Source: Ulota crispa
Lineage: Eukaryota; Streptophyta; Bryopsida; Orthotrichales; Orthotrichaceae
Length of the DNA: 64,000 nucleotides
Assembly (NCBI GenBank): GCA_963920765.1
Contig: OY987242.1
Coordinates: 4,428,789 to 4,492,788 of the forward strand
Direction of reading: 5' to 3'
Every line of letters starts with the position of its first letter. The first letter of the stretch is position 1. Shown here one piece after another: positions 1-64,000 of this stretch. The translations under genes were made by a program, and so were the position numbers. Below the pieces are notes generated by a model. It saw only the letters and a list, made by a program, of their open reading frames with translations, had not been told where the DNA came from and searched no databases.

Positions 1-420
1 TTCTAATTTGTACTCATATTTTCCTATTTAAGTTCATTCCTTTGACCACTCATTACCAATGCAAACAAATATTACATAAACATATATTGAATAACACAAA
101 TGACATATGAATGCGTCACTCCACGGGCCAATGCAAATAAGGCATGATTGATGAAAAGTTATAAATTGGAGCAAAGTGTCACATTATGTGCTATTTCTAA
201 GTCTCACTTCACTCTTCAAGTCTTCCTTCATTTGCCCTTCAGTTTGCCCTTCCATTTTTGGGCTAACCCTTCAATTGTAAGGTTACAAAAGTTTCATGCT
301 TGTTGATGAAAGGTTTCAAATTTCTAGATTTAGTGAATTGAGCTCTCCGTTTTTTCCCTTTTAGTTGAAACATTTTGCAATTTAAAATAAATAAAAAATG
401 CTTGAGAGAGGTGAGTCTAA

Positions 421-841
421 GAGCACCTCCACCATTGGCTTCCCTATCCCCATTTGGATGAAGGGGGAGCCAAGATGGGGATAGGAAAAGACAAGCCCCA
501 CTAGTTCTTCTCCATAAGGGAGTTTTTCCTTCATGATTACTAAAATGAGTTGGGAGAGGTGGGTCAAGAGAGGAATTAGGAGTGAAAAGGGGAGGAGAGG
601 TGGGCCAAGAGAAAACAAAGGAATGAAAGGGGGTAACAAATTGCACTTTTTTTGGGAAAAGTGAGGATACCATTTATCATAATTGAGTTCCCTATATGAC
701 CCCTTGTATAGGGGATTGGAACTCCCTTTCATCTTGATTCTCTAAATATTTGAGGATAGAGGCTCTTGGTGGGAGGTGTTCTTCCCTATTGAGATGAATT
801 CTATCAAAATAAGATAGGGATGTCCCTTGGTGGAGATGCTC
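421..841. mobile_element. Tourist/PIF-Harbinger-like MITE
   Basis: The left end reads GAGCACCTCCACCA and the right end is its near mirror image (GGTGGAGATGCTC). TAA flanks both sides (418-420 and 842-844). A TAA/TTA three-base target duplication is the hallmark of PIF/Harbinger elements, and a GAGCATCTCCA-type tip is common in plant Tourist MITEs. The reading frames inside, which run across the element on the minus strand, have no recognisable domain and are treated as noise. The 421 bp length suits a non-autonomous element. Confidence 0.7.
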
Positions 842-1264
842 TAAGGGTTGCTTTACACTACAAGTTAAGGTTAAGGTTTCTAGCCTTTGACATGCCCAAT
901 ACTAGAATTTGGTTGGTTCATATTTTGAAAACGACCTCAAGGCTAATTTTTCAGAACATATTTTAATATATAAAAGACAAGATCTAACACGGCCCCAATT
1001 CCAAAAATTGGGTCTCCTAAAAAAGTGAAGCCAATTCTTGGCCCCAAGACTGTTGTCACATTTTATTATTATTATTTTTCAATAAAAACATTCTTTTGAG
1101 ATACTCAACACTGTACAATGAAGTAAAAATATCAAAGGCTTTGCATAATTTCTTTTCTTTATCCCTTTTCTCTTGAAATTTTCAAAATTTACTCTAGTGG
1201 CTTCAACTTTTTAGCCTCAAAGCCTTTACACACAAGAGATTTAGCCTCATATTACTCATATTAA

Positions 1265-1499
1265 GGCCTGGTTCAGACTATCATCCGTACAAAACACAGA
1301 AACTAGCATCACATTTGATGTTTCAACTGCTAGGGTCACTTCCACGTCATTGGATTGTTGAGTGTGCTATTTCAAGAGTGTTCCTTTACTGGCCAAGGTA
1401 GGTACCATCCTTGTAGCAAGCCCCAAAATTTCACTATCTTGTCCGCTGATGTGGACATTTAGGTTGGTGACATGGCAAGTTGAAGTATTGAACAAACCC
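1265..1499. mobile_element. Tourist-like MITE with TAA target duplication
   Basis: The left tip GGCCTGGTTCAGACT and the reverse complement of the right tip, GGGTTTGTTCAATAC, align as imperfect terminal repeats. TAA lies at 1262-1264 and 1500-1502. A stretch homologous to its interior, in the opposite orientation, begins near 33057 inside the MITE that splits the tRNA pseudogene, so this is a family with at least two members here. Confidence 0.6.
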
Positions 1500-1550
1500 T
1501 AAGTGTGAACCCTTTGACGGAAAAAAACTGATATTCCAACCAATGATGTT

Positions 1551-1680
1551 CACTACAAGAAAAACATGGTCGAATTTACAAAAAGTTGACAAAAATTGTG
1601 ACCTAATCTACAGTATACTATAGATTAGGTCACAATTTTTGTTAGCTTTTTGTAGATTTGACCATGTTTTTCTTGTAAAC
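1551..1680. mobile_element. CACTA-type MITE (near-complete hairpin)
   Basis: The left end is CACTACAAGAAAAAC, the canonical plant CACTA (En/Spm) tip. The right end is the mirrored GTTTTTCTTGTAAAC. Almost the whole 130 bp folds on itself around position 1617. A three-base target duplication GTT is visible at 1548-1550 and 1681-1683, as expected for CACTA elements. It has no coding capacity. Confidence 0.75.
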
Positions 1681-1794
1681 GTTCGAGAAAATTTGGTCCG
1701 GTGGTGAGTCCGACCCGGGCCTTATAATGGACACTTGGGGCCATTCTTGAGGCCAATTGGGGCTCAAATTTTGGTTGAAATGGCTTCAAGCGCA

Positions 1795-1945
1795 CACTAC
1801 AAGAAATTGTGTCCTAATTGACATGTCCAAATTGTCTAAATGTGTCCAAAATGACACCAAAACTGTCAAATTGGACAATTTCTATAGATTAGATTATGCT
1901 AATTTGGACATGTTTTTGTCATTTTGGACAGTTTCCCTTGTAGTG
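1795..1945. mobile_element. CACTA-type MITE, second copy
   Basis: It begins CACTACAAGAAAT and ends TTTCCCTTGTAGTG, the complementary CACTA tips. The interior is a degenerate inverted repeat rich in TTGGACA/TGTCCAA words. It lies only about 115 bp from the first CACTA MITE but has a different interior. No clear target duplication survives. Confidence 0.7.
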
Positions 1946-1981
1946 AGTTTTCATAGCTTAGTGAAAAGGGGGCCTAAGTGA

Positions 1982-3236
1982 AGCCTAAGCCCTAGGGAGA
2001 GGCATTCCGGACGTTGAGGAGCGAGCTCGCTAGTAATCGAGATCCGTGCAGCCAGCGAGCCGCTGCAGGCACCAGGACGACGAGGCCGGCGCTACCACAG
2101 CTGCGCTCTGCTGCTGCTGCTGCTCTGCTGGTGCAGCAGAACAGCTGCGGACATGACCACAACCACGCGAGCCAAGCCAGGCTCATCTCCTTTTCCATGA
2201 AGCAATTGCCAAAGCGACCAGCTTTCTCTGCCAAAGGTGCCGGAGCGATGGCGGTGGTGCGTTCCCTGGCAGTGCCGCAGTGAGCTTCACCTTCAAGACA
2301 GACACGAGGAGAGCGATACATCACTCCCGTGGTCCGAGGAGGGGAATGTTTGTTGGGTAGGAGCACCGCTACCATCATGGCGAGGTAAGTAGGGCGTACG
2401 TCCCTTTCGACGCCGATGTCAAGCGTTGCTAGTTACTAACTTAACTGTACTCATGAGCACGATCGGCAGCATCAGCCTAGCAGCAGCAGCAGCTGGTAGA
2501 ATGATCCTTGCCAGTTGGGTGCATCATCGCTAGCTGGCGCACCTTTCTACCTCCTTCCGCTTGTCTCCTTCCCCCACGCCATGCCCGGTGCGCATCAGCA
2601 TTCAATGCCTGCCAGTCCCATCCCTTGGCGCTGCTCCCAGACCCCTGCATGCCCACAGAATACCACTCCAGTCTATCGCACTTTGCTTTTCATTTCAGTA
2701 TCCCCTCGCAAGCTGCTTGCTTATGCATGCTCTCCCCTCGTCCAAAGCTCTCCCCGAGCGTTGAGCTGCTGGTGGTAGCACTCCAATGCCGACATTGCTC
2801 TTCTTCTCACTTCCCAACCAAAACCCAATCCATTCCTCTTCTCGTTGCGTCTTAGTATACAGCAGACTGGTCATGGCTGGCATTGCTTGCACCTTGTGCA
2901 CCAGGTCTCGTAGCCTTCGGTAGGTCTCCATTGAAATTTTGCGATCTTTTCCAAGGAGTGTTTTCGGAGTTGGTTTTTTGTGTGGGTATGGAAGGAAACT
3001 TGCATCAGTATGAACGGAAGAAAGCAGTTACGGTGTCCTGAGATCAGAAGCTTTAATGTTGAGTGCTCTTGTGGTAGTTGCAGCAATGTGATGAAAATCT
3101 TAACCTGATTCCGCTTGTACAGATATTAACGTGCAGTGGGAATGCGTCAGAGTGCACTCATGTGCGTCACGAAGGCTACCGGCACTGGAACTATCAAGGA
3201 TCGTTGTGGTGAAGTCCACATGATCTTGCAGGAAAA
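1982..3236 (+). other. GC-richer leader and promoter region upstream of the subtilase
   Basis: The base composition changes sharply from the AT-rich MITE block. CTG/CAG runs (2098-2135) can form a local hairpin. A good donor-like site (ATGGCGAG then GTAAGTAG) occurs near 2378-2390. Short open frames on both strands (up to 128 codons) show no recognisable domain, so I do not call a protein. The region most likely holds the promoter and non-coding leader exons of the downstream subtilase. Confidence 0.35.
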
Positions 3237-3352
3237 GTAAGGATTCTAGTCTTCCACTCTTTCCAGCCTTTCTGTCATTGAGTATTAAGCCCTACAAAGA
3301 GGAGAAACCTTGATAGTTGTACACATGTTCTGTATTTTTTTCTGTTATCCAG
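3237..3352 (+). other. Probable 5' UTR intron of the subtilase gene
   Basis: A donor GTAAGG at 3237 and a pyrimidine-rich tract ending CAG at 3352 bracket a 116 bp stretch just upstream of the subtilase start codon. This is inference from splice signals only; no transcript evidence is available. Confidence 0.35.
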
Positions 3353-3442
3353 GGCTGCTGCAGAGAAATGGATTGCAGGGTTGGCACTTGCGAGCTCTCA
3401 AGCTTCAACGCACGTGACCTGAGCTCAACAAAAAGAATCGAG

Positions 3443-8863
<5,421 letters not shown>

Positions 8864-10283
8864 GATGCTCCTGTTTCCTTCCTTCTCTCTGAGTTGATAC
8901 AAAACAGGCTTGCTCTCCCGCTTGCTCGATCTGCGGTAGAGGTTTCTTTTCTTTTTTTTTTTTCCTTTCGTAGCCATTTTTCTTAGATAGTATGATGATC
9001 GGTATTCTCTACAACTGAAGGCTCCCGAGGATCACCTTCTCGCAGCTTCTCGGCTCGTTTTCTCCACATTTTCCAGTGAGATTGTCTCGGTTGGTGCTGA
9101 ACATGTTGCTCTGTCATTTTTGCTCTTATGGCTATGGCATGGATTCTCTCCTTTTCCGTTTCTCGTTGCTGGAGCGACGACGCGCACTCATGCATGCATG
9201 CAGATAAATGATTTTTTTGGACAGAGTCATCCCATGTGTGCACGTTCAAGTTCTTTCAATTTCCACACCTATTGCGGGCTAGACTATTTGAAAAACTATC
9301 TCAAATAGTGTGACTTATCGTAAGTACTCTGACTCAAGTGGTTCAATTTTTTTAAGAAGATTAAGTATTGCAAGTATGTATGCAACTACAAAGTTTGTGA
9401 AGAATGCAACCTTATCCCCTGAAGGGCCCGAACGCCCTTTGTGGCAATAATGTGCTGTATTGCTGGTATTTGGGGATGTCGCGGCATTTTCAGACTTTTG
9501 TGTACATTGATGACTTGTAGGAAATTTCAAGCCGAATCTGATTGAGCATTTTTTTTGAGAAGAGACCTTGTTGAATTTTGCAATTTGAGGATTGTATCCG
9601 CACTTGCATATGGTATAGATACGGTACTTGATTTCTACGTCAACGAGGCCACCGTGTCTCCACAGCAACTCAAGCCATACTAGACACGTGGTTGTATTGT
9701 GAAATTGCATGGCTCATCTTTGAGTGACCTAGCGCTTGTTAAAGTCGCCTAAACCATGTGTATCTTGGTTTGCTATGGATACGTACCTGTATCTTGGAGG
9801 CCCAAGGGCCCTTCAAGGGTTATTGAGAGTGAGTATATGGTTAACACATTGGATTGCATGTCTGTCTTCTTGTCCATATGCTCAAAGTACCCAATTGAGT
9901 TCATGTCCGTTTAATGTAATCAACTTATAGTTGACTTCAAAAAAAGATTAAAAAAACTTACTCTATACATGTTGGTGATATTTATTGGTCTTAACATGAG
10001 CCATATCATGTAATAAAAATGAAAAATGATAATTTTATCTTTTCTTTATAGGGTCAAAAGTCCTAAAAGTACCTTAAAAAGCAACAATAGATAGACATCT
10101 TTATCCACGCTATCTTTTTTGTGCGCCTACTAGTGCTATTCAATAACCAAATCTCTCTGAAAGTAATAATCATGTGTAAGACACAGAGTTGTTATTTGAG
10201 GAACAACAAAAGGTTGTGACTAGAAAATGGGTGGAAGCATTACACTTTTCACATTGATTGGACACAATTCACCCAAGTTATTG
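8864..10283 (+). other. Subtilase 3' flank and intergenic DNA, no gene seen
   Basis: About 300 bp after the stop are pyrimidine-rich and probably contain the 3' UTR. Beyond that the sequence is AT-rich. A 131-codon minus-strand frame at 9315-9710 lacks any recognisable domain and has low-complexity composition, so it is not called. Confidence 0.5.
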
Positions 10284-10695
10284 TTAACCCTTTAACAACC
10301 AGTTGACCATTCTATGGTTGATCCAACCCCTTTTCCTTGTGTAGGAAGAGAATAGCAATGAATCTTGTGGTTAGCCAAAGAGGGCGTACATGGGGAATTG
10401 GGAAGTGAAAAGTTTAGGGCAATAACAAGGTCAATATGAGGTGGCATGTGGCCAAAGGGTTGAAAAAACTAAATGAGTACGGGCTGAAAATACACCAATG
10501 AATGCAAAAAGATGACCATAACAACTAAAGAGTGAGCATAATTCATGATGCATAACACTAAACTTTGCAAGATACTTCCATATGTACGGTCAGATCTGTG
10601 GTAAACATCTGTATTCAATATTTTTAAAATTTCCCCCAAATGGCCATACAAAGGATTGTCCACTCCAGAATTGACCACGGTTGTTAAAGGATTAA
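10284..10695. mobile_element. TTAA-bounded element, 412 bp
   Basis: The left end is TTAACCCTTTAACAACC and the right end, read in reverse complement, is TTAATCCTTTAACAACC. The inverted ends extend over about 25 bp, including a GGTCAA/TTGACC word. TTAA flanks both sides. The interior is AT-rich with no convincing reading frame. Confidence 0.65.
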
Positions 10696-11177
10696 AGAGT
10701 TAGTGTATTTAATGTTTCATTGAGAGGGATATGAGAATTTCATCAATTTCTTTTTTGGAAATTTCATCAATTTTTCCACCCAATCTTTTATTGATATTTA
10801 AGTTATCAATGTTAGAATGAAGTAAAATTTTGACAAAAATTTGTCCAAGTGACTTTTGCCTTCGCCATGGGATTGCCATTAGCAAGCTTTAAGGTTCTTT
10901 AGTGGATAGTTTGTTGAAAGTTTAAAACTTTGATTGTACTTAAAATGGACTATTCTAAAAAGTGAATTAAAATTTTGATGTTGAGAAACATTAAGTCTTC
11001 CTTTTGTAATTATTGCACTGTATCTTCGTCATAGATGATGCAGGAAAGCAAGAAAACAAAATAATTGCAGGAAGTGAATATAGCTAATTTTTTAATGTTT
11101 TTTTTACCAAATTTTGCTGACTCCAGTTTTCATAGAATAATCCATTTCTGTTGTTGTTTTCCTCCACGATTACCTTG

Positions 11178-11489
11178 TAAGGTAGGAACACCCATAAGCG
11201 TCAATGCCCCCATAACCGTCACCTTTGAAATCTTGGAAAATTTGTGGAAGTGCATAGATGTAATGACAAGAATGTACAATATGTGAACATGAATTCTTAA
11301 AAATGGTTATGGGTGCAATGGCGGTTTGCTCTTCAAAAATTCACAACTTATTCTTAGAGTATCCAAATAATATATTTGAAAAACTCATTTTTTTCTGTTC
11401 CTAATAAGATCCTGTAATCTGCTAAATGTTTATTGACACTCATCATGGTCAAAACCCTTAGTTTGACGCTTATGGGTGCTCCTACCTTA
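11178..11489. mobile_element. MITE with TAAGGTAGGA termini
   Basis: TAAGGTAGGAACACCCATAA at the left is mirrored at 11463-11489 with one mismatch over about 27 bp. A related tip (AAGGTAGGAGCACCCC) appears near 32059. No clean target duplication is visible, so the superfamily is unassigned. Confidence 0.55.
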
Positions 11490-13140
11490 ATTGAGTACGT
11501 GTGGTGAAAGGAATGTGGGCAATGGGGAGTTTGGGCGAGCAGCCGAGCACAGTACCCTAATCCCTGGGCTTTTCGACTAACAAGCATCCCTTATTTAATT
11601 TTGGTGCCAAAGTCTAAATTTTGAGGTCCACATAATGGCACTCCCTATAGATGTCTCCTGCGGCCCTGCCCCCAACAAAACAGCTGTAAATAACTACTAA
11701 GCAACCACGTTCTAATTGATACAAGTTTTCAGGATTTATTAAAATTTTATACAAGTACAATCGTTCAAAATTACAATGTAAAAGCAAGATACAATTGTTT
11801 GATGCAAACTAAAGCGCTTGTTCCAAAATTATGAGACTGTTGTGGAAAAGTAGATTGTCAAGCATATCTTGCAAAAGTCAAGCATAGGACAAGAATACTT
11901 TGAATTAACCAAATTTTATTTCTGAATAGGACAAACATAATTTTGTGTGGAGCAAGAATGGTTTTGTACAAGATAAGCATATCTTTACAAGGAACAAGTA
12001 AATCTTGAAGATCGATGTTGTGTTTGTGTAAACAATGTATTTGATTTTTTAGAAAGTTGACCATGTAAACAAAAAAGATTGGTTGTTCAGTGCAAAATTT
12101 CTCATTGTTCATGTCAATAAACAATTACAATATAATCAAAGTGTTCTATATATCAAACTACAGTTCATGTTTGTAACAAGATGTGACTAAACTATCTTGA
12201 ACTTGCAAAAAGATGTCTTTTACCATGTTTTCATATGAAGATTGACTTTTTCAAAAACACATGCTTCATCATGACTAAACTTGACATACAAATTCCTGTT
12301 CACATTTGGTGATTTTGTCATCAATAATGGGTTTCAATATTCAAGCTAGCATTTAAGGATTTGCTTTTATCTCCAATGACTCTTCAAAAGTATGCGTTCT
12401 TATGGTATTTGCTTCAATACGTGCCTTTATGTATACCAAAAAAATCAAAACTCTATGACTCAAAAGTACCAATACTTGAGATAAAAAGGAACTTTGAATG
12501 AAATTGAACAAGTTTTGTTTTATCATAAACCAACATTTTCCAATCTAACAATTGTAGTCAAGAGTAAAAGAGAGTACACTATAATGAAAATGCATCACAA
12601 CAAATCCATGTAGTAACCGACTATCAGCAATTTTGTTGTCATTGAGCAACGTCAGTGATTTTCAATGAGTTGATTTGTTTGTAAGAAGACAATGTTCTGC
12701 AATTGTCAATTCTATATAGCGTTTACACAGTAATCTTTTTTCATTTCACTATATTTGAGAATTTTATAACAATGGTACAAAATTTGGCATTGTTTCACTG
12801 TTCAAATTGACTGAAATACTAATTGCGTTACAATAATACAAGTATAAAATTGATTTCATATAATTTCGACAATGGCCCAATGTATGTATAAATATTATTT
12901 TGTTGATTGTAAAAAATAGTGGTTGTGTCACTTGTGAGCTTGTTTAATTACAAACAAATCATCCAAACCAACATCTTGGATTTGCTTATATCTTCTTTTC
13001 ATAATAGAACCGGGTGTCCGTATGTATGTATTAGTTCATTTGCATGCGCACCCTGTTCTATGATGAAAAGAAGATGGGGGCATGCATTGGGGGCATGCAT
13101 CTATCTATATAATAGAATACGTTTTACTACGCGATAATGC
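11490..13140 (+). other. AT-rich intergenic DNA, no gene seen
   Basis: No reading frame here has a recognisable domain. An imperfect inverted repeat near 12988-13068 (ATCTTCTTTTCAT with its complement) brackets the word GTGTCCGTATGTATGTATT, which recurs near 14610. This suggests a degraded mobile element. Confidence 0.5.
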
Positions 13141-13189
13141 TTTCTACCTACCATGAATTACCTACCTACCATTTTTACTTACTTGCCAT

Positions 13190-13740
13190 GTCTATCCTTT
13201 TACTGCATGGGTAAAGAAACATGCATGGGTAAATAAACATGCATGGGTAAAAACTTGGTTGGGTAAGAAACACAAAATATGATTTACCCATTTAGCAATA
13301 CTTTTATTTTATTGTAGTATTTTTATTACATGGGTAAATAAACATGTATGGGTAAGAAAATTGCATGGGTAAGAAAATTGCATGGGTAAAAACTTACATG
13401 AGAAAAAAATGTATGGGTAAAAAATTGTTTGTGTAAAAAAATGTGTGGGTAAAAAATTGTTTGTGTAAAAAAATGTGTGGGTAAAAAATTGTTTGTGTAA
13501 AAAAATGTGTGGGTAAATAGTAAAAAAATATGACAAATTTGTGTGGGTAAAAAACAAAAATATATATAAAAAATTGAGTGGATAATTACCATATGGGTAA
13601 AAAATTGTGTTGGTAGAAAATAAATAATATTTTTGCGTGAAAAACTGCAACTTTCCTTTTATTGCATGCATGAATAAAAAACTATGGGTATTGAAAAAAA
13701 TTGTGTAGTAAGGGAATGTTTTGTAAACAATGACAAATGT
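13190..13740 (+). repeat. Minisatellite of GGGTAAA-rich units
   Basis: Many copies of CATGGGTAAA-type words occur. At 13409, 13441, 13473 and 13505 they form a regular 32-bp tandem repeat. The threonine- and phenylalanine-rich minus-strand frame of 120 codons across it is a product of the repeat and not a gene. Confidence 0.8.
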
Positions 13741-14019
13741 TTAGTGCATGGGTAAAATTTGAAATTGGAGTATGTTGACAAAAAGTAAGAATTATTATCT
13801 TGCAGAAGAAATGTTTTGTGTCATTGAACTTGATTGCGTTCCATTGGACCAATGGGTGCCTATACTAGTCCCATATAATAACCAAGGGGACTCCATTTGC
13901 ATGCGCCATGGGGGCATACATCCCATATAATAAAATTGCACATGGGCCATTGTGGGGCATGCATGGGGCCATGGGGGGAGGGTGATAAAAATAATTTCCG
14001 GATTGATATCTCACCTCTC

Positions 14020-14205
14020 ACACATTAAAATAATGATTAAAATAAGCCTCACATGTCACACATTCACACATTAAAATAATGATTAAAATAAGCCTCACAT
14101 GTCACACATTCACACATTAAAATAATGATTAAAATAAGCCTCACATGTCACACATTCACACATTAAAATAATGATTAAAATAAGCCTCACATATCACATA
14201 TTAAA
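14020..14205 (+). repeat. 46-bp tandem repeat, about four units
   Basis: AAGCCTCACATGTCACACAT begins at 14044, 14090 and 14136, with a slightly diverged copy at 14182. The exact 46 bp spacing makes it a clean tandem array. There are no spacers, so it is not CRISPR-like. Confidence 0.9.
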
Positions 14206-14237
14206 AAAAAAAAACAATTAAAAAGAAGGGATTGATA

Positions 14238-14380
14238 TGTCTACCACACCCTTTCAGCTATTCTACCACACCCTTTCTATTCTACCACACCCTTTCAGCT
14301 ATTCTACCACACCCTTTTAGCTATTCTACCACACCCTTTCAACTATTCTACCACACCCTTTCAGCTATTCTACCACACCT
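14238..14380 (+). repeat. 22-bp tandem repeat (CTACCACACCCTTTCAGCTATT)n
   Basis: About six units of a 22-bp word containing CTACCACACCCTTTCAG follow one another. They directly abut a partial copy (about 14378-14600) of the foldback family described at 14838-15248, so the array may have expanded from the tip of that element. Confidence 0.85.
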
Positions 14381-14837
14381 CCAAGGTAAATTTTAGATTT
14401 CTACCATCAAAAAGTTGGATTTGAGAATTTGGAATTCAAGTTTGGACTTAGAGACCATGATTTTGTCTAAAACCATAAAAAAAGGTTGTAATTGAACAAC
14501 ACCCAATGAAAAAGCTTAGCTCAAGGGAAAAGTATAACTTTTACTTTTATTTATGAAAGAAGATAAGCTTTTTCATTGGGTGTTGTTCAATTAGAACCTA
14601 GAACAAGGTGTCCGTATGTATGTATTAGTTAAGAGGGGGATTGCATAAAATTTCACATGGGCCATGGGGGGCATGCATGGGGCCATGAGGGGTTGATTAA
14701 AATTAAGAGGGGGCTCCATGATAAAATGCCCGTATGTATGTATGGTTTGGGGCATGCATGGGGCCGGGGGGTGATAATCATAAAAAGTTCTTGGATTGAT
14801 ATTTCACCTACCACACATTAAGAAAACGATTAAAAAA

Positions 14838-15248
14838 GGGAATTGATATGTGCACATTAGGGGTTGATATTTGCACACCCCCTTGGGAGGTAAATTGTAG
14901 CTTTCTGCCATCAAAAATCTGAATTTGAGAATTTTGGATTCAAATGTGGACTTAGAGACCATAGTTTACTTTAGAACCATAAAAAAGTTTGCAATTGAAC
15001 AACACCCAATGAAAAAGCTTATGTTTTTTTACAAACAAAAGTAAAAGTAACACTTTTTCCCCTAACTAAGTTTTTTCATTGAGTGTTGTTTAATTGCAAC
15101 TTTTTTTGGTTACAGAGTAAACCATGGCCTCTAACTCCAAATTTGAATTCAAAATTCTCAAATTCAGCTTTTTGATGGTAGAAATCTACAATTTACCTCC
15201 TAGGGGGGTGTGCAAATACCAACCCCCGGTGTGCACATATCAATTCCC
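14838..15248. mobile_element. Foldback element, GGGAATTGATATG family, 8-bp target duplication
   Basis: The ends are GGGAATTGATATG and its mirror CATATCAATTCCC, and nearly the whole 411 bp is self-complementary. The eight bases TTAAAAAA occur at 14830-14837 and 15249-15256. An 8 bp duplication fits hAT-like (8 bp) or some Mutator-like elements. No coding capacity is seen. Confidence 0.8.
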
Positions 15249-15544
15249 TTAAAAAACAATTACCCTCACCTATCAAAAAAGCCATGAAATTAAGCAAAAA
15301 ATCAATAAAATAAGCAACAACATGACGTGATTAAGCAAGCAAGAAACAATTAAATAAATGAAATGAAAAGTGTGATTAGAATAAACAATTAAAATAAACA
15401 ACAAACAAATAAAGATTAAAGCCTTCACCCTTAACTTATGTGTTTGAAGTGGGCCCAAAGGGTGCACGGGTCCACTAGTACTGTAGATAATATCTTGTAG
15501 GTACATGATTCTCTTTTCAAAGAAAAAACCTTAGTGTTTATTAT

Positions 15545-15942
15545 GGGAATTGATGTGTGCACACTCGGGTTGATATATGCACGCTCCCTTGGGGGTAAAT
15601 TATAAATTCTACCATCAAAAAGAGATTTTGAGAATTTTGAATTCAAATTTGGACTTATAGACTGTTTAGACCCATAGGAAAGGTTGCAATTGAAACTACG
15701 CATTGAAAAAACTTAGCTAGGGGGAAAAGTGTTACCTTTACTTTTGTTTGTAAAAAAACATAAACTTTTTCATTGGGTGTTGTTCAATTGCAACCTTTTT
15801 TTTACAATTCTAAACTACATCATGATCTCTAAGTCCAAATCTGAATTCAAAATTCTCAAAATCACTTTGGATGGTAGAAACTATAATTTACCCCACGGGG
15901 GGGCGTGCATATATCAACTCCGGTGTGCACATATCAATTCCC
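15545..15942. mobile_element. Foldback element, GGGAATTGATATG family, second copy
   Basis: It has the same ends and interior as the 14838 copy. TTTATTAT flanks it on both sides (15537-15544 and 15943-15950), an exact 8-bp target duplication. The spacing to the first copy shows two independent insertions. Confidence 0.82.
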
Positions 15943-15950
15943 TTTATTAT

Positions 15951-16500
15951 ACACCAAAATTGAATCTTTGCTTGGTATACGCTACTATGTTTACAAATAC
16001 AAAGGCCATTTTCAGGAACTCAATTGTAATCTTCGTAAACACTCTACTTGAGATTGGTACGTGCTTATACCAAAAGCCTCCAAGATAGAGTTGGCCCAAA
16101 TAATATTCGTATAAGATGCACGTCCCATCACATTCAATGGTGTCTTCTTTTACATTATTGCCAAAGTAAAACAACCTTGACATGTACTTTCTTTTACTTT
16201 TTCCTAAGGTAAAAAGAAGTTATTTAACAACGTTTTGTTGTTGGGTGGTGCTTGTATATACTTTCCTTGTTTGGATAAACGTGGTTGAGGACGGGAGGTG
16301 AGAACAAAGAGAGGGAAACACAGACAAGCAGACAAGGGGAGCCTGGTGTGAGCAGAAAGGCAGAGAGGTTGGGCCAGGGGCTGAACGCACAGAGAGCGGA
16401 CAAAGGGGAGGGGCGTGGGGGGCTCTTTTCGTGGCCCGTCACTCCAGCCCCGCTTCGTACCCATTTTGCATTCTCGCTCTCTGCTTGTGTTCTTCGTCGC
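15951..16500 (+). other. Upstream region of eIF4B copy 1
   Basis: The sequence becomes purine-rich (GGGAGG, GAGAGAGG) and then pyrimidine-rich toward 16500. It probably contains the promoter and 5' UTR of the downstream gene. The very long minus-strand frame that crosses the gap here is an artefact of high GC and of the N run. Confidence 0.4.
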
Positions 16501-16505
16501 GTGTT

Positions 16506-16514
16506 TTAGGGTTT
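16506..16514 (+). promoter_or_regulatory. Telo-box in the eIF4B copy 1 leader
   Basis: TTAGGGTTT, 37 bp before the start codon, is the reverse of the plant telo-box AAACCCTAA. Telo-boxes are common near the 5' ends of plant ribosomal-protein and translation-factor genes. The paralogue at 46077 has the same motif in its leader. Confidence 0.55.
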
Positions 16515-16551
16515 CGTGCTCGCAGCAGCAGCGACGCCTGTCTGTGCAGCC

Positions 16552-18909
16552 ATGGCTCGGGCGTGGGGCGGAGCGGGCGCGTGGGCGCAGGAGGCCGAGC
16601 TCGCGGACCAGGAGGCCAAGGAGCGCGAGGCGCAGACGTACAAGGCGCCGGGCACCGTGAAGGAGGAGNNNNNNNNNNNNNNNNNNNNNNNNNNNNNNNN
16701 NNNNNNNNNNNNNNNNNNNNNNNNNNNNNNNNNNNNNNNNNNNNNNNNNNNNNNNNNNNNNNNNNNNNNNNNNNNNNNNNNNNNNNNNNNNNNNNNNNNN
16801 NNNNNNNNNNNNNNNNNNNNNNNNNNNNNNNNNNNNNNNNNNNNNNNNNNNNNNNNNNNNNNNNNNNNGACTACGGGGGCTTCCGCGGGGGCGCCAACGA
16901 CCGCGCCGGCGACCGCGAGGAGCGCCGCGGGGGCGGGTTCGGGGGCGGGTTCGGCGCGGAGCGCGAGGAGCGCGGTGGATTCGAGCGCGACGATGGGCCG
17001 TCGCGCGCGGACGCCGACGACAAGTGGGGGGCGTCGAAGAAGTTCGTGCCCAGCGAGCGTCCAAGCGAGCGTGGGGGCGAGCGGGGTGGCTACGAGGAGG
17101 ATCGCAGCCGCGCTGGGCGCGTGAGCGACCGGGACTTGCCATCCCGCGCGGACGAGGTGGACAACTGGGGATCGACGAAGAAGTTCGTGTCCGCGGGTCC
17201 GGCGGAGGGGTACAATGACCGCAGATCGTCAGGCAGGTATGTGGATGTTCGGAAGTGGCAAATGTGGGGTGTCGGTGGATGTTAGGGTTGGGGCGGTAGA
17301 GGGGTTGGTGAGGCGAGAGTTGATGGCAAAATGGGATTGTGGCCGATGCGGCACGGTTGGTGAGCGGAGATGCGTATCCGGAGGGAGTGGTGAGAGTGAT
17401 TGCTGTGAGTGATAATGCAGCGGCAGGGTGATGGGCAGGGATTGGATGGGATTTAGCGTGGGGCAGAATGGCGGAGGTGGTGCTAGGGTTGCGACGGTAG
17501 GGCGTGTGAAGGAGAGTGAGTGGCATGGGCAAGGGAGAGAGTTGGGAATGTTTGGGGGGGATTGGGATGGAGTTGCTGATCGTGGTGGTTGTGGAGTGGC
17601 AGGTACGAGGAGCGGAGAGTGAGCATGGGAGGATTCGAAGACCATCCTCGCGGGGATCGGGACATGCCGTCCCGAGCGGACGAGGTGGACAACTGGGGGA
17701 AGGGGAAGAAGTTCGTGCCGAGCGCGGCTCCGCTGAGCCGAGGGTCGAGCGGGGGGTTCGACTCGACGTACAGGGACGCGGGCGCGGGCGCGGACGCGGA
17801 TCGGTGGGCGCGGAAGGAGGGCGTGGCGAGGGAGTCGGATGCGCCGCGCGCGTCGGAGAGGCCGCGGTTGAAGCTGGCACCTCGAACTGTGCCGGTGGAG
17901 AGTCTGCCGCGGCCGGCGTCGTCGGGAGGGGAGGTGAATGGGGCGAAGGAGGGGTCGGTGGGGGAGGCGGAGCAGCAGTCATCGTCGCCGGCGCAGAGAC
18001 CGAAGGCGCGGTCGAATCCGTTCGGGGCGGCTCGGCCTCGGGAGGAGATTCTGGCGGAGAAGGGGCAGGACTACCGCAAGATGGACGCGGATCTGGAGGT
18101 TCCGCGGGAGAGGTTCGGGAGGCCCGGCAGCAGCCACTCGAACCGGCCCGGGAGCAGCCATTCGACGCGGCCGGGGAGCCGGCCCGGGACCCCCGGGGGT
18201 GTGTCGAGCAGGCCGGGGACGCCGGAAGTGCCGCGGTCGCGGCCGAGTCCGTTTGGGGATGCGCGGCCACGGGAGTCGAACTTGGTGGAGGCAAGGGGCA
18301 AGGACTCGCAGACGCTGGACGTGGACCTTGAGCGGCGGTTGGCCGAAGAGAGGTAGTTACAATGGCTATTGATGCTACCCTTTTGCCTTCGAATTTGCCG
18401 TGAAGATATGAGTTTTCTTTGAATGAATCAACAAATCTATGCGATCCGATTCTGTTTTTTTTGTATCAGCCTACGGTGAAAACCTTGCTTGTGCCATGTT
18501 TATTACTTTGAACGTGGCTCCTGTATAGAAGTGTCTAGACCTATTAAGTGAGAAGTTTTGGGCTGTAGATGTTTTTTTGCTGTTGCCTAGCGTACTGTTG
18601 CGTGTTTCTGTGTTACGGTAATCTGGGCAAAACCAAATTAGGCAAGAGTTGCTGGGACCGCCTTTTTAGGTCTTGGAGGGATTGCATTTGTAATTGGTAA
18701 ATATTATGTGCAAGTTGTAGTGAACGTGTAATCATTCTCATGCTGCGGGTATGGACGTGGTTCAATGAATTCACTTGGATGAGTTCATTTATGATTTGAA
18801 CGTGATCTGGTGGTGTCTTTTTATTTTGTTTCTTAACAGTGGTTTCGTGTTGTTGTGTTTTAGTGTCAAAGAAGACACTGAAGGGAATGCTGCTGGTTCC
18901 GAGGTGTGA
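16552..18909 (+). CDS. EIF4B: Eukaryotic translation initiation factor 4B, copy 1 (interrupted by gap)
   Basis: There are three exons: 16552-17236 (containing the 200-N gap), 17603-18352 and 18864-18909. Both introns are phase 2. The protein starts MARAWGGAGAWAQEAELADQ, the W-G-x-x-G-A-W-A start of plant eIF4B. It then carries Gly/Arg/Asp-rich RNA-binding segments, three repeats of the type (D)xWGxxKKFVP, and two PFGxARPRE motifs (SNPFGAARPREE and SPFGDARPRES). It ends VKEDTEGNAAGSEV. eIF4B binds RNA and stimulates the eIF4A/eIF4F helicase during 40S recruitment in the cytosol. A tempting in-frame stop at 18354 lies just past the GT donor, and splicing to 18864 keeps the frame. The missing part (including a segment like the AFPTLGDSL block) is present in copy 2. 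Confidence 0.9.
16669..16868. other. Assembly gap (200 N) in eIF4B copy 1 exon 1
   Basis: Exactly 200 N suggests a default gap length. Copy 2 carries the corresponding sequence, which is about 240 bp long. Confidence 0.99.
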
Positions 18910-20195
18910 ATGCCTGGCGCAACGTAGTGTAGGTACATTCAATGCTATTTTTTTGCAATGAATTTTGGAAACCCACATTTTGTGAGATTTAATTTTGAGC
19001 GGACCAGTGGAATGGTCTTCGGAGGGACGCTTGGATTTTAGTGGTATTTGAGTAGGTCCCTACATTCAACAGCTGTTGGCCAATAGTGGCAATGGTTTCG
19101 GTGTTTACGAGAGAAAAGTGTATTTGTGGACGCCAGAGTTTTCTTTGTAACCTTAGTTATTTTCCTTGTTACTTTAGACATTCAACTTCGATTCCAAGCA
19201 TGAAGCTTTTATGAGGTGTATTTTGAGGGCGTCTGTTGCTTGTTATGGAGATGTTTTGTATTTTGGCGGTACTTTTGCTTGCTCAATCATTCACTATTCG
19301 TTTCATTTTCTCGTGGTTTCATCTTGTTTGAAAACTTTGCTAGAATCGAAGCATTTAAGAGTCTCAAGTTGGCTTCACTGACAAACTTGGATTGCTTTTT
19401 TTTCAGTCGTATGGTTTCTCACAAGAGGTGATTTGGTTCTTAGAAACAGTACGATGAATGCAATTTCTAGTGGGATTCCCTGTCAGCATCAGTGCTCACA
19501 AATGTAGCTAAATTAAGCAATTCTTTGACCTAAATTTTCTTATTGTTACCAAAACCGCGAAATGTGAAAATCGCAGTCTTAGGTTTAATGGTTTAGCACA
19601 TTTAGCAGTGTTTCTAGACACTTGAGCTAATTAGGAAAATCATGTTCGAGAATCATTGGTCATCATAACAGTATAGCGAAGTTCTTCCTGATCTTTTGAT
19701 CTCACTGCAAATATCCGGTTGCTTTGCGTGTAAAGAACCTTAGTCTTGTAATGTCACCGAAGCCAAATAGTGGCTTCCGAGTGGTCACCTGTCTTGTTTA
19801 TGCTTAACATTGGATCGGTTATATTCATGTTTTTTGAGAAGATGATGTGGTATATCCTCATCATAAAATCAAGTTGTACTTGTATGAGTACTTTGAACAC
19901 AAAATTCAATGGAATCAGAAACCATACTTGGTTTCTGGTGTATCTGGTTCGGAGACACTCCAAATATCAACATTTCCAATCTCATAGAATTTAGTCCATC
20001 GGCTTTTACTTGGGATCTTCTAATATTGTTGTAATTCCATGTTGTATTTTTGTACTTTTAATTTTCTGTACCTCAGACTTGATTTTGGATGTGAATCGGG
20101 ATTATGTTTGAAATTTCAGCAAAACTAATTGGCTTAAAGCATTTATCTCTGGTTTTCTTTCATAAGAATGTGAGAATGAAGTAAAGAACCAACGT
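18910..20195 (+). other. eIF4B copy 1 3' flank, no further gene seen
   Basis: The sequence is moderately AT-rich and probably holds the 3' UTR just after 18909. Short frames here show no domain. A frame at 19216-19431 with many aromatic residues looks random. Confidence 0.5.
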
Positions 20196-22047
20196 TTAAC
20201 CCCTCATTGCCTAAGGTCCAAAGAGGCCTAAAGGCGTCCTTGCTTTTCAAGTGTTTTAATTCTCAATACTACTGGAGTACAAAAATCTCAATTGTACAAT
20301 CTTGTAGTGTGCATGTTGTAGATGATGTGGATCAAATTTCAGATCATTTGACCACATAGTTTGGAAGATTATAATGTTTTAGTGTAGAAAAAAGATGTTA
20401 AAATTTTCCTAAAAACAGATTTGGAGCGGAAATTTGAATTCTAAACCTACTCAAATGAAAAATAAATAAAATGTAAAGTGATTCAAACCACTATATAAAC
20501 ACATTGGTGAACAAAAATATCAATGAATACACTCATTTTGTTTGCAAAATTGTTTTGAAATGTCAAAAACAATGAAAGAAGTAGCAAAAATTTACATCTA
20601 TGGCTAAACCTCTCTCAATTAAAATGCTTCTCATTCACTCATAACTTCTTGGGTTCATATGAAATTTTAACTACAGTACTCTTACATAATGATGTGTAAT
20701 CCATGTTTTGGCATTCCAAGCAAGTTTGTGTAACAAACAACATAAATGGTATTTCAATCTCATATTGTTGGTATTTGATTCTCATGCAATCCCAATTAGT
20801 CATACCAAATTTTGGTTACTACAAACCAAAATCCTATTTTTGGTAAACTATTTTGTGTCAAAATCATGTTTTTACAAGACAACTGATTAAAACACATTGG
20901 TGATGAATTTTTGAGATTTGATTGCATGGGAATGTAGGAAACATCCATATGCACATTTTCCCTTCGAAAAAGAACTCTTTAAGTAACAAAATTATGATCA
21001 ACAAAGAGTTCAATGTGAGGTGTGGTAAGACCAAAATTTGTAAAGTAGATATTTTTTTATGATAATCAATTTTTGCCACTTGATTCATACGTTGTGACTA
21101 AATTTGTACCTTTGAATATGACCATATGTTTACTTAGCAAAAAACTAGTCAAAAAATAAAAATATCTACTTTACAAATTTTGGTCTTACCACACCCCACA
21201 TTGAACTCTTTGTTGATCATAATTTTGTTACTTAAGCGGGGGTTCTTTTTAGAAGGGAAAATGTGCGTATGGATGTTTCCTACATTCCCATGCAATCAAA
21301 TCTCAAAAATTCATCACCAATGTGTTTTAATCAGTTGTCTTATAAAACCACAATTTTGATACAAAACAGTTTACCAAAAATAGGATTTTGGTTTGTAGTA
21401 ACCAAAATTTGGTATGACTAATTGGGATTGCATGAGAATCAAATACCAACAATATGAGATTGAAATACCATTTATGTTGTTTGTAACACAAACTTGTTTG
21501 GAATGCCAAAACATGGATTACGTATCATTATGTAAGGGTATCGTACAATAACTACACTAGTATGCGCAACTTTTTCATTAACAAATATTGAAAACAAAGT
21601 TTCTATGGAGAAGTTATAAGCTACCAAAGTTCATTGTAATGCAAAAATGTGTGGATTTTGAACTTTGAGTTGCTCTCAAACATTCAAGGAAACTTGGATT
21701 GACATGAAAATTTTACCACAACTACTAAACTTTAGGGGGAATAAAACCCAACAAGTTATATTGAAAACAAACATTTGATGAAATAGATACAAGCCCCCAA
21801 AGTTGTAGTCATCACAATGCAATGTGGTGAACTCAAATTGACCTTGTGAACTTTGAATGGCTTTCACAACCTCAATATGTCTTAGATTGATTTGAAAATT
21901 TTACCATAGAGACTAGACTAGTATGCACAACTTTGCCAAAAATTCATTGGATTTGAACAATAAATGCAAAAGTTGCAACACCTAAAATTAGAGTAATAGA
22001 TTGCTAGAGAATAGAAATTGTCCCCTTAGGTGATGAGGGGTGGTTAA
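20196..22047. mobile_element. 1.85-kb TTAA-bounded element with internal palindrome
   Basis: The left end is TTAACCCCTCATTGCCTAAGG-like and the right end, reverse complemented, is TTAACCACCCCTCATCACC, alike apart from a three-base insertion. TTAA is at both edges. It is the largest member of the family here, yet it has no transposase-sized reading frame, so it is non-autonomous. Its middle is occupied by an 870-bp palindrome. Confidence 0.6.
20676..21545. repeat. Long inverted repeat, arms ~390-400 bp
   Basis: Sequence around 20700-21060 reappears reverse-complemented at 21150-21540, with a loop of about 90 bp near 21062-21150. The mirror-image 60-codon frames (20708 plus strand, 21327 minus strand) come from this symmetry and are not genes. 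The arms differ at scattered positions. Confidence 0.85.
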
Positions 22048-22528
22048 ATATAAAAAATGATGTAATATCAAGTTTTGTTATATTGGACGGGTGTAGTCTG
22101 CTAAACTACACTAGTATATATAGATTATTGTTGTTTTGAGAGTTCTAAATCATGTTGAAATCTAACTTGAGTTGATATATCATTGAGTCAACTAGAGTTT
22201 GACATTTTTTACCAAGCCAAGTTTTGTAAGTGTTTTGAGAGAAAGTTTATTATGATTATGGTCTTGGCTTTCACTAAACTTTATTTTCTCATTTGATACT
22301 TGCACACTTGGATTTTTTATTTGTGGAGTGAGAGTTAATTTGTTTTGTTTATGTGAACTATTGTCAATATTTTTGAAAATGTGTTTGTCTAATTTTGTTC
22401 TTGTTTTCAAATCTAAATTGGTTTGATACATCCAATTTGTTGTGCATAGAAATCTTTATACAAAATTTATAAAATAAATAAAAATAGAATGTAATTCATG
22501 TAGGGCAAAATAATATGACTGCATATTC

Positions 22529-23322
22529 TTAACCCCTAAGTGCCCCAGGTGCAAGATCTTATTGCAACAAATTAAAAAACCAAGTCTCTTGACCTTGGAT
22601 TGACTTGTACTTGGTGGAGATTGTACCTGGGCTTAGGGGGGTAGGGTTACTGATCTTATGGAGTGGGTCAACAGGCTGGGCACGGTTTAGTCATACTAGA
22701 TTTGTGGTGGATTTATAGTCATAACCTGCAAGGTGCAAGGTGCAGTGGTTTACAACAGACATTTGCATTTTGGGTGACTGGTATGACTTCAAATCGCCGG
22801 TTACCAACTCCGCAATGAAGCGGGAGATTAGCACTGGCAACCACCTCGGTAGCTTACATGCGGGCAGAGGCCATCATGTCAGTCAATCAAGGTACAGCCT
22901 TGGTTGCTATTCCATTCAAGCCTCCAAGAACTGCAAGGACTTTGAATTTTCTGAAGGCCAGCCACAAACTAGATGGAGCCCAAAATTTACGTGGTAACCC
23001 TCAACACATCTGCAAATATTGTAGAAAAATTTCACGCCCTAAAATCTAACCTTGCTTACCTTACATCTAGGTCCTAAGACCTGAGCACCCTAAAACCCAA
23101 AACAATTACCTTGGTCAACTCATGTTTGACTCCTATAATGTGCTCAACCAAATAGTGAAGCCCCTTGAAAGTTATACCCACTTCTACAAGCTTAAGTAAG
23201 CTCCGAACTAGAACGGTCAATTTTGCTGGGTTAGACTCTAGAGAAAGTTTGAGGATTTTGAGTGCCAAGACCCATGCTGCATTGCATCACTCGGCAAAAA
23301 ACTGCGGGCTCTCAGGGATTAA
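22529..23322. mobile_element. TTAA-bounded element, 794 bp, with a coding-like insert
   Basis: The left end is TTAACCCCTAAGTGCCC and the right end in reverse complement is TTAATCCCTGAGAGCCC. Between about 22730 and 23040 the composition is richer in GC than the flanks. One plus-strand frame (22858-23049) ends with a CxxC-containing stretch (HICKYCRK). I do not recognise a family; it may be a captured fragment. Confidence 0.6.
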
Positions 23323-25399
23323 ATGTTGTTTTTACAATAGCTAGTTTTTTGCTAAACGCATGTATGATTATTCTAATAATATATAATTTGTAATTTATGA
23401 TAGCAAACATTGGAAAAATATCAATTGTATTTAAGAACTCATAGTTACCAAGCTGGATATCCTCATTGTCTAACTCTTGTAGTTTAGCTAAAAAAAACAT
23501 ATTTCTTCTTTGAATATCACTTCATGTAGTTACTCTTTTTTTACAAGCATTATTTTATGGAAAATAAATCAAAACCATTTTGCAAATACAAATTTTATTG
23601 TAAATTTGTATTTTAAAAGATATGATGATTTGAAATTTGAAATTTTTATGAAAATTAAAGAATGATACAAGATAAATCTATTTGGGTTTTTTTAGAGTTT
23701 AGCAAGAATAATGAACACCAATAATAATATCTAACATTGTGTTACTTAGTGTTATTTACTTTATTGCTTAATTTGCTCTAACTTATATTTAATTGGCAAG
23801 TTAGGTTGTTGTTCAGCACTTGTGTTGCGTTGCTAACCTTGCCTTTGTCCTTTTGATTCCCTTTGTCCTTTTGATTCCCTTTGTTAATGTTTGCCAATTT
23901 GAGCCCTTTGCAAAATTCTATTATGATTGTTTTTAGCTTCCTTTTTAGTTACATTGTGTTCAACTTTTTGTTTTTTATTCCACATTTATGCAATCAATAT
24001 GTTTTCCGTTCATTTCAAAAGGTTATTATTAAATTTTCCTTTATACAAATTCTATTTTTCATGTCTGTTGTTCATTTTTTTAAAAAAATTCATGTGGTGG
24101 AAAAAACATTTATTCTATAGCGCCTCCTTTTTGGCACTATTGAACAATACGGACTTTAAAAATTTATTTTCCAATTTCCAAGCTCTTTTTGGCCAATCAT
24201 TTTGTGTTCCAACTTGCAGGTTTTGATTAAGCATTTTATTCTTTAAATTTCCACCCTTTTTTAGCTCTCTAGACAGCAATATTGCATGCCAACATGCTTC
24301 GTTCTACAAACTTGATCTCAACAATGATGCACCATAACATGCATTGCAATCTAGTTGCAATATATAAAAATATCATTGATTAGATGATAAGACAACTACT
24401 TCATGGAAGACATATGTAGACTCATCATTTGAGCTATTTCAAAGCAGCTTCGGGAACAAGAAAATGCCAATTAAATGAATGCAACATAATGACAAAAGAT
24501 GCAAAACAAATATTTCAATGATGTTGGTGTGGATTCAATTGTAATTTTTATATGCAATAAATGTCATCATCAAATGAAAAGCAACTGTTATTGGATGCAA
24601 TTACAACTCTTTGACAAATTGTAGTGATTATATTCTAAAATTATTTGTGCTTTTCAAAAGCTCAAAAAGGTTATACTCAAACTTTAAAAAAAATTGCTAA
24701 TTGAACTTGATGTCAGCATACTTTTGGCTCCAAACTGTATTCATGTATTTTGATTTAATAATTATGAAGGTAACATACTACTTATGGGAAAACTATACTA
24801 TAGTTGAATGTAACAATTCATGAACATTCACAATATTTTTTTTGTCTCAACAAAGTGAAATGGCATGTACTATAAAAACAAAATATCTAATTGAAATGCT
24901 TACTACACACCATCCAAGTGTGTTGCAAAAAGAATTTTGATTTGATTTATTGGATGAATCCCTATATAAAATTTCAATAAAAACGATATTAATGAAACAT
25001 CTCGACAAAACCCATTTTACAATCAACACTAAAAAAATTGTACATTAGTATTCTAAAATGGCATTGTTGTCAAGTAGGTAAAAAGTGGTTTTAGATGAAA
25101 ATTATGAAAGTCTCTAAAAAAAAGCTAAGCCATAATTGAAGCTCTCTTGCCAATCTCCAATAATGTTATGCTATTATATTATAGACTTTGATAATCACAT
25201 CTAGAAGTGAGTTATTGTACAAGGCCAAAGGATTGGATTGATCATGAATATTTTCATATATATAATTAATATAGATTGATAAATGTGTCATTTACAATAT
25301 TACTCTAAGATTGAACACCGTAACACATTTTTGTTAGGATGTCATTACCTTTATCATTTCAAAGATAAAAAAAATATTTGAAACAAAATTATAACCAAA
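23323..25399 (+). other. AT-rich intergenic DNA, no gene seen
   Basis: Poly-T and poly-A rich sequence with short phenylalanine-rich frames (23881-24226) typical of random AT-rich DNA. No tRNA, domain or clean element boundary was found. Confidence 0.5.
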
Positions 25400-25407
25400 C
25401 TGATTAA

Positions 25408-25814
25408 GGGAATTGATATGGATACACCCTAGGTTTGATATATGCACACTCCTCTTTGGATAAATTTTAGATTTTTATCATCAAAAAGCAGAATTTAAAA
25501 ATTTTGAATTCAAATTTGGACTTAGAGACCTTGATCTAGTCTATAACCATAAAGGAGGTTATAATTGAACAACACCCAATGAAAAAGCTTAACTAGGGGC
25601 AAATTATTACTTTTACTTTTGATTGTAGAAAAAGCTAAGCTTTTTTATTGAGTGTTGTTCAATTGTGACCTCCTTTACAACTTTAGACTAAATCAAGGTC
25701 TCTAAGTTCAAATCTGAATACAGATTTTTCAAATTCCGCTTTTTGATGATAAAAATCTAAAATCTACCCTGGGTGTGCATATATCAAACCCAGGGTGTGT
25801 CCACATCAATCCCC
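25408..25814. mobile_element. Foldback element, GGGAATTGATATG family, third copy
   Basis: The 407-bp inverted repeat has the same ends and interior as the copies at 14838 and 15545. CTGATTAA (25400-25407) and TTGATTAA (25815-25822) form an 8-bp target duplication with one mismatch, which suggests an older insertion. Confidence 0.78.
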
Positions 25815-26345
25815 TTGATTAAAACCAACGCCTTAGTGAAATATTGCTTAAAGATTTTCAATGATTTGACAGGCTTACAATCCATGATAAAAATTTGTTG
25901 ACACCTAATACTATTGAGAATATCAACAGAAAAGTGGATTTCAAAAAAAGGTCTTATGCCAAAATGGCCACAATCTATTGTGACATAACATTAGGTACAA
26001 ACTTCCAAAAAGCAAAAGCATGCTATGTAGGAAAAATACAATGAACCGGTACATGAGACCTGTGCGAATTGCCAAACCCTACTTTCGAGATTTTGGTGGG
26101 ACGTGGGATATAATGTGAACCACCCCAATGAAACACAAGAACAAAGCTTCAGTATCAGAAATCAGCCAGAAGAATGTCAAAGGATGTTGTCTCCATACGG
26201 AGGCTGTAGTTTTATATAACCTGCCATACCCTCAGTGCTTTAAATCCTGCTCAATCAAAAAGTCTTAAAAAGGAACAAGATTATGAGCACATAACCGTGC
26301 TCTCCATACTCAATGCTTACTAAAAATTCAGAGGTTACAGGATTT

Positions 26346-26659
26346 AGGGAAAATTTCATGGATACCCCTGAAGTTGGCCATATTTTCATAGATACCCCCG
26401 CTTTTTCAGAAATTTCACAAATACCCTTGGACCAAAATTTTCAGGTGTTTGTTTTGTTGTGCATGCCACTTCCCTTCTTCCTTTGTGTGCACACATAACA
26501 AGAAAGAAGTAGTGTGCGCACAAAGGGAGAAGAAAGTGACATGCACAACAAAAGAAACGCCTGAAAATTTTGGTCCAAGGGTATTTGTGAGATTTCTGAA
26601 AGACATGGGGTATCTATGAAAATATGGCAAACTTCAAGAGTATCCATGAAATTTTCCCT
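26346..26659. mobile_element. Hairpin MITE, AGGGAAAATTTCATGGATAC termini
   Basis: The two halves are complementary over about 150 bp each, centred near 26500. The GGGAAAATTTCAT tip resembles plant Mutator-like terminal repeats, but I see no 9-bp target duplication, so the assignment is tentative. The mirrored frames on both strands are shadows of the palindrome. Confidence 0.6.
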
Positions 26660-26989
26660 AGAACTATATCAACTGTGTTAAGGAGTCATTGACGTTGCAG
26701 TCTCAATACAGAAGTTAGTAAGGCATGAATGTAACAACGTGCACTGAAAGTGAGAAAGAAGGCAGATACAAACAGAAAACTTGCAAGAATACACAATGAA
26801 GCTTAACAAAACAGTCTTGCTTTAATGCCAATACAAGCCAGTGCATATGATACAAGACTCCATATTCAATCTAGAGTCTTTTCCAGAACCTGCCGAGTGA
26901 TAGATGTTTGTACACGAGGTACAGTACATCTCTACTTTGAGATAGAGCATGATTCGGGAGCCTAATCGAAGGAGATGATGTTAGGGTTA

Positions 26990-27384
26990 CTAGATAGGGT
27001 TGATGGCCGTGCTAAATTGTGCCTCCAGAAACTCCAGCTGCCGCTCCAACACCGTCAGCTTCTCGTTCAAAGTGGCCAGCTTACTCCTCGTCGACGACTC
27101 TGCATCAAGCAATCCCCTAGAGTTAAGCGGCGTGATCACATTAGAGAGTCAATGGTTTTGGCCATAAGAAGGAACGGTACCAAATTTTTACTCGCATTAG
27201 AGGAGAAAAAGAAGACATGTCCGGAAGTAAGTATTCGGAGAGAAGAGTGTTTACCAAACTGCAAGAGAAACTCGAATAAACGGCGCACGTTCAGAGACAG
27301 GGAGCTCGAGAAATGGCGATTGTCCCAGTCAGATTGCACGGCAATGCCCACCGCCACGCTGTTGTTGATGCCGTTCTTCGCCAT
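26990..27384 (-). CDS. BRK1: BRICK1/HSPC300 subunit of the SCAR/WAVE complex
   Basis: Two exons (27255-27384 and 26990-27099) join in phase 1 to give 79 aa. Exon 1 encodes MAKNGINNSVAVGIAVQSDW and the ISLNVRRLFEFL-like core, here LSLNVRRLFEFLLQF. Exon 2 continues ESSTRSKLATLNEKL followed by a coiled-coil ERQLEFLEAQ region and ends AINPI. Across the splice, QFESSTRSKLATLNEKL matches the BRICK1 family closely, and family members are about 75-85 aa. BRICK1 is the smallest subunit of the SCAR/WAVE complex, which activates ARP2/3 actin nucleation at the cell cortex. The intron is 155 bp. Reading straight through exon 1 yields an 82-codon frame that would hide the true second exon. Confidence 0.94.
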
Positions 27385-27861
27385 ACTGCAAAAGTTACCT
27401 AGACGCGCACTCCGATCGTCGACGACCTAATTCTTCTAAACGCTCACTTCAAAACCCTTGGTGACGAGAAAGCGAACATCTGGCTGCTTGTGCGATTCTC
27501 CTCTAAGTCTAGAAAACCTATTGTCCAGCTTGAAAGGAAAAGAAAGGCCGAGATTAGCTTAGCTTGAGTATTCCAACATTCCAGAAGCAAGAGGTGCAGC
27601 AGCTCTGCGACAGAAATGCAATCGCAAAACACCGAGAGCTCAACTTTTTGCAGTTGGTGCTCTTTGCACGGTCCAACAAGCACCGTGACCTCTCTCTAAT
27701 ATCACACCTCTTTAATATCACTCTCAGTAATATCACCTTCTGTAGTATCACAGGCTCCGTTCTCTGGTAGGGCATTTTTTGGGCGTGACAGTTTTTGCCA
27801 GATTACAGATGTACACACACAGTCCATTGGATAATAAATGGGGGACCAATCCAAATTTGTC
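27385..27861 (-). other. BRK1 upstream region
   Basis: This probably holds the 5' UTR and promoter of BRK1. Overlapping frames on both strands (27444-27775) show no domain. Repeated TAATATCAC words occur near 27698-27745. Confidence 0.4.
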
Positions 27862-27864
27862 TAA

Positions 27865-28337
27865 GGGTGGCTTCACACCAGGGTTTAAATTGCTGGCGAA
27901 TTCTGAGAGAATTCGTCCACTGCTTGCCCTTCCCTCCGGAAATTCTCCAATATTCAGTGGACAACTCAGCAGTCATTTGTTAACAATTTAAACCCTGATT
28001 TCACACTATGGCCGACCAAATTGAGAGGCTGTCACATTGAGTGGTCAACTTTTGTTGAGAGCCCAAGAAAATTTTGTTGAAAATAGACAATAAATGCTAA
28101 AATTGATGGCCTCTTGTCCACAGTTTGGGTCTCCATTTTTGTTGAACTCAAACTTCCCTTTTGAGAAGTCGTCACTTTTGGATGATAAAGTACTCCCATG
28201 TAGACATTTGGAGGATGACGGCCTTCGGAGTTTGACTTCTAGTGTGAATGGTTGAGAGGCCAAACTCTTAATTTCTTGCAATTTGATTGGTGGAGACCGA
28301 TGGCCTCTCGACCTTCGACCATAGTGTGAAGCTGCCC
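27865..28337. mobile_element. Tourist-like MITE carrying a nested insertion
   Basis: The ends GGGTGGCTTCACAC and, in reverse complement, GGGCAGCTTCACAC form terminal repeats. TAA flanks both sides (27862-27864 and 28338-28340). The inverted repeat continues inward (GGCCGACC / GGTCGA, GAGAGGC / GCCTCTC), but the left arm is interrupted by a second element at 27879-27998. Confidence 0.7.
27879..27998. mobile_element. hAT-like 120-bp MITE nested in the Tourist-like element
   Basis: It begins CAGGGTTTAAATTG and ends CAATTTAAACCCTGA. The eight bases before it (CTTCACAC) and after it (TTTCACAC) match with one mismatch. A CAGGG tip and an 8-bp target duplication fit hAT elements. The host element's right arm shows the uninterrupted sequence. 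Confidence 0.7.
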
Positions 28338-28340
28338 TAA

Positions 28341-31071
28341 GTCTGTCAAAATTGTTGCTAGTTTGGCCTCCTTTTGTTAAAAAAATGTTATGCTCTTGAC
28401 ATGTTCCCAATTTAAACTTGCTCTATTTTTGTGCTCTATTACGGCACAAACAATTGCTTACACATGTGATAATAAGGATCTTAATAAGTGTTAACAAGGT
28501 TCTACACTCTAAGTACTCCTTAAACGTTACTTTTATTTGTAAATGCTATATGGGCAGTTTGCCCTATCATCACTCTTGCTCTATTATCGTTTTCCTGTTT
28601 TCAAATATCCATATTTTTTAGGGATTTGTTTCAAATTTGGGTTTAGGAATATCACAAGAAATGTCTTAAAATTTTCTAATTGAATGTGCACTTTTATTTT
28701 CTCTTTTAACCAAAGGTGTTTGCGATGGAGTGTATTCATTACAAAAAGTTTGAGCCCTCCAAAAGCTTCCTAATATTTAACAAATCAAGCTATTATTTGG
28801 CTAGTGTGAGTACAAGAAAAGGACACTCATACCTATTGCTACCTTGTATGAAGGACCTTAACCACATGCACAATCTAAAAAAATAAAAAAGGTATTGCAC
28901 TCATAAAATATGTAAATGTACCCTCTAGTCACTACCCAAGTACTTCACTCATGTATTCAAATAGAGTAAAGTAGAATTTATGGTCCTATTGTACATTTGT
29001 ACCCATAATTTTTGTCCAATTTGAATGACTTAATAATGTGATTTTCATGATTGCATTGAATTCAAAGGGTGAGCAGAAAACAGAGGATTAGTGATTTGTT
29101 TGTTGTAGTAAGTACATATCTTAAGACCCTTTAGAGACATTGGAGGGGACTCTTGGAGTGCTCAAATATTTTCTTATGAGCCATGAAGACCTCAATCAAA
29201 TGTAAAATACAAAACACTTGCACCTTAGTTATAACAAAGTCAATTACAAAAAATAAAAACAACTAAACTTTGTTAGTTTAGCTAGTTTGTATGAATGATC
29301 ATAAAGGCCAAAGATAGGAAGATAAAGACCAAGAGATGAAATTACAAGATATGATCATACATGATGGCCTAAACTGTTTGAAGAGTGATCATAGGGCAAT
29401 TTCAATTTTGAGCTTAAAACTGACCATACATCAATTAAACCTTGATAAACAACACATATTTCATTCATTTTAAGGTTCGGAGACTTGATGCAAAACCCTA
29501 ATTAAACTATCTTTTAAATGATTTTATAACCACGGCATGTAGAATATTATATCCTTTTAATTAATTCTTCATTTGAGGCGCAATGATAATAGGGCAAAAA
29601 GTCTATATTTTGCTCGGGGAGGTCATACCCCTTTACAATCAAATATCACTTGTCATAATGGGGTAATTAAATGGAGGGTATTTAGATTCTTATGGTAAAT
29701 TTTTCCTCCCTTTCTTTAGATAAAAAGCTACTTTATTGTATTTTAGGGTACCCTATGCTTATTTCTAAATGGTTATATGACCTAATTTTTTAAACCCTAT
29801 TTTTTTTACAAACACAAAAGTATCATAAGAAAAAATTGTGTATACAACGGATTTATAGAAGACTTTGGCCCGCAAGAAAATAGCATAAGAATTTAACACA
29901 TAGCAAATCCCTCAAACCATACTTACGAAGCAGTCTTCCTAAATTCAAATCCATTCCTAAAAATTCAAATTGCCCTCAACCACATGCATACTCACAAAAC
30001 GGCAAATGACGAGCTTTGAAGCACTTAACCCTAAAATGGAAAAGAGCACATGAAAGGAAGAAAACCGGGTAGAGGATAGCACGTAAGTCTAAGCATGAAC
30101 CCGAGCTCTTATTGTCAAGAATTACAAAAAGAAGTGATTGGTGACGTCAACGTCCACCACCGTAGTTGGCGGAAGAAGATAAGAAATCCAACCTTGAATG
30201 CACCAAAGAAGAAAACAAATCCAACCCTAAACACAAACCCCACTAAGCTCACACTCTTGTGCTTGCACATATAGTGATGTGAGGAAGATTTTGTAAGGAA
30301 GATGGGAAGCTTCAATTGCATAGCACCCTCGCCGCCACTTTCAGCTAGCTCAAATAATCTGATGAGAGAAAAATCACAAACATCAAGAAAGCAATCTCAA
30401 ATTTGAAAATCCTAAGTGCCAGCAAGAGCAACAGTAAGCTTAGCATAACATCATGTAAAGAAGCTAACTTGTAAAGAATCCAATGTGCTTGCCAGCACAA
30501 ACCCTACTCTTGAGATTCCACAACAATGCCAAACTTTGCCAGCACGCTTGATCCTTCTTTAATTGCCCTATAGCATGTTGCTAAACCCTAAACCATTGCA
30601 ACTCTAAACCATTGCAACCCAAAACTTGGACGAGAAAAATCACTTTTCATCTATATTGCTCATGAACTTTGAATCCTACATTTATCCTACTAAACTCTTT
30701 TAGGATAATCCTATAATTCCCACCCTTTTTTTCTACACTATTCTAAAATGGAGGATTATACACCACCCTCTTTTACGTATGATGAAGCAAGACATATTTT
30801 CCCAATGCTATGGTAAATCTAAAAAAGATATAAAATTTATCCCCAATTAAAAAATTGACCCTATTTTTTATCTCACGTAGTTTACTAAAAATTGGAGAGT
30901 CACCCCCCAAGATATTTTGCTACAAAACATAATTTTGATTTGAGGATTTGAGAATTTTAGGGTTTTATGAGGACATTAGTACAACAAGCAGCCTTCAATG
31001 GAGTAAACTTCATCCTCTTGGTACCATCTTGCTTTTTGACATGTCTAGAAGAATTTTTGAATCTCTCTAAC
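28341..31071 (+). other. AT-rich intergenic DNA, no gene seen
   Basis: No recognisable coding region or RNA gene. Short frames such as 30115-30321 on the minus strand are low complexity. Scattered CCCTAAA words occur but form no array. Confidence 0.5.
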
Positions 31072-31300
31072 TAAGGTAAGAGGCTCTAATTGCATTATGG
31101 TTCTAATTGCGTTTGTGTTTAGGAACGTGTGACATTTGAGTTAAAATATCTATGACTCTCCTTGATGAGTTGGGTAGGCTTAGCATATCTAAGCCTACCT
31201 AACTCATCAAGGACAATCATAGATATTTTAACTCAAATGTCACACGTTCCTAAACACAAACGCAATTAGAACCATAATGCAATTAGAGCCTCTTACCTTA
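31072..31300. repeat. Near-perfect 229-bp hairpin
   Basis: The arms of about 110 bp are complementary with very few mismatches, and the loop is only a few bases around CATAT near 31187. The ends are TAAGGTAAGAGGCTC and its mirror. It is probably a young MITE; transcription through it would give a long double-stranded RNA. Confidence 0.85.
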
Positions 31301-31433
31301 AGTTACTGGTCAATGCCAGGAATGGAATATGCAATGAATGCAAAGAACGCATGTATATTGTATAGCCACCCATAAATAAACATGAAAAGCCAGAAATAAA
31401 AAATGCCTATAATCAGTTGGATTTGTCCAAATG

Positions 31434-32580
31434 GGCTCGGTTTACTGCACATATGTTGATCTAGGCCCCACCCCTGTCAGGGCCAAAAATAAACACTCTC
31501 CATGGCTACCCCTTGTGATGAGCTGCCTAGAGCAACTTTAGCTTTTGTCATTGAGCTTCACATGGTCAAGTTAGGAAGAGGAAATTAAAATATTGGCATC
31601 AATTCCAAAGTTCCAATTGCAAGCATTTGGTCACAAAGATTTTTCAAGGTCCAAAATCACTAAAATTGTATAGTTGTGAGTAGGAGATGCTAAAAACAAC
31701 TCTTAGTGAAGTCTTTAGTGTGTTCATACGCTCATAATACTAACTTGAGGAGTTCTTAATCCTTAAGCGCCGAGGTGTATCACCGCAAATAAATGGGCCG
31801 AGTGTATTTGTAGGGGACGATTTTTGTCCCCTTTGTTGTTTAAGGGTTAAATAGTGAGATCGGGCACTCAAAACCATCATGTCAATCACCCAAAACCATC
31901 ACTTTGTCACCCACAACCATCACATTGTCACCCAAAACCAATTTTTTTCTATAACCGGCAATGACTGACAAAATTATGTGTCAAATTGGTCCGTAGGCAA
32001 CGCCATTGGGGACCATCAATTGTTGTTGCAATAAGAAATACTTAGACACAACACATAAGGTAGGAGCACCCCTCTCCGTTAGTGTCCTTACCCCCAATAC
32101 CTACTTATGTCAGTGATTCATTGCTGGATATAGAAAATTTTTGGTTTTGGATGACAATGTGATGGTTATTGGTGACAAAGTGATGGTTTTGGGTGATTGA
32201 CATGATGGTTTTGGGTGATTGACATGATGCTTTTGAGTGCCCCATCTCACTACTTAAGAACTCCCCAAGTTAGTATTATGAGCGTATGAGCACACTAAAG
32301 ACTTCACTAAGAGTTGTTTTTAGCATCTCCTACTCACAACTATACAATTTTAGTGATTTTGGACCTTGAAAAATCTTTGTGACCAAATGCTTGCAATTGG
32401 AACTTTGGAATTGATGCCAATATTTTGATTTCCTCTTCCTAACTTGACCACATGAAGCTCATTGACAGAAGCTCAAGTTGCTCTGGATAGCTCGTCATAA
32501 GGGGTAGCCACAAAGAGTGTTTATTTTTGGCCCTGACAAGGGCAAGGCCCAGATCGATGTATGTGCAATAAACTGAGCCG
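31434..32580. repeat. 1.15-kb palindrome with arms of about 480-530 bp
   Basis: Sequence from GGCTCGGTTTACTGC (left) to its mirror at 32565-32580 is repeated in inverted form around a loop of about 170 bp near 31955-32125. The left arm is longer because it carries the 91-bp TTAA insertion at 31756-31850. Confidence 0.8.
31756..31850. mobile_element. Short TTAA element present in only one palindrome arm
   Basis: Left tip TTAATCCTTAAGCGCC, right tip in reverse complement TTAACCCTTAAACAAC. The flanks are GGAGTTC-TTAA on the left and TTAA-ATAGTGAGA on the right. The opposite palindrome arm (around 32254) reads, in reverse complement, GGAGTTCTTAAGTAGTGAGA with a single TTAA and no insert. The second arm is therefore a natural empty site, and the target duplication is exactly TTAA. 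Confidence 0.88.
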
Positions 32581-32677
32581 CACTGTTGTAGTGGAGAAAC
32601 GTGGGTTGGAGAATGCTATGCTAGAATATTTTGGCAAAATAGTTGTTGTTTTTTGAAACCTATATAATTTTTTTTGT

Positions 32678-32926
32678 TTAACCCCTGAGTGCTTAGAGTT
32701 GAAACAAAAAAAACTTGAATTTTGTGCAATCAAAGTGTCCATGTGGATTGAAAAACACAATCCACAAGATCCCACCATATGAATTGTTAGTGGAAAGCTT
32801 CTTCATCATGCTGGACTCGATTGGAAGTGGTTTCACCGAACGTGCAATGATATTATAATGGTCAAAATTGAGTTGACCTAGCTTTTTGAGAGAGATTATG
32901 ATGTCTCTCGAGCACTCAAGGGTTAA
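32678..32926. mobile_element. TTAA-bounded element, 249 bp
   Basis: The left tip is TTAACCCCTGAGTGCTTAGA and the right tip in reverse complement is TTAACCCTTGAGTGCTCGAG. TTAA is at both edges. It ends 14 bp before the tRNA pseudogene. Confidence 0.75.
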
Positions 32927-32939
32927 TGATCACACTTTA

Positions 32940-33645
32940 GCCACTATAGCTCAGTGGTAGAGCGTTAGGCCCTATTCAGACTAGCAATCGGCTGAAAATT
33001 TCACGAACATGATTGGTTGAAATTTGGGTTTTGATTGTTGCAAGGTTCATATTAAGGGTTTGTCTGGTACTTTTACATCCATGTTCACCAACTAATATAG
33101 CCACATGAGCGGCAGAGATAGTGAAGTTTTGGGGCCTACTCCAAGGGTGGTACCAAACTTGACCGATCATTACAAGGGATTTGGACCTCCAAAGTGGCCC
33201 CTTCCCCCAAATCCATGGGAGCTTTGGGAACACCTTCCACATGGGTAGTGTGCTATAGGCTAGGCTGGCACTACGTCGACCACGTCAGCTTGTATTGTTT
33301 ATTATTTTATTATTTTTTGAAAAAAAATTCAAAAAAAATTCAAAAATTCAAAAAAAATCTTATTTTTTCTAAGGCTTTTATTTTTTTATTTTTATTTAAT
33401 TAATTTTTCTAACAACGAGCAGGGGCTGGTTCCCAACATCAAGAACAAAAAACTCACAGCCCCTTTGGGGGTCCAAATCCCTTGTAATGAGAGGCACACT
33501 CTTGGATGACACACGATTACATGGAAAAGTTTCTAGCGGGCAAAACACCGGACATGGTTCCGATTTTAGTCTCTCGGCCGGTTGCTAGCCGTTGCTAGTT
33601 TGAAGCCTACCTTAGTCTTGTGATGTTTGATCCATCGTGGAGGCA
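32940..33645 (+). pseudogene. tRNA-Thr pseudogene split by a 644-bp MITE
   Basis: The 5' half GCCACTATAGCTCAGTGGTA GAGCGTTA (32940-32967, written here in two pieces) is a tRNA acceptor arm and D-arm. The 3' half at 33612-33645 starts TTAGTCTTGTGATG, which retains the TGT anticodon loop, and continues TTTGATCCATCGTGGAGGCA. The two halves match the intact tRNA-Thr at 34214-34285, but a short part of the anticodon stem and variable loop is missing and one acceptor pair is mismatched. The duplicated TTA (32965-32967 and 33612-33614) marks the insertion. Confidence 0.85.
32968..33611. mobile_element. Tourist/PIF-like MITE inserted in the tRNA pseudogene
   Basis: The left tip GGCCCTATTCAGACTAGCAA and the right tip in reverse complement GGTAGGCTTCAAACTAGCAA are imperfect terminal repeats. 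TTA is duplicated at the junctions. From 33057 its interior is homologous, in the opposite orientation, to the MITE at 1265-1499. Confidence 0.72.
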
Positions 33646-33668
33646 CTTATGTATTATTAAGGCACTTA

Positions 33669-34154
33669 TCTATATTTATAAAAGAATCCCAAAACTCCAT
33701 TTTAGATGAAAAGTAAAGAGTTTGAGTGCAACTATGAGTTGCATTCCATGCATGGAAGTTGCGCCTTTTACATTTTCTTTTTTAACAAATTGCACCTTTT
33801 ACATTTTATATTGTTGCACTTTTTACATTTTCTACTTAACATGCTGCACTTTTTACATTTTTTTTAGCCAGTAAAAGCATTTATATTTATATTGAATAAT
33901 TTGTTTATTATAATGATATTTTGGTTACTGCCGTTGGTACAACAGGTATGTAAACTAGTGTATTATTAGTAAAAGCATTTATATTTATATTGAATAATTT
34001 GTTTATTATAATGATATTTTGGTTACCGCCGTTGGTACAACAGGTATGTAAACTAGTGTATTATTAGTAAAAGCATTTATATTTATATTGAATAATTTGT
34101 TTATTATAATGATATTTTGGTTACCGCCGTTGGTACAACAGGTATGTAAACTAG
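33669..34154 (+). mobile_element. Helitron-like element with triplicated 98-bp 3' end
   Basis: It starts TCTATATTTATAAAAGAATC after an A and ends CTAG before a T, as expected for A-T target insertion by Helitrons. A small GTTG-GTA-CAAC hairpin lies about 13-20 bp before CTAG. The last 98 bp (GTAAAAGCATTTATATTT ... CTAGTGTATTATTA) occur three times in tandem, starting at 33871, 33969 and 34067. There is no coding capacity. The assignment is by end structure only. Confidence 0.5.
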
Positions 34155-34213
34155 TGTATTATTAACGAAGTATGTATGATTTTTCGCAAAAGTAACTCTT
34201 TTTACCTTTTTCT

Positions 34214-34285
34214 TGCCTCCACGGTGGATCGAACACCGGACCTTCAGTTTACAAGACTGACGCTCTACCACTGAGCTATAAAGGC
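34214..34285 (-). tRNA. tRNA-Thr (anticodon UGU)
   Basis: The minus strand reads GCCTTTATAGCTCAGTGGTA at the 5' end. The anticodon stem-loop has a TCAGT stem, loop CTTGTAA (anticodon TGT) and ACTGA. The T-arm is GGTGTTCGATCCACC, and the end is GTGGAGGC plus discriminator A. The seven-pair acceptor stem closes with two G-U pairs. The internal A box (TAGCTCAGTGG) and B box (GGTTCGAnnCC type) are intact, so Pol III transcription is plausible. No CCA is encoded, as usual in nuclear genes. A TTTT run on the minus strand about 24 bp downstream may terminate transcription. Confidence 0.95.
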
Positions 34286-34430
34286 GAGCAGTGGGCATCC
34301 ATCCAACTGATGTGTTGTATGGTCTTGCCGTACAGCCACATATAGTGAGCCACGTTTGTGAACACCGTTCCCAGGTGGAGGGAGCGCTATGTACTGTAAC
34401 GCCAGATTCTGAGAACAGGCTAGGGTTTAG

Positions 34431-34448
34431 GGTTTAGGAGTCGCTCAA
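34431..34448 (+). promoter_or_regulatory. Telo-box pair upstream of the TAF1B-like gene
   Basis: TAGGGTTTAGGGTTTAGG contains two overlapping telo-box motifs (reverse of AAACCCTAA) about 375 bp before the start codon. Plant telo-boxes are frequent in promoters of ribosome-biogenesis genes, which fits a Pol I factor. Confidence 0.5.
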
Positions 34449-34819
34449 CTCCGCCTTGCAATGCGCTTGGAAGCCTTGTTTGAATTTGGCAATGAAGCTC
34501 TTCACGTCACGCAGCTGAACTGGCTGGAAGTAGAAATGCGATCGTGAGGTGCAGCGGAAGCCGAGGAATACAGAAAATGTCGAGAGATCATGAACGTCGG
34601 CGTACTGCGATAGAGCCGGCGAAAATGCGACTTCAGATCAAGCGACGTTATCATCGTCGTCGAATCGAATTCGCGGAGTGATAGATGGCTTGGATTTGTT
34701 ACCAGAATGGCTACTATCGACTTCTGTAGTGGTCGTGCATCTCGGTCTCTTGCACTGTTGTCTGCTTTCGGCGAGGCCTTGAGGGAGTGTATGTTAGCAG
34801 GGGACGGATTTATGAGGCC

Positions 34820-37800
34820 ATGTCGGGGTTCTGCAGCGTGTGCGGCTCCGCAGACTTGTCCGTCGGCGGCGATGGATTCTCCTACTGCAACCTGTGCGGA
34901 TCCCAGTCCCAATTCTTCCAGGACCAAGCGTTCGACTACGACGACACGCACCTCTACAACTCCCGACACGTCCGTGAGCGTGGGATTGCACGGAAGGAGT
35001 CGCAGCTGGCGACGCAGCAAACCCTCGCCACTCAGGCTTCGCAATTGGCGTCGCAGGAGGAACTCGCTTACTTCCAAGCCTCGCAGTATGAGTCACAATT
35101 CGGCGACGACTCGATGCCGTTCTCGCAGAATCCGTCCCAGTCGATTCCTGCTCCGACGGAGTTAGGGTTGCTGGAGTCCGAGTTAGGGTTGTCGGAATCC
35201 GGAAGGTTGGCGGCCAGAGTGCGAAAAGTGTACGTGGAGGGCGTGCAGGTGCTCGTGCAGATGCAATGCGAGGCATTGGTGCAGACGTTCGGGGTCACTC
35301 CGCTCGTGTGTGGCATTCTCGGGCCCGTGTGGATGAAGTTTGTGAGTAGCACCGGCGTGTATGAAGACGGGTGGGCGGACGAGGCCTTGCTGGTTGCCGA
35401 AGCGCAGCATGAGAAGTCGGACAAGGAAGACGATGAAGAGGACGACGATTTCCTTGCAGGTGAGCACGTCCTTTACTATTCTATAGCCTTTCTCCCAATT
35501 GCACAACAACAGCTGTTTGGTAGAATGATGTTGCTGCAAACTCGCACCATGCACTAAATCCTAAACCCTAAACCCTAAAACCCTGATTTTGCTTGAACAA
35601 GTCCCTTCCCCTATTTGGTCTCCTGTTATTTTCCAGTCAATTCCTGAACCCTAAACCCTAAAACCCTGATTTTGGTTGAACAAGCTGTTCCGATTCCCTT
35701 CCCCTATTTGGTCTCCTGTTATTTTCCAGTCAATTCCTGAACCCTAAACCCTAAAACCCTGATTTTGGTTGGACAAGCTGTTCCGATTCCCTTCCCCTAT
35801 TTGACCTCCTGTTATTTTCCAGTCAATTCCTGAGTGCTCAATCTAAGAATAGAAAAAAATCCACTTTGAAAACCTGTAGTCTATTGTAGGAATTTTGAAC
35901 ATATTGACTTCGATTATTGACAATATGTACAACGTGATTTCTTTTTTCTATCGCTTTTTTGTGTTACTATACTGGAAGCTTTCTTTAGTGATAGACTCTG
36001 TTTGGCCATCTAGGGGGATAACCTTATTTGATTGGACCTATTGAGCGATGACTGTATTCCTCTTGAAGCATCATTTATGTTGTATAGGGCTTCTATGAAG
36101 TTTATAGGCTTGCTTGTTTTATATATTCCATCGACTTCTTTGTTTTCTTGTGTATTGTTTGTATTGTTGAGCTTCGCATTTGTTGGTATATGGCAGGGAT
36201 GGACCTCGACAATGATGAGAAACCTATAGTGCTTCGAAAAGAGGCGAAGCCGAAGAGGAAGAAAAGAGTGAGTGGGGAGCCTTGGACCACATATGGTGAA
36301 AGAACTCGCTTTGTGTGGCTTCGGAGTTTGAAGGCACGTATCCCTCTGCGTGCATCTCTTGCAATCACGTTCCTAGTATGCCACTTGGCTCGAGAGCCAG
36401 TCCTTCCAACGGACATCGTAAACTGGGCTTTTGAAGGAACTCTTCCGTACTTAAGTGCACATATCGAAATTGAGAAGCGGTCTAATTGGGGCACTCAGTT
36501 ACAACTGTTCAAAGCTAGCAAGATCTTCAAGCCTCAAAGAATGACAAATGCTCGAGTGGTGGAGTACCTAGCGAGTGTAATTGGAGACCGAATAGGCTTA
36601 GAGTTACCTCCAATCAATTTTCATGCAATCGCCAGGCGGTTCTTGAGAGAACTTAATCTTCCTGTTGAGCTTTTAGCACCATATGTCTTTAGGTTGTATG
36701 AGTGGTTTCCTAGTTCAGGATTGTGGCTTGCCAGTCAAGTGAGTAAATTCCCCACTCGTGTGTACGTCATGGCAATGCTAGTAGTAGTTTTCAAGGTTCT
36801 CTACAAATTGGATGGTAGGCACAGATTGCCTACTACGGATTCTGATGCCGTTATTGGAGTTGAGTTAGCGATGGGAACGTTGAGAGTGCGAGAGGACGAG
36901 CAGTGGAATTCGGAGGAGTTTGTGGCCAAGATAAAGCTCATCTTGCGGGATGATGCCATCCAACTTGGTGATTTCCCATATCTTTCATCTTTACTCATCT
37001 TGCTAACTTTGAGATTGCTATTTTTATTGGAACTCATTTTTTGCAAAAAAACGAATATGCTTAGTTAGTTATGATTTCAATTTTAGCAATCATGTTGTTG
37101 TATTAGTTTCCTTTTCTGATTCTTAAGATACTATAGCCGCATGGTAGAGGATACGTGTTTTGTCTTACATAGAGGAACCTTTAGTAAAGCAGAGTTCTAA
37201 TACGTGATTTGCAACAGATGATCAGGAACAACTTACAGAATACTTGAGGTACTGCCGGGAAACCATTTTTGCAAACGAAGGCACTTCGAATGACGAAGAT
37301 CTTCGTGACCACTTTTGGGACCTCTATGAACAGTCCGCTAAAGAGGTTTCACATCATCTCTCTTTGATTCCTTCTGCATCTTCGTAACCAGACATGTAGC
37401 TTTCATCTTCAAAGATATCTCAGCTTGTGAATTAAATGTGGTCAGGATTTTTTCATACATTCAACACTTTTAAAGAAGGCTATAATAATGTAAAGATTTT
37501 TCCTAGTCTCGGCACACTTGCTGGTAGAACTTTCCTGTTGAATTGACACCTTTCCTGTTTTGTTTTCTTTTTACTTGCAGGGTGCCTTGAGAGGAACTGT
37601 ATCTAGACAATCAGAAGACCTGGATTCTGATATCGGCATAAATGGATCACTGCTTTTAGGTTCGGAAGAAAACACTCGTCGAAAACAAACGAAGACTGGT
37701 AAAAAGTCAAAGGAAACGTTATCCAAGTTACGGACTGATCCTTTGCTACGGGGGATGGAGGAGCTGGGTTTCTTTCTCCTGGACCCTCCGAAAGATGTGC

Positions 37801-38057
37801 CCGGTGAGCAGGAGTATTGGACTTACATAATTACCAGAGATGATATTCGGCCTGTTCATGAAGACTATCTGTTTGTCCTCAGGGCTTGTGCGAAGATCAT
37901 AGGTGTTGACCCTCGTGTAATGCACCTTGCAATTTTGAACGTGGAGAAAAGTGTTATTGATGCAGAGAAGAAAATTTTGAAGTTCCTGGCTATGAAGAAA
38001 GGTAGATCATTAGATATTGCTGCCCATGGGTCTGAACAAATGGAAGAGCTTGACTAA
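34820..38057 (+). CDS. TAF1B: TAF1B/Rrn7-like RNA polymerase I initiation factor
   Basis: Four exons (34820-35459, 36197-36967, 37218-37345 and 37581-38057) join in frame to encode 671 aa. The N-terminus MSGFCSVCGS has a zinc ribbon C5-x2-C8-x14-C23-x2-C26 followed by a long acidic and Gln/Ser-rich linker, the layout of the Rrn7/TAF1B family (the TFIIB-like subunit of SL1/core factor). The middle section (about 214-470), with helical blocks such as LVCHLAREPVLPTDIVNWAF and FPTRVYVMAMLVVVFKVLY, resembles the TFIIB-like cyclin folds. The product should act in the nucleolus to recruit Pol I to rDNA promoters. I chose ATG 34820 because it places the zinc ribbon at residue 5; an in-frame ATG at 34787 would add 11 residues. 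Intron 1 holds a 93-bp tandem array. Confidence 0.88.
35553..35835 (+). repeat. 93-bp tandem array with CCCTAAA words in TAF1B intron 1
   Basis: CAATTCCTGAACCCTAAACC begins at 35638 and 35731, and a last partial copy starts at 35824. The spacing is 93 bp. A partial first unit lies at 35564. Every unit ends with TCCTGTTATTTTCCAG, which looks like a 3' splice site. The layout parallels the array in subtilase intron 9, although the sequences are unrelated outside the telomere-like words. Confidence 0.85.
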
Positions 38058-41000
38058 GGCGCCTTCCGAGAGATCAAGTCTGGCATGGAGTTATTAGGAA
38101 ATTTATTCGGAAGGGGATGACGCAATACGGAAAGATGTATTGCCTCAGTACCAATTCCAGGGAGGCTTGCAGCTCAAGGTTCATACGGTGTAAGAGCATC
38201 TCCTGCCACCCGCTAAATGAGCCCCGTGGGTTCAACAACTCGTAAGGGCTTCTTCGTTTCAAGTCTCCAGCAGAATTGTACTTGTCGATGTGCAGGCGCG
38301 GGGCCTTTAAGGCTGAGCCACACTCACGGCAAATTCCAGCTTTGTACAGAAACGACAAAATTAGGCATGGAAGCAAAAACGACAAAATTAGGGTTGCAAG
38401 CTTGCTCCCTCGCGTTTTTGTAGGGGACTTCAAACCGGGTTGCAGGGAACTTCATGCTACTTTGTGCTACCGTTCCCTCAAGATCTTGCTTGGCAGGATT
38501 TCTCCAAACGGGTGGCAAGAGATGCTGGCGGTTCAAACTATGTCCCACGTGTTCCACTAAAACCTCAGAATCTTCTCGAAGCCTGATCGGTGGAGAGCTG
38601 CAAATCGGCAAATCAAGAGGTGGGTGTAAGAGGCACAACTTGGGGGAGAAGTCTCAGCAATTTTTGCTCAAAACATTCATTTTTTTAATTTAATATTTCT
38701 TTTAGCCCTTTGCAACCCAACAAATTGGGGAAGTGGCATTTAGCATTGTGCTGGGGCTTGCAGAGTTTGGGACGTGGGACACCATGTGAACTACCCGTAA
38801 GGTGCATTCATGCAGTCGTGAAGCGCTTGTACAAGAGGTAGTTTACCTGTGCTCCATCAAAAGCTTGCATGTGACTGGGTACTGGTGTAAATTTAGAGAT
38901 TTTGTGAGGAATTGTAGTAACTTTCCTTACTGTGTATAACATTATTGAGCAAGGTTGAAAGGTTTCTACAGTAATTTATTTGGTAGAGTATTAAAACCTC
39001 ATCACCGAAAGGGCAGAATGTCCATATTTTTGGACCGAAGGATTTCATAGAACGTAAACATAATTTTCTGAACTTATTCACATATTACTTGATTGTTTTG
39101 GCATGTATTTCTAAGCTGCTACGAATGTAAAATTGGAAAATACCTAATTGCGTTGCTGTTCTTGAGAAGTTGTGGGAAATAGACAAATTTCAAGAATAGA
39201 AATCGAGGTATATTTGTAGATTTTAGAACTAGAAGTGTGGGTGCCTTTACTGTGCATGATTTGTACTGTCTCTAAATATTATTGTAATGCACGTTGTAGC
39301 GGTTGATATTATTGGGGGAGAACGAATTTGTTGCTTGTGCCATGTGAACATTAGGGTGTGCAATGTGGAAATATGACATTAGGAGTGTGCAATATGAGGA
39401 GGTTCTTTGAAAGTGCTCGTGGTTCTAATAGGATTAAATTGTCAATATTCTAAAATTCAAAAGTGTCTCTTGCAATCTCTATTGAACCAGGCATCACTTT
39501 TTTTTTTCTTTGGAACCTTACCATAGCAACACTTGGAATTATAAATTTTTGTTGTGAGCTATTAAACCTTGCAAAGAGGTTTTTGCAACTATTAGTAATC
39601 TTAGTAATCTTGAAAGGTTCATTGGCCTTGCATTGAGTTTGGGTTAGTTGTTGTTAATACCTTTGTTACAATTGTCAAAATTTATCTTGATTGCATGTCT
39701 ACTTTCACTTGAAATATTACTTTTGGAGGATTGAATGTAGTGAATGTAGTGTCAATCTTTCCATAACATTCTTTCACATTTTCAAAGGACTATTACATTA
39801 ATTTTACCATGGAAATTCTTGCCATAGATAATGTAACAAGTTGACAATTCAATTGAATTCTATTCCTAAATCCAACACAACTTGTTCAATGAATGTGAGT
39901 GTTAAAGATTATTGTTTTGAAAAAGTTACAAGCAATCCAATTCAAACATATTCCTAAATCCAATAGAACCTATTCAATGAATGTGAGAGTGTTGAAGATT
40001 AGTGTTTTGAAAAGGTTAGATTGTATATTATTTGTGATTAGTTGACCATTGACCAAACTACCTTCTTTCAAAGAATATTTATCCCAACAAATAATTATCA
40101 AATCTAATATTGTCTTACAATCTTTCAAAAGAGTTCATTGATAATGTTAAACATTAAAGGATATTTTTGGGATGCATTAAGGATCTCTACGTTTGAGTTT
40201 ACAAATTTTGTGTCTAAAGGGATTTCTTTGGAACTTTGGTTTAAAATGAGCTTAAAGCATAATGTAGTTTTCTCAAAAAAGTTGATTTTTTTGCTCCTTG
40301 ACATTTTAGCTAGAGGTTTCCTATATGTTTTTCTGTTTCCCTAGTTAAAGCAATACAAACTTTTCACTACATTCCAATTTTAAAAGAATATGCATGCACG
40401 CTCTTTTTTGGTATTTTTTATACATGCAAACAACAACCACTGAGCGTCTATTATAAGTGGTTTTGGTCTTGTAAAGGTTCATGAAATAAGTTTCTCCTCA
40501 TGTAAATTATTTTATAAATTATGTAAGACAAATACATTTTGAGTGGTGCTAACTACGCTTAACAAATGAATGTCAATAAAAATGGGATATTCCATGAAAA
40601 TTGGAATAGGAGATTTTTCTTTTGAGGAAAAGCAAGCTTGTTATCCAAATAAATAGTCTAGTGAAGTGTAAAAACACAATGTTTGCACAAAAGGGATTGC
40701 ACTTTTTTTCTTAAACCAAATTTTCTTGTCTTTGTTTTTCATGAAATAGTCCATTTTTCTTGAAATTCATGTTAGAAGTGCATTGCAACTTTACAAAAAT
40801 AGGAAAATTGACACCCTTGGATTCTTACAAGAGCCAAACAAAAGATAAATTGACTTAAAACCAACTCAAGTTCTCTTAAATAAGATTTCCTATAAAGTTT
40901 TTAAATCCTTTGTAATTTCATGCGAAGAGATTGAGAATATCCCATTTTATTCAACATTAATAACTATGGTCATCTACTCAAGTAATGCTTCCAACACTTG

Positions 41001-41921
41001 CTAATAAGTCCAACCTAATGATTAATAATCCAATCACAACCTCTCCTAACTTTTGAGGCATCATAAAGATCCATTAAAAAGTGAATATGGAGGAATACTT
41101 TGGAGTTGATAAGGTTGGATTTACCAATACTACCACAAGAACATTATTCAAATTTTGTAACATAGCATAATTTATTATAAACTCAATTTGCAAACCAAGT
41201 GCAAATAATGTTGAAGTGGAATTTGTTAAAATAGACTTGAAATTTGAAAAAAAATCACGTAACAATTTTTTGAATTATTTGTTGGTTACCTTTATTACAA
41301 GCTTGCTTTTTCAAAGAACCTCTAGAACAAAAATCAACATCATAAGTAATTTGTGATAGACTAGGGCATAACCAATGGCAAGGGCATAGAATGATATACA
41401 AGGACACTTGGTAAGGGCAATGCTTTGGGAGAGAAAAAAATGTTCATCATGTCCTTGACTATAAATAGACACACTATTGGGCTCAAAAGACACAAAAGAA
41501 AGTGGGATCTTGACACTATCTAAACATTTCTCTTATAAAGGATGGTCATGAACATTTTGTTCTAAAGGATGGCCTTATCCAAACATCATTCTAACAAAAT
41601 GTTCCTCATTATTGTCTATATCACAAGTAAAATTCACATCATGCAAAGTTTTTAGAATAGTTGGAAACCCTCTCCTTCATAATGTAGACATGTATATACT
41701 CATTGACAAATGTGCAATCCCTCTTTAGCTCTTACACACCAAGGTGGTTGCCATGGTTGTTGTGGTTATTAGCGACAATGGTGCTATTAAGGGGCTATGA
41801 TAATGTGGCAAGTGGCAAGTGGATGTAAGGTCTTAGCATGTCTTTGACACCATAGACTTAATAAATAACATGGTTCTCAAGATTCTTGATTCAATTTTTG
41901 CAAAAATTGCTGTGGATAGGC
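38058..41921 (+). other. TAF1B 3' flank and intergenic DNA, no gene seen
   Basis: The first several hundred bases (to about 38700) are less AT-rich and may be 3' UTR or a decayed sequence. Beyond that the DNA is AT-rich without recognisable coding potential. A roughly 95-bp near-tandem duplication occurs at 39851-40020 around the words CCTAAATCCAA and TTCAATGAATGTGAG. Confidence 0.5.
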
Positions 41922-42068
41922 AATAAAGTTGAGAAGATTGACAAGAAATTCTCAAATAACTCTTAAATGTTGGGTTGGTCACCATGACCAGCCCAATAAA
42001 GTTGAGAAGATTGACAAGAAATTCACAAATAACCCTTAAATGTGAGGTTGGTCACCATGACCAGCCTA
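41922..42068 (+). repeat. 73-bp tandem duplication
   Basis: AATAAAGTTGAGAAGATTGA starts at 41922 and again at 41995, and both units end with GGTCACCATGACCAGCC. There are only a few differences between the units. Confidence 0.85.
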
Positions 42069-42234
42069 GCCACAGTACTTTTAGTATTCAACTCATTGCC
42101 CAACAACTATAATATAATTTCCTAAACGTACAAGAGTCAACAGTGCATGGTGCCCTCATGAAAATTGCAAGAAGGGCAACTTGAGACCAAACATTGTGTT
42201 TTTGAATCTTATCACAATTTGGGTTATTTAAAAA

Positions 42235-42575
42235 TATGAATGTATCTAATGAGATAAATTTTTGCCTTCCATGATGGACCGTTTATGATCACTTCTAAAA
42301 ATAAATCAGATGAAAAACAACTTTTATCTATAACACAAAATCTTTTTTCAGAGCTGGAGGACATTTTTTGTCCTCCTCGACATTTAAGGGTTAAGGTTTG
42401 TCTATTCTAGTTTTAACCCCTAGAGCACTGATGCCGACGTTTTTTGTCTAATGGATGACTGAAAACCACTCTATGGGATGAAAAAGTTGTTCTTTCATCA
42501 AATTTCTTTATAAAAGTGATCATGATTACATTATCTAACATGGAAGGCAAAAAAGTTATCTCACTGAATGTGTTT
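42235..42575. mobile_element. Two divergent half-elements with outward TTAA-CCC ends
   Basis: AAGGGTTAA (42386-42394) and TTAACCCC (42413-42420) face away from each other across 18 bp. Reading outward from each, the two halves are homologous (shared AAAAAGTTGTT, GATCA and TGGAAGGCAAAAA blocks). Each looks like one end of a TTAA-CCC element whose other end is missing. The arrangement is the opposite of a normal element. Confidence 0.55.
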
Positions 42576-43692
42576 GTTTATTTAAGTCAAACAACTTGTG
42601 AGAACATTTACAAACATGGTCTTAAGTTCCATGTGCCCTTCATGTACTCGAGTACTATATGCAAAATTTCAGCCATTTACTTGGTCCTTCTCAGCAAGCG
42701 TCAAATAAATCAAAACGAGTCCCGTCATTAAAAGATTGAGAAATCATAAACCGACACAAATTTCAATTCTCATCTAAATGACGACCAACAATGAAGGAAA
42801 TAGCTTCAGAATCCAATCAACTACCCTAAGGCGGGCTCCAGTTCGATAAAAAATTACAGAATGCTAGATGTTAAGAATCCGCTTCTTCCCCTCAACCTAA
42901 TTGTATGACCAGATCTTAACGTTACAAGAGACCAATATCTAGCACTCAAACCTCCGAGGCAAATGAAGAGATCGCAACCAGTGATATCTCCAATTCCAAG
43001 GTGTTCGAAGAGGACACCAGAAGCTTGTATTAGTGAGGAGTGGACACGATCTTACAAAAAAAATAGACAAAACCACCCAAATGGACTGTCGAACTCTTGT
43101 GGTGCAACACTTTGAGACTGAATGCTCCAAACTGAATCGAGCAAATGAGTATTCAAGTATCTAGTATAGAAAATATGCTAGAGAAGAAGATTCAATTACG
43201 GTATTGCAACGCTAAACCTAATGTCGCATAGTTGTACCAAGTAAATATAAGGGATTCCAATGACCTACAAAAAACCGATTCAGGAAGAGCACGGGAGAAA
43301 TAGAGATTATCTCCACTTAAAGCTACAAACGCCCTCTTCAAAAACCACACGAAGATCCTTGCTAGAAATCAAAGCCGAATGATCTAAAAACAACGGACAA
43401 AATAACTCAGGTTACAAAAAAGAGCAAAAGAAGCTTATAGCACCCACAAAGTAACACTACTCTCGAAAAATTTCATAACCATTGCCACTGCCGGCTAACA
43501 GCTACTTCATGCAGAACCATTCAGATGCCATAGGAATCTGAGGAGATCCAAATAACAACCGCTCTAACTACCATTTGTCACTCCTAAATCTCACAGAAAT
43601 GTGGGTTCCCATAAACCATCGAAAAATATGACATTAAATGTAACTACACTAGGCGGCAAGGTACCATTTGTACCTTGTCTTTCTTGCTTCAA
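42576..43692 (-). other. 3' flank of eIF4B copy 2
   Basis: The composition changes to mixed, non-repetitive sequence. This is likely the 3' UTR and downstream region of the minus-strand eIF4B paralogue. No separate coding region was recognised. Confidence 0.45.
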
Positions 43693-46047
43693 CTAATCAG
43701 AACCAGGTGCGTCTTCAACAGCGCTCTCCTTGACACTGGAAAGGAAGAACAAACACAACATCAGAATCGTAGCAACAACGTGGTATCCCGACATTCGAAG
43801 AACAGAGATGGGATAACCCTTCAACAAAAGAAAACAGACTATAAAGTAGATGGTAAGAACATATCAATACGAATGCAAACCTACAATGAGATAGGATATT
43901 GGTTATGAGTAGTAGAGAAGCTTGAGATTAGACTTCTCAGATAATCCCAAACAAAACCAAAGACTCAAAATTGGAACCACGTTCAAAAATACAAAGGCAA
44001 AACAAATGAAAGGGTCAAACAGAGAAAGCCGAACGACTGAACCAACAAAAGCAACCAATCGAAATACAGTTGACAAACCAACACAATCAGAGAATCCATG
44101 TTTACTGTCGACCATAACTACTCAAGGTGACAGAGGCAAACAGGATTATGATAGTAACTACCTCTCCTCGGCCAACCGCCGCTCAAGGTCCACGTCCAGC
44201 GTCTGCGAGTCCTTGCCCCTTGCCTCCACCAAGTTCGACTCCCGTGGCCGCGCATCCCCAAACGGACTCGGCCGCGACCGCGGCACTTCCGGCGTCCCCG
44301 GCCTGCTCGACACACCCCCGGGGGTCCCGGGCCGGCTCCCCGGCCGCGTCGAATGGCTGCTCCCGGGCCGGTTCGAGTGGCTGCTGCCGGGCCTCCCGAA
44401 CCTCTCCCGCGGAACCTCCAGATCCGCGTCCATCTTGCGGTAGTCCTGCCCCTTCTCCGCCAGAATCTCCTCCCGAGGCCGAGCCGCCCCGAACGGATTC
44501 GACCGCGCCTTCGGTCTCTGCGCCGGCGACGATGACTGCTGCTCCGCCTCCCCCACCGACCCCCCCTTCGCCCCATTCACCTCCCCTCCCGACGACGCCG
44601 GCCGCGGCAGACTCTCCACCGGCACGCTTCGAGGCGCCAGCTTCAACCGCGGCCTCTCCGACGCGCGCGGCGCATCCGACTCCCTCGCCACGCCCTCCTT
44701 CCGCGCCCACCGATCCGCGTCCGCGCCCGCGCCCGCGTCCCTGTACGTCGAGTCGAACCCCCCGCTCGACCCTCGGCTCAGCGGAGCCGCGCTCGGCACG
44801 AACTTCTTCCCCTTCCCCCAGTTGTCCACCTCGTCCGCTCGGGACGGCATGTCCCGATCCCCGCGAGGATGGTCTTCGAATCCTCCCATGCTCACTCTCC
44901 GCTCCTCGTACCTGCCACTCCACAACCACCACGATCAGCAACTCCATCCCAATCCCCCCCAAACATTCCCAACTCTCTCCCTTGCCCATGCCACTCACTC
45001 TCCTTCACACGCCCTACCGTCGCAACCCTAGCACCACCTCCGCCATTCTGCCCCACGCTAAATCCCATCCAATCCCTGCCCATCACCCTGCCGCTGCATT
45101 ATCACTCACAGCAATCACTCTCACAACTCCCTCCGGATGCGCATCTCCGCTCACCAACCGTGCCGCATCGGCCACAATCCCATTTTGCCATCAATTCTCG
45201 CCTCACCAACCCCTTCAACCGCCCCAACCCTAACATCCACCGACACACCACATTTGCCACTTCCGCACATCCGCTTACCTGCCTGACGATCTGCGGTCAT
45301 TGTACCCTCCGCCGGACCCGCGGACACGAACTTCTTCGTCGATCCCCAGTTGTCCACCTCGTCCGCGCGGGATGGCAAGTCCCGGTCGCTCACGCGCCCA
45401 GCGCGGCTGCGATCCTCCTCGTAGCCACCCCGCTCGCCCCCACGCTCGCTTGGACNNNNNNNNNNNNNNNNNNNNNNNNNNNNNNNNNNNNNNNNNNNNN
45501 NNNNNNNNNNNNNNNNNNNNNNNNNNNNNNNNNNNNNNNNNNNNNNNNNNNNNNNNNNNNNNNNNNNNNNNNNNNNNNNNNNNNNNNNNNNNNNNNNNNN
45601 NNNNNNNNNNNNNNNNNNNNNNNNNNNNNNNNNNNNNNNNNNNNNNNNNNNNNNNGTCGTTGGCGCCCCCGCGGAAGCCCCCGTAGTCCTTGAACCCGCC
45701 CCCGAGCCCGCCAGCGGGCGCGTCGTCGTCGGCGCGCTCGCGCGGCCCCGTGGGCAGGCTGAGCAAACTCGTCGGTGGTGAGCTTGCCGCTGTCGGTGTA
45801 GGAGCTGCGCTGCTTGCCGCCGGGGCCGACGTACTTGCCGACCATGAGCTCGCTGAGCGACACCGTGACGCCCTTGTTCTTCTTCTTGCTGGGCTTGCTG
45901 CTCAGCGAGTCCCCCAGCGTCGGAAACGCCTCCTCCTTCACGGTGCCCGGCGCCTTGTACGTCTGCGCCTCGCGCTCCTTGGCCTCCTGGTCCGCGAGCT
46001 CGGCCTCCTGCGCCCACGCGCCCCGCTCCGCCCCACGCCCGAGCCAT
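43693..46047 (-). CDS. EIF4B: eIF4B paralogue, inverted copy 2, frame disturbed
   Basis: It has the same three-exon structure as copy 1, on the opposite strand: 45279-46047 (with a 200-N gap), 44162-44911 and 43693-43735. Exon 2 is 750 bp in both copies. By eye the proteins differ there only at about two residues (APRT/APRS and AKEG/AKGG). The last exon is diverged, ending VKESAVEDAPGSD. Exon 1 contains the block missing from copy 1 (AFPTLGDSLSSKPSKKKNK, then a conserved SLPTGPRER motif). Exon 1 has three one-base differences from the expected frame: an extra G at 46021-46024, an extra T near 45766, and a missing G near 45305. These could be base-calling errors beside a gap or true pseudogene damage. 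If intact, it has the same role as copy 1. Confidence 0.75.
45456..45655. other. Assembly gap (200 N) in eIF4B copy 2 exon 1
   Basis: Exactly 200 N. The missing part corresponds to the Gly/Arg-rich segment that is present in copy 1 at about 16890-17060. Confidence 0.99.
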
Positions 46048-46076
46048 GGCTGCACAGACAGGCGCAGCAGGAGTGC

Positions 46077-46085
46077 AAACCCTAA
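46077..46085 (-). promoter_or_regulatory. Telo-box in the eIF4B copy 2 leader
   Basis: AAACCCTAA on the plus strand lies about 30 bp upstream of the copy 2 start codon, mirroring the motif 37 bp upstream of copy 1. Confidence 0.5.
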
Positions 46086-46877
46086 TAGTCGCAACACTCG
46101 GGATGGCGAGAGCTTGAGGACTTGCCCTGCAGCGGAGGAGTCAGGCAGATGATGAACGAGAGTGCAAGCGCAAGTGTGCGAATGAGAAATCCTCGCTCCT
46201 TCTCGGCCCTCCGCTCCCCCACTCCCGCCCCGCCAGCCTCCCAGCCTCCCTCCCTGGACCCCACCTCTCCTCCCTGTCGGTTCCTGCCTTATTCATGTTT
46301 CCTGGATGAATAAAATTGAGAATGAACACTTATTTTCTATTTAAACCGGTCGTTTCCCATCCCTCCTCTGTTTACTTCAGCCTCGCACTACGGGTGAGCT
46401 GTCAAGTCCTGGCGGTGTTTGACATTTTTTTCAATTCTAGGCTACAGTTGATTGGCTGCTTAAGAAGTCATGTTCCAGGACTATTATTATCCCTCTCATG
46501 CCCCCAATCACAGTATCACACCAACCCCTTGGGCCTTGACTACCGAATTCATCCATTCTTGACAACATTCAAAGTACCTTCCCAAATTTGCGTTGCAAGG
46601 AAGCATTCAAAAAAAATTGAATGAAAAACATCATGGGAACACACGAAGGGTTGGGGAAATATCCAAAACCCACTACCAATTTTTTTTTTTTTTTTATTAG
46701 ACACGACATGGTTATTTCCATTTGATGGTAGTGTAGTGGCACTCCGATTTGGTGGATGGAATTTGAGAAATGCTCCGTACTAGGAAACGCAATTATTTGA
46801 CTTATCTTTCTCAGAAAATCATTGTAAGAATGTTTCTATGAATGAATATTTTAAAACTAGGACAATATAAATGGTCC
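46086..46877 (-). other. eIF4B copy 2 promoter region and flank
   Basis: A GC- and pyrimidine-rich stretch to about 46300 likely covers the promoter and 5' UTR. After it come AT-rich DNA and a poly-T run near 46681-46697. No gene seen. Confidence 0.4.
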
Positions 46878-47530
46878 TTAACCCCTAAATGCCCAAGGCT
46901 TTTTTGACATTTTTAGGAATTTGCTCTAAACTGAACAAAAAGCCAACATTTTGATAAGTTGTATCAAATTTTTTTAATTGTAATCATACAAATTCAATCT
47001 GGATATGTTAGACATCACATAGGAAAAAAAAACACAACAATACCACTTATGGATTGTAAGATTATTATATTTAATCATGAGGGTGTTAAAAGTGCAAAAA
47101 TGACTTCAAGTCTTTCAATCCTCTATTCACATGTCAAATCTAAAATGTTGGTCACCAAAAAAATATGAGGTTAAAGGGCATAACATACATAACTCCAATC
47201 TATTTACGATTTTTCAAAATCTCTTTTACATTTGTTTAAAATGAATTTCTTGTGTGAATTTTTCTTCAAGATCTAGTGTATTTGAGGCTCAATTTCATCA
47301 GCTCTCAACATTAAAAAAGTCAAGATTGCAATGGGCACCTTTGCACAAAATTTTGAATAGAAAATTCACAACCAGTAATTTTCAAATTTGGGTTTTTGAT
47401 GCTAAAGATAAACTTCAAAAAGAATAATCCTAAAATACTAAATACTAAAAATAGCAACTTAGTTAGGTTTTGTTGAACTTCAAAAGATTGTTGGATCCAA
47501 AATGTGGTGCCTTGGGCATTTAGGGGTTAA
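46878..47530. mobile_element. TTAA-bounded element, 653 bp, with perfect 22-bp termini
   Basis: The left end reads TTAACCCCTAAATGCCCAAG followed by GC, and the right end is its exact reverse complement over 22 bp. TTAA stands at both edges. It is the best-preserved member of the family. The interior is AT-rich and non-coding. Confidence 0.85.
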
Positions 47531-48930
47531 GCCCAAGTAGTCATTGAATGGATGTATCAACCAAGAAGTGGTCTTGAAAGCTTTATGTGTAGTGATTTGT
47601 GGACGGAAACTTTTTCTTTATTAGGATAAGGAAATTTCATCCTCTTTCAAGTCAGTAATGGTTAGGTACATGGTGATTGCCATTGCAGTCATTGACAAAA
47701 ACAAACATTTGGAATCTACAAGACTTTACAAAATCACAAAAACAAACATTTGGAATCTGCAAGACTTTACAAAATCTTTGATTTTGTACATCAATTTGCA
47801 ATTATCTTTCCCTCAAATAAAATTTGTAAAAGGATGGAAGGAATGATTTCTAGACAAAGTCAATCCAAGGAAAGCATAAGCAAACAATAAGGGCATTTTA
47901 TTTTGGAGGTGTACATGGTTGGAGTTTGTCATAAACTCTTAAATCTTGTATTAGCTTATTTTCATTATATGAAACCCTTGTTTTTTCTAATGTTTAACCA
48001 AAAACACAAACGTTTGGAAATTTTGTTTTTAGAGGAATTATGGCCATACTCTTTCAAGGACGTAAAATCCAAAAGCCCCATAATTGGATTTTTTCCCATT
48101 TTTTTTGCAATGAACTTCAAACTTGTAACCATGTTTCAGAATGTAAAACCATAAATATCTAAATGCTTCATTTAAGTAATGACCTCCCTTCTATTAGGTG
48201 TTTTTCAAACCTAGTTGATACATTAGTTGTCTTGTTTTCTACAACTTTTCCCTTTCTAGATTTGGATTAGACAATTTAAAACGCAACATTTTAGAAGCAT
48301 AATTTGGTACTGATACTCAACCAACATTATAGATTTTGAATCATTAGCTACGTCAATGAGTATATAAATTATAGTTGCCACCATAATTTTCAAAGAAACA
48401 TTATGTTTACTATTGTACTACGCTACTTCTGATTTTTTTTAGTGCTTTACCATTTTGTGAGGCTTGTTTTGTAAGACCACTTTCTTGAACACTTTTATTA
48501 TGTTGTTGGATTTGACACTTCCAATATTCACTTTATTTAGTTTAGTGATAGATAGTTTAAACTCCTTTACACTTATTTAATTTAGTGTCCAAAATTGTCA
48601 CTATTTTAAAATTTCTTTATAAAATCAGAGTCACTTGTATTACTATGAATGGTTAGATTTTTCACTACTTATTATTAAGATGGAAAAAATTGGAGAGTCA
48701 ACAGATAGAGAATAAAGATGATTGATTGGACAAATTATAAAATAGTTATTGGGAGGATTTCTAGTTGAAGTTGTGCTAACAGGATTCCAAATTAGAAACT
48801 CCTTCTGTCCCAATTTAAAGCTCCAAATTAGGCATAGTTCTTGTCCTACTAAAAAGCTCCCTTTTGTTAATTTCAATTGTTGAGAAAGCGTTTGTCATGT
48901 GCAATGATCGCAAGGGGGCAAGTTAAGCAA
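47531..48930 (+). other. AT-rich intergenic DNA, no gene seen
   Basis: A short direct repeat of about 43 bp (AAACATTTGGAATCTRCAAG) lies at 47700-47780. Nothing else is recognisable. Confidence 0.5.
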
Positions 48931-49516
48931 TTTACCCCTAAAGGACCAAGCCCCCATTTGGGGGACAAATGGGATTTTGGGCATGTACCTATGGCTACAC
49001 TACTTTGCGTGATTTTTTGGAACTTTTATGGATGATGGGGAATTCAAAGATTTACATGGGCATCTAGTTTTTCTTCATTTTGACGTTTCTTGAAGAAGTT
49101 TAAAATGAATTTCTGAAAACGGGTGAGATGGGGTAGCCCAAAATCGTCTTTAAAAATGGCATTTAAAACAAATAAAATTATGAAATAGGTTCTTTAGACT
49201 TATATATAGGTGGGAAGCTTTGAATCATTCAAAGCTCCCCACCTATATATAAGTTTGAAGAACCTATTTCATAATTTTATTTGTTTTAAATGCCATTGAA
49301 AGATTTTGGGCTGCCCGATCTCGCTTGTTTTTGAAAAATCATTTTTAACTTCTTCAATAAATGTCAAAATGAAGAAAAAATCAGATGCCCACATAGATAT
49401 TTGAAGTCCACACGTGTAATAAAAGTTTCAAAAAACTACAAAAAATAGATTAGCTGTAGGTACATGCCCAAAATCCATTTGTCCCTTGAGGGGACAGTTG
49501 GTCCTTTAGGGGTTAA
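48931..49516. mobile_element. TTAA-family foldback element, 586 bp
   Basis: Almost the whole element is self-complementary around 49225. The tips are TTTACCCCTAAAGGACC on the left (TTAA mutated to TTTA) and TTAACCCCTAAAGGACC on the right in reverse complement. Its right-hand TTAA (49513-49516) is also the left-hand TTAA of the next element. Confidence 0.78.
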
Positions 49517-49752
49517 CCCTTAAAGGACCGCTCTACGTATTACATAGTAAATTTGCTACCATATAGCTGGCATTTGCTACAAATAAAAAGTTTTAATTTG
49601 GGATCTTGACTAGCTCACTAGAACCACATTGATCTATATTCTATCTTCTTTGTTGATCTCAAATGTAGTAAAGGTGTGGATGCATTCCAAATACAAGAAA
49701 ATACTAAATACTGTGTTGGTTGCAAAGGGCTCCTCAGTCCTGTAAGGGTTAA
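49513..49752. mobile_element. TTAA-bounded element, 240 bp, middle of a chain
   Basis: Left tip TTAACCCTTAAAGGACCG, right tip in reverse complement TTAACCCTTACAGGACTG. It shares one TTAA with each neighbour (49513-49516 and 49749-49752). Confidence 0.78.
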
Positions 49753-50705
49753 CCCCTAAAGGACCAAACCTTTTTTTCTGTGAAAATCACTCAAAACTGC
49801 CACATATGGGGGAATGAATAGACATGTAGAAAATAAAGTTTTTTTGGAAATCCAACTATAGGATCTTGCCCTAGACTATGGGAGGTACTTGTGGGAAAAA
49901 GTTCAGCTCATTCTAGTTGTAGAGGAGTGAGATATTCACATTTGAAGTGAAAAAAAAGTTTTTTCACTGCTGCCCAAAAATTTTAGAAGCCTTTGACCTC
50001 TCCTATATCAAAAAAATTGCTCTATGCAAAGTTGAGCTTTATTTTTTTTCATGTAAAAGACCAAGTTAGGTATGTGTGGGAGAATTTTCAAATGAAACTA
50101 AGGTGTGGATCATACTTTGTAAAATCCTGCAATGCAGTAAGGTCATGAAATTTGTACATACACTAGGCAAAATTGGAGGATTTATGTATAATTTAGAAAC
50201 TTGAATTACTTTGATCCAAATGGTGAAAACCAAGGAATCTTAGTCTACTACAACTTACAAAAAAAGAAGTCAAAAAACAAATACACAAAGAGCTCAAAAA
50301 AGTAAAGCAACAAGTTTTACTTGGAGGAAAATGAATGGACGTTTGGGAGTTCCATACCTACCTGCAAACTAAAACTTCTCATAACTTTCATCTCATCTAT
50401 CAAAATTGAATGATTCAAAGCTTCCCAAGTACATAAAAATCTAAAGAACCAATTTCAAATATTAATTTTAAAAAAATTGCAATTTTTTTTTTTTTTTTTG
50501 TGCTTGATTCTCTCCTATTTTTCAGTTATTCTTGGATAACTTCTTCAATAAATGTCGGAATGAAGACAAAATTAGATGCCCACGTAGATCTTTGAATTCC
50601 CATCTTCAATAAAAGTTTCAAAAAATCATGCAAAGTAGTTTAGCCATAGGTACATGCCCGAAATCCCAAATGTCCCATGAATGGACACTGGTCCTTTAGG
50701 GTTAA
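49749..50705. mobile_element. TTAA-bounded element, 957 bp, end of a chain
   Basis: Left tip TTAACCCCTAAAGGACCA, right tip in reverse complement TTAACCCTAAAGGACCAG. The last 70 bp resemble the right end of the 48931 element (GGTACATGCCC, AAATCCC, TTTGTCCC-like words), so the two are related although their left interiors differ. A poly-T run lies near 50482-50500. Confidence 0.75.
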
Positions 50706-50783
50706 AGAGCATTCCTCTCCTAACAAGCATGCCCTTGCCCATATGAAGTACCATTGTTGCTACAAATCTTTATATCATTAATA

Positions 50784-51105
50784 ATGAGGAGTTAGCAACA
50801 TGTACAAATATTATACTTTTTGCATGGAATTTGGGTGCCTAAACGGCAACACCAAAGCTGGAGATTTTGCACATATTTGGTAGATAGTATATTGATTCTA
50901 GACGCATGTGTCATTAGTACAAAGACTAAAATAATGAGGAGGCGACAGCCTTCACAAACTATGCACAAATATAATACTTTTTACATGAAAGTTGGGTGTC
51001 TAAACAGCAAGATAAAATTTTGAGATTTTGCACATATTTGATAGGTGATATATTGATTCTAGAGTACATTTGTTTTTAGCATAATGACTAAAAATATAGT
51101 TAATC
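50784..51105 (+). repeat. 161-bp tandem duplication
   Basis: Two units with TACTTTTTGCATG / TACTTTTTACATG at 50814 and 50975 share the words TGGGTG.CTAAAC.GCAA and GAGATTTTGCACATATTTG. Divergence of perhaps 15-20% suggests an old duplication. Confidence 0.75.
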
Positions 51106-51325
51106 CCTCATGGAGAAGTTTTTTGGAGCTTTATAATGGGACAGAGGGAGTATTCATTAGTTCTTTGCAAAAGCTAAGTTGATTTCTTTCTTTGCTAGTA
51201 AAATCTATTACTTTGTCATATGGATTTTGGCATGGAAACCATGGAATATTTTGGAAGAAGGCGTTTCAATGAACGTGTTGCAAATAAGAGTCAAATTACA
51301 CTTGAAAATGAGGCATGTAAATTTG

Positions 51326-52495
51326 GAATTATTTTAAGGGAAAATATCGAAATTAGGCCTGACAATTGGCTGTATTTTGAAATAGTCTTGACTATTCTGA
51401 AATATCAAAAAAAGGCCTCATCCAAGTCTTGAGTTTTTGTGGTTTTGCGGTTGATTTTTTTCAGTTTCCAAACTGGTTACTCAAGGATTGTTTTTGTTTT
51501 TCCTCTAAATTGTATTATAAATATTGAAAAACTAGATTTTCAGTTGGTTTTTCAGCCAATGTTTACAAATTGCAAATTGTTTTTTCTCATTTCAACAGGC
51601 TAGCTTTGACCTAGCTGTTGATTCTTCCCGGACCACCTCATTATATATAAAAAGTAGACCTTGCAACTAAAGTGACCAAAATTTTTGTGCATGTTTCTAT
51701 ATGGGAATTGATATGAGCACACCCGGGGTTTGATATATGCACACAAGGAGAGGGGTAAATTTAAGATATTTCCATGTACAAGTTGAATTTGGAAAATTCA
51801 AATTCAGATTTGGATTTAGAGACTTTGATTTAAGTCTATAAACCACAATGGAGGTTACAATTGAACTATGCCCAATGGAAAAGCTTAGATAGGGGGCACA
51901 TCATTACTTTTGCTTTTATTTATAAAAACAAATAAGCGTTTTCATTGGGCGTAATTCAATTGTAACCTCCATTGTGGTTCTAGACTAAATCAAGGTCTCC
52001 AAATTCAAATTCGAATTTGAATTTTCCAAATTCAACTTGTACATGGTAAATATCTTAAATTTACCCCTCTCCTTGTATGCATATATCAAACCCCGGGTGT
52101 GCTCATATCAATTCCCATATAGAAACATGCACAAAATTTTGGTCACTTTAGTTGCAAGGCCTACTTTTTATATAGAATGAGGTGGTCCGAGAAGAATCAA
52201 TAGCTAGGTCAAAACTAACCCGTTGAAATGAGAAAAAACAGTTTGCAATTTGTAAACATTGGCTGAAAAGCCGGCTAAAAATTTAGTTTTTCAATATTTA
52301 TAATACATTTTAGAGAAAATAACAAAAAAAATCTTTGAATAACCAGTTCAAAAATTGAAAAAAGTCCATTGCAAAACCACAAAAACTCAAGACCTGGATG
52401 AGGCCTTTTTTCAATATTTCAAAATAGTCAAGACTATTTTCAAAATACGGCCAATTGTCAAGCCTAGTTTTGATATTTTCCCTTATTTTAATTAC
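51326..52495. repeat. 1.2-kb palindrome built around a foldback element
   Basis: The arms of about 580 bp mirror one another. At the centre sits a fourth copy of the GGGAATTGATATG foldback family (51703-52116). Its flanks are TTCTATAT and ATATAGAA, which are inverted complements and not direct repeats, so the larger palindrome includes and extends beyond the element. Confidence 0.8.
51703..52116. mobile_element. Foldback element, GGGAATTGATATG family, fourth copy
   Basis: It has the same ends and interior plan as the copies at 14838, 15545 and 25408. It differs by sitting symmetrically inside a larger inverted repeat, so no direct target duplication can be scored. Confidence 0.7.
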
Positions 52496-53167
52496 ACCAG
52501 ACATGGTCCCAAGAACAACCTCATGCTTGCAATATTAGAAAGCTTTAAGTGTTATACGGATTACTTGGATTTGAGGCCAAAAACTTAAGGTCTTATTTAT
52601 AAGCTTTGATAATTCCAAAAGAGAAAGAATTGCATGAGACTATGTAATTTTGTTGAGGTTGTAGTTCCATCATAGTGTACTAATTATTTAATGAAAAATA
52701 AATGTAAACCCTTGTTGTTTTATTGAAAATCAAAGAATGACCTGAGACCACAAATTGGCCTTTCATTCTATTGGACTTTATCCATGAGCTATGTAATTTC
52801 ATGTCATTTGAAATCAAACATCCTTTTAGAAATTTGAACTTTATTCTTTTTGTAATAGTGTTGAGAGTTAGTTTCAAAACTCAATCAACAACATGTGAGG
52901 ATTAGAACCTTGTTGGGCTTCAAAAACACCTCCTTTTTAGAGTTATGTTTGATGGTTCATATCAACTAAGGTTTGAAACATATATTACTTCAATTGTGTG
53001 AGTTCTTGGACAATAGGACACCATAATTTGCCCTATACTTCTTGCAAAATTTATTAAAATTTTTACAGCTCTCAAAATCGACATTTTTTCTTTCAAAATC
53101 ATTGATTTAAGCACGTTAAGGAAGCCCTGTAGGCAAATGTTAAAAAAAAATAATAAACCATAAAATA

Positions 53168-53571
53168 GGGGAAATTACAAATAGGGGCATAAAAACAAAA
53201 AATATTACAACATGGACGTAGTTTCATAACAATTACAAACAGGGGCGCAATTTTAATAGAATTTGTAAATTCTAGTATTTTTTTGGTTTGGACATTGGTT
53301 GATTTAGAGACATCACATTAAATGTTAGTTAACTTTCTAAAAACTTAAAGGTCTCTCCAAATCAAACCTAAATAAAGAAACTCTAGTTAAGGGGATGGCA
53401 ATTTTGGACATATCTCAAAGGTTTTTGGAAGTTAACTAACATTTGATGTGATTTATCTAGATCAACCAACATCCAAACCAAATAAAATTACAAAAATATA
53501 TAAAATATTTTGAAATTTGTGCCCCAATTTGTAATATTTTTCATTTTCATGCCCCTATTTGTACTTTTCCC
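53168..53571. mobile_element. Mutator-like MITE, 404 bp, 9-bp target duplication
   Basis: The tips GGGGAAATTACAAATAGGGG and, in reverse complement, GGGAAAAGTACAAATAGGGG are terminal repeats of the GGGAAATTACAAA type common in plant Mutator-like elements. CATAAAATA is duplicated at 53159-53167 and 53572-53580, the nine bases expected for that superfamily. Confidence 0.78.
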
Positions 53572-53580
53572 CATAAAATA

Positions 53581-54447
53581 ACTATGGATAAGTCACAATT
53601 GAAAATATTCCCAAATAGGAGCAAATTAGCAAAATTGCTAACGTTCTTCACTTGTGCTGCTAACTATCAACTATTTACCACCTATCACCAACCACTTAGT
53701 ACCTATTAGGCAACTTAAGGTGTTTCCGAATAGACTACCCTACATTCATAACGCAACTCACATGTCTAGACATTCTATCCCTTCTTGCTACATTTTCCAT
53801 AATCTAATTGATATTCTACACAACTTTGGAAGCAACTTTTTTGCTTGAATGACATGTTAATAATAAAGCAATAGTAGTACGAAAGTGTACCAGTATTTAT
53901 AAAAACTTTCAAACTATGTCCTTGGTTGTAAATACATTGTGATTTACTCCCTTTTGAGCCATTCAAGAAATAATGTTTGCGTTTGAGAGGGTTTTCCATG
54001 GAATCTTCATTATTACAGTCAATGCATTTTGAAATTAACCAATCTAAAGAATTATAACAAAGAGGATTACATGTGGTTTTCAACATTTACCAGAATATGC
54101 TCTCAAGTACAGGTACTTGTAATTTTTTTGCTAGAATCAAAAGGAATTTTTGTAAAAAGCTGCTGCAAAAATCGTTGTTTTTTTATAGTTCTTTCAATTT
54201 TTATAGTAACTTTTTTAACACCTCTAGATATCTGGTGTCAAATTATTGCTTGTTTACTTATTTATGTTTCAAGGTATGTGATTTCTCTACGACTTCTCCA
54301 AATTAACAAATTTGCCCTTCAAGCATCAAATATTTCACACGGAGTGCAAGCGCCAAGCTTGGGAAACTATGGGTAACAAACTTTTCCATCTAGTGGAGTG
54401 TTTGAAATATAGAAATCACGTTATCATCCATGGTCAACCCTTGTATT
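53581..54447 (+). other. AT-rich intergenic DNA, no gene seen
   Basis: Frames at 53775-54376 are short, overlap on both strands and lack any domain. Confidence 0.5.
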
Positions 54448-54883
54448 TTAACCCCTAAAGGCCCCAGGGCCCAAGGGGGTAAGGGCAAAACATAGATGTA
54501 TGGTACTTTTGTAATTTTAATGAAGTTTGCTTCAAAAGGGAAAATAAGAATCATAATGTCTAATAATTATCCATATGGTCAAACACTCAAAAAAAGTTTT
54601 GGATATTTATGTAATAAATTTAGAAGTATTTACCATTTAATATTCACCAAAATTACAAATTTTACGCATAGATTTCAAAATTTGGTAAAATAGATTAAAA
54701 ATAGATATTTTATCCTATACTTCAAAAATGCAAGGAGAAAACATCTTTAGTTTCCCAAAATAGTAAATTTTACAGCACTAGCAAATATTGAAATGTTTGT
54801 TTTTGAAAAATTCTCCTTGGTGGAGTTTAACTTGAATTGACATAATTCAAGTTAAGTTGAAAAGTAGACTTAATTTCCTATTA

Positions 54884-54934
<51 letters not shown>

Positions 54935-55006
54935 AAATTTGTCTCAGGCAGCCCGAAAAAAATGGGGAATGATTAGAAAATGGTTGATTAGATGCTAAGG
55001 GGTTAA
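54448..55006. mobile_element. TTAA-bounded element, 559 bp, with 50-bp poly(A)
   Basis: Left tip TTAACCCCTAAAGGCCCC, right tip in reverse complement TTAACCCCTTAGCATC, so only about nine terminal bases match well. An uninterrupted run of about 50 A lies at 54882-54931. The right TTAA (55003-55006) is shared with the next element. Confidence 0.6.
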
Positions 55007-55222
55007 CCCTTAAGCACCCTAGCGACAGGATCCTTTTGTTGGGGCCCACAACTTTATCTCACTTTTTCTCTTAATTTGTACAGTGAAAATAGTCATGGAT
55101 GGTCCCCATCAGCATAGAAGGTACCTTTTTCAAATCCTACGGTCACTTTTTCAAGCTGTGGTGACCATTAAACCCCCATTTTCTCTTAAATCCTAAAATA
55201 ACTCTGGGCACTCAGGGGTTAA
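55003..55222. mobile_element. TTAA-bounded element, 220 bp
   Basis: Left tip TTAACCCTTAAGCACCC, right tip in reverse complement TTAACCCCTGAGTGCCC. It abuts the preceding element at one common TTAA. Confidence 0.75.
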
Positions 55223-56422
55223 AACAGCTCACCAAAATATGAACAACGTTCACATGATGGAAAAGGTCTACAGAATCCCAAATACTTGAAAGGATGAATA
55301 AGGTTTTGAGAAGTTTAGTTGTTGAATAAAGATGATAATATCAATAAGAATTCAGATTTCAATCAAGTTGTGACCATGGTCGCTCAAAACTAAGAGGGAG
55401 ACCAACATCATCCATTAGCATTGAATCTTTGATCCATCTAGAGATTTTGGAAGAGAATACGTTCCGAATAAATTCTTAAGAAGGCAATAGTAAATGAATT
55501 TCTAAAGTGCACTCAGCAAAGGCAGGTACGTCTTGAATGGTCATTATTTTTGAGCCTATAACAATCTACTGCACCATTATTTGATGGACGTCTTACAAAA
55601 TGTTATAATTTAGGGCTAACCGACCTTCCATGGCATTCATAATTCACTGACCAGATATAGTAATTGTACTGGTGTACTCAAATTCACTAATAATGGGGAG
55701 AAACACACAGAACATTAGTAATACTTACGGGAGATAACGGCAAGGAATTTGTGATAACAATAGCCAATCCGCATAAACATATTCAACACACGCATATGGT
55801 AAGCCAGCACAACATCTTCATTCAATTCGAGAAAAATATTGATGCTACGACTTGACAATGTAAACATCCATTCAGCTTTAGAAGAAAAAATTCATGAAAA
55901 AAACAGGTGTTGGGATAGTGATTGCATTATAAAGTATACAGAGAATCTGTTCCAAAGTCTGGTAGATAGCTAGAAACTATGTATGTCAAGTGTATATTAG
56001 GCACTGTGCTACGGCATAGAAAAGGCAGCTGCACAAGCCCAGTATGACCATCGAAGTGAGAGTGACTGATTGGGAGCTACATACGTACACTGTTACAGAC
56101 GAGACAGCGGAAATATAATCAGATCTTTTTCAAACAATCACCTGCCCCCCCTAGGGAGTTTCAGAAAAAATGAATAGAAAGCACGGGACGTGTAAACTTG
56201 CAGAAAGGAGGACTGTCTAGAACAGGGACTTGTTCGGTGGCTTACTCGATAAGCCACCAAACTGCTAGCAAATGGAGGTTAATATGGTGTAACGAAACAC
56301 CCATGGATGGAGAATTGGACTAAAGACTTAACAAAATCCTCACTCATACATTCTAATTGGGAAATCATATCCGTCAGAGAGATATACAAACCAGACTAAG
56401 ACAGGATTACAGGAGCTCACAC
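55223..56422 (-). other. 3' flank of the SAPS gene
   Basis: Mixed-composition DNA follows the minus-strand stop codon at 56423. It probably includes the 3' UTR. No other gene was recognised. Confidence 0.45.
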
Positions 56423-59400
56423 CTATTCCTCTACCGATTGAGAGTACTCACTGCGCCAATAATTCACGTCGTTGAAGTCCGAGTTGCCAGTAACCGGATC
56501 CTTAGCATGATGCTGTTCGTGTCCACTTTCGTGGTGCTCATCCTTGAACATGGGCTCTGCCTCACCTACAACTCCCTCCTTCAACATTTTCTCCATGGCC
56601 ATGACTGTACCATCCGGTTCCACCCCGGCGACTTCTTCACCTGAATTTGATCATGCAGGTAAGCAAAATGAACATCTCATCACCTTGTATCGCAGATCTC
56701 AACTGAGCATTGTATCGCATGCAACAAAATCATCAAAATCCATAGAAATGCATCCCACTTTGAAAGTCTAAAGTTGCTATGCAGTCTCAAAGAAATACAA
56801 GGCATAAAGACGTCGATAGACAAGATATTAGTGATTCACCTGTCATTGGATTGATCATGTGCCCCTCGGATGGAACATAGTCATGTACAAAGTCAGCAGC
56901 AGAAACTGCAGGTTCGACGTGGTGTATCTTACTCTCTGTTTCAGCTTCAGAAGAAACAGGTGCCACACCAGTTGACTCCACGTGCTCTGGAAAATAGACA
57001 TCAAATAAGGTTTAATGATTAATCACATGGAAACCCCTTATGTACCAGCTGAACCTGCTGCCCACAAACCTAGCATCTCAGAGTCTATCTTGATTACAAA
57101 GCACTTGTACCATACTTTTGAAAAACCATAGAAAATGATTGATTTTCATCCACAAAATAATAAAATAGTTCAAAAACGTCAGAAGTAGATGGCGCAAATT
57201 TACAAGCATCATGTAGATAAAGAGAAATAAATGAAAGCAAGGCACCTGCATCAGGTTCGTCTTGTCGTGGTTGAAACAACGACAGATTGTCCGACAGGTC
57301 GACTTTTTCAAGCTTTGAGCTTAATTCTGTGTCGTCTACTGAATGGGATGTTGGACTGCCTTCAAGTGCTAGTCCATTAGTGATATTCTGGTCAGCCTTT
57401 AATTTAGCTGAAGTGGCCGTGTCTACGAGATCTTCATCTTCTCCCAAAACCACTTCATCATCACTGCTACTATCCCCACTGCTGTTAGGCGGTGAGACAA
57501 TATTTGCAGCTAATCCGTCTTCATTCCGAGGAGGTGGAGATGATATAAGGAAAGTTGGAGTAGAATCCTCTGTTGATCTAGTGAAATCATCTTGAAACGC
57601 AAACCAGTTGGAATTTGGACTGAACATGCTGTCCGCCCTGCCACTGCATGACAAGTAGTACCAGCCAAACTCAGACCAATACATGGACGAAGGAAACAAT
57701 CTAGTCCGTATTCCGTGCTTAACTACAAACATAAGCGGCACCTTAAATTAATGTAACAGAGAAAAGCACTGAGGGTTAATTAATCTCGACACTGAACACA
57801 GTTTGCGCTCTAAATACCTGTCTTGCTCTTCACCAAGTCGCAATGATGAAATGACAACTTCGGCAGACTCATCATCGAAAAACATGTCCTGAGTACATTA
57901 CCAACGCTCAGTTGCATTCTTATACGTATGTACCACGTTCCTAATACATATCCTAAACTCGGAACACAAGATCAGAGCTATGATAAAATACTTATGTAGT
58001 CAACTAATGACAAGAACAAAAAAAAATCAACTGAAACCACAATGCAGACTTCATAGAAGTGATGAGAAAGGACAAACCTCCTCGTCTCTCTCCATAGCCC
58101 CATGACCCTGCACATTGCAAGCCAAACTCAAGAAAAAGTCCAAGTAGAAATGTTTAAAAAAAACTCCTTGAAATACAAGCAGCGAAGCAAGTAGCAGAAC
58201 AATTGCACGAAGGTATTGAATAGAAATGTTACTTCTGAATACGAAAAACCTAACAGTCAATAGATAATTCACACAACCAGTACCTCTTCAGCGTCATCAT
58301 TGTCAAACATGCCATAACGATAAACCTCACGATTTATGTTATTGGCCATAGTTGATATGTCATAATCTCTATCGCGGAAATCATCTTCATCACTATCCGC
58401 AGGACGATCCTGTACAGCTGTAGGGCGTCTGTACATACACGCGAACATTCGAAGTTACAAAATCGCAGGCTTAAGACATGTTTCACACTGCTGCTTCCAC
58501 AATAGAAAATCCTTTCAATGATGACATGAAGCTAAAATAGTGTATTTGCACACCAATAAAATACACCGGTTACGCATATTGGTGAGACATACCCACAAGC
58601 CCACTGAAACACGTTTTCAATTGTGTTCCGTTGCTGTAAGACTTTTGTAACCCACTCACTCCATTTTGGATTAGCCTGTAAAATGACAAAGGATAAATCA
58701 GCAAACAGTAACTGATAATATAGACGCATCACCACGCAACTGACAAACCAAGGCTAAATACCTGTATATGGCCTTGGATGGTAGGGTTCGAATTAGAGGC
58801 CTGATTGATCCTGTTAGCAAGACGGGTAAGGTGTCCCATGTTTCCTATCCTTGTCGGTGACTTACTGACTGCTGGTTTTGGCTGCACATCAATAAAGAAG
58901 GTCCAAGTCAGATAAATATGTTTGGATAATGTAAAAAGCCAGATGCATGCAAGTTATACCCTTGTCACAATATCGATAACTGAACGCAATTATTACGAGT
59001 GTGCACAGCAACGACAGCTATCGAACATTGATTAAAAAGTTTGTTCCTATTTCACCGGCCACAATGATCTTACAGAACTTGACATTGTGACACAAAATTA
59101 GTTTAAGCACAAACAGATTGGTAGCTAGAATGCGATCCGCTTATGATTCTAGAGTGTGTATCTCATGAGTTCCAGTTCTCACCTCTGCATGACTGTCAGG
59201 CGCATAAGGATTCTCATCGGCAGCCAATAATTTATCAAGAAATTTGCAGTCTTGAAATAAGTGGTCAATCAATTTCTGGTTATTGCTTTCTAAGCATGAA
59301 GTAATGATACTCTCCACATGATGGTGCAGCATGTTGTTGAAGGGGTAACTGTTCCAGAAAAAATCAAGAACGAGAATGGTTACAATTGATCTAGTTCAAT

Positions 59401-62400
59401 AGCATTTGCTGCCTGATTTTAATAAGGTGAAGTTTAAATAAACTTGCAGAATCAAGTACTCAAACGACCCAAAAGAGTGGTGAACATACTCAAAAAAGAG
59501 CTTCAAAACTATTTGAATTGCTCCTGATTTGACCAATTCGTGTCTAGCACCGTCACTGTTGGCTCTCAAAAGCACCGCAATGAACTCCACAATCTGTCCA
59601 GAACTTCACAAGATCAGAACAGGGTAATAAATGCATACAAAAGACAACGACACTATATTGCTATAAAAAAAATCCCCATCAACTCTCACGTTCCACGTTG
59701 AAAACAAAATTTACCTTCAGCCTGTGAATTCCCAAAGGTGGTTGGAGTCGTCCATAAGTAGTAGGCAACATCTTTTCATCGGTTGAAACATCCAGCACTG
59801 CAAGCAAGTCACCTGCACAAGTAACAAAGAAATTTACAGATCTAAAAGCAGCGCCAAGTCAAGAAGCCTGCATCAACAAAGGAAAGAGTCTGACAAACAA
59901 ATTTTATCATATGAACTATCGGCCTAAATACATCTGAGATTTTATATAGTATACTGCAAGTTGCAATAGCTCACCCAGTCTTTGAAGCATGCCTTCAACT
60001 GTCTCCGGGTTTGCAGTAGCAACAGGTTCAGTCACGTGCTGACCACGAGCGACTCCAGCAGCTGCAACACTAGCAGCTCTCTTTGGATCCAATAGAGATA
60101 TACAGACAGACAGTGAATTCACAAGAGTAGACTTCGACTCTGGATCTTCCAGAACATGATGAAAGAGGCGCCCCACAAATCTGTCAAACCAAAGCAATAC
60201 AAATTAGCAGATTTGTGTGAGCATTTAGCTCACGAGACACAAAGCTAGAATAAGATTTGAATATGTTTGCACTGTACAGAAGTTTACTCAAAGCGTTGAG
60301 CCACTGATACTTACTAATTCACAATTGAAGCTACTGCAAAGAACGGATTATCTCTACCTCCAGGTGCTAAACTACATCCATCAGAGGAGGCAAACGCCTG
60401 CATGACATAGTACTTACTAAAGGCTGTTTACAAGGTATAAAATCACTTCACAAAATATGAAAATACAGAACACGTACTTTGGGCTGGAAAGCTTTGAAGC
60501 AAGTGCAGATGGAGCAATGCGTGTGACAGCTGACAATGTCTCAGCAGCGTTTGCATGAATCTCTGAAGAATGCTGCAATAACAACACAAAATGACACTTT
60601 CCAGCTGCTCAGGAAAGTACGCACTATCCAAGATTTCAGTGACTATTGGGCATTAACCAAAATCAACCTACCTACATTCTGGATATTTAGGAAAAGTTTG
60701 ACAAAATTTGGTGATAGCATTTCTCACGTCCACTGATGCTGTGAAACTTGACAAGCACAACCATTCCTCGTAATATGAAAAGCCCAAAGGGCAAAAACAG
60801 GGGAAGACGGCCTCAGACCCGCAAATACTCGTAAAATAAGTATAACAAGTAATAGAAGAAAGTACCAGCGGACTAAGCTTGTCTACAAGCATCTCCAGTA
60901 GATCAGTATCTGCCAACCATTGCAGCGAATCCACATGAAAGGCATAAATATGTTCTTCTCCACCGACCAGTCGTACCAAAACCTACAAAGTACACATGAA
61001 CCACATTTTTAAAGATACAGTAGAGTAAGTTCCAGAGTATCCTATAGGTCCTGACCACTACAGAATTTCACAACCAAATGAATGTCAGCGTAAACTCACC
61101 TCCATGATAGAAGTTATTCCAATTAAATCAACCAACTTCTTCAACACCTCCTGATGAGTCTGAAAAATTCAGGAAATTTGAAATATCAAAAATTAAATTC
61201 TTGGATCATCAGAAAATTCGATTTATTCAAGAGATAAATGTATAACAAGATGCATGTCCCTCAGTACTGGCTCGCTTTTCACATTTCTTGCAGATGCAGA
61301 ATCTGTCGATACAAAGCTTCCTCCTCTCCACTCCAGGGACAATAAGCTAATTAAGTGATTCAATAAAGAGCTCGAGTACCGCTCGACCCCCCAACCCTTC
61401 TACCACATACGTAAAGAAATATAAAAAGCAAACGAGGGCGGATAAAGCGGGAGAAATCGAGAGATCCTGAGCCATACTTGTAAGTACCGCATCATCGGAA
61501 CTGTCTTTCTGAGCAACAAGCAAATAACCACCTGTATTTGCAAACAACAGCACAGCAGAAAATATTCCAAGAAATCAGTGAAGTTGCCTCGAATCAAATT
61601 ACTTCTGAATGTTTCAAGCACGGCATGATAACCATGCCATATATCGGCTAAGCAAAGTGGTCAAAGCGATAGAACATTATTTGCATACAATACAGCACTA
61701 ATAACTTAAGACCAAGATTTACAAGAATCAGATACTCCCGTCTCTGAATACTAATCATGACAAGGTGATCCTGGTGAAATATTGGATAGTTACCTTACTG
61801 AAGTAACCTGCCAGCAACGTTCCATGTGGCCGATCAGGCTCCAAGAATGAAAAGAGGTAGTTCATGAGCTGCAAAATAAGAAAATGAAATACAGCACAAT
61901 CTTTAAAGCGCGGTTCCAAATGGCAATACCGAGAGGAATTTCCTGATGATTCACAAATATTGTCCTAGCTGGATAACCTGATGCACGCAGTCTCAATCAT
62001 CGTGGCACTTCGACTATAATTTTTCACAGAGTAGTGCCATAGATTCTAATTAAAAGTTGCGAGATTCTAGAAAGTCATTATTTGAAAGTAAGAAAAAATT
62101 GTGCTCTAAACTGATGACGCTAACAACATTCTAAAAAAACAGATATCCAGATGTTACCTCCTCATCCTCAACTAAAGTCTTGAAAATGACATCAATCTCG
62201 CAAGTGAAAATCTCGCAAGAAATAAATGGAAACCTGCAGGAAGGGTAACATGAAAATTTCGGCAAATAAACAACCGTCACTATCAAACTCACATAATATC
62301 CAAGTGCACATGAACTTAGAGTGCCAAATAATCATCAAAATGCAACTAAATCTAAGGCATTCCCATGTTAGGTTTCTTTCAATTCACACAGTTTTACAAA

Positions 62401-63998
62401 GAACTCATTATTGCAACTTACTTAAATGCACGCTTGTTGTCTGCATTTTCAGGTGGCTCCTCCACCACATAACGGAGCAATGCTTGAACTTGCGCCTTTG
62501 CACGCATGCTGTAATAGATAAACATTAAAGACTTAGAAAACTTGAATCAAGAGTTTCAGAGGCCACACAAAAGCTCACAATCTTCATTTTCATTCAACAA
62601 AGCTGCCCGTTATTTCGCGATCTGAGGGACATGTTCTTGTATGCAGGAATCATGAACTGCAGGCCTAATAAAAGAAAACTAGCAAGCAATCTAAGGCCTT
62701 CATAAACTAAACACCAGCATGAATACTTACAAATTGATGAGGCGGCTATTCAGAGCTTTGCATTCTTGGATGATCTCATCCTCATCCAGGAGCTCTTCCA
62801 GGGTAAAGCCATCTTTATCGAGCACCGACTCAACCTGAATGAGCAAACCCAGGCAACAGTCAGATATCCACATGAATCCAAACAAACTATGAGCAGATAG
62901 ACACAAGCAAAATCACACTTTTGCGGTATTTGATGCATGAAATTTTGAAAAAACCATTTATCTTCAAAAAAATAAGTAACTCGCAGAATTCGAAGCATAT
63001 CATCACGGACTACACAACCTGAGGTATAAAACGAGGATCGTACAAATTGTGCGATCCCTATAAGATAGGGTTACGGTAACACTTGGTTCATTTTCCGATT
63101 CCTACGTAATCATGCTGCCAACACAGAGGGCTGGGCGCACGGTTCGTCCACACACAGTACATAACATATGCAGTACATTGGACTGCACGCAGCGAGAATG
63201 AACCACTTCAGCAGCTCTCATTTATGGCCTCAAGGTTCTCCCATGGTCTGAACTGCAGTATCTTGAGCCTGAAATAACTAAGACTTTCTAAATTAAAAAA
63301 ATTTCAAGAGCCGCCAAGTCAAAAATAGTAATGACTCTGTGACAGTCAAAACAACCATCACTATACATTGACAGGCTGCACTAATAGACAAAGCTTCGTA
63401 AGGAAGACCCTAGAAAGTCGGGTTTTGGTCTTACATCAGCTATCCAGCGACGACAACGTCAGCTTGTCAACAATAGGATTTAGCCCCTCGTGTTCGAAGA
63501 AGTATATATCTATCGTGAATTTTCCTCCAACATTAAGATCCCGAAAACGCGTGGATCTACTGACGTCAAAACTACTTACATTACTTCTTTGCATTTGCCG
63601 AGGTTCAAAAATTCATAAATCATAAATCATACCGATATATTTCTCAATGAAATTGACGGTTATCATTCTGCTAGAGAAGGAACAAACGAGGCAAGTAGGA
63701 AAGACTAAGATGTGAGGGTTTGAACCACATAAATTAAATCTGAAAGTGCACCTCATAAAAATAACGATTTTGACATTGCAGGTTCCCAATAAATTGGAGA
63801 AAGTGCATCCACGAAACAGAGGGAAGGTAAGGTCACCTCGACACAATTCATATAGAAACAGGCATATCTTTGACGAAAAAGGAAAAGGCAAATAGAAAGC
63901 TTTCCCCTGATTCTGCAAAGTGGCGCGTTATGATTGCAGCAAATTAAATAAAAACTCACCGGAGACGTGGTCGAAAGGCCAGCTACGCGCCAAAACAT
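56423..63998 (-). CDS. SAPS-domain regulatory subunit of protein phosphatase 6 (SIT4-associated)
   Basis: Twenty-one exons join in frame to give 830 aa: 63960-63998, 62731-62834, 62422-62508, 62158-62233, 61794-61868, 61478-61531, 61100-61159, 60866-60982, 60478-60572, 59975-60180, 59715-59812, 59490-59593, 59183-59348, 58762-58881, 58593-58675, 58284-58428, 58078-58107, 57818-57888, 57246-57643, 56840-56986 and 56423-56640. The start MFWRVAGLSTTSP, the helical-repeat SAPS core (about 100-470, with LLRKTVPMM, LVRLVGGEEHIY, SLSVCISLLDPKR and LHHHVESIITSCLES), the acidic segment after 500 and NWFAFQDD near 590 all match plant SAPS proteins. These bind and target the PP6-type catalytic subunit. 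Full-length by family standards; the acidic tail (about 577-830) is less conserved. The promoter lies beyond the window edge. Confidence 0.93.
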
Positions 63999-64000
63999 TT

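Follow-up and report, generated by a model that had tools for sequence, protein, structure and literature searches.

The piggyBac transposon is a standard transposon of genome engineering and is known, and has been studied, mainly from animals. The closest described systems are piggyBac of Trichoplusia ni and piggyBat of Myotis, which combine a TTAA target and tips starting with CCC with a DDD transposase of the Pfam family DDE_Tnp_1_7 (PF13843), followed by a cysteine-rich domain (CRD); a palindrome is placed at bp 17–33 of one end in passages of PMC7351741. In the moth element, a dimer of the CRD binds bp 17–33 of one end only, with minor groove and symmetry both centred near bp 25 (passages of PMC7351741 and PMC11707139). 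PiggyBac-class MITEs have been assigned in insects (iMITEdb) and angiosperms by target-site duplication and tips (PMC5199201, PMC10004981, in part), and the seven superfamilies of angiosperm MITEs include PiggyBac (PMC10004981). The first-pass annotation of the DNA described here took piggyBac not to be established in land plants; this needs correcting, as occurrence in fungi and plants is stated in passages of PMC8086355 and PMC10813416, in addition to the angiosperm MITEs. Repeat tables give counts, with 1230 PiggyBac elements in C-fern (PMC6890710) and one in Stipa (PMC8319324).

We analysed a stretch of 64,000 nucleotides (the window) from the moss Ulota crispa, whose genome assembly comprises 274.8 Mb in 157 contigs. 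The tips, the TTAA target, the PF13843 DDD transposase with its CRD and the palindrome inside one end all have counterparts here. The differences from piggyBac and piggyBat are the plant host, the far diverged transposases, palindrome letters that change from family to family, an element family of ∼5.0 kb (elements of 6.0 and 6.6 kb are only plausible) and the very high number of MITEs. The fern and grass tables provide counts, and the described PiggyBac-class MITEs were recognized from their target-site duplications and tips; in this genome the same ends are also found on a transposase-coding partner, which moves the assignment of plant piggyBac from tips alone to tips plus transposase. Plant piggyBac is already known, and the U. 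crispa case is unusually abundant; a literature search, with subscription papers mostly outside it, returned no moss piggyBac described with both transposase and ends. Our reading, held with high confidence, is that the window carries piggyBac-superfamily MITEs presumably mobilised by DDD transposases encoded elsewhere in the moss genome.

Tips and target site

The first-pass annotation had recognized a piggyBac-like TTAA/CCC transposon family of at least a dozen elements in the window, twelve of them listed, and the family itself is borne out. Direct reading of the ends gave a tip-like sequence at 24 of 24, with 21 fitting TTAA[CT]CC[CT]T; the misfits are the 48931 end, which starts TTTA, the 22047 end (TTAACCACCCC) and the 50705 end, which lacks one C (TTAACCCTAAAGG). 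One end each of the 412, 794 and 95 bp elements (Table 1) reads TTAATCC. A scan of both strands of the window found 24 occurrences of TTAA[CT]CC[CT]T, compared with a mean of 4.0 and a maximum of 10 in 60 first-order Markov resamplings. For the most part the matches switch orientation from one to the next, as is required of element ends, and form facing pairs.

Table 1. Tips and elements in the window (window coordinates)
Feature	Position	Strand	Evidence
79 bp hairpin-like element	4053..4131	+	81% self-complementary; genome copies
412 bp candidate element	10284..10695	+	Tips; about 30 bp inverted ends (83%)
Two tips around palindromic genomic repeat	20196..22047	+	90% self-complementary inside
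794 bp older element	22529..23322	+	One full-length copy at 74%
95 bp element	31756..31850	+	Element-free copies of target site
249 bp candidate element	32678..32926	+	TTAACCC[CT]TGAGTGCT tips
Pair formed by the tips at 42394 and 42413, facing away from each other	42394..42413	.	Pattern scan
Extra tip beyond the first-pass list, among the 24	42394	-	Pattern scan
Extra tip beyond the first-pass list, among the 24	42413	+	Pattern scan
653 bp non-autonomous element	46878..47530	+	Inverted tips TTAA-CCCCTAAATGCCCAAGGC; the two ends agree over 22 bp
586 bp palindromic element, same cluster as 49749..50705	48931..49516	+	Left end TTTA; clustering
240 bp element	49513..49752	+	One TTAA common with each neighbour; clusters with L028:3921–4172
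957 bp non-autonomous element, largest sampled cluster (cluster 0)	49749..50705	+	Genome copies TTAA to TTAA
Extra tip beyond the first-pass list, among the 24	51100	+	Pattern scan
559 bp element	54448..55006	+	Genome copies near-exact TTAA to TTAA
220 bp candidate element	55003..55222	+	Tips; TTAA common with 54448..55006

Genome-wide, the exact 12-base tip word TTAACCCCTAAA occurs 30,972 times (15,477 + 15,495), enough for some 15,000 elements, compared with 77 (41 + 36) for the reversed-word control; TTAACCCCTAAATGCC occurs 4241 times (2118 + 2123) against no reversed controls. The window together with 20 stretches of contig C1, each of 10 kb, makes up a sample of 263 kb that contains 118 tips; the density of the exact word in it is about twice that of the whole genome. 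The inverted tips are mostly about 15–22 bp in length with a CCCC or CCCT start, and the outermost T of TTAA, a position that the scan left free, is present in 88% of 113 tips. At half-length coverage, the 42 candidate elements of the sample (a few are alternatives that overlap one another) form 16 clusters, ten of them singletons; the bodies thus differ while the tips agree, as the first-pass annotation had remarked.

The TTAA target site is duplicated on insertion. The joined flanks of the 95 bp element with one TTAA match two copies of the same repeat that lack the element and have a single TTAA, one in the window at 32357–32163 (93%) and one at L023:8268–8074 (84%). A further empty-site case (L011:5905–6628) is less clean since it sits within a palindromic repeat, and several other joined flanks match relatives without TTAA at the joining point. 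The duplication is also evident from the 653 bp family, in which the ends of seven copies were read and six of these copies are flanked by TTAA on either side within unrelated sequence; the seventh has TTAAAACCCC on the right.

Abutting elements often share a single TTAA, with ten cases compared with 2.1 expected in stretches L010–L029 plus the window. Genome-wide, AGGGGTTAACCCCT is found at 876 places, about threefold over a rough expectation of about 280, and a strong preference for abutting insertion was therefore dropped in favour of a mild effect.

Element families in the window

The 653 bp element has perfect inverted arms of 23 nt, counting one flanking base, and belongs to a repeat family. 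Of 4432 first-look candidates, 40 matches were scored, its own copy among them, and all are 88–100% identical to it; 33 of them span exactly bases 1–653 and the remaining seven lie within four bases. Genome copies likewise support TTAA boundaries, exactly or nearly, for four other elements. The 957 bp element has 42 matches at 80–100%, one of them a short partial (40 scored of 9864 first-look candidates). For the 559 bp element, in which TTAA to TTAA corresponds to query bases 101–659, six matches besides its own start at 100–102 and end at 659–662 (80–82% identity), and most others end at about 540–560. Among the best 39 non-self matches of the 79 bp element (40 scored of 488 candidates), 11 cover exactly bases 11–89 of the 99-base query, from TTAA to TTAA, and 32 lie within four bases of both ends. 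The single full-length copy of the 794 bp element spans exactly query bases 101–894, and several other matches start at 99–101 or end at 894–895.

Most of the twelve listed elements therefore have evidence beyond their tips: genome copies for these five, empty sites for the 95 bp element and clustering for the 586 and 240 bp elements. The 412, 249 and 220 bp elements are candidates by their tips. The longest, 20196–22047, on which a range of interiors up to 1.85 kb had been based, is not supported as one element, as only the window itself spans the two tips among 139 matches (40 scored of 3370 candidates); its copies correspond to the inner palindromic repeat (about query 577–1455, window 20672–21550). 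No reading frame of more than 77 codons is present between these tips. The inner repeat, commonly of about 668 bp, occurs genome-wide and is locally clustered (3370 first-look candidates).

Transposases in the genome

The first-pass annotation saw no transposase in the window and took an autonomous partner to lie elsewhere or to be extinct; transposases are indeed encoded elsewhere in the genome. A tblastn search of the window and stretches L001–L029 with the moth catalytic core gave chance-level matches only (best E value of 0.77). A profile search of the genome with PF13843 (528 candidates, 116 scored) gave 120 matches with a best E value of 1.3e-73, all listed matches being over the cut-off; the same profile has no matches in 14 control genomes. 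Only ten of the 120 are free of stops, which indicates that much of the machinery has decayed. Together with the abundance of tips, these matches constitute a new reservoir of piggyBac variants. The stop-free sequences P0001 (locus L034) and P0002 (locus L035) match solely DDE_Tnp_1_7 in Pfam at E values up to 0.001 and, in the PDB, solely piggyBac (6x67) and piggyBat (9c0f) at E values up to 1.

The catalytic DDD of the piggyBac superfamily is seen at L033, with the motifs TVDE, CDNFF and EVDLIDQ, and at L035, which has equivalents. At L034 the third D is replaced by N, and the motifs of L031 and L032 are incompletely matched by the search pattern. By eye, a cysteine-rich stretch follows the catalytic domain in frame at four of the five loci L031–L035 (in frame at L032 and behind a stop at L031, L033 and L035), and none was seen behind the L034 domain; a strict cysteine-rich pattern matches two of the five, L031 and L035. 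These stretches correspond to the C-terminal CRD of the superfamily. Shortly behind that of L032 lies an extended simple repeat with the reading HTYIHTYI.

A transposase bounded by the same tips was found in at least one family. At L033 the tip pair 1963–6989 (5027 bp) encloses the transposase; the wider pairs 530–9654 (14/16) and 1963–9654 (12/16, equal to 1963–6989) score as high or higher, and copies were therefore needed to fix the boundaries. With queries of 100 bases of flank and 600 bases of element, two other good copies, on C10 and C8, start at query base 101 and end at 600 or 601; both are also PF13843 matches. A match on C11 is diverged (70–74%). The copies on C3 and C8 have TTAA at both ends, that on C10 has TTCA on the left, and the flanks differ. 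One piggyBac transposase family thus sits between the same tips in three copies of ∼5.0 kb.

Tips are so common that finding a transposase between two of them proves little by itself. Five transposase loci were read together with wide flanks; L033 is tip-bounded through its copies and two have plausible candidate boundaries: L034, with similar tips at 729–7335 that were picked by eye and lie outside the top ungapped pairs, and a C4 copy at 4126481–4132490, with tips at 12/16 and a wider pair at 13. The remaining two were rejected as tip-bounded, the C7 locus being ambiguous and L035 lacking a recognizable tip within the surrounding 10 kb. A 389-codon open frame at L035:4314–5480 (C2:34594948–34595949) encodes a piggyBac transposase domain with all three catalytic motifs; it may be a gene captured by the host or belong to an element whose ends have diverged. 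At L060 (C1:1180100–1182500) a stop-free piggyBac transposase is read in two frames, and the ∼270 bp between them may represent an intron; the 2.4 kb of this stretch contain no tips.

The 653 bp family has siblings that carry the end of a transposase-bearing element. L041:690–1339 (650 bp) is 84% identical to the window copy over 577 bp, whereas its terminal 38 bp match the first 38 bp of the 5 kb transposon at 89%. A 654 bp relative at L013 has 30 bp in common with the transposon end (87%) and L040 has 36 bp (94%), while the window copy and the transposon end have nothing in common beyond the tip core. This is the only window family with such a sibling, and most families are linked to a particular transposase by tip class only.

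In the mechanism that we propose, larger elements elsewhere in the genome would supply the transposase, a DDD enzyme that carries a cysteine-rich domain at its C terminus. This enzyme would recognize the CCC-starting tip together with a palindrome whose centre lies 25 bp in from one of the ends, cut the element out at TTAA and paste it into another TTAA. The window MITEs would have been moved in trans by the transposases of this genome, and excision would be footprint-free by analogy with moth piggyBac. MITE bodies of varied origin would retain just the parts that the transposase requires, with an occasional exchange of ends, which is probably why the bodies differ while the tips agree.

Assignment to the piggyBac superfamily

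The MITEs might instead have been moved by Kolobok or another TTAA-duplicating superfamily such as Sola3, with the piggyBac transposases as bystanders; we regard this as very improbable. The Kolobok transposase differs from that of piggyBac. Kolobok also produces TTAA duplications, so that this part of the signature on which the first-pass annotation relied is not specific, but its termini are given as 5′-RR and YY-3′ in passages of PMC9587614, whereas the tips here are CCC...GGG. Moreover, these tips are shared by a family of piggyBac transposase elements, and a sibling of the 653 bp family carries one of its ends; the assignment to piggyBac is thereby supported. The two checks suggested in the first-pass annotation, on TTAA-flanked genome copies and on a transposase between such tips, thus both came out in favour of piggyBac.

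Still less probable are PIF/Harbinger or Tc1/mariner MITEs, with target-site duplications of TWA or TA, that favour TTAA by chance. Both are among the plant MITE superfamilies (as listed in PMC10004981), and a TA duplication within a strict TTAA would yield the same empty site. Against them stand the outermost T, present in most tips without having been required, and the piggyBac transposase found between such tips; a 3 bp TTA or TAA duplication, as in the TWA of PIF/Harbinger (Tourist), does not fit the symmetric TTAA ends. The resemblance of CCCCTAAA to CCCTAAA, the plant telomere unit, suggests telomere-like repeats or chance, a negligible prospect in view of the facing pairs and reversed-word controls and one excluded by the family boundaries and empty sites.

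A palindrome inside one end

The piggyBac reading extends to the interior of the ends. With centre 29 (counting TTAA; bp 25 of the element), 19 of 100 tips pair at at least five of six places, compared with eight for the next best of 118 centres scanned and a mean of 1.2 for the other centres. After dereplication the palindrome remains in 11 of 56 tips (next best centre, six), and neither 19/100 nor 11/56 was reached in any of 2000 trials in which halves were re-dealt among tips; the tips used for this test are those that had first drawn attention to centre 29. Tips with arms of at least six number 20 at stretch 19–46 and 11 at the control stretch 71–98 (shuffles, 2.3). In the window, the 586 bp element has the palindrome at its right tip with six of six pairs and the 42394 (-) tip has one with 8 bp arms centred at position 29; the left end of the 5 kb transposon fits at five of six. 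The remaining 81 of the 100 sampled tips are below threshold, a shortfall explained only in part by a one-ended layout. A palindrome within tip positions 12–21 was discarded, the scores there being weak and the strong place being 29.

The letters of the palindrome differ (TGTCCC..GGGACA, CACCCAA..TTGGGTG, GGAGGACA..TGTCCTCC and others). By analogy with moth piggyBac, it would look like a dimer-bound site of changing specificity, with a dimer of the cysteine-rich domain as the presumed partner. A fixed-place, variable-letter palindrome would offer a way to read the DNA choice of this domain from sequence. More tentatively, and with some doubt on balance, the moss-lineage piggyBac may have split into several lineages of transposase. 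Every lineage would have a distinct end palindrome, always at bp 25, that is recognized by the cysteine-rich domain of that lineage, and MITE bodies would have passed from one transposase to another by swapping ends; the 653 bp body normally has its own right tip, but one sibling carries the 5 kb transposon end. If so, the palindromes, which change letters and keep symmetry and place, would be a natural record of protein–DNA co-evolution. A weaker, secondary palindrome excess is found near positions 84–90 (20 of 100 tips with arms of at least five; eight of 100 at centre 90) and is possibly a second binding site.

Other features

The window also contains inverted copies of a GC-rich gene at 16204–18372 and 44118–46097, which we take to be eIF4B-like. 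Their frames are nearly alike by eye and each copy holds a 200-base run of N; the pair may stem from a recent duplication in inverted orientation or from the assembly. In keeping with a moss genome, stretch L020 encodes a 350-residue frame with Pfam chalcone synthase domains, the best solved relatives of which, both at 697 bits, are 6dx7, presumably the Physcomitrella enzyme, and 9jl6.
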